Source: Candidatus Woesebacteria bacterium GW2011_GWA1_39_21 (GTDB taxonomy: Bacteria; Patescibacteriota; Microgenomatia; UBA8517). From it: a DNA stretch of 59,744 nucleotides. The stretch covers positions 1 through 59,744 of the forward strand of contig LBWP01000012.1 in NCBI GenBank assembly GCA_000993685.1. Direction: 5' to 3'. Shown one piece after another: positions 1-59,744 of this stretch (the stretch's first letter is position 1; each line of letters opens with the position of its first letter). The translations under genes and the position numbers were made by a program. Below the pieces are notes generated by a model. That model worked only from the letters and a program-made list of their open reading frames with translations. It searched no databases and was not told where the DNA came from.

Positions 1-195
1 TATAACAGCGTTCAAGAAAACCCCACCCTTCAGGGTGGGGATGACCCGCCTGCTTAGCTGCGCAAGCTAGCGGGCAGGATTGAACTCTGAAAATGCGTAT
101 GAAGAGTCAAGCTTTGCTTTTGATAAAGTCTTAAGCTTTGCTTATATGTCATCCTCCTTGGGGAAATCCCGCCTTTTAAGGCGGGGAGGATGTCA
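1..195 (-). mobile_element. IS200/IS605-like palindromic element, copy A (non-autonomous)
   Basis: About 195 bp, nearly identical in reverse complement to the copy at 10456-10651. One end carries a hairpin with arms CCCCGCC/GGCGGGG inside TGACATCC...GGATGACA; the other carries a hairpin with arms CCCCACCC/GGGTGGGG followed by TTTTCTTGAACGCTGTTATA. A third palindrome around GCTTGCGCAAGC sits in the middle. No transposase is present. Subterminal hairpins without terminal inverted repeats are characteristic of IS200/IS605 relatives and their MITE-like derivatives (PATEs); assignment to that family is inference. The left edge of the window may cut the last bases. Confidence 0.7.
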
Positions 196-271
196 TTGAT
201 GGCAAATACATACTCAAACGACCTAGCAATTTCAGCTTTCCTTCAGGTATGATACCTAAACTTGAGCGGAT

Positions 272-1528
272 ATGAAGAAAATCAAAAGGTTATTTTCTTG
301 GACTTTGAAAAGTAGGGTGCGTGCAATAATTTTTGTTTTACTTATATTTGGTCTTGGTTTCGTGGTTTACAAATCGAGGGTGGATAGTACAGGTTCCCCC
401 CAATATCAAACTGCGATTGTTGAAAAAGCAACTATAGTCTCAACTGTTTCAGCTTCAGGACAAGCAATATTAGCGAACAACATTCCCGTGACCACGCAAA
501 CGGCCGGTTTGGTAGAAAAAGTTTATGTTAAGGACGGCGATAAAGTAGTCAAGGGACAAAGGATCGCAACAACTGTGCAAAACTCAGATGCCCAGAGGGC
601 GAGTAGCCAGGCATATGTGAACTACATCTCCGCGAAAAACAGCTTGGCTTCTGCTCAAAATAATCTATACACCCTTGATGCACAGATGTGGTCGGCAAAT
701 CAAAAGTTTGAAAATGATGCAGTTGCAAGAGGCCTTGATCCGTCCGACCCATCTTATATTCAGGAGAACGATGCTTGGTTAGCCGCTGAAGCAACGTACA
801 AAAACCAACAAAATGTAATTTCGCAGGCCCAACTGTCTTTAAATAATGCTTGGCTTTCGTATCAATCTACGTCACCGAACATTACTTCTCCAACCTCCGG
901 AGTAATAGCAAGTATATCCGTGGCTGATGGGATGGTTCTTTCGGGTGTTAATAGCTCCACATCAGGGTCGTCGTCAACACAGATTGCAGTGATCCAAACT
1001 GAAGGTAACCCGATAATTTCATTAAATGTCTCAGAGATTGACATTCCCAACATTGAGACTGGTCAGAAAGCAACCGTAACTTTTGACAGTATTTCCAATA
1101 AAACTTTCACTGGAAAAGTTGTCAGTGTGAACAAAATCGGAAGCGTTTCCTCTGGGGTCACGAACTATCCCGTAATGGTGACGCTTGACACAGCTTCGCC
1201 TGAAATATTGCCGAACATGTCTGCTTCCGCAAATATTATCATCGCCACAAAGGATAATGTGCTTTTAGTTCCCTCGTCAGCCATCCAAACACAACAGGGA
1301 GAGGATGTTGTCAGAGTTCTTAATAATGGTGTAATCGAGAATGTGATTGTTGTAGCTGGTCTTTCGTCTGATACTCAGATAGAAATTGTAAGAGGTCTTT
1401 CTGAAGGTCAAATGGTTGTAACGGGGTCAGTTTCGACAGCGACTGGTCAAAGCAGTAGCAGTTCCATTTTTAGCCGGGGAATTGGTGGTGCTGGTGGAAC
1501 AAGAACGTTTACTGGTGGGGGAAGGTAA
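272..1528 (+). CDS. MacA/HlyD-type efflux adaptor protein
   Basis: Membrane-fusion (periplasmic adaptor) subunit of an ABC export system, 418 aa. Residues 19-35 form one N-terminal membrane anchor. A lipoyl-like half-domain lies near 76-103 (GLVEKVYVKDGDKVVKGQ), then an alpha-helical hairpin rich in Gln/Ala/Asn (about 105-200), then the second lipoyl half (TSPTSGVIASISVADG, about 205-220) and the beta-barrel region. The last 27 residues are a Ser/Gly-rich tail. It is followed 24 bp later by the ATPase and then the permease, the normal MacA-MacB order. In a cell with one membrane the adaptor would act on the outer face of the cytoplasmic membrane. Substrate unknown. Confidence 0.88.
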   Translation: MKKIKRLFSWTLKSRVRAIIFVLLIFGLGFVVYKSRVDSTGSPQYQTAIVEKATIVSTVSASGQAILANNIPVTTQTAGLVEKVYVKDGDKVVKGQRIATTVQNSDAQRASSQAYVNYISAKNSLASAQNNLYTLDAQMWSANQKFENDAVARGLDPSDPSYIQENDAWLAAEATYKNQQNVISQAQLSLNNAWLSYQSTSPNITSPTSGVIASISVADGMVLSGVNSSTSGSSSTQIAVIQTEGNPIISLNVSEIDIPNIETGQKATVTFDSISNKTFTGKVVSVNKIGSVSSGVTNYPVMVTLDTASPEILPNMSASANIIIATKDNVLLVPSSAIQTQQGEDVVRVLNNGVIENVIVVAGLSSDTQIEIVRGLSEGQMVVTGSVSTATGQSSSSSIFSRGIGGAGGTRTFTGGGR

Positions 1529-1552
1529 TTATGGGAGGAGAGGAAGAAGCAT

Positions 1553-2266
1553 ATGAATATTATCGAAGTTTCGCATTTGTCAAAAATCTACAAAAACGAT
1601 TCGGTTGAAACAGTTGCTCTTTTGGATGTTTCTTTTGGCGTAAAAAAAGGTGAGTTCTTGGCAATTATGGGTGCATCCGGTTCGGGAAAGTCGACTTTGA
1701 TGCACATTTTGGGTGCATTAGATCTTCCGACCTCAGGCAGTTATATCCTTGACGGAGAAGATGTTAGTAAACTTAGCGAAGATCAACTTGCGGATATTAG
1801 AAACAGAAAAATTGGTTTTGTATTTCAGGCGTACAACCTTCTACCGAGAACTTCCGCTTTAAAGAACGTTATGCTTCCAATGGCTTACTCTGGTGTGCAA
1901 CTAGCCGGTCGTGTCAAAAAAGCTGAGGAACTTCTCAAAATAGTTGGTTTATCTGACAGAATGTATCACACCTCGAATCAGCTGTCTGGCGGTCAACAAC
2001 AAAGAGTTGCAATTGCCCGTGCACTTTCGATGACGCCATCAATTATTTTGGCTGATGAGCCGACGGGAAATTTGGCAACCACACAAAGAGATGAAATTAT
2101 CGAAATTTTTCAAAAACTTAATAGAGATGGTCATACGATAGTGATTATAACTCACGAGCCGGATATTGCCGAACATGCCAAACGAATAATCACGCTTAAA
2201 GATGGAAAGATTGACAGCGATAGAGTAAACGGAAAGAAACTAAAAAAACTTAAATTATGGAATTGA
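1553..2266 (+). CDS. ABC transporter ATP-binding protein (MacB/LolD type)
   Basis: ATPase that powers the exporter encoded on either side; 237 aa, the usual length of a stand-alone LolD/MacB nucleotide-binding domain. Walker A GASGSGKST at 40-48, Q-loop in FVFQAYNLL, signature LSGGQQQR near 143-150, Walker B IILADEPTG near 163-171 and the switch histidine in IITHEPD. A strong ribosome site (GGGAGGAGAGG) precedes the ATG. Its end overlaps the permease start by 10 bp, so the two are translationally coupled. In canonical MacB the ATPase and permease are fused; here they are separate. Confidence 0.93.
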   Translation: MNIIEVSHLSKIYKNDSVETVALLDVSFGVKKGEFLAIMGASGSGKSTLMHILGALDLPTSGSYILDGEDVSKLSEDQLADIRNRKIGFVFQAYNLLPRTSALKNVMLPMAYSGVQLAGRVKKAEELLKIVGLSDRMYHTSNQLSGGQQQRVAIARALSMTPSIILADEPTGNLATTQRDEIIEIFQKLNRDGHTIVIITHEPDIAEHAKRIITLKDGKIDSDRVNGKKLKKLKLWN

Positions 2267-3480
2267 CGGAATTGGTAAAAGAAAGCTTGTCGACATTGGC
2301 TTTAAACAAATTGCGAACAGGTCTGGCGACACTTGGAATAATTATCGGAATCGGAAGTGTGATTACGCTGATTTCACTTGGACAGTCTGGTCAAAAATCA
2401 GTCCAAAATCAAATTGAATCATTGGGTTCTAATTTGTTAACAGTCGAACCTGGATCGGCAAGTAGCGGCTTTGTCAGAGAAGGTTTTGGTAGTGGAACGA
2501 CATTAACTCACGCTGACGCCAATGCATTAGCCAATTCTTCTGAAATCACAACAATCTCCACGGTTTCGCCGGAATTGGCAAGACGTGCACAGGTCGTTGC
2601 CGGCAGGAATAATGAGAATACTCAAATCATCGGCGTTACTCCGACCTACGCTTCTGTGCATAAGGCAAGCATCGCGTCAGGGGTATTTATTTCGCAAAGG
2701 GATGTTGATGCTTCTACAAAAAATGTAGTTGTCGGACCGGATATCGTGACTAATCTTTTTGGTGAGGGTTCAAATCCATTGGGACAAACGTTACGAATTA
2801 ATGGCATTGCATTCAATATCGTTGGAGTAACTGAAAGCAAGGGCGGCACGGGATTTCAAAACCCTGACACTTATGTTTACGTACCGTTAACAACGGCACA
2901 AAGTGTACTCTTTGGGGTCAACTATTTAAGTACGATTTCTGTCGAGGCAAAAAATAGCAATGTTATGACGGAAGCGGAAAACCAGATTGGGTATTTTTTG
3001 TTGGCGAGGCATAAGATCAACGATCCAACACAAGCCGACTTTTCCATCTTGTCGCAGAGCGATATTTTAGGCGCCGTTTCGCAAGTGACTTCGACTTTTA
3101 CCTCGCTTCTTGCCGGTATTGCGGCAATTTCACTGCTTGTCGGCGGTATTGGAATTATGAATATCATGTTGGTAACCGTGACGGAAAGAACGCGTGAGAT
3201 TGGTTTAAGAAAAGCTTTGGGTGCAAAAAGGAAAACAATTATTACGCAATTTATTGTCGAAGCTATTATTTTAACGGCAATGGGTGGAATTTTGGGGATG
3301 TTTTTCGGACTTGGCGCATCATTTATTATCTCAAAAATTATAAATTTGCCGTTTACTGTTTCGTTCTCGTCGATATTGTTGGCGATAGGCGTTTCTGGTG
3401 CGACGGGAATAGTTTTTGGTTGGTATCCGGCACAAATTGCGGCCCGGATGCAACCTATTGAAGCGCTTCGTTATGAGTAA
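2257..3480 (+). CDS. ABC transporter permease (MacB/FtsX type)
   Basis: Membrane subunit of the MacAB-like exporter, 407 aa. One transmembrane helix near 20-42 (GLATLGIIIGIGSVITLISLG) is followed by a large extracytoplasmic domain (MacB periplasmic core type) and three C-terminal helices between about 280 and 400, the FtsX layout. The conserved cytoplasmic segment TERTREIGLRKALGA between the second and third helices couples to the ATPase. It shares 10 bp with the ATPase gene and closes the three-gene core of the operon. Confidence 0.92.
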   Translation: MELTELVKESLSTLALNKLRTGLATLGIIIGIGSVITLISLGQSGQKSVQNQIESLGSNLLTVEPGSASSGFVREGFGSGTTLTHADANALANSSEITTISTVSPELARRAQVVAGRNNENTQIIGVTPTYASVHKASIASGVFISQRDVDASTKNVVVGPDIVTNLFGEGSNPLGQTLRINGIAFNIVGVTESKGGTGFQNPDTYVYVPLTTAQSVLFGVNYLSTISVEAKNSNVMTEAENQIGYFLLARHKINDPTQADFSILSQSDILGAVSQVTSTFTSLLAGIAAISLLVGGIGIMNIMLVTVTERTREIGLRKALGAKRKTIITQFIVEAIILTAMGGILGMFFGLGASFIISKIINLPFTVSFSSILLAIGVSGATGIVFGWYPAQIAARMQPIEALRYE

Positions 3481-3525
3481 ATTTATTATTTTACTAAAAA
3501 GCATGGTTGAAAGGCGGTGATAAAA

Positions 3526-3975
3526 ATGAAGAACAAAAATTGGATGATTCCAGCGGTTTTGGTCTTAGTTGTTGGAGGTGGCGTATTTTACGCAGGAATG
3601 AAGTATCAACAACATCGGGTGGGTAATCAGTTTAGACAATTTGCTGGAACTAGGGTTGGTGTCAATCAAAATGGTGTACGAAACGGTGTTAACAATCAAA
3701 ATTTCGGCAACCGTCCTATTAGCGGCCAGATTTTGAGTGTGGATGACAAGGCAATTACGTTAAAACTTAACGATGGAAGTACAAAGATTGTAATTCTGTC
3801 GGATAGTACGGCAATTAATCAATCAACCCAAGCCCAAAAAAGCGACCTTGTGGAGGGTGGACAAGTGACGGTTATCGGAACGATAAATTCAGACGGAAGT
3901 GTGACAGCACAGGATGTTCAAATAGGATCACTTTTTAGAGGAATACAGACTGTGCCTACATCTGGGCAAAATTAA
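3526..3975 (+). CDS. membrane-anchored DUF5666-like protein
   Basis: 149 aa from the ATG at 3526. An upstream GTG in the same frame (3517) is possible, but the Shine-Dalgarno-like AAAGGCGGTG is spaced for 3526, so that start is preferred. An N-terminal helix (about residues 7-24) anchors the protein; then an Asn/Gly/Arg-rich linker; then a small beta domain with GQILSVDDKAITLKLNDGS, VEGGQVTVIGTINSDGSVTA, which resembles DUF5666 repeats. It follows the exporter by 45 bp on the same strand and is probably co-transcribed. Function unknown; a link to export or envelope sensing is only positional. Confidence 0.65.
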   Translation: MKNKNWMIPAVLVLVVGGGVFYAGMKYQQHRVGNQFRQFAGTRVGVNQNGVRNGVNNQNFGNRPISGQILSVDDKAITLKLNDGSTKIVILSDSTAINQSTQAQKSDLVEGGQVTVIGTINSDGSVTAQDVQIGSLFRGIQTVPTSGQN

Positions 3976-3997
3976 TACAACTGTTTTTATTCAAACT

Positions 3998-4096
3998 TCG
4001 CGAAAACCGCGGACTTTTAGTCCACGGATGAGGCGGAGCTGTAAACAAACTTGTTGATCCCGGACAAGAACACGGGGGTTTTAGTCCTCGGTAGTT
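3998..4096. repeat. pair of GC-rich hairpins resembling IS200/IS605 right-end debris
   Basis: Between two genes, a hairpin (arms CCGCGGACT/AGTCCACGG around a TTTT loop) is followed by ATGAGGCGGAGC and then a second imperfect GC-rich hairpin with the loop GGGTTTTAGTCC. This arrangement recalls the 3' ends of tnpB-bearing IS605 elements, but no tnpB remains. It may alternatively be the transcription terminator region of the export operon, although a clean T-run is missing. Confidence 0.35.
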
Positions 4097-4128
4097 TATT
4101 CCAAATGGTGGTTATGTTAGTCTAAGGT

Positions 4129-4824
4129 GTGAACTTGTTTTCAATAAAATTGATTGCCGTGGTTGCGATGGCAATTGATCACTTGGGAATATTTGTTTTT
4201 AACGATAATTTCTATTTTCGTTTGATCGGTAGACTTGCATTCCCCCTGTTCGCGTGGGCAATAGCAAACGGTGGCGTTTATACTAAGAATATTTATAAAT
4301 ATCTACTACGGATTTTTATTTTAGCAATAATCTCTCAAGTTCCCTACCAGTTGTTGTTTAGTTATTATGGAGTAGATAATCCTGGACTAAACATCTTATT
4401 TACATTCTCGCTGGCACTTGTTGGTCTGATCGTTTTTAAGAAAAGTAGAAATATTGTACTACGGATTTGTTCCGCCACTGCTCTTTCTCTAGTTGCCCTT
4501 GTAATCAATGCCGATTATGGCCCTTTCGGCGTACTCGCGGTATTTGTCTTCTATCTGTTTTTTGATAGTAAAGTAAAACAAATATTGGTCTACCTTTTAC
4601 TAGTCTTTGCTTTTTTTGTGACGCCGATATTTGTAAACAAACTTGCGAGTAACTTTTTTGAAGTAAATTATTTAAATTTTATGGAAATTTTATCGGTTAT
4701 CTCCTTACTTTTCATTGCGAGCTATAACAATCAAATAGGATACAAAATGAAATATGTTCTCTATATTTTTTATCCGCTGCATTTAGCACTTCTTTACGTG
4801 ATTAAAGTGCTATTGGTAAGTTAA
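4129..4824 (+). CDS. TraX-like polytopic membrane protein
   Basis: 231 aa starting with GTG. The opening segment, with IKLIAVVAMAIDHLGIF and RLIGRLAFPLFAWAIANG, is the signature of the TraX family (named after the F-plasmid pilin N-acetylase, acyltransferase-3-like fold). Roughly seven hydrophobic helices cover the protein. In TraX the substrate is F pilin; chromosomal homologues are widespread and mostly uncharacterised, so here only membrane-bound acyl transfer can be guessed. Stands alone; the PD-(D/E)XK gene converges on it. Confidence 0.8.
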   Translation: MNLFSIKLIAVVAMAIDHLGIFVFNDNFYFRLIGRLAFPLFAWAIANGGVYTKNIYKYLLRIFILAIISQVPYQLLFSYYGVDNPGLNILFTFSLALVGLIVFKKSRNIVLRICSATALSLVALVINADYGPFGVLAVFVFYLFFDSKVKQILVYLLLVFAFFVTPIFVNKLASNFFEVNYLNFMEILSVISLLFIASYNNQIGYKMKYVLYIFYPLHLALLYVIKVLLVS

Positions 4825-4853
4825 TTTTAGACGCTTTTTAAATGGTAACATTT

Positions 4854-5714
4854 TTACACTTCCGGCTTGGGAGTTTTTAGGGTGTAGGTATCTTGATTGT
4901 ATTCACTTACTCCAACCCATTTCCCTTCGCCCTTTATAAGGCGCTCATATGGGTAGCAATGTCGACAACCGTTGGTTGGACATTTGAAGTGTCCCAATTT
5001 CACAGCTAGTGAAATTCTATCGGCAATTTTTTCTATCTTTCCGATGGCATCCTTTTCATCGGGTAATTTTTTTTCAACAATACCTTTACTGTTGTCTAAG
5101 TACCAGTAGCTTGCCTTTGTAATACTTCTGCTTTGAAGATTTTTTGCCAAAAGGTAATAAATTGGGAGTTGCAACGATTCGCTACCCTCCTCGAATTTAC
5201 CGGTTTTAAAGTCGACAATGTGAACTGTATCTGATTTTGGAAGATATTCGATCCAATCGATCTTTCCACAGAGAATAACGTTATTTTCTTGCGAGAACCA
5301 ATAGTTTGGAAGACCAATTGAAGATTTTAATTTGATGGCTTTTTTTGAAAGAAATTTTGGGTCGTCAATGATTGTTTGGATCATCTTGCTTCCACGTTGT
5401 TTGAATTCATATTCTTGGTCGGGGTTGTCAAAACCACCGATTTGTCCTGATACTTTTTTCCATTCGTTTTCAAATTTGATTAAGGGAGATCTTGAAAATC
5501 TTTCTTCACTTGGAACTTCTGAAAGGGATTCGATAACCAGATGAACAACTTTCCCCAGAGTAAGAGCTGGAGTAATCAGCGAGATTTTGTGATTGGTTTT
5601 GATATCTTTATATTTGTTGTGCAAATAATATAAACGCGGGCATTTTAAAAAGTCGGAAATCGAGCTGTGAGAAAGCCATAACGCAGAGAACTTGTCCAGT
5701 TGGTTGTTTTCCAT
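4854..5714 (-). CDS. RecB/Cas4-like PD-(D/E)XK nuclease with four cysteines
   Basis: 286 aa. Nuclease motifs in order: His in LGKVVHLVIESL (about 57), Asp in CGKIDWIEYL, DxK in IVDFKTGK, and a following Gln/Tyr helix (LQLPIYYLL). Cys25 (LKCPRLYYL) and a C-terminal trio C-x4-C-x2-C (245, 250, 253) are placed as in AddB/Cas4-type nucleases that hold a 4Fe-4S cluster, although the spacing differs from the commonest form. It is a lone nuclease domain with no helicase partner or cas gene in the window. Probable role in DNA end processing; Cas4-like adaptation is unlikely without a CRISPR array. Confidence 0.8.
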   Translation of the reverse strand: MENNQLDKFSALWLSHSSISDFLKCPRLYYLHNKYKDIKTNHKISLITPALTLGKVVHLVIESLSEVPSEERFSRSPLIKFENEWKKVSGQIGGFDNPDQEYEFKQRGSKMIQTIIDDPKFLSKKAIKLKSSIGLPNYWFSQENNVILCGKIDWIEYLPKSDTVHIVDFKTGKFEEGSESLQLPIYYLLAKNLQSRSITKASYWYLDNSKGIVEKKLPDEKDAIGKIEKIADRISLAVKLGHFKCPTNGCRHCYPYERLIKGEGKWVGVSEYNQDTYTLKTPKPEV

Positions 5715-5767
5715 ACAACATATAATATCACGATAGATGCGTGTTTATCGCGCTTGTATTTTTCCTC

Positions 5768-5796
5768 TTGCCTAAATTTCAGAAATTAACTATAGT
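5768..5796 (+). promoter_or_regulatory. sigma-70-type promoter
   Basis: TTGCCT, 17-bp spacer, TATAGT. The start codon at 5811 lies 14 bp beyond the -10 box, giving a 5' leader of about 8 nt. Confidence 0.6.
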
Positions 5797-5810
5797 CAAA
5801 AAGTACAAAT

Positions 5811-6305
5811 ATGGCTGATCAAAAAACACCTGAAAAACTTGAACAGGGGAAAGTACTAGATGCTGAAATTGTTGAGGACAATACCACTTCCGATACAACA
5901 ATCAGTCAGGTCGATGAGTTGAAAAATATTGAAAATTTGATAAATTCGAATCTTACCAAAATTACCAAACTTCAGGATGATATTAAGCCAGTTAAGGAGA
6001 TGTTGGAGTCACTTTTGGATGCGGATTTGCAGTATGCCGAGTTGGATCAAAAGGCGATGGAAGCAGCAAAAGTAAAATCGGCAAAAAGAAAGGAACTAAT
6101 GAATACTTCAAACGGTAGGGAACTGACGGAAAAACTTAAGTCATTAAAAGCTGAGCTTAAAGAGGCTAAAGACGCACTTTCGGATTACCTAAAGGAATAT
6201 CAGGGTAAAACCGGTTTTAATGAATACGAGGGACCTGACGGTGAACTTCGACAAATTGTCTTTACTGCGAAACTCGTACGGAAAACAAAACTTAATTGGG
6301 ACTAA
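5811..6305 (+). CDS. hypothetical coiled-coil protein
   Basis: 164 aa, no signal peptide or membrane segment. An acidic N-terminus leads into long Lys/Glu/Leu-rich helices (about 35-130) with heptad-like spacing, and a short C-terminal part (KTGFNEYEGPDGELRQIVFTAKLVRK) that looks beta-rich. No known domain is recognised. The gene has its own promoter and lies back to back with the nuclease gene on the opposite strand. A scaffold or nucleic-acid-associated role is possible but not supported by any motif. Confidence 0.7.
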   Translation: MADQKTPEKLEQGKVLDAEIVEDNTTSDTTISQVDELKNIENLINSNLTKITKLQDDIKPVKEMLESLLDADLQYAELDQKAMEAAKVKSAKRKELMNTSNGRELTEKLKSLKAELKEAKDALSDYLKEYQGKTGFNEYEGPDGELRQIVFTAKLVRKTKLNWD

Positions 6306-6377
6306 AAGCGAGTCGGAACAGTTGGTATTTTGATGTCATGTTGACAACTTAAGATCTTCAACTTTCTCTTGAGGAAA

Positions 6378-7313
6378 CTACTGCGACTTTGCACAGGAGA
6401 AAACTGGAACTCTCATTATAATAAATCCAAATCTGGCAGAGACGTAATTAAATTTGCAGCTTACTCCTAAGAACGGCATGTAATATTCCTTGGTTATCGG
6501 TGGTTGCGGTGTTTCCGTTGGCGTGGGTGTTGAGGTAATCTCATCTGGGGTAGGGGTTGGTGTTTCCGATGGTTGAGGCTCTTCCGTAGGAGTTAGTGTT
6601 GAGGTTGGCTCTTGAGTAGGTGTAGGCGTCTCACTTAAATTTGGTGTTGGTGAAACTTCAACTTCGGGGTTTTCCGAGTCCGATATTGTCCCTTGAGGGT
6701 TAGGGATGTTTCGGAGTATTAAATCATTGTAGTTGTTGTTTGAGTCATACGAATTACCCCTTGTTGTGTCAGACCCGACCGTCATTGACTCAACACTTGA
6801 AGTTTCAAACGCTTTTCTCTCAATACTTTCTCCAACAGCAGGATTTATTGCAGGCTGCGTTTCGTAATCTGATGCGGAATCTCCGTACCCAACTAAGTCG
6901 ATGGTTGTATCTGAGCTATTTTTCAATATGACGGTATTATTATTTGAGAGACTATACGAACCGGAAGAGTAAATATTGTCGTACTGATAATTTCCGGAAA
7001 CGTCCGGATGTGTAATTAAGAAAAAGCCGTGTGCTTTGATCATTCCTGACATGCTCGAAATAAGTGGCGATTCTGTTCCTGAGGAAGTTTTTTTACGTAA
7101 TTTCCATCCAGTTAAATCAACGTCTGTACTTGTGGCGTTGTAAAGTTCGACAAATTCGTCGTTAGCGGTTGCTCCGCCGATTTGGATTTCAGAGATTACA
7201 ACATAATCCGTTGCAGATTTTACGTAAGATTGCTTGTAAGAAAAAAATAGTATTGCGGCGAGAAAAACAACTGCCAAAGGAGCAAGTGTTTTTTTACTTA
7301 ACATGCGGGGCAT
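6378..7313 (-). CDS. secreted lamin-tail-domain protein
   Basis: 311 aa. Residues 8-26 form a signal anchor. A lamin-tail (LTD) beta-sandwich covers about 35-180, with the typical start VVISEIQIGG, the motif DEFVELYNAT, TGWKLRKK and the later VDLVGYG. Then a long Thr/Pro/Glu linker (about 215-275) made of TPTP-type repeats, and a short C-terminal segment containing two cysteines. LTDs in bacteria are found on secreted nucleases and surface proteins; here no catalytic domain is attached. The same Thr/Pro linker style recurs in the proteins at 9843 and 58259. Confidence 0.75.
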   Translation of the reverse strand: MPRMLSKKTLAPLAVVFLAAILFFSYKQSYVKSATDYVVISEIQIGGATANDEFVELYNATSTDVDLTGWKLRKKTSSGTESPLISSMSGMIKAHGFFLITHPDVSGNYQYDNIYSSGSYSLSNNNTVILKNSSDTTIDLVGYGDSASDYETQPAINPAVGESIERKAFETSSVESMTVGSDTTRGNSYDSNNNYNDLILRNIPNPQGTISDSENPEVEVSPTPNLSETPTPTQEPTSTLTPTEEPQPSETPTPTPDEITSTPTPTETPQPPITKEYYMPFLGVSCKFNYVSARFGFIIMRVPVFSCAKSQ

Positions 7314-7352
7314 TAATTTATAATGGCTGAAGAATCTTTATTAGTCAAGTAT

Positions 7353-7595
7353 TTAGTTACGACTTTTCCTAAATAGGGCAAGTTGATGGCTTTTGCTTTT
7401 AATTTTCAATAGAGCGGTTCTTTCAATCTGCCTAATTCTGCCTTCCGTTACACCGTAATTTTTCCCAATTGATGTGAGTGTCTTTTTCCTTAATCTTTTT
7501 AACAATACTTCTCGTTCTTTTCCTGATAAAGCTGGTATTTTTTTGACAAAAAATGAAAAATACTTTAGAGTCCTGTTCGACCTCATCTTATCCAT
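7353..7595 (-). CDS. small sigma-70 region 4-like helix-turn-helix protein
   Basis: 80 aa. The segment LSGKEREVLLKRLRKKTLTSIGKNYGVTEGRIRQIE aligns by eye with sigma factor region 4.2, including the conserved RIRQIE recognition helix. No region 2 is present, so it cannot act as a complete sigma factor; such small proteins bind DNA or RNA polymerase. It sits alone downstream of the LTD gene's 5' end, with its own upstream region. Either a regulator or a remnant of a sigma factor. Confidence 0.65.
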   Translation of the reverse strand: MDKMRSNRTLKYFSFFVKKIPALSGKEREVLLKRLRKKTLTSIGKNYGVTEGRIRQIERTALLKIKSKSHQLALFRKSRN

Positions 7596-7728
7596 AGTAT
7601 ATCCGAAAATTGGTAAATGTTTAGCTTTTAACGTAACAATTGTGTCAATGCAACTTCATAACAGTTAAAATCTAGTAATTTAAATTACAGCTAATTATCA
7701 GAATTTACCGTTATATTTTTAGATTCTT

Positions 7729-8790
7729 ATGTGGAAAATTTTCTCGCTTTGTCTTATAGTTTTTTTATTTTGGCTGTTGGGAGTAGTGTTACAAAAGAAG
7801 AATTCTGTGATGGATTCAAGGCAAACACCAATAAATTTTGCTTCGCAAAAAAATCTTTCAACAAATTCGCTACAGATAACACAAATGCGGAAAAGAAGTT
7901 ATCCTGGAAGTATTCCCGTTATTGAAAAAGATCTTGGAGAAAAAAATGACTACCATCAGTATATTGCATCATATTTATCAGATAATCTGAAAATATATGG
8001 ACTTCTAACGGTCCCTATAGGTAAAAAGCCTGACGCTGGTTGGCCAGTAATAATCTTTAATCATGGATATATTTCACCCGAACAATATAAAACAACTGAA
8101 AGATATGTCGCCTATGTTGATGCTTTCGCGAAAAACGGATATATCGTTTTCAAATCCGACTATCGTGGAAACGGTAGTTCTGAAGGACAACCTGAAGGGG
8201 CATATTATTCTCCGGCATATACAGTTGATGTTTTGAATGCAGTTGGCTCGATCAAGAAACTCCAGGATCCTAAAAGTGGCGATAATGAAAAGTTTGTAAA
8301 TACAGACAAAATCGGAATGTGGGGGCATTCGATGGGCGGAAATATTACCTTGCGAAATTTAGTGGTCGATGGAGCGGATATTAGAGCCGCAGTTATTTGG
8401 GGTGGGGTAGTTGGTTCGTATTATGACCTTGCAAATAACTGGCATCGGAAAACTCCATTTCGACCTTCTGAAAGAGAACGCTTTAGGTCGAATTATCGAC
8501 AAAATTTAATTGGCACCTATGGTTCTCCAGATTCTGCCTCGGAATTTTGGCAATCAGTTGACCCAACGTTTTATTTGTCCGATATCACTACTCCGATTCA
8601 ACTGCACACAGGTGGGGACGATGAAGTAGTTCCGGTTGGTTTTTCAATTGCTCTGCGAGACAAACTTGAAACATTGGGGAAAGTTGCTGAGTATTATAAT
8701 TATCCTGGTGGTGATCACAATATTTCCTCACCTAATTTCAATTTAGCGATGGGGAGATCTCTGAAATTTTTTGATAGACATCTAAAGTAG
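7729..8790 (+). CDS. membrane-anchored alpha/beta-hydrolase (S9/dienelactone hydrolase-like)
   Basis: 353 aa. N-terminal hydrophobic segment at about 4-22, then an alpha/beta-hydrolase core: oxyanion region IIFNHGYISPE, nucleophile elbow GMWGHSMGGN (Ser about 203), acid in HTGGDDEVVP and catalytic His in GGDHNISSP. Length and motif order fit prolyl-oligopeptidase-like or dienelactone-hydrolase-like secreted enzymes. Probably acts outside the cell on an ester or peptide bond; substrate not predictable. msrB follows after 112 bp on the same strand. Confidence 0.82.
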   Translation: MWKIFSLCLIVFLFWLLGVVLQKKNSVMDSRQTPINFASQKNLSTNSLQITQMRKRSYPGSIPVIEKDLGEKNDYHQYIASYLSDNLKIYGLLTVPIGKKPDAGWPVIIFNHGYISPEQYKTTERYVAYVDAFAKNGYIVFKSDYRGNGSSEGQPEGAYYSPAYTVDVLNAVGSIKKLQDPKSGDNEKFVNTDKIGMWGHSMGGNITLRNLVVDGADIRAAVIWGGVVGSYYDLANNWHRKTPFRPSERERFRSNYRQNLIGTYGSPDSASEFWQSVDPTFYLSDITTPIQLHTGGDDEVVPVGFSIALRDKLETLGKVAEYYNYPGGDHNISSPNFNLAMGRSLKFFDRHLK

Positions 8791-8902
8791 GCAACAATAT
8801 ATTTTGGTTGCAAATACTTGTTGTGTAAAGAAATGAATTGTCATTTTGTTTCCAAACCAACAGACTGGATTTCAGTATGAATATACAAATACATTATTAA
8901 TT

Positions 8903-9292
8903 ATGACTTATAACAACTTAAACGAAGATGAAAAAAAGATTATAGAAGACGGGGGAACAGAAGCGCCATTTGGCGGAGTGTACGACAATTTTTATGAGGA
9001 AGGGACATTTATTTGCCGACGTTGTAATTCTCCACTTTTCTCCTCGAAAAATAAATTTGATGCCGGCTGTGGTTGGCCGGCCTTTGATGAAAATCTTCCA
9101 AAAGCAGTAAAACGTATTCCCGATGCTGATGGAACTAGAACGGAGATACAGTGTGTCAATTGTGGTGCACATTTAGGTCATGTTTTTGAAGGAGAACACT
9201 TTACTAAAAGTGATATCAGGCACTGTGTAAACTCACTTTCAATCCGCTTTATACCAAAGGAAGATAAACGACCAATAATTAAACATGAATAA
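8903..9292 (+). CDS. msrB: peptide-methionine (R)-S-oxide reductase
   Basis: 129 aa from the ATG at 8903, which gives the standard MsrB N-terminus; the frame stays open upstream to 8846 but that extension does not resemble the family. Reduces methionine-R-sulfoxide in proteins using thioredoxin. Zinc-binding pairs CRRC and CVNC are present, as are GCGWPAF and the catalytic RHCVN motif with its nucleophilic cysteine. It overlaps msrA by 8 bp, so the two stereospecific repair enzymes are co-translated. Confidence 0.95.
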   Translation: MTYNNLNEDEKKIIEDGGTEAPFGGVYDNFYEEGTFICRRCNSPLFSSKNKFDAGCGWPAFDENLPKAVKRIPDADGTRTEIQCVNCGAHLGHVFEGEHFTKSDIRHCVNSLSIRFIPKEDKRPIIKHE

Positions 9293-9839
9293 AAACGAGG
9301 AGACAGCAACCCTTGCCGGGGGTTGTTTTTGGTGTACTGAAGCTGTTTTTCAAAGACTTAAGGGAGTTCTGTCAGTAACTTCTGGATATTCGGGAGATGG
9401 AAAGATAAACCCGACATACGATGAAGTTTCGACTGGAAAAAGCGGATATATCGAGTCAGTACAAATTGAGTTTGATCCGGAAATAATTTCTTTTTCGCAA
9501 ATTCTTGATGTTTTTTGGAATACTCATGACCCGACAACCGTCGACAGGCAGGGAAACGACGTTGGTCCGCAATATAAATCGGCAATCTTTTATCGAAACC
9601 GAAAACAAAAAGACGCGGCTGAAAAATCAAAAAAAGAATTGGGAAAAGAAGGTGTCTATAAAAACCCCGCTGTAACAAAAATTTTACCTTTTGCAAAGTT
9701 TTATCCGGCGGAAAAATACCACGTCAGATTTTATGAGAATAATCCAAGCAGTATGTACTGCAATTTGGTAATTACTCCGAAAGTTGATAAACTTTATGGA
9801 AATTTCGGCGACAAAATTAAAAAAGAATATTTGAGGTAG
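9285..9839 (+). CDS. msrA: peptide-methionine (S)-S-oxide reductase
   Basis: 184 aa. Reduces methionine-S-sulfoxide. The catalytic motif GGCFWCTEAVF is at residues 12-22, with the nucleophilic cysteine in GCFW. Other family marks are GYSGDGKINPTYDEVSTG and HDPTTVDRQGNDVGPQY. The gene starts inside the end of msrB. No signal peptide is visible, so repair is cytosolic. Together with the superoxide dismutase at 44926 it gives the cell a small oxidative-damage toolkit. Confidence 0.96.
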   Translation: MNKNEETATLAGGCFWCTEAVFQRLKGVLSVTSGYSGDGKINPTYDEVSTGKSGYIESVQIEFDPEIISFSQILDVFWNTHDPTTVDRQGNDVGPQYKSAIFYRNRKQKDAAEKSKKELGKEGVYKNPAVTKILPFAKFYPAEKYHVRFYENNPSSMYCNLVITPKVDKLYGNFGDKIKKEYLR

Positions 9840-9842
9840 GAT

Positions 9843-10391
9843 TTAAGGGTAACAATTTGGCCAGAGATAAAATTTGCCAATCGATATTAAATATGCTGCA
9901 GTTTGTGTCGCCTCCTCGGCATTTAAACGTAAATCAGGATTGGGATCTTCCCCCATTGGAAGACGATTGTTTTTCCATGTCGATGTGTTGAATTGAAAAA
10001 GCCCGGCGTATGGTCCGTTGATTGCACTTGGATTAAAACCAGATTCGCAGACAGCAACATATCGCAGAACATTAACATCAATTCCGTACTGTCCGGAAAA
10101 TCTTTCCATAAATCCCTGAATTTCTTCTGAACTTACTTTGGGTTGGGGAATTGGTGTAGTTGTAGGAATTTTGGTTGGAATTGCCGTTGGGGATGGGGGT
10201 GGTGTGGTTGTCGGAGATTCAATTGGAGATGGTTTGGGAGCTTCTGTGGAAGTTGGTGAGGTACCTAAATTTTGTATCGATAAGGAGAGAACATTATCAT
10301 CTTTGTTTTGATGAAAAATTCTCTCAGCGGCCCTGTATCCTGCGTAAAAACAAAGAAGTGGAGTTATAATCAAAATTGCGATTTTCTTCAT
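9843..10391 (-). CDS. secreted lytic transglycosylase / Rpf-like protein
   Basis: 182 aa. Signal anchor at about 3-20, Thr/Pro/Ser linker (about 50-95), then a lysozyme-like domain beginning near 100: GIDVNVLRYVAVCESGFNPSA with the likely catalytic Glu in CESGF, followed by NGPYAGLFQFNTSTW and the helix EEATQTAAYLI. This is the compact SLT/resuscitation-promoting-factor type that cleaves the peptidoglycan glycan strand. The C-terminus (LWPNCYP) carries a cysteine that may pair with the one before the catalytic Glu. Convergent with msrA. Confidence 0.82.
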   Translation of the reverse strand: MKKIAILIITPLLCFYAGYRAAERIFHQNKDDNVLSLSIQNLGTSPTSTEAPKPSPIESPTTTPPPSPTAIPTKIPTTTPIPQPKVSSEEIQGFMERFSGQYGIDVNVLRYVAVCESGFNPSAINGPYAGLFQFNTSTWKNNRLPMGEDPNPDLRLNAEEATQTAAYLISIGKFYLWPNCYP

Positions 10392-10455
10392 AACAAGTTT
10401 CTGACGAAATTGATATTTAAACTTTGTATTTCTATGGTGACTTCACATTATACTA

Positions 10456-10651
10456 TGACATCCTCCCCGCCTTAAAAGGCGGGGTTTCCCCTAGGAGGAT
10501 GACATATAAGCAAAGCTTAAGATTTTATCAAAAGCAAAGCTTGACTCTGCATACGCATTTTCAGAGTTCAATCCTGCCCGCTAGCTTGCGCAAGCTAAGC
10601 AGGCTGGTCATCCCCACCCTGAAGGGTGGGGTTTTCTTGAACGCTGTTATA
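10456..10651 (+). mobile_element. IS200/IS605-like palindromic element, copy B
   Basis: Complete 196-bp copy, about 95% identical to copy A in inverted orientation. Order: TGACATCC, hairpin CCCCGCC/GGCGGGG, GGAGGATGACA, the block GCAAAGCTTAAGATTTTATC, a central palindrome at GCTTGCGCAAGC, hairpin CCCCACCC/GGGTGGGG, then TTTTCTTGAACGCTGTTATA. No ORF of its own. Non-autonomous; a transposase acting in trans would have to be elsewhere in the genome. Confidence 0.75.
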
Positions 10652-10653
10652 AA

Positions 10654-10683
10654 ATCAACCCCCGCGGGGGGGCGAGGGTTGAT
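10654..10683. repeat. GC-rich palindrome next to element B
   Basis: ATCAACCC and GGGTTGAT flank a GC-rich core. It abuts element B and lacks a T-run, so a terminator role is doubtful. The remaining bases to 10857 hold no gene that can be supported. Confidence 0.4.
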
Positions 10684-10857
10684 ATGAAAGGGGTAAAAAA
10701 ACTCAATTATTTTGTATCCGTTTGAATTTAACTTTCCCTATAGTTATCCGTACTTCGAGAGGTTTACCCTCCCCTATTTTCGGTAATATATACCAACATT
10801 CTGAAAGAAAGCTTAAAAATACTTTGTGATTATGACAAAACAAAATTAGATATTTGC

Positions 10858-10863
10858 TATACT
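10858..10863 (+). promoter_or_regulatory. -10 box of a leaderless promoter
   Basis: TATACT, six bases (TAAAAT), then the ATG at 10870. The expected transcription start coincides with the start codon. Confidence 0.55.
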
Positions 10864-10869
10864 TAAAAT

Positions 10870-11259
10870 ATGAAAAAGTGGGTTAGTATTGGCGTTGGAG
10901 GAATTATCTTTATCGCATTTTTGCTTTACATCATCACTAGTCTTTGGATTGGTAGCGATGTGCGTCGCTATTGTAAATCCGCGATCAGAATATATGGTGA
11001 CGGATGCGTTTTTGCCCTATCAGAAATGCTCGACGACAAAAGTATGCCATTTCGAGACAGAAATCATGCAATTTGGGCACTCGGGCAATTGGCGGATCCC
11101 AAAGCTTTACCCTATCTAACAAAATACTATACCGGAGTTATTCCCGAAAAAGAAAGCTTAGATGGGGCATTGAGTCAACGCGAAATTTCTAAAGCAATCA
11201 GACTTGCGCAGGGCAGTTTAAATATCACAGCAATCGTCTGGAGGCACGAAATAAAGTGA
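10870..11259 (+). CDS. membrane-anchored HEAT-repeat-like protein
   Basis: 129 aa. A single transmembrane helix at about 7-27, then a soluble part with RDRNHAIWALGQLADPKALPYLTKYY, which matches a HEAT/PBS-lyase-like repeat (ALGQLADPKALPxL pattern). Only one clear repeat is visible. Such proteins are protein-binding scaffolds; no partner is indicated. It converges on the two-component system with a 6-bp gap. Confidence 0.65.
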   Translation: MKKWVSIGVGGIIFIAFLLYIITSLWIGSDVRRYCKSAIRIYGDGCVFALSEMLDDKSMPFRDRNHAIWALGQLADPKALPYLTKYYTGVIPEKESLDGALSQREISKAIRLAQGSLNITAIVWRHEIK

Positions 11260-11265
11260 AACTGA

Positions 11266-12270
11266 CTATTCAGCTGGCAACTTCACGGTAAATATCGAGC
11301 CTTTGCCAACCGTACTTTCTACGCCAATTGAACCATTGTGAATGTTAACAATACTTTTTGCGATTGATAATCCCAACCCAAATCCAAGTGTATTAATTTT
11401 CGATCTGGAAGCGTCGGAACGATAAAATCTTTCAAACAAATAAGGTAGATCCTCCTTTGGAATTCCAATTCCATTGTCTGAAACTGCAATAATTATGTAC
11501 TTGCCTTTACAGTTGTATTTTATATTGACCATCTTTTTTTTCTGTGAATACTTAACCGCATTATCCAGCAAAATTGTAATCAGTTTTTCCAAACTCTCTT
11601 TATTTCCGCTCAAAAAAACATCGTCTTTGTTAAATTCAATTTGTATACCTTTACTTTTTCCGAGGGGTCTGATCTTATTAACTGAAGTTTCAACAATATC
11701 TTTTAGATTCACTCTCGCAAACGATTCTTTCAAATTATTTTGCTGGTAGCGGGTTAAACTTAGTAAATCGTTGGTCAAGCTTGTCATACTTTTTACATCG
11801 TTTAAACTATCCTTAAGTGTAAAAAGTGCAGATTTCAAATCAATTTTCTTATCCCTTAATGCAACTTCAATCGAAGTTTGGAGTGCCGTAAGTGGAGTTT
11901 TTAATTCATGGCTCGCGTCTGCAATAAAACGTTTTTGCTCCTCCATCGCATTTTCAATTGGATGGAGAGTCAACCCAGCCAAAAAATATCCTGCCAGGGA
12001 AGAAAAAATTAAAATAACAACGTTTGTATAAATTAAAATAATTAATACCCGATCCTCAACTTCCCTAAGATCCTCAATAAACATCATGTTCTGCGTCGTA
12101 GGAGGCAGATAGATCCGCTGAGGCGGGTTTAGGCGTCTTTCAATCAAGGATAATCTTTGTTGTATTTCCACAGAAACCATCCTGTATATAAAAAGGCTAA
12201 AAGCGATACTAATCGCCACAATGATCCCAGAGTAAACAACAGTTAATTTGATACGGGCCTTCTTAAACAT
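11266..12270 (-). CDS. sensor histidine kinase
   Basis: 334 aa. Two transmembrane helices (about 9-30 and 75-98) enclose a short extracytoplasmic sensor loop of about 45 residues. H-box DASHELKTPLTALQ (His about 141), N-box ILLDNAVKYS, G1 VSDNGIGIP, F-box LFERFYRSD and G2 GFGLGLSIAKSI are all intact, so autophosphorylation and phosphotransfer should work. It follows the response regulator by 7 bp in the same operon. Signal unknown. Confidence 0.94.
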   Translation of the reverse strand: MFKKARIKLTVVYSGIIVAISIAFSLFIYRMVSVEIQQRLSLIERRLNPPQRIYLPPTTQNMMFIEDLREVEDRVLIILIYTNVVILIFSSLAGYFLAGLTLHPIENAMEEQKRFIADASHELKTPLTALQTSIEVALRDKKIDLKSALFTLKDSLNDVKSMTSLTNDLLSLTRYQQNNLKESFARVNLKDIVETSVNKIRPLGKSKGIQIEFNKDDVFLSGNKESLEKLITILLDNAVKYSQKKKMVNIKYNCKGKYIIIAVSDNGIGIPKEDLPYLFERFYRSDASRSKINTLGFGLGLSIAKSIVNIHNGSIGVESTVGKGSIFTVKLPAE

Positions 12271-12277
12271 GCGCGAA

Positions 12278-12961
12278 TTAATTCACCGCCAATTTATAAC
12301 CAAAACCTCTGACTGTTTGGATTAACCGTGGTTGGTCTTTAAACGGTTCGTCAATTTTCTTTCTTAGGTAACCGATGTAGACCTCTACCGTATTAGGTAA
12401 AATATCGGCTTCATATTCCCAAACACTTTCCATTAACGTATCTTTGCTTATAATTTTACCCGAATTTCTCATTAAATATTCCAAGAGGGTGAATTCTTTC
12501 CTAGACAATTTAATTTGTTTGTTTCCGCGCGTTACTTCAAAAGTTGTTTTATCAAGCGTTAAACCACCAACCTTAAGTACAGAATCTTTCGCGACTTCCC
12601 ACGGACGCCTCCCTAAGGCGGTAACTCTTGCAAGAAGTTCCTCAAAAGAAAATGGTTTCGGCAGGTAATCGTCCGCACCGATATTTAACCCCTTAACCCT
12701 GTCTTCAACACTACTTCTTGCCGTCAACATCAAAATTGGTGAGGGAACATCATCGTCCTGTCTAAGTTTTTTACAAATTGTCATTCCATCAATTTTTGGC
12801 AGCATCAAGTCAAGGATAATTAAGTCATAGTTTTCACCTGACGCAAGATCGTAACCCACCTCACCGTCGTAGGCAACATCAACAACATGACTCTCCTGTT
12901 CAAGGCCTCTTTTTAGTGAATTGGCAATTTTTTCCTCGTCTTCAACAATTAATATTTTCAT
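12278..12961 (-). CDS. OmpR/PhoB-family response regulator
   Basis: 227 aa. Receiver domain 1-115 with acidic pocket VEDEE, phospho-acceptor Asp in LIILDLMLPKIDG (about 51), Thr in LTARSS and Lys in YLPKPFSF. The C-terminal winged-helix DNA-binding domain (about 130-225) has LSRKEFTLLEYLMRN and NTVEVYIGYLRKKI. Upstream the -10 box TATAAT (12968-12973, minus strand) is six bases from the ATG, predicting a leaderless mRNA. First gene of the pair with the kinase. Confidence 0.95.
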   Translation of the reverse strand: MKILIVEDEEKIANSLKRGLEQESHVVDVAYDGEVGYDLASGENYDLIILDLMLPKIDGMTICKKLRQDDDVPSPILMLTARSSVEDRVKGLNIGADDYLPKPFSFEELLARVTALGRRPWEVAKDSVLKVGGLTLDKTTFEVTRGNKQIKLSRKEFTLLEYLMRNSGKIISKDTLMESVWEYEADILPNTVEVYIGYLRKKIDEPFKDQPRLIQTVRGFGYKLAVN

Positions 12962-12967
12962 ATCTTG

Positions 12968-12973
12968 ATTATA
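12968..12973 (-). promoter_or_regulatory. -10 box of a leaderless promoter
   Basis: TATAAT on the minus strand, then CAAGAT, then the ATG of the response regulator. Confidence 0.55.
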
Positions 12974-13014
12974 TAATGAAATCTGAATCCAAGCTGAAAG
13001 CGGTTTCTAATATA

Positions 13015-13044
13015 TTGAATTACCTCTAACTATTACTGTAAAAT
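13015..13044 (+). promoter_or_regulatory. promoter of the chagasin-like gene
   Basis: TTGAAT, 18-bp spacer, TAAAAT; predicted start near 13051, ATG at 13063. Confidence 0.45.
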
Positions 13045-13062
13045 GAATTTATAGAAGTATTT

Positions 13063-13482
13063 ATGATGCACAACAAGAGAAAATTTGTTCTTTTATCGAT
13101 AATTGTGTTAATACTCTCCGCAGTCGTAGTTTTTATATTACTTTCAATGCATCAGCCGCCAAACACCGGCAAGCAATCAGTTGAGGATAATACAAGTCAC
13201 ATTATCGCTCAAAGCGACAAACCCTTTTATATCGAAATTCCCTCGACTCCAGCAACGGGGTACCAGTGGCAAGCAGATTTTGATTCTAAAGCACTAAAAC
13301 TTGTCAATGTCGAGTTTAAACAAACCCAAAACCAAGGAATAGTCGGGGCTACCGAAATCCAAGTATTTGAATTTCAGCCGCTTGCAAAACAAGATTCAGT
13401 TGTAACGCTTCAATATGTTAGACCGTGGGAAAAGGACGTCCCTGCCGCAGACACTAAAATCTACAAAATCTTTGTGAAATAA
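13063..13482 (+). CDS. chagasin-family (I42) cysteine protease inhibitor
   Basis: 139 aa. Transmembrane/signal segment at about 8-28, then an Ig-like inhibitor domain. The three inhibitory loops of the chagasin family can be read: TPATGYQW (classical NPTTGYxW), the GIVGATEIQVFEF loop, and YVRPWE (classical RPW). Inhibitors of this family block papain-like cysteine proteases. As a membrane-anchored outward-facing protein it may protect the cell against proteases of a host or neighbour; that role is inference. Transcribed divergently from the two-component system. Confidence 0.85.
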   Translation: MMHNKRKFVLLSIIVLILSAVVVFILLSMHQPPNTGKQSVEDNTSHIIAQSDKPFYIEIPSTPATGYQWQADFDSKALKLVNVEFKQTQNQGIVGATEIQVFEFQPLAKQDSVVTLQYVRPWEKDVPAADTKIYKIFVK

Positions 13483-13517
13483 AATTTGACTAAATAAGAT
13501 TGATTCAAAGACAGAAA

Positions 13518-13889
13518 CTACTTCTTTTGCTTTTTCATCAGACTTTGTTTCAAATGCGATTCGTGCGATTCAATTCCGAAGATATCATTCAACTCCTGAA
13601 CAATATTCACCATTCTCACGCCAATTAAATCTTGAACCGGCGTTTCCAATCTCTCGTTCAAATAATCAATAATCACCAAATCATAAGGTCTCTCTAAAAA
13701 CATCGAGATAAATTCTTCGTGGACTTCTTCATTTAATTCAGAAAGAATTGCACCAATAATTTTGTTATTAATATATTCATCAACTAAATTCCACAAATCT
13801 ACTTTTTCCTCGTTGTCGTTCACAATATTTTCAATGTGAACTTTTAAACTATCGATCTCGATCAAATGGTCAAAAAATACTTTACTCAT
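13518..13889 (-). CDS. hypothetical acidic helical protein
   Basis: 123 aa, no signal peptide. Predominantly helical and acidic, with a basic tail (LMKKQKK). Segments such as EEVHEEFISMFLERPYDLVI resemble the small helical proteins seen in CPR genomes (DUF5663-like), but the match is weak. Its start overlaps the stop of the upstream secreted-protein gene by 4 bp (ATGA type), so the two are coupled. Function not predictable. Confidence 0.65.
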   Translation of the reverse strand: MSKVFFDHLIEIDSLKVHIENIVNDNEEKVDLWNLVDEYINNKIIGAILSELNEEVHEEFISMFLERPYDLVIIDYLNERLETPVQDLIGVRMVNIVQELNDIFGIESHESHLKQSLMKKQKK

Positions 13890-14857
13890 GTTAAACCTAA
13901 TAATGTATTATCTAAAGCTGGAATCTTTCCGTATTCAACTGGTCCCAATGGAATTTTGTTTTCTGGATCGTCAACAAAAAACACCAACACTTTTCCTTTT
14001 TTATACTTCATTCCACCAAGAGAATCCATAACCTCAGGACTCCCTCCAAATTGTTTGCCGGTCCATGCTGCCGGCCCGGAATCCGCGATTGCACAAACTA
14101 CGGCGTTCCCATTTTCAACATTAACAATTATAACCTTCCTATATTTATACCAATTTTTTAGATACGGCTGTCGCGTATTCCAATCGGGTAGATACAACGT
14201 TTGAACAACCGCATACCACTTTTCCGTCTCCTCTAAACTTGGTGTGAGTGCCTCCCTCGACAATGCAAAATAACCCCATGCCCCGAGTCCGGGCGCCATT
14301 CCAGAGGCAGCATATTTATCGTCTCCATGCCCGATCATACCATCTCCCGGATAGCGTTTCAGGTGCTGTTCGGCGCCAATATAACCAAATGTCGTATTCA
14401 AATGTTCACCCTCAAGCGTTGCCTTTGCAGGAATTCCTGTTGTGTCTTTGACAATATATTCCACAACTTTTTCTTCGTTCACCGATAAGGGTCTAGCAAC
14501 ATCCGGAAGTATTGGTCTCAACGCATCGGTTAAAACCTGGTTCTTAACTTTCAAATTCGAAAAAGCCTTATCTAACTCTGGATAACTATAGATCTCGTGT
14601 GGTTGAGGAAGCGACAGTGTTGAAGAAGGAGTGCTTAACAGAAAACTTCCACCAATTAACCCTGCACCGATTAGTTTCGCCGAATGCTGCCTGATCTGTT
14701 TTAGGCTAAGATTTTTTTCCTCCAAAGCTTTTTTTACCTTGGGAAAACTTACAAATAAATTATTCTCTTCTTCATTATTTTTTAGCTTTAATTTATTTCT
14801 AAGACTCTCAAAATCTATCTTTTCCTTAAACAATTTTTGAGCAGGTGATTTGCGCAT
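13886..14857 (-). CDS. membrane-anchored protein with extracellular domain, unknown
   Basis: 323 aa. Charged N-terminal 60 residues, a hydrophobic segment at about 63-82 (LIGAGLIGGSFLLSTP), then a large extracellular part. The region VVCAIADSGPAAWTGKQFGGSP has the look of a double-psi beta-barrel (RlpA/3D-like, compare VxDxGP), preceded by LNTTFGYIGAEQHLKRYPGD. Cell-wall hydrolysis or glycan binding is therefore possible, but catalytic residues cannot be assigned. Coupled by a 4-bp overlap to the small gene downstream. Confidence 0.6.
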   Translation of the reverse strand: MRKSPAQKLFKEKIDFESLRNKLKLKNNEEENNLFVSFPKVKKALEEKNLSLKQIRQHSAKLIGAGLIGGSFLLSTPSSTLSLPQPHEIYSYPELDKAFSNLKVKNQVLTDALRPILPDVARPLSVNEEKVVEYIVKDTTGIPAKATLEGEHLNTTFGYIGAEQHLKRYPGDGMIGHGDDKYAASGMAPGLGAWGYFALSREALTPSLEETEKWYAVVQTLYLPDWNTRQPYLKNWYKYRKVIIVNVENGNAVVCAIADSGPAAWTGKQFGGSPEVMDSLGGMKYKKGKVLVFFVDDPENKIPLGPVEYGKIPALDNTLLGLT

Positions 14858-14865
14858 ATACTAAA

Positions 14866-14897
14866 GTAAAAGAGTGAAAGGGTAAAAGGGTGAAAGT
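14866..14897 (+). repeat. 8-bp tandem repeat (GTRAAAGN)4
   Basis: Four consecutive octamers, each GT[A/G]AAAG plus one base. A matching array lies at 16350-16381, on the other side of gltX. Confidence 0.7.
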
Positions 14898-14943
14898 TTA
14901 TGCATTATTTTATTTATTATGTGATGCAGGTCTTCTGAATTAT

Positions 14944-16299
14944 CTAATTACTAATGTCCAGCGCCTTTCTTAATCTTACAAGGGTTTCTTCTTTTCCTAA
15001 AATTTCAATCGAATCATTTATTGGCGGAGTAAATTTTTTCCCTGTCAATGCAATTCTTAAATCCATAAAAAAATCACCTGTTTTGAATCCTTTACTTTTT
15101 ACTTCATTAAGAAGATTTGTATTAATGCTTTCCAGTTTCCATTCAGAAATACTAGAAATTATTTTCAGAGCACTTCCCAAATGTTGATTTGCATCATCGC
15201 CAAACAAATTTTTATCGACACTTGGTTTTTCGTAAAAAAAGCCGGCAAGGTCGAAATAATCAGATAATTTAACTATTCTCTCCTTGACAATGGGAATTGA
15301 TTTATCAAGTATATCTTTATTTAATTTATCCTTATACAGATCACCTATCAAACGGGATAGTTGGTGATTGTCTGTATTTCGGATGTAATAGCCATTAAAC
15401 CAATCAAGTTTTTTTCTGTCAAAAATTGGGTTTGAAACTTGAAAACCATCAGGATTAAAAACTTTTACAAACCCTTCCAAAGAAAAGGTCTCGCTATTAT
15501 CTTTCGGTGCCCATCCGGTAAGCATAATGAAATTTAGAATAGCATCAGGAAGATACCCTTCATCTAATAAACCTTCACAAGATGTACTTCCCTTTCTTTT
15601 TGATAGTTTACCTCCTTCTGGGTCAAGAATATCTGTCAAATGTCCAATCTCCGGAACATCAAATTTTAAATACTTATACACAAGAAGGTGGATTGGTGTT
15701 GATGACATCCAGTCGTGGCCACGCAAAACATGTGTCACGTTCATATCTGTGTCATCAACAACCACAGCCAGATGGTAGGTCGGATAGCCATCAGTTTTTA
15801 ACAATGTAGCGTCACCCACAACCGAAGTGTCCCACTCGACAAATTTCTTCGATACAAAATCGGTAAATGAAATTTTTTCGTTATCCGGAACTTTAAGTTT
15901 AACTGCCCCACTCGCTAGTTTTTTACTTCGGCAAGGGTCTCTCAAATCTTTTGAAAAACCATCCTCTTTCGCGTTTTTTGCAACACATTGGCAGTAGAAA
16001 GCCTTACCCATCGCAACCAGCTTTTCCGCTGCTTTTTTGTAAATATCACTCTTCACTCTTTCTGATTGTATGTAATATTCATCCCACTGAATATTAAATC
16101 TTTTCAAAAGGCTTTTTATTTCTTCAACTCCACCGGTTTTCTCTCTTTTTTTATCTGTATCTTCAATTCTGAGAATGAAATCACCATCGTTATGTTTCGC
16201 CAACGCATATGCATACAAAGCAGTCCGTAAATTTCCGATGTGCATCGAGCCAGTGGGGCTTGGGGCAAAACGAGTTCTGACAGAATTAGCTTTACTCAT
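14944..16299 (-). CDS. gltX: glutamyl-tRNA synthetase
   Basis: 451 aa. Class I aminoacyl-tRNA synthetase charging tRNA-Glu. The HIGH-type motif is SPTGSMHIGNLRTA near the N-terminus and the KMSKS-type motif is KLSKRKGS near 245-252. The editing-free catalytic core, stem-contact fold and anticodon-binding C-terminus fit in a length close to the bacterial norm (about 460-490). In bacteria without GlnRS this enzyme also mischarges tRNA-Gln for GatCAB; no evidence here either way. Flanked on both sides by GTRAAAGN arrays. Confidence 0.97.
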   Translation of the reverse strand: MSKANSVRTRFAPSPTGSMHIGNLRTALYAYALAKHNDGDFILRIEDTDKKREKTGGVEEIKSLLKRFNIQWDEYYIQSERVKSDIYKKAAEKLVAMGKAFYCQCVAKNAKEDGFSKDLRDPCRSKKLASGAVKLKVPDNEKISFTDFVSKKFVEWDTSVVGDATLLKTDGYPTYHLAVVVDDTDMNVTHVLRGHDWMSSTPIHLLVYKYLKFDVPEIGHLTDILDPEGGKLSKRKGSTSCEGLLDEGYLPDAILNFIMLTGWAPKDNSETFSLEGFVKVFNPDGFQVSNPIFDRKKLDWFNGYYIRNTDNHQLSRLIGDLYKDKLNKDILDKSIPIVKERIVKLSDYFDLAGFFYEKPSVDKNLFGDDANQHLGSALKIISSISEWKLESINTNLLNEVKSKGFKTGDFFMDLRIALTGKKFTPPINDSIEILGKEETLVRLRKALDISN

Positions 16300-16349
16300 A
16301 AAAATCTAATTGAATTGTAACACCCACGAAGGGTATACTCAAAGTCAGA

Positions 16350-16381
16350 GTAAAAGGGTAAAAGAGTAAAAGTGTGAGAGA
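16350..16381 (+). repeat. 8-bp tandem repeat (GTAAAAGN)3-4
   Basis: Three perfect GTAAAAGN octamers plus a degenerate fourth, upstream of the gltX start. Same unit and orientation as the array at 14866-14897. Confidence 0.7.
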
Positions 16382-16428
16382 CAAACTTAATTCTTACGTT
16401 TTACCTTCTTGCCTTTTTACCTTATAAC

Positions 16429-17472
16429 ATGACTTCCTTAACCCAAGTATCAATTCTGTCAAGGAAAATAATCCGTTACTCGATTTACACCGCTATTTTT
16501 ATCGTAATTGTCCGATACTCATATTTAATCGGGACAAAAATATACCGAAAGTATTTTCCTGAACCACCACCGCCACCCACCTTATCGTTTGGCAAGTTGG
16601 CAAAAATCCCGTTTCCGGAAAAAGAAGTTCCAAAGGATCTTGTATTTACTTTGGAAACTGTAGACGGCAAACTCCCAAAATTCCCAAAGCAACTTTCTGT
16701 TTATTTTATGCCAAAGGCAATCTCCACAATTAACTCGCTGGATTCAGCAAAACAAAAAGCTACCAGCTTGGGCTTTGATCCCAACGGCGTTGAGTTAGTT
16801 GAAACCGTATATTTGTTTAAACACAGTAAATCGCCAGCATCATTAAATCTGAATATTGTAACGGGAATTTTCTCAATCAGTTATGACTTAAATTCCAAAC
16901 CATCCGTCTTAGAACAACCACCTCCGGATCCCAAAACTGCAACTGCTTTAGCAAAAACTTATCTCACACGTGCGAGGTCTCTACCAGGTGATCTTACGGG
17001 ACCAGTGGCAAATGAGTATCTAAAAATACAAGACGGAAAAATCGTACCCGCAAGTTCGCTGTCCAACGCAAACGTCACAAAAATTAATCTTTACAGAAAA
17101 GATTACAACGACTTGTCCAATGTTACTGGAACTGCAAATCAGGCTAACATTTGGTTTATGTTTACAGGGTCAAGAGACCCAGGAGATCAAGTTATTGCAG
17201 CAGAATACAAATATTTCTCCGTTGATGAAAACAAAAGCGGAACTTATCCGATCAAAACTTCCGACGAAGCTTGGGAAGAACTAAAATCGGGAAATGCATA
17301 TTTTGCTAACGTCGATGATTCCTCAAACGGAAATATCACAATCCGAAAGGTCTACCCGGCTTATTATGACCCAAACCAATATACAGAATTTTACCAACCA
17401 GTTATTGTTTTTGAGGGGGATAATAATTTCGCAGCCTACGTTTCCGCAGTAGCAAATGACTACGTTCAATGA
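16429..17472 (+). CDS. membrane-anchored hypothetical protein
   Basis: 347 aa. Transmembrane helix at about 17-38, a Pro-rich turn (PEPPPPPTLSFG), then an all-extracellular region of about 290 residues with alternating beta-type segments and no recognised domain. Similar membrane-anchored proteins of unknown role are common in CPR genomes. The stop codon TGA is formed by the first bases of the palindromic element at 17470, so the original C-terminus may have been altered by the insertion. No operon partner. Confidence 0.7.
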   Translation: MTSLTQVSILSRKIIRYSIYTAIFIVIVRYSYLIGTKIYRKYFPEPPPPPTLSFGKLAKIPFPEKEVPKDLVFTLETVDGKLPKFPKQLSVYFMPKAISTINSLDSAKQKATSLGFDPNGVELVETVYLFKHSKSPASLNLNIVTGIFSISYDLNSKPSVLEQPPPDPKTATALAKTYLTRARSLPGDLTGPVANEYLKIQDGKIVPASSLSNANVTKINLYRKDYNDLSNVTGTANQANIWFMFTGSRDPGDQVIAAEYKYFSVDENKSGTYPIKTSDEAWEELKSGNAYFANVDDSSNGNITIRKVYPAYYDPNQYTEFYQPVIVFEGDNNFAAYVSAVANDYVQ

Positions 17473-17611
17473 CATCCTCCCCGCCTTAAAAGGCGGGGTT
17501 TCCCCAAGGAGGATGACATATAAGCAAAGCTTAAGATTTTATCAAAAGCAAAGCTTAAGATTTTATCAAAAGCAAAGCTTAAGATTTTATCAAAAGCAAA
17601 GCTTAACTCTG
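17470..17611 (+). mobile_element. left part of IS200/IS605-like element, copy C
   Basis: Starts TGACATCC with the CCCCGCC/GGCGGGG hairpin and GGAGGATGACA exactly as in copies A and B, but after AACTCTG the sequence diverges and the right end is missing. The matching right end is found at 21168-21201. The internal 24-bp block is expanded to three units (17524-17595). Confidence 0.7.
17524..17605 (+). repeat. 24-bp tandem repeat, 3.4 units
   Basis: Unit GCAAAGCTTAAGATTTTATC plus AAAA, three identical copies at 17524, 17548 and 17572, then a 10-bp partial. Copies A and B of the element hold only one unit plus the partial. Confidence 0.9.
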
Positions 17612-17646
17612 TTTGCACATAGGACACCAAATTTAGTTTAAAAATT

Positions 17647-18851
17647 TTATTTCTTCCTACCCTTCCAAATTCCATCAATATTATCCAAACTTAATTCAGC
17701 AGGTAATTGACTTTCATCTTCCAACCTCATTTTAATCATAAAAGAATATGCCGCAACAATCCTTGTAACGTTATCCAAAAACTCCCGATCTCTATCTTTA
17801 AATGTAATATTACCAGTAGCTGCCATTCCCATATCCAGATTATGGTGAACTTTTCCATTAGAAAATTCCAGATATGTGTATGGAGCATCTAATCCACGAT
17901 CCCAATCTTCCATTGTTCTCTGTATATCAATTAATCCGATCGATTGTTTTGTTCTTTTATCTTTTATATCCAGTTCCGTCAATATATATTTTTTTCCGTA
18001 GTAATCAGTCTGCCACCCTCCATCATTTAAATAATCTCCATACCCCAAAGATGTACCTTTAGAAAAATATGTACTAGACCCCAAATTATCGATTAAATTC
18101 CAATCTGTAACTTCGCCGCTGCCGTCAAAAATTTTGCTATTGGCCTCGCTTAAGATAAGCGGAATCTCTGACTTAGTCCGTTGGAATCGATCTTCGCTTG
18201 AATATGCTTGCCTGCTCAATTCTTGTTTTCTCTCCTGATCTTTTTGCTTCTGAGTAATTTCTCCCTGTCTTTTAGCTTCCAAAGCCGCCTGTTTAGAATT
18301 AAACTCTGCAGCTTCCTCAGCTTCTCTTTGTTTTATAATATCAGCGTTTTCATTTAGTAGTTTCTTTGCCATCTCAATATCAGGTGAGCTAGAAGAACCA
18401 ATATCAATATAATTAATCGGTAATGTGCTCGGACGACTATTACTATCAGAATTTGAACTTATATGATGGTAGATAGGTTTAGCATCTGTTACAGAAGTAC
18501 GAGCTTTGGGGTCGTTAACACTACTATCAGTATTTAAACCCCTATAGCCGTAAGGATTCGTGTGTCATCAGTCATCGAAGCGACAGGGAGTAATCCGACA
18601 ACTTCTTTAATATCCGGTAAGGGGGCGCCATGTGCCCGTGCGTACTCCCAACAAACAATAGCCCCTAACCCGACCGAGCTCATCCCTATCATGTGAGGAA
18701 TTTTAGCGTCAGAGTTGATATTTACGACTAAACTATTGAAACGATTTTGATATCCCTTTATTTTCCCCAAAGCATCACTAAAAGACCCGCCTTCCCGAAA
18801 GGTTTTTTGTGTTTTTTCTATAAACGGGTGAACACAGCTTCTTTCAATCAT
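17647..18851 (-). pseudogene. unknown gene broken by one frameshift
   Basis: Two reading frames form one gene. The N-terminal part (18534-18851, starting MIERSCVHPFIEKTQ) ends just after VASMTDD; the next frame is open without interruption from TNPYGYRGLN near 18555 down to the stop at 17647. The shift lies at an ACACAC run (about 18557-18562). The joined protein would be about 390 aa: an N-terminal part with one hydrophobic stretch, a Ser/Asn-rich linker, a charged Gln/Glu/Lys coiled coil, and a C-terminal alpha/beta domain (SSTYFSKGTSLGYGDYLNDG, YTYLEFSNGKVHHNLDMG). No family recognised. Sequencing error cannot be excluded. Confidence 0.6.
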
Positions 18852-19025
18852 TTTTCCCTATCTCCTGAATAATTGTGACTATATTAACATCTTTTATTTC
18901 GATTATCCAATATTTATGAGAAAATGTTACTCATTATCAGCAAATAAATTCTGTCAAATCGTACCCAATAGTTCGAAACCTAGCTGGCCTGCCTAGTTGG
19001 TTTTTACCATGTTCGTACTCCTCAT

Positions 19026-19697
19026 TTAGATTGTAACTCTTACATTTCTCTCGTGATCTATCAAGTAACGAGGTTTAAGAAACTGCCCTCCGTCCAAATA
19101 TTCATCACACGTACTCATATAAGTATAAATACCATATTTATAATTCAAAGCAACAACATCGTTATTGTATAAGCCATAAGGGAATACAAACTCATCACAT
19201 TTTATTTTAAATTCTGTTTCTATAGATTTTTTTGACTCTATTAATTGGTATAAAACTTCAGCATCAGACAACACCTCACCTTGACCAAAAGGCGAATTTC
19301 TGTATACCCCACCTTTTGCAGTTAGTTGCAACTCGCTATCTTTATAGACGGCTAAGGCAGAATGAGAAACTCCATGTGACACAATTAATATATTTTGTTT
19401 TACTAATCTGCGAATAGAAGTTTTATTCAAATACCCCTTTTGACCTAATTTTTGTGTAATAACAGAAAGTTTTATTGGGTAGGGTTTGTTGAATACATAT
19501 GGTAAAACTAAACTCTCAAAAGATTCGTAACCATCATCAAAATACAAATTCAGGTTCTTAAAGACGGTTTGTTGATTGTTTATACTTAATTCAATCCGCT
19601 CAATTATTTCTTTCAAAAATTCTAAAGTGACTGTATATTTATTATTCAGTTCTCTCTCACTTTCAACAACGTTATGAAAAATAAGATTAAGCTGCAT
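19026..19697 (-). CDS. polysaccharide-deacetylase-like (CE4) protein
   Basis: 223 aa, cytosolic by appearance. CE4 motif 1 is NLYFDDGYES (Asp-Asp), motif 2 is SHGVSH (metal-binding His-x3-His), and a later motif is VFPYGLYN. These are the three landmarks of NodB-type deacetylases, although the protein is short and lacks a signal peptide. Its start overlaps the HAD-like gene by 11 bp, so both are made together. Lies inside the 3.6-kb cargo between element fragments C and D. Possibly modifies a sugar nucleotide or glycan precursor. Confidence 0.7.
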   Translation of the reverse strand: MQLNLIFHNVVESERELNNKYTVTLEFLKEIIERIELSINNQQTVFKNLNLYFDDGYESFESLVLPYVFNKPYPIKLSVITQKLGQKGYLNKTSIRRLVKQNILIVSHGVSHSALAVYKDSELQLTAKGGVYRNSPFGQGEVLSDAEVLYQLIESKKSIETEFKIKCDEFVFPYGLYNNDVVALNYKYGIYTYMSTCDEYLDGGQFLKPRYLIDHERNVRVTI

Positions 19698-20322
19698 ACT
19701 TTCGTAAAATACTTACTAGAGATGAAGTACCGGTAATTTGATTAATTTTAAAACCCACTCTATTCATAGTTCCTGTTTGGTCAATACAATCATCTAAAAG
19801 GATAACCTCGTTATATTTCAAGTTATTTGCATGCATATATTTTTCAAAAAACTTCAATTGTCCGTTATTACCAAAATCTCCCTTAAGGTATCCAATCTCG
19901 CAAGATATTAAATAATCATCAAATATATTATCCAGGCAGGCACCTTTAATGGTAAATCTTCTGAATGTATCCATATTGTCAGTAGCAACTACAACTTTTG
20001 AACCCTTTCTTTTTATAGTTTTAACAAGGTCAGGGATCTCATCAGAAACCAACTTCATGTTTATACAACTTGTAGCGAGCTCTTCGAGAATCATTTTCGG
20101 TTCGACTCTTATTCCTTCACCTATCATTCTGGTTATATCTTCTGATTTATACTCACCCTTCATCCAAGGATTTATTAAGTGTTTATTATCTATAAATAGC
20201 CACTTTGTAATATTTTTATAGTAAGCGTTGTTAATATTACCTGTTCGAGACATATGTTCCCAAAACAAAGAATTGGATAATGTCTTATTCCAATCTATAA
20301 ATATAACTTTGGGCTTAATCAT
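19687..20322 (-). CDS. HAD-superfamily hydrolase-like protein
   Basis: About 211 aa from the ATG that gives MIKPKVIFIDWNKTLS; an in-frame ATG at 20340 adds six residues. HAD motif I is FIDWNKTL, with the nucleophilic Asp but Asn where phosphatases have the second Asp; motif II is VVVATDN, motif III Lys in GYLKGD, motif IV VILLDDCIDQ. The Asp-to-Asn change suggests a substrate or chemistry other than a standard phosphatase. Overlaps the CE4-like gene. Part of the element-bounded cargo. Confidence 0.75.
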   Translation of the reverse strand: MIKPKVIFIDWNKTLSNSLFWEHMSRTGNINNAYYKNITKWLFIDNKHLINPWMKGEYKSEDITRMIGEGIRVEPKMILEELATSCINMKLVSDEIPDLVKTIKRKGSKVVVATDNMDTFRRFTIKGACLDNIFDDYLISCEIGYLKGDFGNNGQLKFFEKYMHANNLKYNEVILLDDCIDQTGTMNRVGFKINQITGTSSLVSILRKYAA

Positions 20323-20460
20323 GATAATGAATAATAACACTAGTTAAATGCTATTAGAAATGGAAAACATATCAAAGATAAAGTAAGTGGATTTGTTCGC
20401 AAAACTACTGAAATTGGAAGGTCACTATAAAAATATAACACTTAAGTTTGAGCGTAATAA

Positions 20461-20559
20461 GTTCGAATACTTTCCATCCAGGGCTGCATTAGTCTTCAGC
20501 CTCGATCTCTAATTTGGAGCTAGCCTCAAACCTTGCCTGCGTCTGGAAGGAATCGAACA
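20461..20559. repeat. imperfect long inverted repeat
   Basis: GTTCGAATACTTTCCATCCAG and, 60 bases later, CTGGAAGGAATCGAAC can pair as an imperfect stem. Located in the 230-bp gap between the HAD-like gene and the kinase gene. Confidence 0.5.
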
Positions 20560-20564
20560 CTTGA

Positions 20565-20570
20565 TATAAT
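20565..20570 (+). promoter_or_regulatory. extended -10 box of a leaderless promoter
   Basis: TGATATAAT (extended -10), then AAGTTG, then the ATG at 20577. Confidence 0.55.
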
Positions 20571-20576
20571 AAGTTG

Positions 20577-21095
20577 ATGCAAAAACTAATAATAGTTTGC
20601 GGATTGCCTGGATCCGGAAAAACAACGTTAGCGAAAGAATTATCGAGAAAGCTAAAAATTACCTGTATACATAAAGACTCTATAAAAGAAAACCTGTATG
20701 AGATACTGGAATTATCTACGTTAGAAGATAGTAAAAGGATCGGCGGACAATCTATTCAGCTACTTTACAAGCTCACAGAAGAACAACTTGAAAACGGGTT
20801 AGATTTAATTATCGAAGCTCCATTTTACTTTGAAGAAGATTATGAAATTTTTAGAAATTGGAAATTAAAATTTAAACTAAAAATTTATTCGATAATATGC
20901 AAAATCAACAACAAAGAACGCTCCAAAAGATTTCAATCGCGTGAACGACATCAAGGCCATCATGATACAGAACGACTATCAGATACTGCAATGTCAAATG
21001 AAGTTTACAAAAAACTTCCTGGCAAAATTATTAAAATTAGTACAGACAAGCCGCCTAAAAAGTTGGTTGAAGAGTTAAGTAAATTTCTGAAATAA
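20577..21095 (+). CDS. P-loop kinase (AAA_33/Zeta-like)
   Basis: 172 aa. Walker A GLPGSGKTTLAKEL lies at about residues 9-22; a later acidic strand (LDLIIEAPFYF) takes the Walker B position, and an Arg-rich lid (RSKRFQSRERHQGHH) follows. This is the layout of small nucleoside/polynucleotide-kinase-like P-loop proteins. An upstream TTG is in frame, but the promoter spacing favours the ATG at 20577. Last gene of the cargo region before element fragment D. Substrate unknown. Confidence 0.75.
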   Translation: MQKLIIVCGLPGSGKTTLAKELSRKLKITCIHKDSIKENLYEILELSTLEDSKRIGGQSIQLLYKLTEEQLENGLDLIIEAPFYFEEDYEIFRNWKLKFKLKIYSIICKINNKERSKRFQSRERHQGHHDTERLSDTAMSNEVYKKLPGKIIKISTDKPPKKLVEELSKFLK

Positions 21096-21167
21096 ATTGT
21101 ATTAATTCAAATTTTTATAAATCTCCACCAAATTCCTAGCTAGAAGTTCCATTTTTGATATGCTAAA

Positions 21168-21201
21168 CCTGAAGGGTGGGGTTTTCTTGAACGCTGCTAT
21201 A
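21168..21201 (+). mobile_element. right-end fragment of IS200/IS605-like element, copy D
   Basis: CCTGAAGGGTGGGG followed by TTTTCTTGAACGCTGCTATA, one base different from the right end of copies A and B. The left arm of the terminal hairpin is missing. It ends one base before the dacA stop codon. With copy C it looks like one element split apart. Confidence 0.7.
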
Positions 21202-21202
21202 A

Positions 21203-22156
21203 TTAGTTGCCCCAAACGTAGCTTGTGAACAGCCAATTAATTAACCTTTTTGTCTCTCTAAATCTATCATCGCTACCCAAAACTGCAATTAATACCTTCG
21301 CATTCCCACGTTCAATGTACGTAATCAAATTCTCCATAGCCCCGTCTGTTTTCCCTGTTTTAACACCCTTGACACCATCGACTTCGCCCAGAAGCTGGTT
21401 AGTATTCGTGAAGCGGTATCTGACGTTGTTATTTTCATCCCTAATTACATAGTTTTTTGTCTCGACTATTTTTTCAAATACAGGGTTCTGCATGGCATAA
21501 AATGAAGCTTTAACCAAATCCTGCGCCGTAGTTGACTGGCCAATTTGATCAAGTCCCGTTGGGTTTAAAAAAATGCTGCTTGTCAAACCTAAATTACGGG
21601 CTTTAAGATTCATCTCGGCAACAAAAATGTCCCTACCTCCAGGATAGTTTCTTGCTAAAGCTTCGGCGGCATCGTTTGCGCTATCCACCAAAAGCGCATA
21701 AAGTAGATCGTTTACGCTAATCACTTCACCACTTTTGAGTCCAACAACCTGGCCCTCGATAGTAAAACTAGGAACAACAACCTTCTTCTTAAGATCGTAC
21801 ACATCCAATGAAACTAGCGCAGTAATTATTTTTGAAGTTGACGCTGGCATAACAGACACCTGTGGCTGTTTTTCATAAAGAACAGCGCCCGTGTCAACAT
21901 CAATTGCCAGTGAAGATTTTGCTGAAATGTCAAAAATTTCACCGCCCACATACTTCGGGTATTGAACCTCGGAAGCTTGCACAATCTCAGTACTTACACC
22001 TAAAGTGCTGCTTTGCTCGATTGCCGATCTTTTTAAATACCCCAACCTTTGTGAAGATATAGTTAGCGCAAACAATGATGTAGACAAAAAACTTGAGACT
22101 AATAATGTAAAGAGGCGAAGTCTACAATTTTTGAGTAGATTATCAAACATCCCCAT
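21203..22156 (-). CDS. D-alanyl-D-alanine carboxypeptidase (S11, DacA-like)
   Basis: 317 aa. Penicillin-binding-protein-type serine peptidase trimming peptidoglycan stem peptides. N-terminal signal anchor at about 13-32. Active-site triads in order: SxxK in MPASTSKII, SxN in VDSANDAAEAL and KTG in GVKTGKTDGAM. Length fits a carboxypeptidase domain without the usual C-terminal beta domain. It shows that the cell makes a cross-linked peptidoglycan wall. Confidence 0.93.
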   Translation of the reverse strand: MGMFDNLLKNCRLRLFTLLVSSFLSTSLFALTISSQRLGYLKRSAIEQSSTLGVSTEIVQASEVQYPKYVGGEIFDISAKSSLAIDVDTGAVLYEKQPQVSVMPASTSKIITALVSLDVYDLKKKVVVPSFTIEGQVVGLKSGEVISVNDLLYALLVDSANDAAEALARNYPGGRDIFVAEMNLKARNLGLTSSIFLNPTGLDQIGQSTTAQDLVKASFYAMQNPVFEKIVETKNYVIRDENNNVRYRFTNTNQLLGEVDGVKGVKTGKTDGAMENLITYIERGNAKVLIAVLGSDDRFRETKRLINWLFTSYVWGN

Positions 22157-22216
22157 ATCAGAAACATTAGCTTATTGAGTTTCTTTTTTCAATGACAAAT
22201 TGAGAAAGACTACCTT

Positions 22217-23542
22217 TTATTCTTCTTTGTTCTTTGGAGGTAAACGAAAATCCACTCGCTCCATATCTCTCGGGAAAAGGGAAGCCTCACGGATATTAGA
22301 AAGATCTAAAAGAAGCATCGTTAACCGCTCAAGGCCAAACGAAAAGCCTCCCTCGGGTGGCATCCCGTATTTGAAAGTTTGCAAATACATTTTAAAATTT
22401 TCCGGATTCATACCTTTCGCCTTTATGATTTTGACTAATTCGCCATAATCATTAATTCGTTGCGATCCGCTTAGAATTTCAACTCCCTTAAAAAGAAGGT
22501 CGTAACTTAAAGAATACTCCGGGTCCTTAGGGTCCGGCATGGTGTAAAAAGATCTTTTTCTTGTTGGGAAATGTGTGATTGTGACAAAATCACAATTTTT
22601 CTCCTCGTGCGCCCATTTACAAATTTCCCGTTCATCCTCCGGCATCATATCAAGTTCTTTTGTGTGGTCAATCCCCGTTCTATCCATTAAGATTTTTTGT
22701 GCTTCGCGGAGTGTTAACCTAGGAACATTCTTATTTACTTTTATTTCAGCTACTTTGTATTCATTTAATACATCTTTGCACTTTTCAACCGCGTAGGAAA
22801 TTGTTTCCCTACCAGTAAATTCCATTGCATCAAGAAGATCAGTAAAATCAACAAAGCCTAATTCGCAATCCATTTGAATCGACTCTGAAAGATGTCTTGT
22901 TGTAACAGAAGGTTCTGCTCGATATGCACGTGAGACAAGACAAACTCTCTCAAATGTCGGAACCAGCATCTGTTTGTAAAGTTGGGGACTCTGTACCAAA
23001 AACGCCCCGTGGCCGTAGTAGTCAACTTTAAATACTTCACTTCCACCTTCAGTTGAAGAGGCAGAAATTGTCGGTGTAAAAATCTCAGTACACCCCAGTT
23101 CTTTCGAAGCTTTTCTAAACCCCTCCATCAAACTCTCTTGAACTTTAAATATTTTTGCAACTTTTGTGTGGCGAAGAGTCAGTGTTCGGAAATCAAGCAA
23201 CGTCGGCAGTTGTAACCCCAGTTCATCTTTCCCCATATCAAAAGGAAGTTCTTCGGCTTTTGATAGAATTTCCAAACGGGTGATCCAAACCTCAATTGTT
23301 CCAGTTTTAATATTTTTATTTACCATTTTCGACGGACGCTTGTTGACAACACCACTAACTTCCACCGCACTTTGCGGAGTAACCTTTGGCAAATTTTCTC
23401 CGACACATTGGATCAACCCTGACATATCACGAATATCCAAAAAAGTAATCTTACCGTGGTCTCTGATTTTTTCAATAAAACCCTGAAGTTTAATCGTTTT
23501 TCCAATTTTGTCTACAGCGTCTGTTGCCAAAGTTCTCAACAT
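22217..23542 (-). CDS. aspS: aspartyl-tRNA synthetase, archaeal type
   Basis: 441 aa, the length of archaeal/eukaryotic AspRS rather than the bacterial form of about 590 aa with its GAD insertion, which is absent. OB-fold anticodon domain 1-115 (IKLQGFIEKIRDHGKITFLDIRD), then class IIb core with motif 2 VSRAYRAEPSVTTRHLSE and motif 3 GGFSFGLERLTMLLL. Such enzymes often charge both tRNA-Asp and tRNA-Asn, with GatCAB repairing the latter. Its -10 box TAAAAT is six bases before the ATG. It lies 14 bp after rel. Confidence 0.92.
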   Translation of the reverse strand: MLRTLATDAVDKIGKTIKLQGFIEKIRDHGKITFLDIRDMSGLIQCVGENLPKVTPQSAVEVSGVVNKRPSKMVNKNIKTGTIEVWITRLEILSKAEELPFDMGKDELGLQLPTLLDFRTLTLRHTKVAKIFKVQESLMEGFRKASKELGCTEIFTPTISASSTEGGSEVFKVDYYGHGAFLVQSPQLYKQMLVPTFERVCLVSRAYRAEPSVTTRHLSESIQMDCELGFVDFTDLLDAMEFTGRETISYAVEKCKDVLNEYKVAEIKVNKNVPRLTLREAQKILMDRTGIDHTKELDMMPEDEREICKWAHEEKNCDFVTITHFPTRKRSFYTMPDPKDPEYSLSYDLLFKGVEILSGSQRINDYGELVKIIKAKGMNPENFKMYLQTFKYGMPPEGGFSFGLERLTMLLLDLSNIREASLFPRDMERVDFRLPPKNKEE

Positions 23543-23548
23543 AAGCGT

Positions 23549-23554
23549 ATTTTA
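23549..23554 (-). promoter_or_regulatory. -10 box of a leaderless promoter (aspS)
   Basis: TAAAAT on the minus strand, then ACGCTT, then ATG. Confidence 0.45.
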
Positions 23555-23556
23555 AA

Positions 23557-25062
23557 CTAAGCTCCCACTTTTCTCAAACTCTTTTCGATCTCCCTTTTAG
23601 CCTGCGTCGTTTTTACAAAATCAAGCCAATCTCTTGGAGGAGATTTGTAATTTTTATTTTTAATAATTTCAATAACATCACCACTTGAAAGTTGTTGATT
23701 CAACGATGCAATTTTTCCGTTGACCTTCACACTTTTAACAAAACCAGATAAATTGGTATGGACCGAGTAGGCAAAATCGATCGGCGTCGCACCTATCGGA
23801 AGATCATAAACATCCCCCATCGGTGAAAAAACAAAAATTCTAGAACTCAATGCGTCAAACCTAACAGCTTCCATATATTCACTACTATCTTTTATTTCTT
23901 TCTGCCAATCTGCCAACTGTTTAACCCAAGACAATTTAGTGAACGATTTATCGAATGGCCTTTTATCAAGAAGGTCGTTTGTTATACCTTTCTTCAATTT
24001 CATCCCCGCATACGCCCAATGTGCGGCAATTCCATTTTCAGCCTGTTCATGCATTGTCCAAGTTCGAATTTGAATTTCAATAATCCTTGCCCCAACTCCA
24101 AAAACCTTGGTGTGAATTGAACGATATCCATTTGGCTTAGGTTGAGCAATAAAATCAGAAATTCCAATATACGGCACTGGTTTATATAGCCCGTGGATAA
24201 TCCCCAAAACTTTATAGCAATCTTGCGCTGTTTCAACAAGCACACGAAGCGCGATGATGTCATGAATTCTCTCAAAATCCCAGGCAATATCCGGTCTTTC
24301 CAATTTTTTCCAAAGTGAATATAAATGTTTTTTCCTACCACTAACTTTTGATTTCAATCCACTCGCCGCCAACACTTTCAACAGCTTTCTTTTCATTGTG
24401 TCAACATCTTTTTCCGTGTTCTTGTAATACGGTTTCGACAAACTCACAACTTTTTCGTGCTCCTCAGGATAAACATACGGAAAGGCTAGATCATCCAATT
24501 CCGCTTTCACTTGACCCATACCCAATCTTTCAGCTAATGGAGCATAGATTTCCAAGGTTTCTTCCGCAATTCTCTTTCTCTTTCCTTCTTCGACTCCGTG
24601 AAGCGTTTTCATATTATGAAGTCGATCTGCAAGTTTAACCAAAACAACTCGTAAATCTTTAGCCATTGCCAAAAACATCTTACGCAGATTTTCGATAAAC
24701 TCTTCATTCTTACTGCCCCTGAGTTTGATATTTGAAATCTTTGTTACCCCATCGACCAAAACCGCGACAGGGTCGCCAAATCCTTCCGCGAGATCCTGCC
24801 GCAGCGCCCCTCCGTCTTCTACGGTGTCGTGCAAAATTCCGGCCACAATTGTTTGCGTATCAAGATTCCACTCAAATAGTTTTTTACCAACCTCCAGGGC
24901 ATGCATCACAAAGGGTTCACCTGTCTTTCGTCTTTGGCCGTGATGAGCCAGAACTGCAAAATCCCAAGCTTTATTAATCATTACAACATCAACACCGTTT
25001 TGCATCAACTGCAAACGGAATTTTACGTATTCGCCCTTTATTAATTCATTATCGCCTCTCAT
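23557..25062 (-). CDS. rel: RelA/SpoT-type (p)ppGpp synthetase/hydrolase, short form
   Basis: 501 aa against more than 700 in typical Rel. HD hydrolase domain with HHGQRRKTGEPFVMHALEVG and GILHDTVEDGG is intact. The synthetase domain has RIHDIIALRVLV, QPKPNGYRSIHTKVFG and the catalytic Glu in IIEIQIRTWTMHEQAE. A TGS domain (DLPIGATPIDFAYSVHTNLSG) follows. The helical and ACT regulatory domains at the C-terminus are missing. Both activities look possible, so this is likely the only stringent-response enzyme. Upstream of aspS on the same strand. Confidence 0.92.
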   Translation of the reverse strand: MRGDNELIKGEYVKFRLQLMQNGVDVVMINKAWDFAVLAHHGQRRKTGEPFVMHALEVGKKLFEWNLDTQTIVAGILHDTVEDGGALRQDLAEGFGDPVAVLVDGVTKISNIKLRGSKNEEFIENLRKMFLAMAKDLRVVLVKLADRLHNMKTLHGVEEGKRKRIAEETLEIYAPLAERLGMGQVKAELDDLAFPYVYPEEHEKVVSLSKPYYKNTEKDVDTMKRKLLKVLAASGLKSKVSGRKKHLYSLWKKLERPDIAWDFERIHDIIALRVLVETAQDCYKVLGIIHGLYKPVPYIGISDFIAQPKPNGYRSIHTKVFGVGARIIEIQIRTWTMHEQAENGIAAHWAYAGMKLKKGITNDLLDKRPFDKSFTKLSWVKQLADWQKEIKDSSEYMEAVRFDALSSRIFVFSPMGDVYDLPIGATPIDFAYSVHTNLSGFVKSVKVNGKIASLNQQLSSGDVIEIIKNKNYKSPPRDWLDFVKTTQAKREIEKSLRKVGA

Positions 25063-25154
25063 TGATAGTTATTGGTTTAATAATTAAGTCAACAGTTTAC
25101 TTAATTAAAGTCTTCCTTTTGATTACATGCACATTCGCAAAAAATGCTTTACAC

Positions 25155-26903
25155 CTAAAACATGTTTCCGGCATTAGATTTAATATCTTTAACTTTAAGT
25201 TGCAACGATACTTGCCCGTTCCAATAATTTTCTTCCAGGTTATAGACGATGTCCAATTTAACACCCGGCACGAAGTCGGTTACTTGGTTTTGGCTATTAA
25301 AAAAAATTGCCTCGTATTCATACGCATCGTGTTCCAAAATAAACTTAAGGTGATTACCGCTTCTTCCCACCTTTCGCACATCTTTTATCGCACAGGCATA
25401 TGTACTAAATGTCGGAGCTGGATTCCCAATACCGAACGGTCCCATCTTCTCAATTTTCTCTGCCAATTTGTTAGTTAACCCATCAAATCCTAAATTTATA
25501 TCAACCCTTAAACGCTTTTCCAGTAAGTCGTTTTTCAAGTTCTTTGCACAATAATTTTGCAAAAGCTTCTTAAATTTGGAAATATTCTCACTTTTTAGAA
25601 CAAACCCGGCGGCCATTTGGTGACCCCCAGCGCCAATTAACAACCCCTCAACACTTCGGATTGCATCAATGATACTAAACTCTGGAATCGATCTTGCAGA
25701 ACCCTTCGACAATCCCTCACCACGCGAAACAACAACTGAAGGTCGCCAAAATTCTTCAACAAGTTTTGCTGCAATCAAACCAACAACACCTTCGTGGTAA
25801 GATTCATCGTCGATAATAATAATTTTATCCGATTTGTTCTTTTTCAGTAACGATTTTGCTTGTGCAACGGATTCCTCAACAATTTTTTGCCTCCTCGCAT
25901 TTGTTCTATTTAGCAGTTGTGCAAGTTCACCAGCTCTCTTTCCGTTTTTAGTACACAAAAGCCTTAGCGATTCAATTGCGTGTTCCAACCTACCCATCGC
26001 ATTCAGTCTTGGTGCGATCACGTAATTAATCTCATAAATACCGATATTCCCTTTATTGATGCCCGAAGCTAAAAAGAGCGCGTTCAAACCTGTCCGGTTT
26101 GTTGTATTTAATTTTTCCAAACCATACTTCACAATTGAACGGTTAACATCTAAAAGCGGCATTTGGTCGGCAACCGTTCCCAAAGCGGCCAGTTCTAAAC
26201 CATCTTCAATCTTAACTTTACCACCCACATTTTTTCTGAGAAAAGCACCTATAGGCACTGCTGGTGCAATTTTTCTATCAATTTCCCGAGTAAGTACCCA
26301 GGAAATTCCAGCACCACAAAGTTTTTTTGTGTGAACAACAGAATAAGCATCAGGGTATTTCTCACCTTTTTCATGATGGTCAACAACGATCGTATCGATA
26401 CCCAACTGCCTTGCCTTGTTAACGGCTTCAAAAGCAACAATACCGTTATCGACCGTTATAATTAGTGAAAGTTTTGGATATTGTTTCTTAAGTCTCACAA
26501 TACTTTCAGGCTTTACACCGTACCCCTCCGAAAATCTTTCTGGAATATAAGGTGTAACATCCAAACCTATTCCATATAGATATTCCCACAAAATTGCAGT
26601 CGAACAGATTCCGTCAACATCGTAGTCACCAAAAATAATTACCTTTTCTTTACCTGCTTTTGCCAAACGGATTCTTCTAATTGCAGAGCTTACTGACTTT
26701 TGGTCAATACCCAAACTTCTTAACCCAGCCTTTTGCGGATCGGTTGGATTAAAAAACTCCTTTTTTTGCTTTTCCGTAACAATTCCACGATTTTTTAATA
26801 GTTGATCAATAATATCTTCCACCTTATTCTTTAAATTCTGATGTTCAAATCGCGAAATCAAACGCCACTCGCCAAATCCTGTTATAATTTTTGTCTTTTT
26901 CAT
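25155..26903 (-). CDS. recJ: single-stranded-DNA exonuclease RecJ
   Basis: 582 aa. DHH phosphoesterase with GDYDVDGICSTA (motif I), LIITVDNGI, VVDHHEKG (the DHH triad), then the DHHA1 domain with GAGGHQMAAGF near 410, and a C-terminal OB-like domain (VRKVGRSGNHLKFILEH). Degrades 5' single-stranded DNA in recombination and mismatch repair. Length matches bacterial RecJ. Stands between rel and the divergent cca gene. Confidence 0.95.
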   Translation of the reverse strand: MKKTKIITGFGEWRLISRFEHQNLKNKVEDIIDQLLKNRGIVTEKQKKEFFNPTDPQKAGLRSLGIDQKSVSSAIRRIRLAKAGKEKVIIFGDYDVDGICSTAILWEYLYGIGLDVTPYIPERFSEGYGVKPESIVRLKKQYPKLSLIITVDNGIVAFEAVNKARQLGIDTIVVDHHEKGEKYPDAYSVVHTKKLCGAGISWVLTREIDRKIAPAVPIGAFLRKNVGGKVKIEDGLELAALGTVADQMPLLDVNRSIVKYGLEKLNTTNRTGLNALFLASGINKGNIGIYEINYVIAPRLNAMGRLEHAIESLRLLCTKNGKRAGELAQLLNRTNARRQKIVEESVAQAKSLLKKNKSDKIIIIDDESYHEGVVGLIAAKLVEEFWRPSVVVSRGEGLSKGSARSIPEFSIIDAIRSVEGLLIGAGGHQMAAGFVLKSENISKFKKLLQNYCAKNLKNDLLEKRLRVDINLGFDGLTNKLAEKIEKMGPFGIGNPAPTFSTYACAIKDVRKVGRSGNHLKFILEHDAYEYEAIFFNSQNQVTDFVPGVKLDIVYNLEENYWNGQVSLQLKVKDIKSNAGNMF

Positions 26904-27005
26904 TTCTTGTAATTCTATTACTTTTTATTTAGCTATGTTTCTCTTTGTTTAACAAACAAGCCAAAGATACAACGAATAATTAAATTGAAGTATAATTGCA
27001 TTTAT

Positions 27006-28436
27006 ATGAACATCCAAATACCAAAAAAACTCGGTGGCCTTATTAAAACTTTCCAAAAGCACGGTTTTGAAATTTATATTGTCGGCGGCGCTGTCAGAGA
27101 TGTTTTAATGGGTAAATCCACCTATGACTGGGATTTGACAACAAACGCAACTCCGCAAGAGACGTTAAAAATACTACCAGATGCCTACTACGACAACCAG
27201 TTTGGTACGGTAGGTCTTCCTAGTGAAGTCGAAAATGAAAGACCGTACGAAATTACCACTTTCAGAACAGAGTCCGGTTATTCGGACACCCGACACCCAG
27301 ATAAAATATCCTGGGGGAAAACACTCATGAAAGATCTTGCAAGAAGAGAGGCAACAATCAGTGCAATGGCTTTCAAGATTGTTGGACTAGGTAAATCCGT
27401 CGCAAAAAAAACGATAAGGAAAAGGACTTCATCGACCAAAGACGAACATCCGGATTTTATTCCTGCATTGGTAGAGCTGGTCGATCCCTACAATGGACAA
27501 CAAGACCTTAAAGATAAAATTTTTAGAGCTGTCGGAGACCCTGATGAAAGATATCGTGAAGACGCTCTTCGGATGATGCGAGCTATTAGAATTTCGGCAC
27601 AGTTAGGTTTTACTATCGAAGAGAAAACCTTCGAGGGAATTAAAAAAAACGCGTCGCTCATCAACAAAATTGCAAAGGAAAGAGTCAGAGATGAGCTACT
27701 AAAAATTTTTGCTTCACCTTATCCATATGAAGGTGTACTTCTTTTCCGGAACACAGGGTTACTGAAAGAAATTATACCGGAAATGGAAGCGGCCTTTGGC
27801 GTTCAACAAAAATCCCCCGGCAGACACCATATCTACGACGTTGGTATTCACAGCTTGATGTCTTTAAAGCATTGTCCATCAAAAGACCCAATTGTTCGCT
27901 TTGCCACTTTTATCCATGACAGCGGAAAAGTACAAACTTACAAAATAGACAAAAGTGGAACAATTACCTTTTATAACCATGAACTGGTAAGCACAAACAA
28001 CGCCTATGAGATTGCAAAACGTCTGCGTTTTTCAAATAAAGATACGGGTAAATTGATTAAACTCGTCCGATGGCATCAATTCACAGTCGATGAGCGACAA
28101 ACCGATTCAGCCGTGAGGCGGTTTTTACGCAATGTCGGGCAGGAAAACGTCAACGATATGTTAAACCTGCGCATTGGCGACCGTCTTGGAGGCGGGGCAA
28201 CTGAGACCTCTTGGAGATTGGAAGAATTCAAACAAAGACTCATTGATGTTCAAAAGCAACCATTTACAGTTCTTGATTTAAAAGTTGACGGAAATGATGT
28301 GATGAAGATATTAAACATTAAACCAGGCCCGGAGGTTGGGAAAATTCTAACCCGCCTTTTTGAAAAAGTCGTTAAAAAAGAAATTGAAAATACAAAGGAA
28401 GATCTCCATAAGGAGTTGCGAAGTATGACAATTTGA
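27006..28436 (+). CDS. cca: CCA-adding tRNA nucleotidyltransferase with HD domain
   Basis: 476 aa from the ATG at 27006 (MNIQIPKKLGG), which lies nine bases after a TATAAT box; the frame is open a little further upstream. Class II nucleotidyltransferase head with IVGGAVRDVLMGKSTYDWDLTT (GGxxR and the metal-binding DxD-type residues), RREATISAMAF, and EDALRMMRAIR. Then an HD domain (RFATFIHDSGKVQ, HELVS) near 300-350. Adds or repairs the 3' CCA of tRNAs; the HD part may remove 2',3'-cyclic phosphates. Confidence 0.94.
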   Translation: MNIQIPKKLGGLIKTFQKHGFEIYIVGGAVRDVLMGKSTYDWDLTTNATPQETLKILPDAYYDNQFGTVGLPSEVENERPYEITTFRTESGYSDTRHPDKISWGKTLMKDLARREATISAMAFKIVGLGKSVAKKTIRKRTSSTKDEHPDFIPALVELVDPYNGQQDLKDKIFRAVGDPDERYREDALRMMRAIRISAQLGFTIEEKTFEGIKKNASLINKIAKERVRDELLKIFASPYPYEGVLLFRNTGLLKEIIPEMEAAFGVQQKSPGRHHIYDVGIHSLMSLKHCPSKDPIVRFATFIHDSGKVQTYKIDKSGTITFYNHELVSTNNAYEIAKRLRFSNKDTGKLIKLVRWHQFTVDERQTDSAVRRFLRNVGQENVNDMLNLRIGDRLGGGATETSWRLEEFKQRLIDVQKQPFTVLDLKVDGNDVMKILNIKPGPEVGKILTRLFEKVVKKEIENTKEDLHKELRSMTI

Positions 28437-28446
28437 ATAGATAGGT

Positions 28447-28452
28447 TAAAAT
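28447..28452 (+). promoter_or_regulatory. -10 box of a leaderless promoter
   Basis: TAAAAT, then TAATCA, then the ATG at 28459. Confidence 0.45.
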
Positions 28453-28458
28453 TAATCA

Positions 28459-28755
28459 ATGCCCCAAAAATTTGTTGATTACTTTCTTGTAATTGACAGT
28501 AAAGTTACCGTTTTGATATCTTCGTTTCTTAAACCGTACGGGTTGAACACTGTTCAAAAAGATCTTGTCTACACAATTCCAGTCTTCATTAAAATAGCCG
28601 TCTACCTGTTAATACTACTGACCTTACTAGTTATATTGAAAATGTTTCACCGCCACAACAGAATAATTCACTTTCTCTTAATGTTTACAATTTTTTTGAT
28701 CGCAATGTCTATCTTCGGAGTATTTTTAGGGTTCTTCCAGTTGTTGTATTCATAA
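28459..28755 (+). CDS. small two-helix membrane protein
   Basis: 98 aa with two clear hydrophobic helices (about 43-63 and 72-96) and an amphipathic N-terminal half. No conserved motif recognised. It starts 22 bp after cca with its own -10 box six bases from the ATG. Function unknown. Confidence 0.65.
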   Translation: MPQKFVDYFLVIDSKVTVLISSFLKPYGLNTVQKDLVYTIPVFIKIAVYLLILLTLLVILKMFHRHNRIIHFLLMFTIFLIAMSIFGVFLGFFQLLYS

Positions 28756-28842
28756 CTAACGCCAGAGAAAGATTTTTCCGTTGCGTCGGATAATAATTGG
28801 TTTGGTTAATTTCTTATAATAGTGAATTTTAAAGGTTGAAGT

Positions 28843-29721
28843 TTATTTACTTATGACTATCTTTGGCTTTTTGAATTTATCAAACGTCAGTAAAAGTGGA
28901 ATGGCAACAAAAGGAGATGAATACGTCCCAGAAACCGTTCCGATCAAAAGTGCAACCGCAAACCATCTGATAGACTGTCCCCCTAAAAGCACCAAAGCTA
29001 CCAACATGAAGATAATCGTGAAAGAATTGTTCAAAGATCTGGTCATAGTCTGTGTAACTGCACCGTCGGCAATTTCACTAAGATTCCTGTAATCTCTTTT
29101 AGAAACTTCACGGATCCGATCAAACACAACAATAGTATCGTGAACTGAGAAAGAGAGGATTGTTAACATTGCTGTCACGAACAGAAAGTCAATTTCCACG
29201 CTCAAAAAATGGCCCAAAAGTGAAAAGGATCCCAAAAGTACGAGACTGTCATGCAACATTGCCAAAACCGCAGCAAGACCGTACTTAATATTTTTAAATT
29301 GGTATGCAACCCAAAGTAAAATGATGCTGGTAGAAAAAATCACTGCATATATCGTTTTTTGAATTAGCTCAGGACCAATTGCAGGTCCCACCACTTCGTA
29401 ACTTAACTCTTGATAATTTGTATCTACATTCTTCAAATCCGCACCCACTTGTACTTTCTGTCGCTGTGAAAGCGCTTCGGTTTTTATCGTAAATTGATGG
29501 TTGGCTGATGAATTAATCGAAACGTCTGAAACACCTGCATTTTTGAAAACACCGGTTAGAGCATCTTTCCCAACGTCTTTGGAAAAACTATAGTTGACGA
29601 CCGATCCACCCGTAAAATCAATCCCAAGTTTTAATCTCCAAAAAACAAGAGACAGTATCGAAGTCAAAAGGAAAAATCCGGAAATACTAAAATAAATAGA
29701 CTTATATTTCATCCAGTGCAT
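28843..29721 (-). CDS. secF: protein translocase subunit SecF
   Basis: 292 aa. Six-helix RND-type protein that with SecD uses the proton-motive force to help preprotein export. Landmarks: GIDFTGGSVVNYSF after the first helix, SYEVVGPAIGPEL before the second, and DTIVVFDRIRE in the transmembrane core followed by TMTRSLNNSFT. It follows secD by 50 bp, the usual order. Confidence 0.95.
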   Translation of the reverse strand: MHWMKYKSIYFSISGFFLLTSILSLVFWRLKLGIDFTGGSVVNYSFSKDVGKDALTGVFKNAGVSDVSINSSANHQFTIKTEALSQRQKVQVGADLKNVDTNYQELSYEVVGPAIGPELIQKTIYAVIFSTSIILLWVAYQFKNIKYGLAAVLAMLHDSLVLLGSFSLLGHFLSVEIDFLFVTAMLTILSFSVHDTIVVFDRIREVSKRDYRNLSEIADGAVTQTMTRSLNNSFTIIFMLVALVLLGGQSIRWFAVALLIGTVSGTYSSPFVAIPLLLTFDKFKKPKIVISK

Positions 29722-29771
29722 ACCTTTTATAAAAACAGATCGTTATAAAACAAACCGAAAAAAATGTATAT

Positions 29772-31106
29772 TTAAGACTTTCTTTCTTTAAGTAAAACTC
29801 TCAATAAATTTCGTGAAACAAATATTCCTGTAAAAAGACTCACAAATACCCCCAACGCCAAGGTGATTGCAAAACCCCGAACCGGTCCTGAAACATGTAA
29901 AAACTTCCAGTCCAGTGGATTAGCAAGAACAAAAGATGTTGCTAAAGTTGCGATATTTGCATCCCGAATCGAATCCCACGCTCTTCCGAAGGAAACCTCC
30001 AAAGCGTCAGCCAGTGGCCTGACACGGATTTCTTCTTTGAATCTTTCGAATATCAAAATGTTAGAATCAACTGCCATCCCAACCGATAATAAAAATCCTG
30101 CAATTCCCGGTAGTGTTAAAGTTACCGGAATTAGTTTGTAAATTGCCAATGTTATCAGACTAAATATCACAAGTGCAAAGTCGGCAATCAAACCCAGTTT
30201 TCCATACATTAAGATCATAAAAAATAAAACCATTAGAAGACCAATTAGTCCTGCTTGCACAGATTTAGCAACAGAGTCTGTCCCTAAAGATGCTTGGATA
30301 GTCTGTTGTTCAACTAAATGGATAGGCACAGGAAGTGCTCCGGCATTTAACTGAATTGCCAAATTTTTCGCCTCTTCTGTTGAAAAGCTTCCACTAATAA
30401 CAGCAGAACCCCCAGAAATTCGATCTTGCACAACTGGTGCTGAAACCACTGAATTATCCAGAATGATCGGCAATGGCTTACCGATATTTTTCGCTGTCAG
30501 TTCTTCAAATTTTCTTGCGCCATCGTCGGTAAAAGTCAAGGCAACGATAGGTTTGGATGTTTGGCCGTCAAATTCCACCCTTGCTCCACGCAAATCAGCC
30601 CCCGTCAAATCAGTGGGCTCTAAATTTTGTTCACTCCCTTCGCTCACTTGAGCAAATTCCAGCTGTGCGGTTTTACCAATTAAATCAATTGCAGAATTTG
30701 TATCTTTTATTCCCGGAAGCTCAATAATTACCCGAAGCTTATCTTTAAACGACGAAGTGCGTACAGTTGGCTCTGATACGCCAAAAAGATTAACACGCCG
30801 CTCAATAATATCCCGAACCCCCTCCACCGATGTCATTTTCATATCGCTGGCTACTTTTGAGGTATCTGCCTCAAACACTAGATAACTTCCACCTGCCAAA
30901 TCAAGACCTAAAGACATATCTAAATCCCTTTTCAAATCCTTACCAAAAATCCGTATATCCAAATCCGGCCTAATGATCTGGCCATCAACGTGGATAAATT
31001 TATAGGTGATTTTGACTGGAATTCGTTTCGGAACGGAAATCACTAAACAAACGACTGTCAGAAGTATGACAATGATAATATTTCGTAAAGCTTTTTCAAT
31101 TCGCAT
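29772..31106 (-). CDS. secD: protein translocase subunit SecD
   Basis: 444 aa from the ATG at 31106 (MRIEKALRNI); an in-frame upstream extension of 20 residues lacks family character. First helix at about 8-27, then the GLDLAGGSYLVFE motif, the extracytoplasmic head (ERRVNLFGVSEPTV, GARKFEELT), and five further helices with AVDSNILIFERFKEE. Partner of SecF at the translocon. Length is in the range of Gram-positive SecD. Confidence 0.95.
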   Translation of the reverse strand: MRIEKALRNIIIVILLTVVCLVISVPKRIPVKITYKFIHVDGQIIRPDLDIRIFGKDLKRDLDMSLGLDLAGGSYLVFEADTSKVASDMKMTSVEGVRDIIERRVNLFGVSEPTVRTSSFKDKLRVIIELPGIKDTNSAIDLIGKTAQLEFAQVSEGSEQNLEPTDLTGADLRGARVEFDGQTSKPIVALTFTDDGARKFEELTAKNIGKPLPIILDNSVVSAPVVQDRISGGSAVISGSFSTEEAKNLAIQLNAGALPVPIHLVEQQTIQASLGTDSVAKSVQAGLIGLLMVLFFMILMYGKLGLIADFALVIFSLITLAIYKLIPVTLTLPGIAGFLLSVGMAVDSNILIFERFKEEIRVRPLADALEVSFGRAWDSIRDANIATLATSFVLANPLDWKFLHVSGPVRGFAITLALGVFVSLFTGIFVSRNLLRVLLKERKS

Positions 31107-31265
31107 AATTGTAAATTTATCTCCAGTTGCAAAGATTTTACAACAAACAGTCAGAAACAATATCACAAAATATTTTTTGGCAGGAGCTGAAAACCAACAT
31201 TAAACTCTAGTATCTACCTCAAAACAATTTTTTGAATGAAAACGAAATTTAGTTTTGAAGTAAAC

Positions 31266-31850
31266 CTACGATACCAAACTTTCTTCGTCCCCAATTATCA
31301 TAACACGACTACCCGAGAGGATATCCTGCAAAAACGGGTCTCTTCTTTTTTTGCGAAATTCCAATTCTTCCCTACTCATCACGGTATAATTTATCTCTTT
31401 ACCTCTTTTGGACTCCTCTTTTCTGATAATTGCAGCCAACTCCGGTAAAACAACTTCCCCAATAATTAATATATCCACAGAATCTTCTCGTTTACGACTC
31501 TTTTTCCGCGCGAACTTCCCAGAAAACATTACCAACGAAATTCTACCAATTCTACTTTTATTTGCGATTATTTCATTCCCTAACCCGGTAGTTTTACCAA
31601 CTATCGAAAGTAAATCCTCATAAAAGGCATATTCATCGTTAAGATAGTAATATACACGGTTACCTCTGTTTTCTTTTTTCAAAAGACCTGAACTTTCCAT
31701 TCTTTTTAATTCGCGCCTGACAGCATTAATTTCTTCCTTAATTGCACGGACAATACCCCTAACATGATACATTTCAGATATATCCGAAAAGAATAAGTCC
31801 AATATTTTTACTCTAACTTTTGAGGTTATAATATCCGAAAGAGTGGCCAT
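31266..31850 (-). CDS. winged-helix regulator with nucleotidyltransferase-like C-terminal part
   Basis: 194 aa. N-terminal winged helix (about 1-70): SKVRVKILDLFF, VRGIVRAIKEEINAVRRELKRMESSGLLKKENRGNRVYYYLN, an ArsR/MarR-like arrangement with the wing at its end. The C-terminal half (SVDILIIGEVVLPELAAII, KEINYTVMSREEL) resembles the nucleotidyltransferase-like domain seen attached to such regulators, apparently without catalytic residues. Probably a DNA-binding regulator. Stands alone. Confidence 0.75.
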   Translation of the reverse strand: MATLSDIITSKVRVKILDLFFSDISEMYHVRGIVRAIKEEINAVRRELKRMESSGLLKKENRGNRVYYYLNDEYAFYEDLLSIVGKTTGLGNEIIANKSRIGRISLVMFSGKFARKKSRKREDSVDILIIGEVVLPELAAIIRKEESKRGKEINYTVMSREELEFRKKRRDPFLQDILSGSRVMIIGDEESLVS

Positions 31851-31914
31851 AATAATTAGTAATCGTTAACAATAATATATCACTGAAGTTCAAAAAATCA
31901 AACCACAAAATTAC

Positions 31915-33132
31915 TCAATATTTTATCTTACTTCCTGAAGGGACGGCCTCTACCCAAATCATACCCCTAACAAATGAGATTTCCTTGCCTTTATCATCAA
32001 AAAACAATGTTCTTGACGTGATACCCTCTTTTTTCCACGCACCATTTGTTACTGTACCATTGTTGAATAGCACGAATTCACCTTTACCGACAACATCATA
32101 GTTCATATGAAACTCTTTATCGACGGGGCCCCTTTCCTTGACAAATTGAATAAGCACATTTTTTACCTGGATTTGTTTATTGTCGTATTCCAAGTCAACA
32201 AATGGTTTTCCGCCGCTTGTCCGCTTGTAGGAGTTACTGGCACCGTCATATTGCCAAGCTACATCATAGTCACCCTTATTCTCCCAAAAACCGAATGATA
32301 TATCACTGATTTTACTATCACTTACCGGGGAGTCATCCTTAAATTGCCATTCGCGAAAATTTTGGCTCCAGCTGTCACCATTTTCGTCTTTGTATACAAA
32401 ACCACGTTTTTCAGCTTCTTTATACACTTCATTGATATAAGCTGTGGGTTGGTGTTCAATTGCAGCGTCTTTCTCATTACTGATACGGTTGGGGAGTCGT
32501 TTCAATGCAGGAAAACCAAGATTGGATTGACCATCCATATCATTCCCATACGTGCCATTTCTCCAACCAATCTTATCCAAAAGTTTGAAGGCATCAACTT
32601 CAGAAGCAATCTTTCCCGCCTCCTTCACGCCACCCCAACAGTTATTGCAGATATTATTGGCTCCTCCCCAATGGAGGAATATTGGTTTCTCACCATATTC
32701 AGCAGCCCAATTAATAAAGTAGACACGCGCGCTTCGGATTACCGCCAATTGGAAATCTGACACTGCAGCATTGCAATAAAATACTCCCAAAAATCTGGTA
32801 ATTCCTCCTTCAGCCACAGCTTCATAAACAACGTCTGCTCTCGAAATACCGGAAAGCGGACGGGCATCAACATGATTTTCTACCATCGCAGTAAGCGGTC
32901 TTCTTGTTTCCCAAACTTCTCTAACTGGTTTTGAATACATCGCACCGTTTATAGGACATTGTTCTGTTTTTGGAAGAGAATCGTCTATTGTCAAATTCCC
33001 ATTAGAAGATCCTACCATGCTACTCGTTTGAGGTTTTCCTTTTAAGTATGAAAATGCCGCCCAAGATACTCCGCTTGAAATAAGATACAATCCCAGCAAG
33101 CTTACAACTAACGCTAAAGGGAATCTTTTCAT
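31915..33132 (-). CDS. DUF3048-domain secreted protein (YerB-like)
   Basis: 405 aa from the ATG at 33132 (MKRFPLALVVSLLGLYL), which starts a proper signal anchor; an upstream in-frame ATG adds 17 residues that do not fit. The body has the DUF3048 marks RRPLTAMVENHVDARPLSGISRADVVYEAVAEGGITRF and SARVYFINWAAEYGEKPIFLHWGG. Bacillus YerB is a lipoprotein of unknown function; here a transmembrane anchor replaces the lipobox. Cell-surface location is likely. 54 bp downstream of the DUF4446 gene. Confidence 0.85.
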   Translation of the reverse strand: MKRFPLALVVSLLGLYLISSGVSWAAFSYLKGKPQTSSMVGSSNGNLTIDDSLPKTEQCPINGAMYSKPVREVWETRRPLTAMVENHVDARPLSGISRADVVYEAVAEGGITRFLGVFYCNAAVSDFQLAVIRSARVYFINWAAEYGEKPIFLHWGGANNICNNCWGGVKEAGKIASEVDAFKLLDKIGWRNGTYGNDMDGQSNLGFPALKRLPNRISNEKDAAIEHQPTAYINEVYKEAEKRGFVYKDENGDSWSQNFREWQFKDDSPVSDSKISDISFGFWENKGDYDVAWQYDGASNSYKRTSGGKPFVDLEYDNKQIQVKNVLIQFVKERGPVDKEFHMNYDVVGKGEFVLFNNGTVTNGAWKKEGITSRTLFFDDKGKEISFVRGMIWVEAVPSGSKIKY

Positions 33133-33186
33133 ACAAATTTCATGATAGTAACAAAAAAGATTATTTTCAATAGACAACAACAATCA

Positions 33187-33639
33187 CTATGCTGAAGCCT
33201 TAGCTAAAGCTTCCTTCTCCTCTTTTGACAAATCCTGCTTACAGTGACCCTTATCGACCCTCTTGACATAAACGCGCGTCCTTTCTCTTGTATGCAAACC
33301 GGTAATAATAAAACCTGTTAGATGTTCATCCAAAAGCACCAAAGAAAAGCTGTGGTTACCTCCCAACTCCGAAAATGGATTAAATTGAACAAAAGCAACT
33401 TTTTGTAAGTGATGCGAAACATTTTTCTTCAATGCTTCCAGCTCCTTGTTTATACTTCCGATTCCTTCAGTGTTGGCCTTCTCAATAGACGAAAGATGTG
33501 TCAGAATTTTAATTAAGTCAGCTCTACCAACACCCTGCGACAACTTCCTGAAAAATAAAAAAATGTAAATCGATAGCGATAACGAAAGGATGTTTAAAAT
33601 AAAAAGAAAAACTAAAAGAGCTGTCAAATAGTTGGCCAT
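33187..33639 (-). CDS. DUF4446 family protein
   Basis: 150 aa. N-terminal helix at about 5-29, a coiled-coil segment (about 40-80), then the conserved DUF4446 core VAFVQFNPFSELGGNHSFSLVLLDEHLTGFIITGLHTRERTRVYVK. The family is widespread in Firmicutes and CPR and has no known function. Its -10 box TATGAT (33646-33651) is six bases before the ATG and belongs to an extended TGTGTATGAT. Confidence 0.88.
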   Translation of the reverse strand: MANYLTALLVFLFILNILSLSLSIYIFLFFRKLSQGVGRADLIKILTHLSSIEKANTEGIGSINKELEALKKNVSHHLQKVAFVQFNPFSELGGNHSFSLVLLDEHLTGFIITGLHTRERTRVYVKRVDKGHCKQDLSKEEKEALAKASA

Positions 33640-33645
33640 AATTTA

Positions 33646-33651
33646 ATCATA
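33646..33651 (-). promoter_or_regulatory. extended -10 box of a leaderless promoter
   Basis: TATGAT preceded by TGTG on the minus strand, then TAAATT, then ATG. Confidence 0.5.
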
Positions 33652-33756
33652 CACAAAAACTGTTGTTTGTTCGACAGCCTTCTTATTAAAGTGGTATACA
33701 GTTTGTGATACCCAGGTTAATTGTTTTTCATCCAGTTTTGTGCTATTAAAAAAGCA

Positions 33757-34050
33757 GTGTCAAAAAGAAGAACTCGCTTACAAAAAATTAAGGCGCAGAA
33801 AAAAATTAAATTGGCTCCAGAGTTGTTGCAAAATTCAAATAAAACGTCCGAAGCTGAATCTGTCAAGAGTGATTTTCCAAACAGTGAAAAAATCAAATTG
33901 GAAACAAAAACAATTTCAAATAATCCCGTAGATACGGAACAATCCCTAAATTTGAAGCTGATCAGAGAGGATATAACCAAAAGCCTCATCACTTCCAGCC
34001 TCATGTTGTGCCTGATAGTAGTGATATACTTACTTTGGTACAAATATTGA
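33757..34050 (+). CDS. small tail-anchored protein
   Basis: About 97 aa from a GTG at 33757; a TTG at 33721 is an alternative start. Very basic N-terminus (SKRRTRLQKIKAQKKIK), a polar middle, and one C-terminal helix (SLMLCLIVVIYLLWY). The basic start could touch RNA or the membrane surface. No family recognised. It precedes the DUF5679 gene by 60 bp. Confidence 0.55.
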   Translation: MSKRRTRLQKIKAQKKIKLAPELLQNSNKTSEAESVKSDFPNSEKIKLETKTISNNPVDTEQSLNLKLIREDITKSLITSSLMLCLIVVIYLLWYKY

Positions 34051-34110
34051 TTTGTACATTAAACCGTTAGGAATCAGGTCAGCTGCCCTTCGGGAGGAGG
34101 TGAAGAATTA

Positions 34111-34242
34111 ATGTATTGTGTAAAATGTCGTGCCAAGAGAGAAGGCAAAGACGTTCAAGAAGTAACAATGAAGAACGGCAAGAAAGCCAAGAAAGCAAAA
34201 TGCGAAGTCTGTGGCACAACAATGTTCAGAATCGGAGGCTAA
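34111..34242 (+). CDS. DUF5679 small zinc-ribbon protein
   Basis: 43 aa: MYCVKCRAKREG at the start and KCEVCGTTMFRIGG at the end, giving two CxxC knuckles for one zinc, joined by a Lys-rich strand pair. An excellent ribosome site (GGGAGGAGGTG) lies 8 bp upstream and a terminator follows at once. DUF5679 proteins are common in CPR and Chloroflexi; size and charge suggest nucleic-acid or ribosome contact, but that is inference. Confidence 0.88.
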   Translation: MYCVKCRAKREGKDVQEVTMKNGKKAKKAKCEVCGTTMFRIGG

Positions 34243-34265
34243 ACTCACGGTTTTGAATACTTAAC

Positions 34266-34306
34266 CAAAAGGGTAGTTCCTGCGACGCGGGAGCCCTTTT
34301 GTTTGT
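34266..34306 (+). terminator. intrinsic terminator after DUF5679 gene
   Basis: AAAAGGG and CCCTTTT pair around an inner GC-rich hairpin, followed by TTTGTTTG. Confidence 0.7.
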
Positions 34307-34315
34307 GAATAGTCA

Positions 34316-34933
34316 ATGACTAAAGACAATTTCAAAAAAATATTCAGCACTTTCGATCGTAACTACGTACCAATTCCACTCGAGGTCTTTGGGGAAAACC
34401 CTTACAAAACTCTGGTTTCTACGTTACTCTCTTCCAGAACTAAAGACGAGGTTACACTCAAGTCATCAAAAAGATTGTTTGAAGAGGCGCCAAATATTAA
34501 CAGATTGGGTAAGCTAAGTCAGACAAAAATCCAAAAGTTAATTTACCCAGTTGGCTTTTATAAAAGTAAAGCGCGGCACCTGGCAAAACTTGCCGATATG
34601 GTTATACAGAATCACCGTGGAAAAATTCCTAACACGAAAGAGGAACTGATGAAACTTCCTGGCGTTGGAAGAAAGACCGCCAATCTGGTCTTAAACAGAG
34701 CTTTCAGAATCCCTGCAATTGCCGTTGATACCCATGTACATAAAATCAGTAACTTGTTGAGCTGGGTAAAAACCAAAACTCCTGAAAAAACAGAAGTTGA
34801 GCTGATTAAGATACTTCCCAAAAAATATTGGAGTGATACCAACCGTCTTTTTGTCTCTATCGGAAGACAGTTTAATACCCAAAAGAAGTTACTATCATTT
34901 CTCAAGAGGAAAAAGTTAATTAATACGCCGTGA
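34316..34933 (+). CDS. nth: endonuclease III-like DNA glycosylase lacking the Fe-S cluster
   Basis: 205 aa. Base-excision repair enzyme for oxidised pyrimidines. The helix-hairpin-helix is LPGVGRKTANLVLNRA, containing the catalytic Lys (RKTA), and the catalytic Asp is in AVDTHVHKIS. The four C-terminal cysteines that hold the 4Fe-4S cluster in classical Nth are all absent: the region after LFVSIGRQF reads NTQKKLLSFLKRKK. Such cluster-less relatives exist. Its 3' end overlaps the convergent CAP gene by 14 bp. Confidence 0.9.
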   Translation: MTKDNFKKIFSTFDRNYVPIPLEVFGENPYKTLVSTLLSSRTKDEVTLKSSKRLFEEAPNINRLGKLSQTKIQKLIYPVGFYKSKARHLAKLADMVIQNHRGKIPNTKEELMKLPGVGRKTANLVLNRAFRIPAIAVDTHVHKISNLLSWVKTKTPEKTEVELIKILPKKYWSDTNRLFVSIGRQFNTQKKLLSFLKRKKLINTP

Positions 34934-35570
34934 TCGCGACAGCGAAGGTATTTTGGGCATAAATACATCCCCAAACGAATTCCCCACCGTTGAGAAGTTT
35001 CTTATGACCCAAGGTGTTATCCCAAAGTCCAACCGTTTCTTCAGGTGTTAAACCTCCATATGCTAAAAATTCGGCGATCGTTGAGTATTTTTCAAATATC
35101 CACTTAAGGTCCGGGCGCCTTTCCGTCATGTTTCCAAAACCTTCGTGTCCATCTAATTTCCCAAGCTCCAGAAGTTCATTTAACCTAATTGATGCAATTG
35201 TACAAAGCTCATCTGCTTGTTTTAAGGGATTAACGCCATACTCAACGCGTTTCCCATTTACAGCTTCCCATAATTGAGGTCCTCCCCAAATAACTCCTTG
35301 TGAAACTTTCTTGACACTCGGCGAGGGAACTTTGGTGGGAGCAGGCGTACCCTGCTCAATGACATAACTCGTCGCATCAGGTTGGGTAAAAATTTGCGTT
35401 AAATACTCATCCATACTTTTTTGGCCTTCAAGATAACCACGAAAATATGTATAACGAAGAGCTGTGCATAAAAGCAAAACAAGAGCCGTGGCCATCCCGC
35501 TAAAAAGCAGAGTTTTAACAATGATTAGTACAACTTTTTCAGCAAACTTCCAACGATTTTGACTAGGCAT
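34920..35570 (-). CDS. CAP/SCP-domain secreted protein
   Basis: 216 aa. Transmembrane anchor at about 12-36, linker with TPAPTKVPSPS, then a CAP domain (about 105-216): LWEAVNGKRVEYGVNPL, LCTIASIRLNEL, DGHEGF (one of the cation-binding histidines) and WDNTLGHKKLL (the second His), ending FVWGCIYAQNTFAVAITAY. Bacterial CAP proteins such as YkwD are surface proteins of uncertain role. Eight bases downstream of dtd, possibly co-transcribed. Confidence 0.85.
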   Translation of the reverse strand: MPSQNRWKFAEKVVLIIVKTLLFSGMATALVLLLCTALRYTYFRGYLEGQKSMDEYLTQIFTQPDATSYVIEQGTPAPTKVPSPSVKKVSQGVIWGGPQLWEAVNGKRVEYGVNPLKQADELCTIASIRLNELLELGKLDGHEGFGNMTERRPDLKWIFEKYSTIAEFLAYGGLTPEETVGLWDNTLGHKKLLNGGEFVWGCIYAQNTFAVAITAY

Positions 35571-35577
35571 AATCAGC

Positions 35578-36027
35578 TTATTTATAATCGGAAGAATCCA
35601 AAAGTATTGTTACCGGTCCGTCAAGTTCAAGCGAGATTTTCATATATTCTCCAAAAACACCTTTCTGAACATCGATTCCCTTTTGTTCGAGAAGCTCCAA
35701 AAAGAGTTCATACAAAGTTCGCGCCTCTTGCGGGTTTTTTGCTTTAATAAATGAGGGTCGATTACCATCTTTAGTATCAGCATAAAGAGTAAATTGTGAC
35801 ACAACCAATATCGAAGAATTTGTGTCGGAAACAGATAAATTCATCTTATCGTTATCATCAGACATGATTCTTAATTTAGATACTTTTTCCGCCAATACTT
35901 TTGCATCAGCCTCAAAATCACTCTCACCGACTCCAAAAAGAACAAATAGCCCTTTGCCAATTTTCCCCGACACTTTCCCGGACACACTCACTTCAGCTCT
36001 GTTTACCCTTTGAATAATCAAACGCAT
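35578..36027 (-). CDS. dtd: D-aminoacyl-tRNA deacylase
   Basis: 149 aa, full family length. Removes D-amino acids (and glycine from tRNA-Ala). Landmarks: MRLIIQRVNRAEVSV at the start, the SQF motif in LVVSQFTLYAD, and the Gly-cisPro-type segment late in the protein, here DGPVTILLDS. The -10 box TAAAAT (36034-36039) is six bases before the ATG. It is the last chromosomal gene left of the comM 3'-fragment. Confidence 0.95.
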   Translation of the reverse strand: MRLIIQRVNRAEVSVSGKVSGKIGKGLFVLFGVGESDFEADAKVLAEKVSKLRIMSDDNDKMNLSVSDTNSSILVVSQFTLYADTKDGNRPSFIKAKNPQEARTLYELFLELLEQKGIDVQKGVFGEYMKISLELDGPVTILLDSSDYK

Positions 36028-36033
36028 ACGCTT

Positions 36034-36039
36034 ATTTTA
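36034..36039 (-). promoter_or_regulatory. -10 box of a leaderless promoter (dtd)
   Basis: TAAAAT on the minus strand, then AAGCGT, then ATG. Confidence 0.5.
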
Positions 36040-36072
36040 GCAAAAACTTGCGAATCTTGTCGCCCTACAAAA

Positions 36073-36192
36073 TCAAAGCTCACTTTCCTTCGGTCTGTAT
36101 TGAAGGGCTTCCGCTATGTGATTAGTCGTGATATCCTTTACTCCCTCCAAATCTGCAATCATCCGAGCGATTTTTATTACTTTAAAGAAATA
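36073..36192 (-). pseudogene. displaced 3' end of comM (fragment 1)
   Basis: Reads YFFKVIKIARMIADLEG and on through ITTNHIAEALQYRPKES to a TGA stop, matching the last 39 residues of the ComM protein at 41924. Immediately upstream in frame is a stop, so nothing of the gene before this point remains. DNA identity to the comM copy at 41924 is only roughly 70%, so it is not a recent duplicate. It ends 16 bp from the nucleotidyltransferase gene. Confidence 0.85.
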
Positions 36193-36208
36193 TTTTATTC
36201 ATTGTTAT

Positions 36209-37009
36209 TTATAAGTCAGACTTCCTTTTTAAACTATTAATCCTATTTTTTCCGTCTTCGAGTAAATATACCCTCATTTCAGCTGGTATCCTTTCCCACC
36301 GACTTAGGCACCTGAAAGGTGCCGCTACTTCGACAGGAGTTTCCGCCGAATATTCTTTTAAAAACCGATGTGTAATATTGTCCTTCAACCTTTCTAAAAG
36401 CTCTTCGCCATTGTTTTTATTATCTACCAAAATTTTGGTTCCACAAACATACCTATCTACGAGAGGACCTGGTACAAAACTACCATTGGGTGTTAACAAA
36501 AACGCTGGGAAAAACGTTACTTCTCTCCCGGAAAACAACCAATATGTTTTTGAAAATTTAACCAATCTACCATCAAAAGTTCGTTGAGAATAGTCCTGGT
36601 TAGGGTTGAAGTTACCTGAATTTCGAATTGCTAATAAGTACACATCTTTGTCCAGATTAACTAAATCCGTATTAACCACGTCTACAAACGATCGTGAAAC
36701 TGTTATATCAATTCCGACTGGAACATCTTTTAAAAAACTTTTTATTTGTAACATATCTATCCCCTGGCTTTCTTTTGAAATTGTTAGGCAATCATGCAAT
36801 CCTGAAATTAAAGGTTGTAATAGATTGTCGCCTTTCACTTTTTCCAGTCCATTTATTTCTGGAGTAACTACCTCGATATCAATATCTGAAGTTGGTTTGG
36901 GTAAACCATATGCCCTTGAGCCTTCAAGTAATATGTAATCAGATAGCGGGGAAAAAATTTCAACCACCCTCTCAATTATTTCGTTAGAAAAGCGTTCATG
37001 TGATGACAT
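36209..37009 (-). CDS. nucleotidyltransferase-fold protein
   Basis: 266 aa from the ATG at 37009 (MSSHERFSN). The catalytic signature GSRAYGLPKPTSDIDIEVV (about 33-51) gives the GS motif and the DxD metal-binding pair of DNA-polymerase-beta-like nucleotidyltransferases; a third acidic residue is probably in PVGIDITVSRS. The C-terminal 150 residues are unassigned. Such proteins transfer nucleotides to small molecules or proteins. It lies within the comM-bounded island, back to back with galE. Confidence 0.75.
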   Translation of the reverse strand: MSSHERFSNEIIERVVEIFSPLSDYILLEGSRAYGLPKPTSDIDIEVVTPEINGLEKVKGDNLLQPLISGLHDCLTISKESQGIDMLQIKSFLKDVPVGIDITVSRSFVDVVNTDLVNLDKDVYLLAIRNSGNFNPNQDYSQRTFDGRLVKFSKTYWLFSGREVTFFPAFLLTPNGSFVPGPLVDRYVCGTKILVDNKNNGEELLERLKDNITHRFLKEYSAETPVEVAAPFRCLSRWERIPAEMRVYLLEDGKNRINSLKRKSDL

Positions 37010-37113
37010 AGTAAGTGAAGTATATAACACATAACCTATTATGGGATATATTTCTGTTTTTGTATTTTGATTTAAGGATATTAATTAATATACAATACGA
37101 TCATAGACATCCA

Positions 37114-38124
37114 ATGAAAATATTAGTTACAGGGGGTTCAGGTTATATCGGTAGTCACACTTGTTTAGAACTACTTAAAATGAATTACGAAGTTGCAGTA
37201 ATTGACAACTTGAGCAACAGCAAGAAGACAAGTCTGAAAAGAGTCGAAAAAATAACAAAAAACAAAATAGACTTTTTTAAAGTTGATTTGCTCGATTTAA
37301 AAAAATTAAATCATGTTTTTGACAAATTCACTCCCGATGCAGTAATACACTTTGCTGGGAAAAAAGCAGTAGGGGAATCGGTAATAAAACCTATAGAATA
37401 TTATAAAAACAACCTAGGTGGAACAATAAATTTAATTGAGGTAATGAAAAACCATAATATTAAAAAATTAATCTTCAGCTCCTCCTGTACTGTATACGGC
37501 TTGCCCAATAAAGTCCCTATAAAAGAAGATTTTCCTGTGTCGGCGGTAAATCCCTACGGCAGGACAAAACTTTTTATTGAATTTCTTTTACAGGACGTCT
37601 CTCAGTCGGATCCCAATTGGAATATTATTGTTTTAAGATATTTCAATCCCGTCGGAGCCGATCAAAGCGGTATTATTGGGGAAGATCCAAACGGAATTCC
37701 TAATAATCTATTTCCGTACATAACTCAGGTGGCTGTCGGAAAATTGCCTATACTTTCAATCTACGGTAATGATTACCCTACTCCTGACGGAACCTGTATC
37801 AGAGATTATATCCATGTAAGTGATTTAGCTTTCGGTCATGTAAAAGCTATCGATAAACTACGCAAATCTTCAGGTACTAATACATATAACTTAGGAACGG
37901 GCAAAGGTTACAGCGTTCTAGAAGTGCTCTCTACATTCGAAAAAGTGACGGGTAAAAATATTCCTCACCGATTCGTTAAAAGAAGAGAAGGTGATGTATC
38001 AGCTTCATATTCGGATACAACCAAGGCTCGCCGGGAGTTGGGGTGGAAAGCTAATAAAAATCTCGAAGACATGTGCAAAGATGCGTGGCATTTCCAATCT
38101 TTGAATCCCCGAGGGTACAACTGA
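37114..38124 (+). CDS. galE: UDP-glucose 4-epimerase
   Basis: 336 aa from the ATG at 37114 (MKILVTGGSGYIGSH); the frame is open upstream but without family character. Extended short-chain dehydrogenase converting UDP-glucose and UDP-galactose. NAD-binding GGSGYIGS, catalytic Ser in FSSSCTVYG, and YGRTKLFIE (YxxxK) are intact, as are RYFNPVGAD and IRDYIHVSDLA. Length is standard. In the comM-bounded island, suggesting imported cell-surface sugar metabolism. Confidence 0.93.
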   Translation: MKILVTGGSGYIGSHTCLELLKMNYEVAVIDNLSNSKKTSLKRVEKITKNKIDFFKVDLLDLKKLNHVFDKFTPDAVIHFAGKKAVGESVIKPIEYYKNNLGGTINLIEVMKNHNIKKLIFSSSCTVYGLPNKVPIKEDFPVSAVNPYGRTKLFIEFLLQDVSQSDPNWNIIVLRYFNPVGADQSGIIGEDPNGIPNNLFPYITQVAVGKLPILSIYGNDYPTPDGTCIRDYIHVSDLAFGHVKAIDKLRKSSGTNTYNLGTGKGYSVLEVLSTFEKVTGKNIPHRFVKRREGDVSASYSDTTKARRELGWKANKNLEDMCKDAWHFQSLNPRGYN

Positions 38125-38145
38125 TCAACTTTATGGTTAAATAAA

Positions 38146-38583
38146 TTATTCTATTTCCCCAATATACTCCCCCTCTTTTGAAAATCCTTCATTAAAATCT
38201 TCAAGTAGTTTAGCGGATAAAGTTTTTGGCAAGAGATTATCAGGTAAATTATCAATATCAAGCCATGTTAACCAAACATCTCCGTCAGGATGTTGGGGAT
38301 CTTTCATACCTTCAAGTTTCTCTGTTTTGTCAATATTTCCTAATATAAACAGCTCTATACTATGTTCATCCTCATCAAGTTTGATAAAATCACGAACGTA
38401 GAGAATTTTTTGAAAATCAAACTTCACATCTTCCCCACATTCCTCTCTGGTTTCCCTTATACACGCATCCTTTATTGTTTCCCCATACTCCAAGTGACCG
38501 CCAATATAATGATAGAAATCACTTTTTTTTCGATACTGAACTAAAACTTTCTTGTCATGAATTACTACAAGCCTTACTCGTAC
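38146..38583 (-). CDS. Nudix hydrolase without a standard start codon
   Basis: About 145 aa. A perfect Nudix box, G-x5-E-x7-RE-x-x-EE-x-G, is read from GHLEYGETIKDACI to RETREECGED. Upstream the frame continues as VRVRLVVIHDKKVLVQYRKK, the typical first strand, but no ATG, GTG or TTG exists between it and the preceding stop at about 38605. The Shine-Dalgarno AAGAGG points to a GTA codon at 38581-38583, so the start may be mutated or an ATT is used. A TTG at 38493 would cut into the Nudix box. Housecleaning of nucleotide derivatives is the family role. Confidence 0.65.
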   Translation of the reverse strand, partial: VRVRLVVIHDKKVLVQYRKKSDFYHYIGGHLEYGETIKDACIRETREECGEDVKFDFQKILYVRDFIKLDEDEHSIELFILGNIDKTEKLEGMKDPQHPDGDVWLTWLDIDNLPDNLLPKTLSAKLLEDFNEGFSKEGEYIGEIE

Positions 38584-38599
38584 ATTAATCCTCTTATTT

Positions 38600-38690
38600 A
38601 ATTTTTATAACTTTAAAATAACTTCTTGCTGATAAATTCATACTGGAGGTTTCCGCAATCATTATTTTCTAACGCAAAACTATATAACAA
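38600..38690 (-). pseudogene. comM fragment 2
   Basis: Reads MNLSARSYFKVIKI, equal to MNLTARSYFKVIKI of the comM copy, with 39 of 42 bases identical, then runs into a stop. A weaker match continues upstream (KIMIAETSS against RTMMVSATNA) with an in-frame stop. It lies between the Nudix gene and the arg promoter. Confidence 0.7.
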
Positions 38691-38692
38691 AT

Positions 38693-38722
38693 TTGACAAT
38701 GTGTTGTCATTTTTTATATAAT
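38693..38722 (+). promoter_or_regulatory. promoter of the argH-argG leader
   Basis: Perfect TTGACA, 18-bp spacer, perfect TATAAT; predicted start near 38729. Confidence 0.75.
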
Positions 38723-38728
38723 ACCTAA

Positions 38729-38957
38729 CATATTCGTGTAAAGGCGTTTGCACTGGAGTCGCGATCCAGGAGCTCCCGGTCAAAATACCGGGCGGAGTGG
38801 CCGTAATATCACTAGAGCATGTCACAAGGAAACTGAGTGCTTGAAAAATAAGGGTTATTTATCATTTGTGAATTGTAAATAACTGAAAAAGGGTGGTACA
38901 GCCTTAGAAGGGCCCCTTTGAATACCAACCAAATTTGGCATTCGAAGGGGCTTTTTT
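38729..38957 (+). promoter_or_regulatory. T-box leader upstream of argH-argG
   Basis: About 230 nt leader. The T-box element AGGGTGGTACAGC is at 38890-38902, with the TGGT bulge complementary to an ACCA tRNA end. It is followed at once by a strong terminator stem (38912-38957). Upstream, GC-rich hairpins (for example CCCGGT/ACCGGG near 38778-38796) would belong to stem I. The gene pair makes arginine, so tRNA-Arg is the expected ligand; the specifier codon could not be assigned by eye. Uncharged tRNA would favour the antiterminator. Confidence 0.75.
38912..38957 (+). terminator. conditional terminator of the T-box leader
   Basis: Sixteen-base stem, GCCCCTT...AAGGGGC with two non-Watson-Crick positions, followed by six T. 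Confidence 0.8.
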
Positions 38958-38968
38958 AGTTGTTATAT

Positions 38969-40321
38969 ATGAAAAAACTTTGGCAAAAAAATGCAGTTAG
39001 ATTAAATCCGGTTATTGAAGTCTTTGAAACAAAGGGCGATCTTATTTTGGATCAAAAACTGGTCAAGTACGATGTCTGGGGTTCAGTTGCTCAGGCAAAG
39101 ATGCTTAATAAAATAGGTATTATCACACCGAATGAATTATCCAGTGTGATCGCCGGGCTTCAGGATATATTAAAGTTAAATGAGCAAAACAAATTTATTC
39201 TGGAGGCGGGAGATGAAGATGTTCATACCAAGATTGAAAATTACTTGACGGAGAAATGCGGTGAGGTTGGTAAAAAAATTCACACAGGGAGGTCCAGAAA
39301 TGACCAGGTCTTAACGGTAATAAGATTATTTAGTAAGGAGCAATTAATTCTTATCTGGCAGGAATTAATCACTCTTGAAAATAGTTTTTTGAAATTTGCA
39401 AAAAAATTTCAGTCTGTGGCGATGCCCGGATATACCCATCTACAAAAAGCCATGCCTTCGACAGTGGGTTTATGGGCTTTGGCTTTTTTAGAGTCTCTTT
39501 TAGATGACTCTAAATCTATTAGTCATGCATATGAGTTAAATAATCAATCTCCTTTGGGTTCTGCAGCCGGTTTCGGTGTGCCGCTGGGATTAGATAGAGC
39601 GTATTCTGCTAAACTCCTGGGTTTTGCCAAAGTCCAGATTAATCCTGTTTATTGTCAAAACAGCAGAGGTAAAATAGAGGCAGAAATTGTAGCTTCACTT
39701 ATTCAGATACTGGCCACAATTAATAAGTTTGCCTCCGATGTGTTATTGTTTACAACAGCAGAATTTAACTACTTTACAATTTCCGAATCTTTATGTTCGG
39801 GAAGCAGTATCATGCCGCAGAAGAAAAATGTTGATGTAGCGGAGCTGTTAAAAAGTAAAGTGCACCTTGTTTTGGGTTATTATATCCAGCTTATAAGCTT
39901 ATCGAATAATTTGTTTTCTGGTTATAACCGGGACCTGCAAGATAGTAAAAAACCATTAATGGAGAGTTTTGAGATAGTTCTGGATAGCCTAAAAGTCGCT
40001 GATATTCTGATTAATAATCTGACTCCGAATAAAGAGAAATTATTAAGTAGTCTGACGCCAGAGATATTTGCCACGCATAGAGCATTTGAGTTAGTTAAAA
40101 AAGACATACCATTTAGAGAGGCATATCAAATGGTAGGAAGTAGTAATCAGGATATTCGTATTAAAGACATCGATAAATTACTTAAGTTATCGACCCATAT
40201 TGGCGGGACAGGAAACTTAGGTTTGAAATTATTTGAAAAGGAAGTTGGTTTAAGCAAAGTGGGTTTTGCTGAAGAGGAAAATCATTTCTATTTGTCAATA
40301 AAAAAATTACTTGAGAATTGA
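38969..40321 (+). CDS. argH: argininosuccinate lyase
   Basis: 450 aa from the ATG at 38969. Splits argininosuccinate into arginine and fumarate. Fumarase/aspartase-superfamily signature SSIMPQKKNVDVAELL is present, with the mobile-loop Ser, and HTGRSRNDQVLT plus MPGYTHLQKAMP mark the other two conserved regions. Length standard. There is no close Shine-Dalgarno; the terminator stem contains GAAGGGG 18 bases upstream. argG follows 11 bp later. Only these two arginine genes are here, so citrulline must be imported or made elsewhere. Confidence 0.95.
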   Translation: MKKLWQKNAVRLNPVIEVFETKGDLILDQKLVKYDVWGSVAQAKMLNKIGIITPNELSSVIAGLQDILKLNEQNKFILEAGDEDVHTKIENYLTEKCGEVGKKIHTGRSRNDQVLTVIRLFSKEQLILIWQELITLENSFLKFAKKFQSVAMPGYTHLQKAMPSTVGLWALAFLESLLDDSKSISHAYELNNQSPLGSAAGFGVPLGLDRAYSAKLLGFAKVQINPVYCQNSRGKIEAEIVASLIQILATINKFASDVLLFTTAEFNYFTISESLCSGSSIMPQKKNVDVAELLKSKVHLVLGYYIQLISLSNNLFSGYNRDLQDSKKPLMESFEIVLDSLKVADILINNLTPNKEKLLSSLTPEIFATHRAFELVKKDIPFREAYQMVGSSNQDIRIKDIDKLLKLSTHIGGTGNLGLKLFEKEVGLSKVGFAEEENHFYLSIKKLLEN

Positions 40322-40332
40322 GGTGGTATTAA

Positions 40333-41604
40333 ATGAATATTAAATCTGATTATATAAAAACTGCTTCTTACGAAGGTAAAGTGGGTAAGGTTAAGAAAGT
40401 TCTCTTGCTTTATTCCGGAGGGTTGGACACTTCGGTAATCTTGAAATGGATTCAGGACCATTATAAGGCGGAAGTCGTAACTTTAACAGCCGATTTGGGA
40501 CAACAACACGATGGCTTGGAAGCAATTAAAAACAAAGCTCTAAAGTTTGGAGCCGTGGATGCAATTGTAGCCGGTTTCAAAGATGAGTTTGCGGATGATT
40601 ACATAGCCACGGGTATCAAAGCCAATGCTGAATACCAAGGAGAATATCATCTTTCAACACCAATAGGCAGAGCAATACTGGCAAAAAAGGCTGTTGAGAT
40701 AGCTAAGAAAGTTGGTGCCGATGCAATTGCTCATGGATGTACGGGGAAAGGTAACGATCAAGTGAGGATTGAGGGTTATGCCCTGACTTTTAATCCAGAT
40801 ATAAAAGTAATCGCTCCGGTAAGAGAATGGGCAATGGATAGAAATGAAGAAATTAAATATGCCCAGGAGTATGGAATTCCAATTCCTGCTTCAGTGGAAT
40901 TTCCGTATAGTGATGATGACAATATGTGGGGTATTACCTGGGAAGGCGGAGAAATAACCGACCCGGGTCTGATAGCTCCGGAGGAAAAATTTTTAACCAC
41001 TTATACATTGCCTAAGGATGCGCCTGATAAACCGGAATTCGTAAAATTAGGATTTGAACAAGGCATACCAACCTCGCTTAATGGAGAGAAATTAAGTTTG
41101 GCTAATTTAATTATTAAATTGAACAAACTTGCCGGTTGTCATGGCGTAGGAACGGTTCAACTTTTGGAAGACAGACTAATCGGTCTGAAAAATAGAGGAG
41201 TATATGAACATCCGGCAGCCCATGTAATTATCGAAGCTCACAGAAATTTAGAGAAGTATGTTTCAACAAGAACCTTAAATGAGTTAAAGGAAATAATGGA
41301 TATTAAATGGGGTTATATGTGTTATGGAGGCTTATGGTATGACCCGGCCATGACAGCAATCAATGCTTTTAATGACAAGGTTAATGAAAAAGCAACAGGG
41401 GAAGTAACCATAAAACTATTTAAGGGTAATACCACAGTGGTGGCAGTCACATCCCCCTTTGCTTTGGACTATGTTTCCTTCAATAAAAATGAAGGTTATG
41501 ATCTGAATGTTAATATCAGCGCCGGGTTCATCGAAGTACACTCTTTACAAATGAAGCTTGCCAAACAGATCGAGCGAAAGATGAAATTAGGAAAACAATC
41601 GTAA
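40333..41604 (+). CDS. argG: argininosuccinate synthase
   Basis: 423 aa. Joins citrulline and aspartate using ATP. The N-type ATP pyrophosphatase loop is LLYSGGLDTSVILKW, followed by HGCTGKGNDQVRIE and KVIAPVREW. A strong ribosome site (GAGGTGG) precedes the ATG. There is an N-terminal extension of about 20 residues before the loop. Together with argH it forms a T-box-controlled citrulline-to-arginine module between two comM 3' pieces. Confidence 0.96.
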   Translation: MNIKSDYIKTASYEGKVGKVKKVLLLYSGGLDTSVILKWIQDHYKAEVVTLTADLGQQHDGLEAIKNKALKFGAVDAIVAGFKDEFADDYIATGIKANAEYQGEYHLSTPIGRAILAKKAVEIAKKVGADAIAHGCTGKGNDQVRIEGYALTFNPDIKVIAPVREWAMDRNEEIKYAQEYGIPIPASVEFPYSDDDNMWGITWEGGEITDPGLIAPEEKFLTTYTLPKDAPDKPEFVKLGFEQGIPTSLNGEKLSLANLIIKLNKLAGCHGVGTVQLLEDRLIGLKNRGVYEHPAAHVIIEAHRNLEKYVSTRTLNELKEIMDIKWGYMCYGGLWYDPAMTAINAFNDKVNEKATGEVTIKLFKGNTTVVAVTSPFALDYVSFNKNEGYDLNVNISAGFIEVHSLQMKLAKQIERKMKLGKQS

Positions 41605-41649
41605 AAACTCGATTTATCAAAGACAAAATAAAGATTATTTACGAATCGT

Positions 41650-41679
41650 TTGACAATCCTATAATATGCGAAGTAAAAT
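41650..41679 (+). promoter_or_regulatory. promoter of second leader
   Basis: TTGACA, 18-bp spacer, TAAAAT; a TATAAT also occurs at about 41660. The -35 context matches that of the arg promoter. Confidence 0.45.
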
Positions 41680-41689
41680 ACGGAATATG

Positions 41690-41807
41690 TTTGGGATATA
41701 CTCTTTCACCCTAAGGCTGACATTAACTCCTCGCAGGAGAGTATAGCTTTTAGTGAGAGGAAATTCTTATTCCTTATAATACCTCTCATAAAAGAGAGGT
41801 CTTTTTG
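41690..41807 (+). promoter_or_regulatory. attenuator-like structured leader
   Basis: TATACTCT (41697) pairs with AGAGTATA (41738) to close a domain that contains the hairpin CTCCTCGCAGGAG. Then TGAGAGG (41754) can pair with CCTCTCA (41782) as an antiterminator, competing with the terminator ACCTCTC/GAGAGGT plus T-run (41781-41807). Two exclusive structures before a start codon are the layout of a riboswitch or attenuator. No known class was recognised. Confidence 0.5.
41781..41807 (+). terminator. intrinsic terminator in second leader
   Basis: Perfect 7-bp stem ACCTCTC/GAGAGGT, six-base loop, then CTTTTTG. Confidence 0.75.
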
Positions 41808-41818
41808 TTATTAAAAAT

Positions 41819-41896
41819 ATGAGTATAGAAAAAATCGATTTGAAAGCTGGATTGTTATCTGATAGAACCGCTAAAGAATTCGGCACCAAGGTTTAA
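41819..41896 (+). pseudogene. 25-codon stub of a gene after the second leader
   Basis: ATG followed by SIEKIDLKAGLLSDRTAKEF, GTKV and TAA, 12 bp after the terminator. It looks like the N-terminus of a larger protein cut off where the comM 3' end begins (41924). It could also be a genuine short peptide. No family recognised. Confidence 0.45.
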
Positions 41897-41923
41897 TTAA
41901 ATTCCAACACCAAGTCAGAGGTT

Positions 41924-43473
41924 TTAAAATTCACTCTCTTTCGGACGATACTGAAGCGCTTCGGCAAGATGTGAAGTCAAAATATCTTTTTCACCGGCCA
42001 AATCTGCAATTGTTCTGGCAATTTTTATAACTTTAAAATAACTTCTGGCTGTTAAGTTCATTGCATTTGTTGCCGAGACCATCATTGTACGACAGCCAAC
42101 GGAGAGTTGACAGAATTCCTTAACGCTTTTGGTTGTCATTTCACTGTGATTCCTGCGCGCGCAGGCGAGTTTGTGTTTTTATATCGTCTAGTTTGAACAT
42201 CTCTCGCCTTCTGAACTCTTTTTTGGATTTCTTCGGACGATTCCCTTTTGTTGTTTCCCCTTCGATCATCATCTACCAGTTTTTGTGTTTCAACCGACGG
42301 AACATCAATGTGCATATCAATCCGATCCAGAATCGGACCCGACACTCTTTTTTGATACCTGGAAACCATTCCGGGAAGGCACTTGCACGGTTTTTTCGGG
42401 TCACCAAAATAACCGCACGGACAGGGATTGCTTGCGGCTACCAGTAAAAATTGTGCCGGATAAGTCACAGTACCTTTAGCTCTGGATATAGTTATCTTTG
42501 CATCTTCCATTGGCTGTCTTAATGCCTCCAAAACATGTCTGGGAAATTCGGGAAACTCGTCCAAAAACAAAACCCCTCGATGTGCCAGCGATACTTCACC
42601 TGGTGACGGATTGGTTCCCCCTCCAATAAGACCGATCCTGCTTGTTGTATGATGCGGACACCTAAATGGTCTTGATGTAATAATTGATTGACCAATCGGC
42701 AAATTTCCAGTAATCGAGTAGATTTTTGTTACTTCCAAAGCCTCGTCTTCAGTAAAGCGTGGAAGAATCCCTGGCAACGCTCTGGCAAGCATCGTTTTTC
42801 CGCTACCAGGTGAACCCTTCATAAAAATATTGTGTGACCCGGAAGCGGCGATTTCTATCGCCCTTTTTGCCGATTCCTGTCCGACAATTTCAGAAAAATC
42901 AAATTCTGCGTCGGCGGTTTTCAAAAGTGCCGATAGTCCAATTGGTTTAAGGCTTGGTACCTTAACAGTTCCTGCAGTAAACCTGACTAATTCTAAAAGA
43001 GATTCTATCGGGTAGACTTTAATTCCGCTTACAACTGCAGCCTCATTTTCATTAACTTTGGGAATAAAAACTGCGCGCATCCCTTTTTCTTTCGCCAAAT
43101 AAACCAGAGGTAAAATTCCGTTAGTATGGCGCAGAGTTCCATCCAAGGACATCTCACCAAAAAACAAAAGGCCGTCGACTTTGGGTGCAATTTGTCCGGA
43201 AGCGATTAAAATTCCCAATGCGATCGGCAGGTCGTACGAAGGACCGGCTTTGGGAAGATCGGCGGGGGCTAGATTTACAGTAATTCTCCTGACCGGAAAA
43301 TCAGCTCCGGAGTTTTTAATTGCCGAGCGAACTCTCTCTTTACTTTCCTCAACTGCTTTATCTGGAAGTCCGACAATCGTAAACGAAGGCAAACCTTCCT
43401 GGATGTCAACCTCAACGTCAATCAACGTAGCATTTAACCCAATCGTTGCCCCTGAAGTAATCTTTGCGAGCAT
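41924..43473 (-). pseudogene. comM: comM (YifB, Mg-chelatase-like) with one frameshift
   Basis: ComM is a hexameric AAA+ helicase that drives branch migration in natural transformation. The 5' frame (42136-43473) gives 445 aa with Walker A GSPGSGKTMLARAL, Walker B GVLFLDEFPEF and the CxC region NPCPCGYFGDPKKPCKC. It stops at ITVK just where the next frame begins NHSEMTTKSVKEF and finishes the C-terminal domain. Deleting one GC from the TGCGCGCGCA run at about 42155-42164 restores an unbroken protein of about 517 residues, the family length. Either a real inactivation or a sequencing error. Confidence 0.85.
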
Positions 43474-43542
43474 TAGTTAAGTATATAGTAGAAGGAATTT
43501 CGTAAGTAAGACTCAAATTTTCCTATCACATGCTTTTGACAA

Positions 43543-43576
43543 AAAATTAAGGGTCAGTCATCTTACCGACCCTTAA
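43543..43576 (-). terminator. intrinsic terminator of the Crp/Fnr gene
   Basis: Stem TTAAGGGTC/GACCCTTAA, then AATTTTTTG on the minus strand, downstream of the regulator gene. Confidence 0.65.
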
Positions 43577-43651
43577 TGGTATGTTGTTTTGCTTTTATGT
43601 CTTTTCATTTTTTCATATGTCCATATAACAAAAATTCACCTTTTTTCAGTA

Positions 43652-43665
43652 ACCGCGGTTACAAT
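43652..43665. repeat. 14-bp perfect palindrome
   Basis: GTAACCGCGGTTAC, between the terminator and the end of the Crp/Fnr gene. Could be a protein-binding site; nothing else is seen in 43577-43707. Confidence 0.4.
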
Positions 43666-43707
43666 TCTCAAAAAGTATTGGCGAAAAACACACAAAAAAA
43701 TTTAGTT

Positions 43708-44385
43708 TTAAAAATTGAAATCGAGATGGGATCCATCCTCAAAAGTTTTACAGATCTCGTTTAATTTTTTTTCGTTAAAAAGTTTGAAGTACTTACCTTT
43801 TTTCGCAATCAATTTATTATCTTCCAGTTCGTTTATACATAAGGTCGCCGTTTCGCGTGTGATCCCGCTCAAATCGGCAACGTCCTGATGCGTAAGTGGA
43901 AGATCAATATGAGTGTAATTTTTAACTTTTCTTCCGAAACGTAGCCCTAAAAGTAGCAACGAAGAAACAACTTTTTGCTCAGCCGATCCACGGATTAAAA
44001 ACTGACTTCGAACAACGTACCCCTCAAGACCAGTAGACATCCTTTTTAAGAAAAATGATTGTATTTCAGGATTTTTTTCAATAAAGTCTGCAACCTTATC
44101 TTTCGCCGCTTTTCGCAAGTCCATGGCCACAAACGCCTCAAATTCACTATTGTTTTCGCGATCCGAAAGGAAGGCGCTCAGTGGAAATATTGAATAAGGT
44201 TTTAGAAAGTTCACCGTAAACTCAATCCCATTGTCATCGATAAAGAACGACCTGACAACCCCCTTTTCAATAAAATATAGATTTTCATACGCATCGTAAG
44301 CATTAAGGACAATCTCCTTTTTAGAATACGATATTTTGGGAAACCGAGAAAAAAAATTAGCCAAATCTTTTTCTTCCTGCTTCAT
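43708..44385 (-). CDS. Crp/Fnr-family transcription regulator
   Basis: 225 aa from the ATG at 44385 (MKQEEKDLANFF); another ATG at 44403 adds six residues. Cyclic-nucleotide-binding-type beta roll (about 10-120: YENLYFIEKGVVRSFFIDDNG), long dimer helix, and a C-terminal winged helix with LPLTHQDVADLSGITRETATLCINELEDNKLI, the typical Crp recognition helix. The cysteine set of Fnr oxygen sensors is not seen, nor are clear cAMP-binding residues. Close to the sod gene. Confidence 0.88.
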   Translation of the reverse strand: MKQEEKDLANFFSRFPKISYSKKEIVLNAYDAYENLYFIEKGVVRSFFIDDNGIEFTVNFLKPYSIFPLSAFLSDRENNSEFEAFVAMDLRKAAKDKVADFIEKNPEIQSFFLKRMSTGLEGYVVRSQFLIRGSAEQKVVSSLLLLGLRFGRKVKNYTHIDLPLTHQDVADLSGITRETATLCINELEDNKLIAKKGKYFKLFNEKKLNEICKTFEDGSHLDFNF

Positions 44386-44421
44386 TTGATAATATGATAA
44401 CATTAAATAATATCGATAAAT

Positions 44422-44592
44422 ATGGCAGACGTCATGAATAATTACAAATTGAACCGTTTTTTGCGAAAATACGCCCCGCATATTATCGCGGCTGTCGTTC
44501 TTCTGCTTATTTCTTTTTACGACAAATTCCTTGCAGGAATACTTCTTATTGTCTACATTGCCATAACTGTAATTTTTACGCTAAATTGGTAA
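44422..44592 (+). CDS. small two-helix membrane protein
   Basis: 56 aa starting MADVMNNYKLNRFLRKYAPH, then two hydrophobic helices separated by FYDKF (IIAAVVLLLISFY and AGILLIVYIAITVIFTL). Divergent from the Crp/Fnr gene. No family recognised; the hydrophobic pattern and basic-inside N-terminus argue for a real protein. Confidence 0.55.
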   Translation: MADVMNNYKLNRFLRKYAPHIIAAVVLLLISFYDKFLAGILLIVYIAITVIFTLNW

Positions 44593-44731
44593 ATTTAAGC
44601 TGAAAAATTAGATAGTAAAAATTTGCAAGGCACCCCAAAAATAATTTACCCTCCAACATGAAGCGAAAAACAGCAGTTACGTACCTGTTACGCTTTGTAG
44701 CGTTTTATCTGATTTAATTATGAGAAGCTTT

Positions 44732-44833
44732 TTAAACAACGAAACTGACAATTCCAATTAAGACAACAAAAAACGCAGTAAAAGAAAAAAACATCACCAG
44801 ATAAAAAGCTTCTTCACCTCCAATACTATGCAT
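44732..44833 (-). CDS. possible 33-aa single-span peptide
   Basis: MHSIGGEEAFYLVMFFSF followed by an all-hydrophobic helix. No good ribosome site. It lies in the 330-bp gap before sod, which otherwise shows nothing I can support. Confidence 0.3.
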   Translation of the reverse strand: MHSIGGEEAFYLVMFFSFTAFFVVLIGIVSFVV

Positions 44834-44925
44834 AAAACGTAAAGGGCAGGAAGTAAAAAAGGGAAAACCAATTCATGTGAGGAATTGTAGTTTATATTAC
44901 AGATTTATCTTCCGCAAGTGGGAAA

Positions 44926-45543
44926 ATGAGTAACGTTATGTACAAATTACCCAATTTGGAATATACCTACGACGCGCTCGAACCTTATATTGATAAGGAA
45001 ACGATGGTGATTCATCATGACAAACATCATCAAGGCTACCTTAATAATTTAAACGACATTTTGAAGGAAAACCCTAAATTGCAAACAGTTGATCCCGAAA
45101 ACATATTTTCAAATCTTTCCAAAGTCCCGGAAGATGTCAAACAAAAGTTTATCAATAACGCTGGAGGGTTTGTAAACCACAATCTTTTTTGGAAAACATT
45201 TTCCCCCAAAACAACTACGCCCGACGGAAGTTTTAAAAACCTTATTGATGCAACATTTGGGGCGATTGACAACCTCAAACAAAAAATCTCTGATGCTGCG
45301 CTTTCACAGTTCGGAAGTGGCTGGGGTTGGCTTGTTGTTGACTCGGGAAAATTGGAGGTTATAAAAACGGCGAATCAGGACTCGCCACTTCTGCAAAATA
45401 AAACGCCGCTTTTCGGAATCGACGTTTGGGAACATGCATATTATCTGAAATACCAAAACCGCAGAGCTGATTATATTTCCGCAATTTGGAATGTTGTAAA
45501 TTGGGAGTATCTTTCCTCATTATTTGAAAAAAGTGTAAAATAA
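44926..45543 (+). CDS. sod: Fe/Mn superoxide dismutase
   Basis: 205 aa. Converts superoxide to hydrogen peroxide and oxygen. Metal ligands: His in MVIHHDKHHQGYL (about 29), His in GGFVNHNLFWKTF, Asp and His in GIDVWEHAYYLKYQNRRADY. Metal choice cannot be read with confidence. No signal peptide. With MsrA and MsrB it points to regular oxygen exposure, and the nearby Crp/Fnr gene may control it (positional inference). Confidence 0.95.
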   Translation: MSNVMYKLPNLEYTYDALEPYIDKETMVIHHDKHHQGYLNNLNDILKENPKLQTVDPENIFSNLSKVPEDVKQKFINNAGGFVNHNLFWKTFSPKTTTPDGSFKNLIDATFGAIDNLKQKISDAALSQFGSGWGWLVVDSGKLEVIKTANQDSPLLQNKTPLFGIDVWEHAYYLKYQNRRADYISAIWNVVNWEYLSSLFEKSVK

Positions 45544-45574
45544 AGCACCTGCCTTTCGATACTTCGTAAGTACT

Positions 45575-46411
45575 ATGAGCAGAGAAAATGATCGTAGAAA
45601 ATTTCTAACTTGGGCAACTTTCGGTGTTGGTGGATTTGCGCTTGCAGCTTGCACAAAAAATCCTCAACAAATTGAGGAGGGTGTCACCAAAACATTACAG
45701 TGGCTTGAAAAAACTGCGGAAGCTCTCGAAAAAGATAAACAACTTCTACAAGCTTCACAAACCTCCCAAGCAAGACCGACACAAAAACCATCACCCTTAT
45801 CCCCAACAGCAGGAATTCGCACCGCAAGTCAAACTGCTTCTCCAATACCAAAAAACACCGGTATCAACCCTGTTACAAAAGAAACTTTAACTCCAACAGC
45901 CAATCTTGATCAGAATATTCTGTCTGAAATTCGTGCAGCAAGAGGTGGCGAAGCACTGAGTTTGGAGCAACCTTTGATATCCTGGGTCATCAAAATACCA
46001 AGACCATTTACCTCAGATGCAGTTTATGCTGTAATCGCGGTAAACCAGAATGGGGAGCAAAAAGGCGCAGCCGTTATCGATAATTTTGACTGCGGTTTGG
46101 AAAAACTTCAAGACACCGGAAAACTTGGCGAACCGTTCGGTTCCAACAAATCTCCAGCGATCAGCGGGCTTTGGAAACCCGACATTCGTTTCAATAACAT
46201 TAAAGGAGAAATGTTTGTCGAGGCGTCCATCGGCGTCCCTGCGGTTGTTACAGGAACTTCCTATCAATTTTCAGAAAAAGAACAAGCACTTAACTGTCCC
46301 AAAAAATCAGTATTTTCAAACCCCGGCAGCGTACCAGAAAAACTTGGCCAACAAACAGGAAAGCTTATACGCAACTTGGTTAACGGTTTTGAATCGGGTT
46401 ACTTCCATTAA
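45575..46411 (+). CDS. secreted protein with Tat-like signal and possible lipobox
   Basis: 278 aa. The N-terminus has twin arginines (ENDRRKFLTWATFGVGG) and continues to ALAAC, which reads as a Tat signal ending in a lipobox with Cys at about 26. A Pro/Thr/Gln-rich linker (about 70-110) precedes a C-terminal domain (ISWVIKIPRPFTSDAVYAVIAVNQ, SGLWKPDIRFNN) of unknown fold. Tat genes are not in the window, so the signal type is uncertain. Follows sod by 31 bp. Confidence 0.65.
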   Translation: MSRENDRRKFLTWATFGVGGFALAACTKNPQQIEEGVTKTLQWLEKTAEALEKDKQLLQASQTSQARPTQKPSPLSPTAGIRTASQTASPIPKNTGINPVTKETLTPTANLDQNILSEIRAARGGEALSLEQPLISWVIKIPRPFTSDAVYAVIAVNQNGEQKGAAVIDNFDCGLEKLQDTGKLGEPFGSNKSPAISGLWKPDIRFNNIKGEMFVEASIGVPAVVTGTSYQFSEKEQALNCPKKSVFSNPGSVPEKLGQQTGKLIRNLVNGFESGYFH

Positions 46412-46422
46412 CTTTCTAAGTT

Positions 46423-48078
46423 TCAGTTCGGGATTTCAATTACCTCATCCCTTTTTTCTTTAACGAAAACGTTCCATTCTTCAAAAATCCTGATCACGTT
46501 TTTAAGTGGCGCTTCGAACAAAAAATCCATAATCAAAATAAAAAAATTAAATCTCTGAAGACCTTGTGACAAAAGTGACCCGACGTTGATAAAAGGCATC
46601 GTAATCAAAGAAAATAAATGCGAAAGTAAACCTTCCCTTTCACCGGCAACATTTAACTCCGTTGCTGTATAGCGAACCCTGTAAGCAAACAACAAAACCA
46701 AAGAGGAAAAGAAAAAAAATATCGTCGCGCTTAAAACGTTAAATCCAAGCTGCACAAGAACAAGTCCGATACTCGAAAAGATCAAAAAGAAGATAAAAAT
46801 ATAAAATGCCAAAAATACACGAGACAAGATGTACCCCACCTTCTGCCTTTCAAGGGAGAAGCTTATCTTTTCAACATCGTCGTCTTTGTAAACAAAACTT
46901 TTTACAACTTGGGTAATTCTCTTTGTGTTTTCCTCACCGGGTTTTTTAATTGTCGTACCAATGATAAACATCAACAGTGGCGAAAAGACCAGGTTGATTG
47001 TTAACGTCAGGTAGTTTAGCTCTTTGTTGACAAAAACTTCGTATGGAATTTCGATAACCAACGCAAGAAGTGCCTTGGTAAGAAAAATATAGATTATACT
47101 GCGGATAACGCCACGTCTGATTCTTGACCCGATTTTCGAATAACGCGCTTGGCAAATTTTTTGCAGCGCGTTTTCAAGTTTCTCCGGATCGGAAACAATT
47201 CGTTTGGCTTTCTTGTAATCTTTATCAATCAATTCCTTTAATACCAAAAAAGCCGGCAACTGGCGTTGCACAAAACGAAACATTCTTGGTTGATATGAAG
47301 AATTCAACTGACTTTCAATTTTGTCCCTAATTTCAAACAACCGCTCGTTTAAACTATCGACTTTGTCCGACTTCAGACCTTCCCAAGCCGGAAGGTAGGC
47401 ATTTAGCAATCTAAAACGAATCCACGCTTTATCCGATTTGTTCAAACTCCGATGAATGGCAATAAACATCTGAGTATCCCTGTCCTTTGCAGAAAGGTTG
47501 TGACCTTCCCAAATAAATCTATTTCTAAACCAGGAAAATACTTCAAAATTCAAGCTTTCCTTAATGTAGATTCCTGGGTCAATAATCTCTTCTATTTCGC
47601 TCGACAATACTCCTAAAAACCAGTTTGAGTTTTCCTCGAAAGCCTTTCCGTCAAATTTTGAGTCAACAAACGCAAACAGGCGCAGGTATTTCTCGATCAC
47701 AAGGTGTATTTCACTAATTTTGCTTTTCGGTATCGAAGCATTATTGAGATACCTCGCCCAAATAAGTTCTTTAAGAAGATTTTCCGACAGCTTTTGGACG
47801 TCACCAGTTTTTTTCTCCCATATTTGTCTCTTTAAGATCCGTTCAATTGCGTTTCTCCGCAACAGGTGGTCACCCTTGTAGTCAAGCGTGTTCCGAATTC
47901 TTTCGTACAAAAAGGCGATCGACCCCAAAATTTGACTTACCTTAAAATTCGATTCTATCAACTCCTTTCTTTTTAATTTATCAACGCTTTCATAGGCTGA
48001 AAGAAGCCGGATAACTTCACCGCTTAACAACATCGAATCAACCACTGTAACCGAATCCTTCTGAATAGGCTCCTTCAT
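46423..48078 (-). CDS. large membrane protein, unknown
   Basis: 551 aa. The first 310 residues are soluble, helical and charged; then four to six transmembrane helices between about 325 and 520 (for example FLAFYIFIFFLIFSSIGLVL) and a short cytoplasmic tail. No recognised domain. The -10 box TATAAT (48085-48090) is six bases before the ATG. Convergent with the Tat-like secreted protein and divergent from the phosphorylase. Confidence 0.7.
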   Translation of the reverse strand: MKEPIQKDSVTVVDSMLLSGEVIRLLSAYESVDKLKRKELIESNFKVSQILGSIAFLYERIRNTLDYKGDHLLRRNAIERILKRQIWEKKTGDVQKLSENLLKELIWARYLNNASIPKSKISEIHLVIEKYLRLFAFVDSKFDGKAFEENSNWFLGVLSSEIEEIIDPGIYIKESLNFEVFSWFRNRFIWEGHNLSAKDRDTQMFIAIHRSLNKSDKAWIRFRLLNAYLPAWEGLKSDKVDSLNERLFEIRDKIESQLNSSYQPRMFRFVQRQLPAFLVLKELIDKDYKKAKRIVSDPEKLENALQKICQARYSKIGSRIRRGVIRSIIYIFLTKALLALVIEIPYEVFVNKELNYLTLTINLVFSPLLMFIIGTTIKKPGEENTKRITQVVKSFVYKDDDVEKISFSLERQKVGYILSRVFLAFYIFIFFLIFSSIGLVLVQLGFNVLSATIFFFFSSLVLLFAYRVRYTATELNVAGEREGLLSHLFSLITMPFINVGSLLSQGLQRFNFFILIMDFLFEAPLKNVIRIFEEWNVFVKEKRDEVIEIPN

Positions 48079-48084
48079 GCCGAT

Positions 48085-48090
48085 ATTATA
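48085..48090 (-). promoter_or_regulatory. -10 box of a leaderless promoter
   Basis: TATAAT on the minus strand, then ATCGGC, then ATG. Confidence 0.55.
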
Positions 48091-48166
48091 CTACCAGTAT
48101 CGTAAATAAACTTACAGCTTAATCGATCTTGTTTATCAAAACGCTTTATAATGATAAATTTATAGT

Positions 48167-49810
48167 ATGTCTAGTTCTGCCCAAAGTTCTCCGGTTGCAT
48201 ACCTTTGTAACGAATTTGGAATCGATAGCGACCTACCAACATACTCCGGAGGACTTGGTGTTTTAGCTGCAGATCTTATCAGCGAAGCGGCTGATCAAGA
48301 TTTTCCAATGGTCGGAGTCGGAATTTTGTACAAAGGAAAAGAATTCGTCCAGCACGTAACAAGTGACGGAACAGAAGAACAAAGAGATTCGCAGTTCGAC
48401 CATGATACATCATTCTTACGACAAACTACAATTAAAGGAAAACCTCTGATAATTAAACTTGCTTTCGACTCAGAGGAAGTTTTAATCAAATCCTACCATA
48501 TCAGACTCGGCGAACACGTTGTTTTATATTTCCTTTCAACCGACGTTGACGGAAATCCACCCGAGTGGGTTTCCGATATGGACGCCTTATACAGAGGAGA
48601 CAATAATTCGCAAATTCGACAGCAAATCATTCTCGGCATCGGTGGGGTACGCCTTCTTGAAGCTCTTGGAGTTAGCCCGTCAATTTATCATATTAACGAG
48701 GGCAGACCCGGTTTTATCATATGGGAAATCACTAAAAATATAATGCAAAAAGAGGAGCTAACTTTTGAAGATGCTTGGAATAAAGCCAAACATAAAATCG
48801 TTTACACCAATCATACGCTAGTAAGGGCAGGCAATCTCGAATACCCTGTCGAATGTGTCAGAAATTGGGCTAAACATTTTTCTGACGACCTCGGCGTCGA
48901 CGTTGACCGCTTGATCAAAGATGGTTTGATTAATCCACAAACCTTCAGCATCACACTTTTTGCACTCAACGTCTCATCAAAACGAAACGCCGTAAGTAAA
49001 GTTCATTTGGAAAACTCCAGAAACGCATGGTCGCAATATGATTGGGAATATGTCACAAACGGCATTTATCTTCCCAGATGGCAAGATAGTGACTACCGAA
49101 ATACCAACCTCAGTGACAGGGAAATTTGGGACCTTCATATGTCGAAAAAAATTGAACTTTCAAAAACAGTTTTACAAAGAACGGGTGTTGCTTATGATCC
49201 AAATAAATTAGTAATTACTTGGTCCAGAAGACTGGCGGACTACAAACAACCAAGGGTGATCTTTTCTGACATCAAACGACTTTACGACATTGTCCAAAAG
49301 CCCGGTAGGCAGGTACAAATTCTATTCTCTGGAAATTCACACTCGGCAGACCCTAATGCAAAAAACATCATCGAAGAAATAATCAAAATCATGTCTACCG
49401 TTCTTTCAGGGTCAGCAATTTTCATTCCCAACTATAACATCTCACTCGCTAATCATCTCACGTCGGGGTCTGATGTTTGGCTCAACACCCCCAAGGGTAA
49501 CCTTGAAGCAAGCGGAACTTCTGGAATGAAGGCAATATCAAACGGAGTACTAAATTGTACAGTACTCGACGGTTGGACATACGAAGTTGATTGGAAAGAC
49601 ATCGGCTGGGTACTTGATAAAGACAATATAGCAGAGGATTTCTACACCAAACTGGAAAATGAAATCGCGCCTCTGTATTACGAGAGAAATCAAAATGGAA
49701 TCCCTGAAAAATGGATCCAAAAGATGAGAAAATCAATACAAATTTCTAACAGCTTCTCATCGGGACGAGTTTTACAGGAATACAAAAATAAAATATACGG
49801 ATTAACTTAA
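48167..49810 (+). CDS. glgP: alpha-glucan (glycogen/starch) phosphorylase, short form
   Basis: 547 aa, the shorter alpha-glucan phosphorylase type rather than the 800-residue muscle/MalP type. Releases glucose-1-phosphate from alpha-1,4-glucans. N-terminal CNEFGIDSDLPTYSGGLGVLAADL, central VITWSRRLADYKQPR, phosphate-site FSGNSHSADPNAK, and the PLP-binding segment EASGTSGMKAISNG with its Lys. A TATAAT box lies 14 bases upstream of the ATG. No glycogen synthase or debranching gene is nearby. Confidence 0.92.
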   Translation: MSSSAQSSPVAYLCNEFGIDSDLPTYSGGLGVLAADLISEAADQDFPMVGVGILYKGKEFVQHVTSDGTEEQRDSQFDHDTSFLRQTTIKGKPLIIKLAFDSEEVLIKSYHIRLGEHVVLYFLSTDVDGNPPEWVSDMDALYRGDNNSQIRQQIILGIGGVRLLEALGVSPSIYHINEGRPGFIIWEITKNIMQKEELTFEDAWNKAKHKIVYTNHTLVRAGNLEYPVECVRNWAKHFSDDLGVDVDRLIKDGLINPQTFSITLFALNVSSKRNAVSKVHLENSRNAWSQYDWEYVTNGIYLPRWQDSDYRNTNLSDREIWDLHMSKKIELSKTVLQRTGVAYDPNKLVITWSRRLADYKQPRVIFSDIKRLYDIVQKPGRQVQILFSGNSHSADPNAKNIIEEIIKIMSTVLSGSAIFIPNYNISLANHLTSGSDVWLNTPKGNLEASGTSGMKAISNGVLNCTVLDGWTYEVDWKDIGWVLDKDNIAEDFYTKLENEIAPLYYERNQNGIPEKWIQKMRKSIQISNSFSSGRVLQEYKNKIYGLT

Positions 49811-50212
49811 GTGCTGTTTAACCTTCTTTACAACCTCTTCAGGGGTCTGCATTGCTTTGATCAAATAATCTAAAGCCCCTAAATTCATCACTCGGTCTTT
49901 TTCTTCCTGTTCAGCAAGATTGGTTAAAGCGATGACTTTTATCGTTTTACCTTTTGCATCGCTTCGCAGCTGTGTTAGAAGCTCAACACCAGAAAGGCGT
50001 GGAAGCATCAGATCTAAAAGAATAATATCTACTTTACTTGATAACGCTAAATGGAGACCGTCTTCCCCATTGACAGCAGTTAAAACATTAAACCCCTCAA
50101 ATTTAAACTTCTCCGAATACATCTTACTAAGTACCGGATCGTCCTCTATTAGTAAAATTGTCGGAATTTTTCCCAAATCAACCTGATCTTGTTGGACATT
50201 TTGTTGTGGCAT
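49802..50212 (-). CDS. single-domain response regulator
   Basis: 136 aa, receiver domain only. Acidic pair in LLIEDDPVLSK, phospho-acceptor Asp in IILLDLMLPRLSG, Thr in IALTNLA and Lys in YLIKAMQ. No output domain, so it must act by protein contact or as a phosphate carrier. It ends inside the convergent phosphorylase gene (9-bp overlap) and is a close relative of the receiver at 50913. Confidence 0.92.
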   Translation of the reverse strand: MPQQNVQQDQVDLGKIPTILLIEDDPVLSKMYSEKFKFEGFNVLTAVNGEDGLHLALSSKVDIILLDLMLPRLSGVELLTQLRSDAKGKTIKVIALTNLAEQEEKDRVMNLGALDYLIKAMQTPEEVVKKVKQHLS

Positions 50213-50267
50213 TGTTACATACCATCATAATGCAAAAAGCAGTATCTTTTCAATTACAAAGAAAGAC

Positions 50268-50296
50268 TTGTGAATATCTGAACTAATAAATATAAT
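50268..50296 (+). promoter_or_regulatory. leaderless sigma-70-type promoter
   Basis: TTGTGA, 17-bp spacer, TATAAT, then ACAGTT and the ATG at 50303. Confidence 0.6.
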
Positions 50297-50302
50297 ACAG
50301 TT

Positions 50303-50905
50303 ATGAGGAAGTTTTTCGGAGTTTTCATCTTGTTTTTACTAATTATCTTTTCAGCAAAAACCGCCTCAGGTGCTGAAGGAACCTTCGAATTACGAAGCAC
50401 CGACAGCAATGGCTATAAATGCTTTGCAGCATCGCTTCAGCAACAAAATCTAAATTATAAGGTTTTGGTCTCATGTAGAAACATTATCTTTCCAGTTGAC
50501 GATACGATTTACACCTACGTGTTGTGGGCAAATCCTCAAGACGGAGGCTCCGCCATAAAACTTGGTTCAATTGGACTTGGAAGAGCTGAGTTTATCCTCA
50601 AACCGGCATTTACAAGCCTCTTTATAACCGCTGAACAAAATCCAAGTGTCAAAACACCGGCGGGAAACGTCGTAATGAAAGGCAGCATCAAACCAATCAC
50701 CTTCCTTGAAAAGCAAATAACCAGCGCAAATCAGGAGACAACAGATCAGGAGAGCGCTTCCACTGTCGAAACGCCATCGCCAACACCGGCAGGAACCTCG
50801 GTTCGGGATAGACTTTTAACGGGGTTGAAAAGAGCTGGTCTGGCATCGGGCCTTGCACTAGTTGCAATTTTAGGACTCGTTTTCGTTCTTACAAGACCAA
50901 GGTAA
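50303..50905 (+). CDS. surface protein with signal peptide and C-terminal membrane anchor
   Basis: 200 aa. Signal peptide 1-23 (FFGVFILFLLIIFSAKTASGA), a beta-rich domain (about 24-130, with two cysteines), a Thr/Ser/Pro linker, and a C-terminal helix (GLALVAILGLVFVL) ending in RPR. This is the layout of a wall-spanning, membrane-anchored surface protein. No family recognised. Set between two lone receivers on the opposite strand. Confidence 0.7.
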   Translation: MRKFFGVFILFLLIIFSAKTASGAEGTFELRSTDSNGYKCFAASLQQQNLNYKVLVSCRNIIFPVDDTIYTYVLWANPQDGGSAIKLGSIGLGRAEFILKPAFTSLFITAEQNPSVKTPAGNVVMKGSIKPITFLEKQITSANQETTDQESASTVETPSPTPAGTSVRDRLLTGLKRAGLASGLALVAILGLVFVLTRPR

Positions 50906-50912
50906 TCTATTC

Positions 50913-51335
50913 TTACGGAAGGTACTTCTTAATCACCTCAACTACTTGACCTGGAGTATAGTTTGACTTAACAAGATAATCCTTCACACCATAACTTCTA
51001 ATTTTTTCCTCGTCGTCTGAACCACTCAAATTAGTTAAAGCGATCACCGGAACATCTTTTCCCTTTTCGTCCTGCCGAAGCCTCACAAGCAGATCGATTC
51101 CAGACAATTTAGGTATTAAAATATCAAGAAGGATAAGGTCAACTTTTTGACTGACAGCATAATTCAACCCCTGAAGTCCGTCTTCTGCAATGAGAACATT
51201 ATAACCCTCAATTTCAAGCTTCTCCCTATAGATCCCGACTAAAAAGGGATCATCTTCTATCAGAAGAATTACTTTTTTACCAGGTTCTGACACCAGAGGA
51301 TTTGTCTCTGACGCAGCTTGAATATCATCCGCCAT
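50913..51335 (-). CDS. single-domain response regulator
   Basis: 140 aa. Receiver with LLIEDDPFLVG, phospho-acceptor Asp in LILLDILIPKLSG, Thr in IALTNLSG and Lys in YLVKSNYTPG. No output domain. It lies about 100 bp downstream of the large histidine kinase on the same strand, so it is the natural partner; the paralogue at 49802 may share the kinase. Confidence 0.92.
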   Translation of the reverse strand: MADDIQAASETNPLVSEPGKKVILLIEDDPFLVGIYREKLEIEGYNVLIAEDGLQGLNYAVSQKVDLILLDILIPKLSGIDLLVRLRQDEKGKDVPVIALTNLSGSDDEEKIRSYGVKDYLVKSNYTPGQVVEVIKKYLP

Positions 51336-51436
51336 GTCTGAAATTTATTATAGCAAGCGTAAAATAAAATGCCATATTCGTTTTACGCGCAGGTATATAA
51401 TCTCTTACATATTTTACTAATTTAAGTAAGAGGAGT

Positions 51437-53032
51437 TTATACCTTTTTTACAACCGGTAGTTCAAACCAAAAATTACTGCCTTTATCAGGCTCGGAGTTC
51501 AAACCTTGCGTTCCACCAAACTTTTCAATCAAAAGCTTTGTAATGTAAAGCCCCAGTCCCGTACCAAAAGTTTTTCCCGATGTCGATTCGGCCCTATAAA
51601 ATTTCTGGAATAATCTACTTTGTTCCTCTTTTGATATTCCGGGTCCTGTATCGACAACTTCCACCTTCACAAAACCAGGTATTGGATTACTCATTACAAT
51701 GTTAACTTTTCCTTTTTCGGTAAATTTAATGGCATTGCTTACAAAATTACTGATCACTTCCCTAATCCTGTCTGGATCAACTTTAACATTATCTTCCAAG
51801 CCGTTTGGAACCACCAATTTAAAGTCTAACTTTTTTCTCTCGGCTTCAACTCGAAATGAATAATATGTTTCCTGAATTGCGCGGATTAAGCTTGTTTCTT
51901 CCATTTGATAGACAATCCTGCCTTCTTCAATTCTTGAAACGTTAAGCATGTTGTTTACTAAACGTACCAGCCTATCCGTAACCGCCATGGCATCAGCTAA
52001 AAATTGCCGCGCCTTTTCGGGTATGTCTCCGGTATCTCCTTCGATAATCATCGAAACATAACCTTTGATGGCAGTTAATGGCGAACGCAACTCATGCGCA
52101 GCCATACTGACAAACTCATCCTTTTGTTTGTCCAAGTCTTCTAACCTCTTGTTCAAAAGTTGCAGCTGTTCACGTTGTCTAACTTCACGTATCACACTTC
52201 GAATTAACAATATACCAACTACCAACAGTGCAATAAAAACACCACTTCTAAAGAAGATCTCACCAAACGATGAAGACAATACAACTTCTGCAAACGATAA
52301 AATAATCAAAAGTACAGTAACTACTTCTGTTCCGATAATTTTAACGTTTAATAATTCGTGTCTTGAGATTGCATAAAAGGTAAAAAATACAAAAGGAAGC
52401 ATAAAAATACCACTTAGGGGTACAAAGCTGGAATTGTCAAAAACTGTAGTAAACAAAAAATTAAACACCAAGATAAACCCAAACATCATCAAAACCCCCA
52501 ATAATAGAAATACAAATTGCAATCGGGCATTACCTTTAGAACTTATCAATCGCTTTATTAAAATAATTAGACCAGCAATCACAGACGAGACCGCTACTAT
52601 GGCAAAAAGACCCATCCCGGGAGCAGGTATTGGTTGAGGAGTGACTCCCTCCTTTATAATCACTTCTGAGTACATTAATGGAGTCAGTGTAATCACTGAA
52701 ACTACAAACAATACCGGTACGTAAATGAACTTAACCAATTTAGAAAATTTATATTTCTCTTGTGGGAAAATATATGTTAGTAAAAAGAACAGCCCTGCTT
52801 GGTATACCGCAAAAAACATCACAAGTCTTACAGAAAGAGCGCCAAATACAGGGTCGAAAATTTTGTAACTTATATAATTAGCTATTCCCCATAGCGCACT
52901 AACAATAGTAAACAGAAGAAACAATCGGTTGGTTACACTCTTGCGGTTACTAAAATAAATAATGAAACCCAATATAGATATTGCTGCAACAGCAATCCCT
53001 AAAGCTAATAGGTCAAGATTTAAGACAGGCAT
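51437..53032 (-). CDS. histidine kinase with multi-span N-terminal membrane domain
   Basis: 531 aa. About eight or nine transmembrane helices fill residues 5-285, like the 7TM-type sensory regions of bacterial kinases. Then a short coiled coil (QLLNKRLEDLDKQKDEF), the H-box MAAHELRSPLTAIKGY (His about 314), N-box FVSNAIKFTEKG, G1 VVDTGPGIS and G2 GTGLGLYITK. All catalytic boxes are intact. The ligand is probably membrane-borne or small. Faces the two lone receivers downstream. Confidence 0.93.
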   Translation of the reverse strand: MPVLNLDLLALGIAVAAISILGFIIYFSNRKSVTNRLFLLFTIVSALWGIANYISYKIFDPVFGALSVRLVMFFAVYQAGLFFLLTYIFPQEKYKFSKLVKFIYVPVLFVVSVITLTPLMYSEVIIKEGVTPQPIPAPGMGLFAIVAVSSVIAGLIILIKRLISSKGNARLQFVFLLLGVLMMFGFILVFNFLFTTVFDNSSFVPLSGIFMLPFVFFTFYAISRHELLNVKIIGTEVVTVLLIILSFAEVVLSSSFGEIFFRSGVFIALLVVGILLIRSVIREVRQREQLQLLNKRLEDLDKQKDEFVSMAAHELRSPLTAIKGYVSMIIEGDTGDIPEKARQFLADAMAVTDRLVRLVNNMLNVSRIEEGRIVYQMEETSLIRAIQETYYSFRVEAERKKLDFKLVVPNGLEDNVKVDPDRIREVISNFVSNAIKFTEKGKVNIVMSNPIPGFVKVEVVDTGPGISKEEQSRLFQKFYRAESTSGKTFGTGLGLYITKLLIEKFGGTQGLNSEPDKGSNFWFELPVVKKV

Positions 53033-53070
53033 TCTATATTATTTATAACACTTCCGAGATACATCCGCTA

Positions 53071-54603
53071 TTACTTCTCGATCGAGGGTTCACTTTTAAT
53101 CCATTTCTGCTTTCCACCAGATTTAAAAAATTCAGGATATTCATATGGCCACAACAACACCACAGGCTCCTGTCTCTCTCTCAAAGCACGATAATTCGAT
53201 GTGTATTCAGAATTTTCTTGAAGTAAAGATTTGACTACTTCAATTTTTATTTTTTTAGCCAGACTGTCAGTTTTAGTGATACCTTTTTTTAATTCTACAT
53301 TAATTTCTAGAAACTGATTTTGATTCTTATTATACTTGATCATTAACGTAAATTTTGACGTTATATACTCTTCAAAATGGCTTTGTTGTAAAGCGTGTCT
53401 TATAGTATCTGGGAAAATATTCGCGCCGTAGAGTTTGACGACAAAATCTTTCCTCTCGTAAAGATAGACAAACGGCAATTTCCATACTTGTATATTCATC
53501 TCAGTTAATCTCTTATCAAGATAAATACCCTCTTCGTTAAATTTACGAGTCAATTCAACATATCCAATAATGCCCCCATAGTCTTTAAGGTTATATCTTA
53601 CAAAAGGTATACCACTCCAACCGGTACAAAATAACACATTGTTATTTTCTTCGAAATAGAATAATTCTGGAAAATATTGTGTTAGAGTTGGTAGTCTGTT
53701 AGTCTCCGGGAAAATCCTGGGTGTAATTTTTGGATGCTCATTTAGAAGTACTCTAACTAAAATAGTTAATGGCGTTTCATGGGCCATTGTTCCCATGTCT
53801 GCAGTACCATAATGATTTAGTGATCGCTTAAAATAATCTTTTATCTTTGCTCTTTCGTAAATATAATTCCTAAACTCTTCAGTGAAACCTTCAGCTGAAA
53901 AAATAAATCCCAGATTATATTTTTTCCAGTCAACCCCTAAACTTGCCCCCTCATCTATCACATCTTTTACTAACGGAGGGTAACCCCCGATGATTACCTG
54001 ATCAAATCTGTTCCCTAATGATATTACAGCTTTTAAGATTTCCTCTTTAAATATTCCGGGCGTATAAATTGTAAGTGGGTATTTTCCCCTTTCTGCAACA
54101 ATCCTTATTGCCTCGTAAGTAAAAAGTCCACCAATCCACGCACCCATAGCAAAGCAATCCAAATATAAAGTCGTCTTTTTATGAATATCGAAATTATTCC
54201 TTAGATATAGCTCTGCCAATAATGCATATTGACCATCTTGTTCTTTTTCTCTCGGAAAATAAAAAGGTTCTCCAGTAGAACCTGAGTTAGTAGAAATCGT
54301 CCAACGTCTTTCGACAAAGTTTCCATCCCAACACAGTTCTTGGATTGAATACTTCCGTAAATAATTGTCTTTATCAAGCGGAGGGATTTTTTTGAAGTCT
54401 TCAATTTTTTTAATTGTGTCCGGACTAATATTATTTTTTTTCAAAAAGTCCTTGTATGCCGGAACTCTTTGCGACATCAATTTGAAGAGTTTCAAAGCAC
54501 GATTTTCCCCTCTTCGTACCCAGTATTCTTCAGGTTTCGTTTTCAGCTTACTTTCAAGACTTAAAACATTTTTGAATCCGTAGGGTATTTTTTGGATTTG
54601 CAT
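53071..54603 (-). CDS. PaaK/CapK-like adenylate-forming enzyme
   Basis: 510 aa. The phosphate-binding loop TNSGSTGEPFYFPR and later ISAEGFTEE-type and HYGTADMG segments match the phenylacetate-CoA-ligase (PaaK)/CapK branch of adenylate-forming enzymes, which activate a carboxylate as acyl-AMP and pass it to a thiol or other acceptor. No carrier protein or CoA-specific residue can be pointed to. Last gene of a three-gene operon, one base after the dehydrogenase. Confidence 0.78.
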   Translation of the reverse strand: MQIQKIPYGFKNVLSLESKLKTKPEEYWVRRGENRALKLFKLMSQRVPAYKDFLKKNNISPDTIKKIEDFKKIPPLDKDNYLRKYSIQELCWDGNFVERRWTISTNSGSTGEPFYFPREKEQDGQYALLAELYLRNNFDIHKKTTLYLDCFAMGAWIGGLFTYEAIRIVAERGKYPLTIYTPGIFKEEILKAVISLGNRFDQVIIGGYPPLVKDVIDEGASLGVDWKKYNLGFIFSAEGFTEEFRNYIYERAKIKDYFKRSLNHYGTADMGTMAHETPLTILVRVLLNEHPKITPRIFPETNRLPTLTQYFPELFYFEENNNVLFCTGWSGIPFVRYNLKDYGGIIGYVELTRKFNEEGIYLDKRLTEMNIQVWKLPFVYLYERKDFVVKLYGANIFPDTIRHALQQSHFEEYITSKFTLMIKYNKNQNQFLEINVELKKGITKTDSLAKKIKIEVVKSLLQENSEYTSNYRALRERQEPVVLLWPYEYPEFFKSGGKQKWIKSEPSIEK

Positions 54604-54604
54604 C

Positions 54605-55651
54605 TTATTTCAATCTCATTATTCTTTCGCCTGCAAGCTCATTTGATATCGCCAAAGTGGACAATTTTCTCCTTCTGCTGAGTTCTAAAATTTTTTTCAG
54701 CATCAATTTTGTTCCTGCAACCTTCTTTCTAACATATTGTGTATTCAACCCATGGTTTTCATACTCTGCATAAACACTTATCAAACCTCCGGAATTAACA
54801 ACATAATCTGGTGCATATAAGATGGACCTCTTGTACAAAACATCTGCAACACCGTCACTTTCTAATTGATTATTAGCACCACCCGCTATAACAGAACAAT
54901 TTAACAGCTTAATCGTTTTGAAATTTAAGCAATTGCTCAATGCACAAGGACAAAAAGCGTCAACTTTCTGATTAAAAATCTTACCCGAATCAACGACTTT
55001 CACATTTGGATATTTCATCATAATCCTTTTTAGAGTTAATTTATCGACATCGGATACATAAATGTTATGCGAATGGTTATATATTAACCTCAAAAGTTCG
55101 CCTCCAATTTTTCCAACACCTTGAATCGCAAAGCTTTTTCCTTCCAGACTTTCTTTCCCATAAACTTCTTTTAAACACGCTTGGATCGAGTAAAACAAAC
55201 CCAAACCAGTATACTTTACTGGGTCGACATTCACTCCAACAAAGTATCTACTAAAGCGTCGCATCATAATTACATCGTCTCTACTAATTCCAACGTCTGC
55301 ACCTGTTATAAAATGTCCACCTAATAGATTCACTTTTTTTGAGTATGCTTTCAAGAATTCTCTTCTGTTTTTTATTTTTCCTTCTGCTACTATCACCGCT
55401 TTTGCTCCACCACACTTTAAACCCGCCAATGCCGCTTTTCGCGACATTGTTTTTGAAAGTCTCAAAGAATCAACCAATGCCTCGTTATAAGACCTGTAAT
55501 TCCAAATCCTCGTAGCTCCAAATGCTGGAATATCATTATTTCCCCGATGTATAGAGATGAATCCATTTAAATCCGTTTCGCTATCGTGGAAAAAGGTTAC
55601 CAGTCTGTGGTCGTCAAAATCCTCCAGTTGTTTTACCAAATCCAGATCCAT
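54605..55651 (-). CDS. Glu/Leu/Phe/Val dehydrogenase-family protein
   Basis: 348 aa, leucine-dehydrogenase-like length. Amino-acid dehydrogenase core: ATRIWNYRSYNEALVDSLRLSKTMSRKAALAGLKCGGAKAVI with the catalytic Lys after CGGA, then ITGADVGISRDDV with the catalytic Asp, and the NAD-binding fold FAIQGVGKIGGELL. Converts an amino acid to its 2-oxo acid or the reverse. Tightly packed (2-bp and 1-bp gaps) between the ThiF-like and PaaK-like genes, so likely a biosynthetic step and not catabolism. Confidence 0.88.
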   Translation of the reverse strand: MDLDLVKQLEDFDDHRLVTFFHDSETDLNGFISIHRGNNDIPAFGATRIWNYRSYNEALVDSLRLSKTMSRKAALAGLKCGGAKAVIVAEGKIKNRREFLKAYSKKVNLLGGHFITGADVGISRDDVIMMRRFSRYFVGVNVDPVKYTGLGLFYSIQACLKEVYGKESLEGKSFAIQGVGKIGGELLRLIYNHSHNIYVSDVDKLTLKRIMMKYPNVKVVDSGKIFNQKVDAFCPCALSNCLNFKTIKLLNCSVIAGGANNQLESDGVADVLYKRSILYAPDYVVNSGGLISVYAEYENHGLNTQYVRKKVAGTKLMLKKILELSRRRKLSTLAISNELAGERIMRLK

Positions 55652-55653
55652 AA

Positions 55654-56721
55654 TTAATCTAACCTCGATATCGGATAAAGATATTCTTTAATAAACCTTT
55701 CCCGACTTTCTCCCCGCACAATCCTTTTTATTGCAACCGTTACTGCAATACCCCCCAAAAGAGCAGCGCTTCCCAATTGCGGCCACGAAACTAGTTTTTT
55801 TGCTATCACTTTGTTGGCGGAAAGCAACATTCTAGAATCAACTTTATCAGGACCTCCAACTATCTGGTTTATAACAATATCTGCAAAGTCTTTTCTCGGA
55901 TCATATTGTCTCAATCTCTTTCTCCAATAATCGACGTCTTTCTCAAAAAATTTTTTATACCCTAAATCGTACCGTTCAATGTGCAAAACTGCCCAATCAC
56001 CATTGTCAGTCACCATTAAGACAGGGGTTTTATACTTTATTGCCAACTTCCTAATCTCAATTTTTAATAACATGTTATCAATTTCTTCGACAATACAATC
56101 AATTTTTTTTGATTTTAGAAGATTTTCAAGCTGGGGACTGGAAATGCCCTTGGTTAAGGCGGACACTTTTGCATAAGGATTATCTTCGTAAATTCTTCTT
56201 GCAGCAATAACACATTTATTTAAACCAACCTGATAAACACCAGCCCAAATTCTATTTAGGTTCGTTGTATCCAATTCGTCAAAATCTGCAATTGTAATAT
56301 TTTTAGAAATTCCAGACTGTGTTAAAACAAAAGCAATGTTACTGCCAACACTCATTCCAAACACCGCAACTTTATAATCTCGAAGCCGCTTCTGTTCTTC
56401 GGCAGTAATAAGATCCTGATTGCGATTTGTCTTAAGTCTAAAGTAATCTGCTTCTTTAACACACTTCACTAGTGAATAATTCCAGGGATAATAAACGTAT
56501 AAAAAATCATCTTTTTTCTTGTTCCTGTATTTATTAAATTCAGGGGATTTGCAAACTTCCGTTTTATCTTGACCGATGAATTGAAGGTTATCGATAAAAA
56601 AAAGTTCCTTGATTTGCCTTTCAAAAGCATCGTTGACATATATGTCTTGATGCTTATTAATAATTTTTTTTACAGTTGAAGGATCCTCAAATACAATTGG
56701 TTTAATATCAATTTTCGTCAT
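55654..56721 (-). CDS. E1/ThiF-like adenylyltransferase
   Basis: 355 aa. An N-terminal part of about 110 residues (FLYVYYPWNYSLVKCVKEAD) is followed by the ThiF fold: nucleotide loop VAVFGMSVGSNIAF, DFDELDTTNLNR with the Asp and Arg that bind ATP-Mg, and VEEIDNMLLKIEIR. The zinc CxxC pairs and a clear catalytic cysteine of MoeB/Ub-E1 are absent. The N-terminal YPW segment recalls the ThiF relatives exemplified by mycobacterial MoeY (Rv1355c). It should adenylate a carboxyl end. Good ribosome site (TAGGAGA). First gene of the operon. Confidence 0.82.
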   Translation of the reverse strand: MTKIDIKPIVFEDPSTVKKIINKHQDIYVNDAFERQIKELFFIDNLQFIGQDKTEVCKSPEFNKYRNKKKDDFLYVYYPWNYSLVKCVKEADYFRLKTNRNQDLITAEEQKRLRDYKVAVFGMSVGSNIAFVLTQSGISKNITIADFDELDTTNLNRIWAGVYQVGLNKCVIAARRIYEDNPYAKVSALTKGISSPQLENLLKSKKIDCIVEEIDNMLLKIEIRKLAIKYKTPVLMVTDNGDWAVLHIERYDLGYKKFFEKDVDYWRKRLRQYDPRKDFADIVINQIVGGPDKVDSRMLLSANKVIAKKLVSWPQLGSAALLGGIAVTVAIKRIVRGESRERFIKEYLYPISRLD

Positions 56722-56748
56722 AATTTATCTCCTACAATTTTTCCGGTA

Positions 56749-56775
56749 ACAAAAACCGCCTTGGTAGGCGGTTAA
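56749..56775 (-). terminator. terminator hairpin just upstream of the ThiF-like gene
   Basis: AACCGCC/GGCGGTT with loop TACCAA and a following T-run (minus strand), about 28 bp before the ATG. Preceded by a second small hairpin AATGACT/AGTCATT (56781-56797). Its place between a small ORF and the operon suggests attenuation. Confidence 0.65.
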
Positions 56776-56789
56776 ATAATAAATGACTG

Positions 56790-56837
56790 TTAGTCATTAA
56801 CTAAACTAAAAAGAATCTCCTGCAAATAGAATTTCAT
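56790..56837 (-). CDS. possible 15-aa leader or precursor peptide
   Basis: MKFYLQEILFSLVND and TAA, whose stop lies in the small hairpin just before the terminator. A TTG further upstream in frame would give 29 residues (IYYAYNFRIEDKI added). It may be a translated leader controlling attenuation or a peptide substrate of the ThiF-like enzyme. Ribosome site weak. Confidence 0.35.
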   Translation of the reverse strand: MKFYLQEILFSLVND

Positions 56838-56893
56838 AATCTTATCTTCAATTCTAAAGTTATAGGCGTAATAAATCAACGATTTAAAAATAA

Positions 56894-57389
56894 CTACGGG
56901 GTATAGCGGAAGGATTGAGCTATTAGGTCAAGATCAGAATATAAATCAACATCTTTTGTCGATAAAGAATACACAATTCCTCTAACATAGATATAATAAA
57001 ATTTATCCTTCTCTATCATTCCAGTAATTGCAGGGTAAGAAGCAACAATCAAATCTTTTTTGTTTGTTAATGTGAATTTATTTTTCACTTCTAAGTCATT
57101 CAGATAATCTGTTAAATCACTGTAATTAGTACCGTTAATATTAATATATATTACCTGATGACGAGGAAATAATAACACTTCCCATTTTTTCTATGACATC
57201 ATAATTATCTGGTACTAGTATAGTAAAATCCATAGAACTTGAAGATATGAAAGTTTTCATATCATTATTTACAGGTGTCAGGGTAGGAATTATTTTCAAT
57301 GCAATGTGCGTGTTCGATCTCTTTAAAATAAGACCTAGCAAGATAATTAGTACAATCAAAACCGACGCAAGAAAGATTACTTTTTTCAT
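56894..57389 (-). pseudogene. small membrane-anchored protein gene with one frameshift
   Basis: The first frame (57141-57389) begins MKKVIFLASVLIVLIILLGL, a signal anchor, and runs to SSSSGNIY then stops. The second frame (from 57178 down to 56894) continues YININGTNYSDLTDYLND to AQSFRYTP. Adding one AT to the ATATATAT run at about 57141-57150 joins them into about 165 aa. The extracellular part is a small alpha/beta domain (FTILVPDNYDVIEKMGSV) reminiscent of PsbP-like proteins, not assigned. Confidence 0.65.
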
Positions 57390-57391
57390 AT

Positions 57392-57690
57392 TTAATATCC
57401 GTATACTAAGTTACCATTATCTGTATTAATAAATAATAGCACCAATCCGTCCAACATTTCTTTAGGATCTCTTATTCCTGTCTCTTTTCTCTTTTGTAAA
57501 TACCGAAGTTTTGTTTGAATCAGTTCTGTAGTTAAACCAGATAATATCGTTATCTTTTACTGCCCAGATTTGATTTATCGAAAAATAGCTTTTATCTCTT
57601 TTCAAAACGTAAAGAGTGGTAAACAAGTTCTTGTCAAAGTTTTGAGTTTCACAATATTTTAAATTGATGAGGATTCGGGAGTGGATAATT
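57392..57690 (-). pseudogene. decayed gene remnant
   Basis: One frame gives ILINLKYCETQNFDKNLF and KRDKSYFSINQIWAVKDND; a shifted frame continues ITILSGLTTELIQTKLRYL to NLVYGY and a TAA two bases before the next ATG (57389). No start codon is left. The two pieces read as one protein of about 100 residues with a frameshift. Probably a former operon partner of the gene at 56894. Confidence 0.4.
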
Positions 57691-57693
57691 TAT

Positions 57694-57750
57694 GGGGTAT
57701 AACGGAAGGATTGGGCAATCTGGTCAATAACTTGACCAACCACTCAAAAT
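57694..57750 (-). pseudogene. C-terminal stub duplicated from the gene at 56894
   Basis: Reads VIDQIAQSFRYTP and TAA, nearly the same as LIAQSFRYTP at the end of the frameshifted gene, then a stop upstream. A leftover of a tandem paralogue. Confidence 0.55.
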
Positions 57751-57761
57751 ACAAGTACACT
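57732..57761 (+). promoter_or_regulatory. promoter with very short leader
   Basis: TTGACC, 18-bp spacer, TACACT, then seven bases to the ATG at 57769. Confidence 0.55.
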
Positions 57762-57768
57762 AAACTAG

Positions 57769-58257
57769 ATGAAGAGAATTGGTGGTAATGTAATCCCTTT
57801 AGTTATAATTATAATTTTGTTATTGGTTTTAGGATTGTATATCGCTTATAAAAGTTTTTTGTCAAAAAACAACCAATCAACTTATAACTCTACACATAAT
57901 CCACAAGCGTCCCTTGCACCAATCGATTCTGATTTTCCATCCCTTTATTCAAAAGTTGAGTGGTCAGAACCTATCACAGAGGAATATTTATATTCCGATT
58001 CTATGAATAACACTTTCTCCCTCAATTCAACCGTAACTAAAACTAAAAATTTGATAAATGGAACCACGATGACTAATACCATTACTTATTATCGTAATGA
58101 GCTTAAGCGATTAAGTTGGAAAGAACAGGGTTCTGCCGGTGGTCCAAATGGGGAAAATTATGTTTTTGAAAAGAATGGTGAATACTTCGCAATTGATTTT
58201 TTTGTTAAATCAGACTCTCCTTTGATGTATCAGGCAATTGTTTCACACAGTCTCTAA
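57769..58257 (+). CDS. membrane-anchored hypothetical protein
   Basis: 162 aa. N-terminal helix 7-28 (NVIPLVIIIILLLVLGLYIA), a polar linker, then an extracellular domain of about 110 residues (EWSEPITEEYLYSDS, TYYRNELKRLSWKEQGS, NYVFEKNGEYFAIDFF). The pattern of a C-terminal beta-alpha domain with an RNELKRLSW helix is seen in many CPR surface proteins, without a known function. Convergent with the C39-like gene, one base apart. Confidence 0.7.
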   Translation: MKRIGGNVIPLVIIIILLLVLGLYIAYKSFLSKNNQSTYNSTHNPQASLAPIDSDFPSLYSKVEWSEPITEEYLYSDSMNNTFSLNSTVTKTKNLINGTTMTNTITYYRNELKRLSWKEQGSAGGPNGENYVFEKNGEYFAIDFFVKSDSPLMYQAIVSHSL

Positions 58258-58258
58258 T

Positions 58259-59744
58259 TTATTTCACCTCAACAAAATCGGCCCCTTCTAAATAGATGTT
58301 TTTATTACTAAAATCTTTCAAGATACCAATTTGATTTTCTCCATCAATGATGCTTATATCTGTTTTATTAATTCTAAAGAAACAAACAAGGTCACCATAA
58401 CCATCCTTATTCACATCCTGATGGTTATCAATACATTTATCAAACGATTTTTCGTCGCCTGTTTTACCAAATGTAAGAGTATCTTTAATTATATCATTGG
58501 GCGCGTCGAAGATTTTCGAAGATAAAATCGCAATCTCAATTAATCCGTTGCTTTTTGAAACGATCTTGTTATGATCAGTATGGCGTTTCACATTAATATC
58601 AATCTTTTGTGTCAGTATATTTCCTCCTGGAGTTGGTCTATATCGGAAAGTGTACATGTTGTTTTCATTTGATTTATTTGAACCCTCATATAATTCAAAT
58701 AAAGTTGATGCGTCGACATCTGTACCATATACTGCAAAACTATATTCTTCCCCAACAGGTAGCACAATTTCAACCTTATAAATTTCATCAGGTGGTGTTG
58801 TAATGAAAGCAGAATTTATACCTGTTCCGTTTGGAGGAAGCGGATCATCTAATCCTGGATTAGAATACGCATCTTCAAAAAAATAAGTAGAATTGGGAAT
58901 TTCTTTCAGTGTGTTTCCCGTAGCTTTATCAAAACCTGTTCTTCTTCCACTTGAATCAGTAACTAATATCTGTGAAGGCAACTTTGCAGTTACCTCAAAA
59001 CTACTAAAATCACTGGAGGTCTTATGGAAACGACGCATGGCTAAAGCATTGTTTTGATAAGCTGGATCATTAAGAGCTAATCTTGGGTATGCTGGGTCGT
59101 TGATTAAAAAAGAATTGTCATCGATACCCTTCGCTACTACCCAGTGTTGTGTCCCTGGAACCTTAAGAGATACTGGCCGATTGTTATATATCTCGTCGGA
59201 GACTTGATTATAATCATAGTAATTATCATAGCCTTGAAAAATTATTTTTTGAGTACCATATTTACTATAGGAATCAGCCGAGTAATTACCAACTGATGCC
59301 CACCATAAATTTCCGAAGCGATACCCAAGGCTTACACAGCCTTCAGTGTTACATTTTGTATTTTTCTTAAAATAATTATTAACTGTAGAGGGGTTCGTTG
59401 GATTTCCGTCCAGATCTTTGTCTATACCAAAATACTTTAATATCATCGAAACAGAACTTAACGCGCATCCGCAATCACCAATTGTTTGTCCACACCACAA
59501 GCTTTGACTGTTTCCACTGTCATATTCATGACCGCTCCAATTTAAATCAGTTTGCTTAAACATTGGAACATTTAGGATTATCGGGGTGGGAGTTGGAGTT
59601 GTAGAAATAGTTGGAGTAGGGTTTATTGTAGGAGTCAATGTGGCGGTTGGAATTGGAGTAGGAGTTGGAGTTGGTGGAGGTGTATAAGAATAGCAATTAC
59701 AATTTGTCCATGTAGATAGTTCTCCCCCGCAAACTACTCCCGTA
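58259..59744 (-). CDS. C39-like peptidase, secreted, 5' end beyond the window
   Basis: At least 495 aa; the frame is open to the right edge. The visible part starts TGVVCGGELSTWTNCNCY, then a Thr/Pro repeat linker, then a papain-like C39_2 domain: MFKQTDLNWSG, catalytic Cys in IGDCGCALSSVSMILKYFG, His in PGTQHWVVAKG and Asp in FLINDPAYP. The C-terminal 240 residues are beta-rich and end in a dockerin- or EF-like calcium loop (DVNKDGYGDLVCFF). Probably a cell-surface peptidase acting on peptides or wall material. Confidence 0.85.
   Translation of the reverse strand, partial: TGVVCGGELSTWTNCNCYSYTPPPTPTPTPIPTATLTPTINPTPTISTTPTPTPIILNVPMFKQTDLNWSGHEYDSGNSQSLWCGQTIGDCGCALSSVSMILKYFGIDKDLDGNPTNPSTVNNYFKKNTKCNTEGCVSLGYRFGNLWWASVGNYSADSYSKYGTQKIIFQGYDNYYDYNQVSDEIYNNRPVSLKVPGTQHWVVAKGIDDNSFLINDPAYPRLALNDPAYQNNALAMRRFHKTSSDFSSFEVTAKLPSQILVTDSSGRRTGFDKATGNTLKEIPNSTYFFEDAYSNPGLDDPLPPNGTGINSAFITTPPDEIYKVEIVLPVGEEYSFAVYGTDVDASTLFELYEGSNKSNENNMYTFRYRPTPGGNILTQKIDINVKRHTDHNKIVSKSNGLIEIAILSSKIFDAPNDIIKDTLTFGKTGDEKSFDKCIDNHQDVNKDGYGDLVCFFRINKTDISIIDGENQIGILKDFSNKNIYLEGADFVEVK

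Follow-up and report, generated by a model that had tools for sequence, protein, structure and literature searches.

The interval between comM and dtd in Candidatus Woesebacteria bacterium GW2011_GWA1_39_21 probably (at roughly 80%) arose by two or more site-specific integrations into comM at codons 384-388, stacked one on another and since decayed. The window analyzed here (the whole stretch of 59,744 nucleotides from contig LBWP01000012.1; genome G000 in the comparisons below) had been predicted to hold repeated insertions in the 3' part of comM, each supplying a new gene end and pushing the old tails toward dtd, and relatives support this. The observations on which that prediction was built are partly confirmed, and its interpretation as a whole is partly supported.

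Organization of the comM-dtd interval in the window

The dtd gene is the downstream neighbor of comM, on one piece with the comM end, in 18 of the 47 stretches examined. The features of the window in this region are as follows.

35578..36027, minus strand: dtd (TIGR00256, above cut-off)
36075..36195, minus strand: tail remnant 1, 39 codons, adjoining dtd (DNA alignment, HMM, protein identities)
36209..37030, minus strand: nucleotidyltransferase-domain protein (NTase), cargo (PF01909)
36224..36230, minus strand: AAAAAGG, a possible but weak candidate, by eye against other island ends, for a trace of the arm; within the NTase the same bases code for Lys-Arg
37114..38124, plus strand: galE, UDP-glucose 4-epimerase, cargo (TIGR01179, above cut-off)
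38146..38592, minus strand: Nudix hydrolase, cargo, lacking an obvious start (PF00293)
38597..38671, minus strand: tail remnant 2, about 25 codons, running straight into the Nudix gene (DNA alignment, HMM)
38738..38920, plus strand: T-box-like leader of argH (RF00230, E 3.9e-5, 34 bits, under the gathering score of 93)
38969..40321, plus strand: argH, cargo (TIGR00838, above cut-off)
40333..41604, plus strand: argG, cargo (TIGR00032, above cut-off)
41924..42139, minus strand: comM 3' end in the other frame, the in-gene tail (ORF list, HMM match)
42136..43473, minus strand: comM 5' part, codons 1 to ~441, in the first frame (ORF list)
42152..42165, no strand: palindrome CCTGCGCGCGCAGG within a short insert (read from the sequence)
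42310..42321, minus strand: comM codons 385-388, ATT GAT ATG CAC (I-D-M-H), the putative integration point by comparison with relatives

What had been described as a single comM gene at 41924-43473 is two overlapping ORFs in different frames, joined by an ATGA overlap (ORF list); comM of the window is frameshifted and not intact, and the frame split adjoins the palindrome-bearing short insert. The two gene blocks are as first described, NTase-galE-Nudix and argH-argG with its leader; a second leader, at 41668-41815, matches no Rfam family at E<=1. The Nudix hydrolase is 78-79% identical to one located downstream of a comM tail in each of two relatives (G010 and G045).

Both comM fragments of the original prediction are real. 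The left one, at 36073-36192, aligns with the end of comM over 112 nt (72% identity ungapped, E 3.2e-12) and is matched by a comM-tail HMM at 36079-36195 (47.1 bits, E 5.5e-14), and the 42-nt match at 38600-38641 (39/42, 93%) lies within an HMM match at 38597-38671 (17.9 bits, E 5e-5). Chance similarity was rejected: the HMM score never exceeded 1.0 bit in 20 mononucleotide shuffles of the 6-kb stretch, and the local DNA score of the real stretch is 34.5 versus at most 15 in 30 shuffles. Because the remnants overlap in comM codons ~469-478 (HMM positions 97-105), they come from two tails, not from one tail cut in two. Remnant 2 is nearest in DNA to the in-gene tail of the window itself. Remnant 1 is 77.6%, 74.8% and 73.3% identical in DNA to the in-gene tails of G001, G021 and G013, respectively, and 72-73% identical to native-type tails, and in protein it is closest (75%) to the window's own tail and the displaced native tail of G013; the type of this 39-codon tail is not firm, and the order of insertions is not settled by the window's tail types.

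Displaced tails, junctions and tail replacement in relatives

Comparison of the dtd-comM interval, proposed with the original prediction, yields four near-empty sites, in which 17-37 nt separate the comM match from dtd (G044, G051, G052 and G062), and other sites with islands and displaced tails. The gap between comM and dtd exceeds 5 kb in three of the 18 stretches that join them (G000, G001 and G045), and all three contain displaced comM tails, that of G045 being found by DNA and not by HMM; the comM-tail HMM finds no displaced tail in the 15 stretches with gaps of at most 3.6 kb. Further displaced tails are located outside comM in G010, G013 (two), G015, G021, G035, G171, G178 and G377 (only weakly matched in G178, at 14 bits, and in G015, at 22 bits). 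Islands of 1.7-14 kb that end in a displaced comM tail thereby occur in genomes of the order or class, among the matches listed in a class-wide comM-tail search. The 13 displaced tails considered below include that of G021, although a contig end cuts its 3' side, and leave out contig-edge starts (G048, G158, G171 contig 5 and G259), a second remnant of ~14 codons read by eye in G010, and a 9-bit HMM match at 7148 of G013 contig 17. Two adjacent comM matches in G000, G007, G040, G164, G268, G282, G328 and G352 were not scored as displaced tails, and second long comM matches on other contigs in G149 and G273 are outside the count.

Six of the 13 displaced tails start at comM codons 384-388, and none starts further 5': those of G001, G013 (twice), G021 and G035 at HMM positions 12-15 (codons 384-387), and that of G045, by DNA, at codon 388. 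These six fuller tails, with starts within five codons, represent five genera and two families (f1 and f9). The other seven, both window remnants included, have starts scattered further 3' (HMM positions 52-105) and look eroded, an appearance that falls short of proof. The left tail of the window had been described as cut exactly at the DNA for SYFKVIKIA, and TTTTTATAACTTTAAA as the att core; remnant 1 does start at codon ~469, but the fuller tails start at codons 384-388, TTTTTATAACTTTAAA is the junction at none of them, and the junction sits deeper in comM, by ~250 bp. Both window remnants retain TTTTTATAACTTTAAA, which codes for SYFKVIKIA and is well conserved. A fixed insertion point in one gene and an empty site in relatives are thus both found, as in gene-restoring site-specific islands.

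The 80-90 nt preceding the fuller tails show no comM homology beyond ~15 nt, and five of the six fuller junctions have an arm, A[AT]AGG, 10 nt (11 nt in G045) before CAC; the first displaced tail of G013 lacks it. Among the 347 CACAT sites in all stretches, eight have A[AT]AGG 9-11 nt upstream, comprising the five fuller junctions, two sites in comM's own core (at 9 nt) and one other. Since GATAGGATTGAT is a frequent reading of comM itself at this place, the arm may in part be comM-like core. A 26-nt block, CACATATCATTGCGTTTGTTGGAAAC, occurs six times with at most one mismatch in 22 stretches, every time at a comM tail, and the same 22 stretches contain no copy elsewhere, and no internal att copy, at up to six mismatches; the in-gene tail of G045 lacks the block, though its body belongs to the same tail clade. 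The tail-arm block has no exact match in viral contigs. The pattern of arm plus native comM matches five times in 379 genomes of the phylum (a reversed control matches once) and predicted nothing new, because none of the five is a comM tail. In three islands the arm has an inverted repeat (9, 8 and 6 of 12) that is no more than suggestive.

Comparison of relatives shows a recurrent junction, near-empty sites, and in-gene comM tails that have been replaced, with the old tail displaced. The window genome and G001, of the same genus, are 91% identical in protein over comM codons 1-386 and only 60% over the in-gene tail (74.6% versus 66.8% in DNA), whereas G013 and G021 are 81% identical in the 5' part and 92% in the tail (69.3% versus 83.5% in DNA). 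The tree of 5' parts joins G000 with G001 (100/99), and the 5'-part data reject a clade of G001, G013, G021 and G045 (p-AU 1.4e-6). The in-gene tails of those four genomes, along with the displaced tails of G013 contig 17 and G021, nevertheless form a clade in the tail tree (98/94), and the tail data reject the grouping of the G000 and G001 in-gene tails (p-AU 0.006). The displaced tail of G001 stands beside the in-gene tail of G000 (76/82, not firm). By the tail tree versus the 5'-part tree and the AU tests, the comM end is newly brought in by the element, and the former end is displaced.

Recombinases, proposed integration and alternatives

The recombinase was predicted to be unseen or lost in the window, and none is found by Pfam among the five cargo genes. 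A search beside the core in related islands was proposed; only the G013 island, of seven examined, carries recombinases (a Xer-like tyrosine recombinase and a Ccr-like large serine recombinase, LSR), and the other six show none among the genes searched. The search covered five genes of the G013 island and, for the other six islands, all ORFs of at least 100 aa or the five window cargo genes; the ORFs of this size between comM and tail include no recombinase in G001 (7), G010 (6), G021 (5), G035 (2) and G045 (5). The family search was confined to these seven islands, to the exclusion of G013 contig 17 and of those in G015, G171, G178 and G377. In G013 the recombinases are internal to the island (3.8 kb separate them from the tail and 7.9 kb from comM), and in none of the seven islands is a recombinase gene found beside the att site. 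The LSR (562 aa; PF00239, PF07508 and PF13408) has weak CcrC, XisF and CcrB matches below cut-off, and the tyrosine recombinase matches integron-integrase models below cut-off. The one LSR match of the window genome is on another contig (C2:597), not in the island. PF07508 matches number 34 in 16 of 19 genomes, forming at 40% identity five groups of two or more and ten singles; no LSR group is shared by all island-bearing genomes tested, the only LSR of G001 standing alone. Tyrosine recombinases are present in all 19.

We infer that an incoming element would recombine with comM at codons 384-388 (I-D-M-H; DNA about ATTGATATGCACAT) and, ending in a comM 3' third of its own, would keep comM complete, while the resident 3' third moved to the opposite end of the element, on the dtd side. 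With each further insertion, another old tail would join the row between comM and dtd. On this account the Nudix-galE-NTase block (block 1), which remnant 1 closes, would predate the argH-argG block (block 2), which remnant 2 closes, and both window remnants would have arisen at the codon 384-388 point and lost their 5' parts. The integrations would be the work of a site-specific recombinase from a fuller element or acting in trans, the LSR and the tyrosine recombinase of G013 being the two candidates.

Natural transformation might produce similar intervals if donor DNA paired with the conserved comM, swapped its 3' end and was joined downstream at random by illegitimate recombination. Such a course would suit a competence gene, as comM is described (PMC7508600), the tail swaps are real, and seven of the 13 displaced tails have scattered starts; however, it is unlikely, given the limited comM homology before the fuller tails, and given two features that random joining would not produce: six starts within five codons in five genera and two families, and an arm at near-fixed spacing in five of six fuller island ends. 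More improbable still is an origin in which the comM 3' end was duplicated in tandem and the copies were then parted by inserted unrelated genes and left to drift. The in-gene and displaced tails of the same genome are as similar in DNA as it would predict in G035 (93.9%) and G021 (87.1%), but not in G013 (63.9%) or G001 (59.2%), in which they occupy separate places in the tail tree, and the tail clade of four genera against the 5'-part tree is left unexplained.

Site-specific integration at codons 384-388 has a version in which the recombinase is the G013-like (Ccr-like) LSR and all islands descend from comM-targeting serine-recombinase elements, for which the chances are a little short of even. 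The LSR inside the G013 island, LSR-like genes in proviral contigs near comM fragments (starting at codons ~214, ~276, ~300 and ~348), the description of comM homologs as a preferred LSR target (PMC10083194) and the CcrB-like recombinase proposed as integrase of stacked ssrA islands (PMC3146451) argue for it; yet codon 385 is absent from the proviral fragment starts, the G013 island also holds the Xer-like tyrosine recombinase, and relatives of the G013 LSR are rare (4 of 57 genomes of the order at E<=1e-10 and 3 of 373 of the class at E<=1e-50, G013 included in each). More tentatively, comM may be a chromosomal docking gene for recombinase-less cargo cassettes, each consisting of a comM 3' end, cargo and island-end arm, with the recombinase encoded elsewhere. 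If so, the newest cassette would always adjoin comM, and each insertion would exchange the C-terminal quarter of the ComM helicase while DNA uptake is kept alive.

Relation to known elements and implications

SCC elements at rlmH and integron cassette arrays are arrays at one attachment gene, for which the recombinase may come from another element; SCC restores only a few codons. The comM islands differ in that no ccr pair or integron integrase is shown in them. A survey of LSRs has grouped integration sites by the genes disrupted on insertion, and its magnesium-chelatase target gene is presumably comM/YifB. As reported there, magnesium-chelatase/comM homologs are targeted by 12.4% of predicted site-specific integrases (PMC10083194). 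The target gene family is the same here, but compared with the elements described in that survey, the comM islands bring a replacement 3' end, insert at codon 385 and carry a recombinase in only one of seven cases.

The ssrA islands of Dehalococcoides are described as using DsiB, a CcrB-like serine recombinase, with the tmRNA gene and a 20-bp repeat as target; 16 of them have a six-gene integration module, and module-less islands may move by accretion (PMC3146451). Like the islands of that account, the comM islands are stacked downstream of a single-copy gene, with gene-end repeats at the island edges, each repeat preceded immediately by an element motif, and with islands that lack the module. 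Unlike them, the comM islands target a protein gene and displace a piece of up to ~120 codons, and recombinase genes are found only in the G013 island of the seven examined. AbaR islands in Acinetobacter, as described, also bring cargo into comM, but they interrupt it and lower transformation (PMC7508600), whereas in the relatives studied here a tail carried by the element restores the end of the gene. Transposition genes, as would be expected of AbaR or Tn7-like elements, have no family match among the five window cargo genes. The comM islands are gene-restoring, stackable and mostly recombinase-less.

A hunt for the recombinase can start from the att site, the arms and the empty sites, which are sufficiently defined for it, and the C-terminal ends of comM are unfit as vertical markers in this group. 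The islands are a case of elements rebuilding a competence gene instead of breaking it, and show concretely how small-genome bacteria can acquire metabolic cargo (arginine genes, galE and Nudix).

Displaced comM tails in the window

The genome of the window comprises 1.04 Mb in 30 contigs, the window being contig 12. Both comM and dtd are on its minus strand, with dtd downstream of comM, and the region contains the following features:

36075-36195: remnant 1, a piece of the comM 3' end that adjoins dtd (DNA and HMM matches)
38597-38671: remnant 2, a piece of the comM 3' end outside the gene, beside a Nudix gene (DNA and HMM matches)
38738-38920, plus strand: compact T-box-like leader upstream of argH-argG (RF00230, 34 bits against an Rfam gathering score of 93, E 3.9e-5)
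between comM and dtd, plus strand: argG and argH (family match)
between comM and dtd: Nudix gene, galE and nucleotidyltransferase (family matches)
41924-42139, minus strand: comM, frame 2 (ORF)
42136-43473, minus strand: comM, frame 1 (ORF)
42140-42175: short insert adjoining the break in the comM frame, with the palindrome CCTGCGCGCGCAGG

The two pieces of comM tail outside the gene, as claimed in the original prediction, were thus recovered, and shuffled window sequence yielded nothing resembling them. Because both pieces include comM codons ~469-478 in the HMM scan, they represent two tails, not halves of one. The single comM gene of the same prediction is present, but divided into two frames, the break between which adjoins the palindromic insert; other small inserts are found in the linkers of displaced tails (extra comM 3' ends outside the gene, toward dtd) in the relatives G021 and G013. 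On the plus strand, a structured stretch (41668-41896, z -2.18) without an Rfam match at E ≤ 1 contains a terminator-like hairpin and then a 25-codon ORF (MSIEKIDLKAGLLSDRTAKEFGTKV), possibly a truncated gene, that stops just short of the comM 3' end.

The comM locus and its junction in relatives

The 5' part of comM, used as query against 38 genomes (the window's among them), gave a match at E<1e-60 in 29, several of them with extra C-terminal fragments downstream, and a comM-tail match is present in 44 of the 57 genomes of the order that were searched. A comM C-terminal HMM was run on 47 oriented stretches that spanned at most 20 kb around comM in these and further genomes; in 18 of them a single piece carries both dtd and the end of comM. 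The intervening gap exceeds 5 kb in three (the window's genome, G001 and G045), all of which have displaced tails, that of G045 detected through its DNA; it is at most 3.6 kb in the other 15, with no displaced tail by HMM. Relatives with dtd adjoining comM, for which the original prediction had called, are G044, G051, G052 and G062, where dtd begins 17-37 nt past the comM match, which makes them the empty sites. Further displaced tails were identified in G010, G013 (two), G015 (weak) and G021; G035, G171, G178 (weak) and G377, from further families of the same class, have them as well.

G010 (L037, 6375-6640 after reversing) has a second comM-end remnant (EALQYRPQGEDVI) directly after its displaced tail and followed by a Nudix gene, which is another stack. 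G045 (L097:7183-9188) has four additional cargo genes between its decayed tail and dtd (no Pfam match, Nudix, Ham1-like, Nudix), and the start of a similar Ham1-like protein was read by eye after the tail on contig 17 of G013. In G017, comM codons 1-35 are present a second time (L062:6422-6529), about 1.5 kb upstream of the gene itself, which may reflect an insertion at the 5' end that mirrors those at the 3' end.

Leaving out starts at contig edges, 13 displaced tails were available to locate the junction (codons in G001 numbering). Six fuller tails (G001, G013 twice, G021, G035, and G045 as placed by DNA) start at codons 384-388, at most five codons apart; seven, including remnants 1 and 2, start at scattered points further 3' and are inferred to be eroded, and none of the 13 starts 5' of codons 384-388. 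The attachment core originally proposed, TTTTTATAACTTTAAA, is the junction in none of the six fuller tails.

In five of these six junctions (the exception being the first tail of G013), the island ends with an arm, A[AT]AGG, 10 nt before the CAC of the tail (11 nt in G045). Among 347 CACAT sites in all stretches, eight have A[AT]AGG 9-11 nt upstream: the five fuller junctions, two sites in the comM core at 9 nt (G029 and G039), and one other. Part of the arm may belong to a comM-like core displaced by one base, because native comM often has GATAGGATTGAT at this position. Over the first 27 nt from CAC, mean identity is 97% among five tails of the G001/G013/G021 type, falling to 72% over the next 15 nt; among 14 native-type tails it is 73% and 66%. 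A near-constant 26-nt block was located six times in the 22 stretches scanned, always at a comM tail (6/6), and is missing from the in-gene tail (the 3' end in place) of G045; compared with the rest of the tail, it gave binomial odds of 0.0007 to 0.056 in three pairs that are not independent. Island-end and tail arms form an imperfect inverted repeat in three islands (9, 8 and 6 of 12; chance 0.0008 for at least 9/12 and 0.005 for at least 8/12), which is suggestive only. An arm-derived pattern had five matches in 379 genomes of the phylum (reversed control, one), none of them at a comM tail.

Replacement of comM tails

The window's genome and G001, of the same genus, encode proteins 91% identical over comM codons 1-386 versus 60% in the in-gene tail, and G013 and G021 are 81% identical in the 5' part versus 92% in the in-gene tail, with the same break visible in DNA identity. 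In the 5'-part tree the window's genome and G001 are grouped (support 100/99), and the data reject a group of G001, G013, G021 and G045 (p-AU 1.4e-6). The tail tree unites the in-gene tails of these same four genomes with two displaced ones, from G021 and from contig 17 of G013, in one clade (98/94); in it, a pairing of the in-gene tails of the window's genome and G001 is rejected (p-AU 0.006), and the displaced tail of G001 adjoins the window's in-gene tail, not firmly (76/82). The identity breaks and the conflict between the two trees therefore argue that an incoming element supplies a new tail and displaces the resident one. Duplication of the comM 3' end would account for displaced tails otherwise, and the in-gene and displaced tails of G021 are 87.1% identical in DNA, a pair that slightly raises this improbable explanation; the corresponding identities are 93.9% in G035, 63.9% in G013 and 59.2% in G001.

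By DNA, remnant 1 of the window most resembles the in-gene tails of G001 (77.6%), G021 (74.8%) and G013 (73.3%), followed by native-type tails (72-73%); the displaced tail of G001 ranks 27 of 29 rows (61.3%). Its protein (39 aa) is nearest to the window's own tail and the displaced tail of G013 (75%), and G021 tail DNA as query against the window's genome reported only remnant 1 (82% over 94 nt). Remnant 2 is nearest to the window's own tail. These tail types, not clear-cut for remnant 1, hint at two sources and do not settle the order of insertion. The Nudix gene next to remnant 2 shares 78-79% identity with its counterparts in G010 and G045, which lie downstream of a comM tail there. The comM 5' part is about equally identical between these genomes (79%), so sequence comparison suggests that they may have shared this block for a long time, as an old island, instead of acquiring it recently.

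Recombinases, cargo and comparable systems

Two candidate enzymes for the insertions are encoded side by side in the 14-kb island of G013, a tyrosine recombinase (301 aa; nearest to Xer models, with integron models matching less well) and a large serine recombinase (LSR; 562 aa; weakly nearest to CcrC, XisF and CcrB models), all below cut-off, along with a LexA-like gene and, directly before the displaced tail, an SMODS/AGS_C (CD-NTase-like) gene (L036:14860-16314), a possible defence gene. Pfam matched no recombinase among the five cargo genes of the window, or among ORFs of at least 100 aa between comM and tail in G001 (7), G010 (6), G021 (5), G035 (2) and G045 (5). Cargo in these six islands includes kinases, Nudix, CYTH, methyltransferase, radical-SAM, glycosyltransferase and similar genes, with several ORFs unmatched in Pfam. 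LSRs are encoded somewhere in 16 of 19 genomes, among which no LSR group is common to all that bear islands.

Other elements seem to enter comM elsewhere than codons 384-388, with proviruses using several distinct points, because LSR-like genes of viral contigs lie near comM fragments that start at codons ~214, ~276, ~300 and ~348. The LSR-like match is within 0.8 kb of the fragment in L116, L117, L119, L136, L146 and L147 (codons ~216, 214, 276, 348, 302 and 298, respectively), and comM starts at codons 213-216 in the viral contigs L116, L117, L121 and L125. On contig 2 of G031 (L112), comM ends at codon ~217, and the next piece is ~16 kb away, at the contig end.

The magnesium-chelatase genes of a survey of LSR targets are presumably comM. 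Such genes are targets of 12.4% of predicted site-specific LSRs (PMC10083194). The ssrA islands of Dehalococcoides are described as stacked, with repeated ends of the target gene, a motif preceding each of these repeats, and some islands that lack the module (PMC3146451), and AbaR interrupts comM, with transformation reduced (PMC7508600). Gene exchange in Patescibacteria was the subject of a 2025 study that reports more than 100 islands and whose main text does not contain the word comM (PMC12455944). Among the matches listed for comM with Patescibacteria or with genomic islands or integration, no title or abstract opening describes such islands.

We estimate a probability of about 0.80, slightly reduced on account of the less certain tail type of remnant 1, that comM is a real, recurrent, site-specific and gene-restoring island site, of which the window holds a decayed, stacked example.
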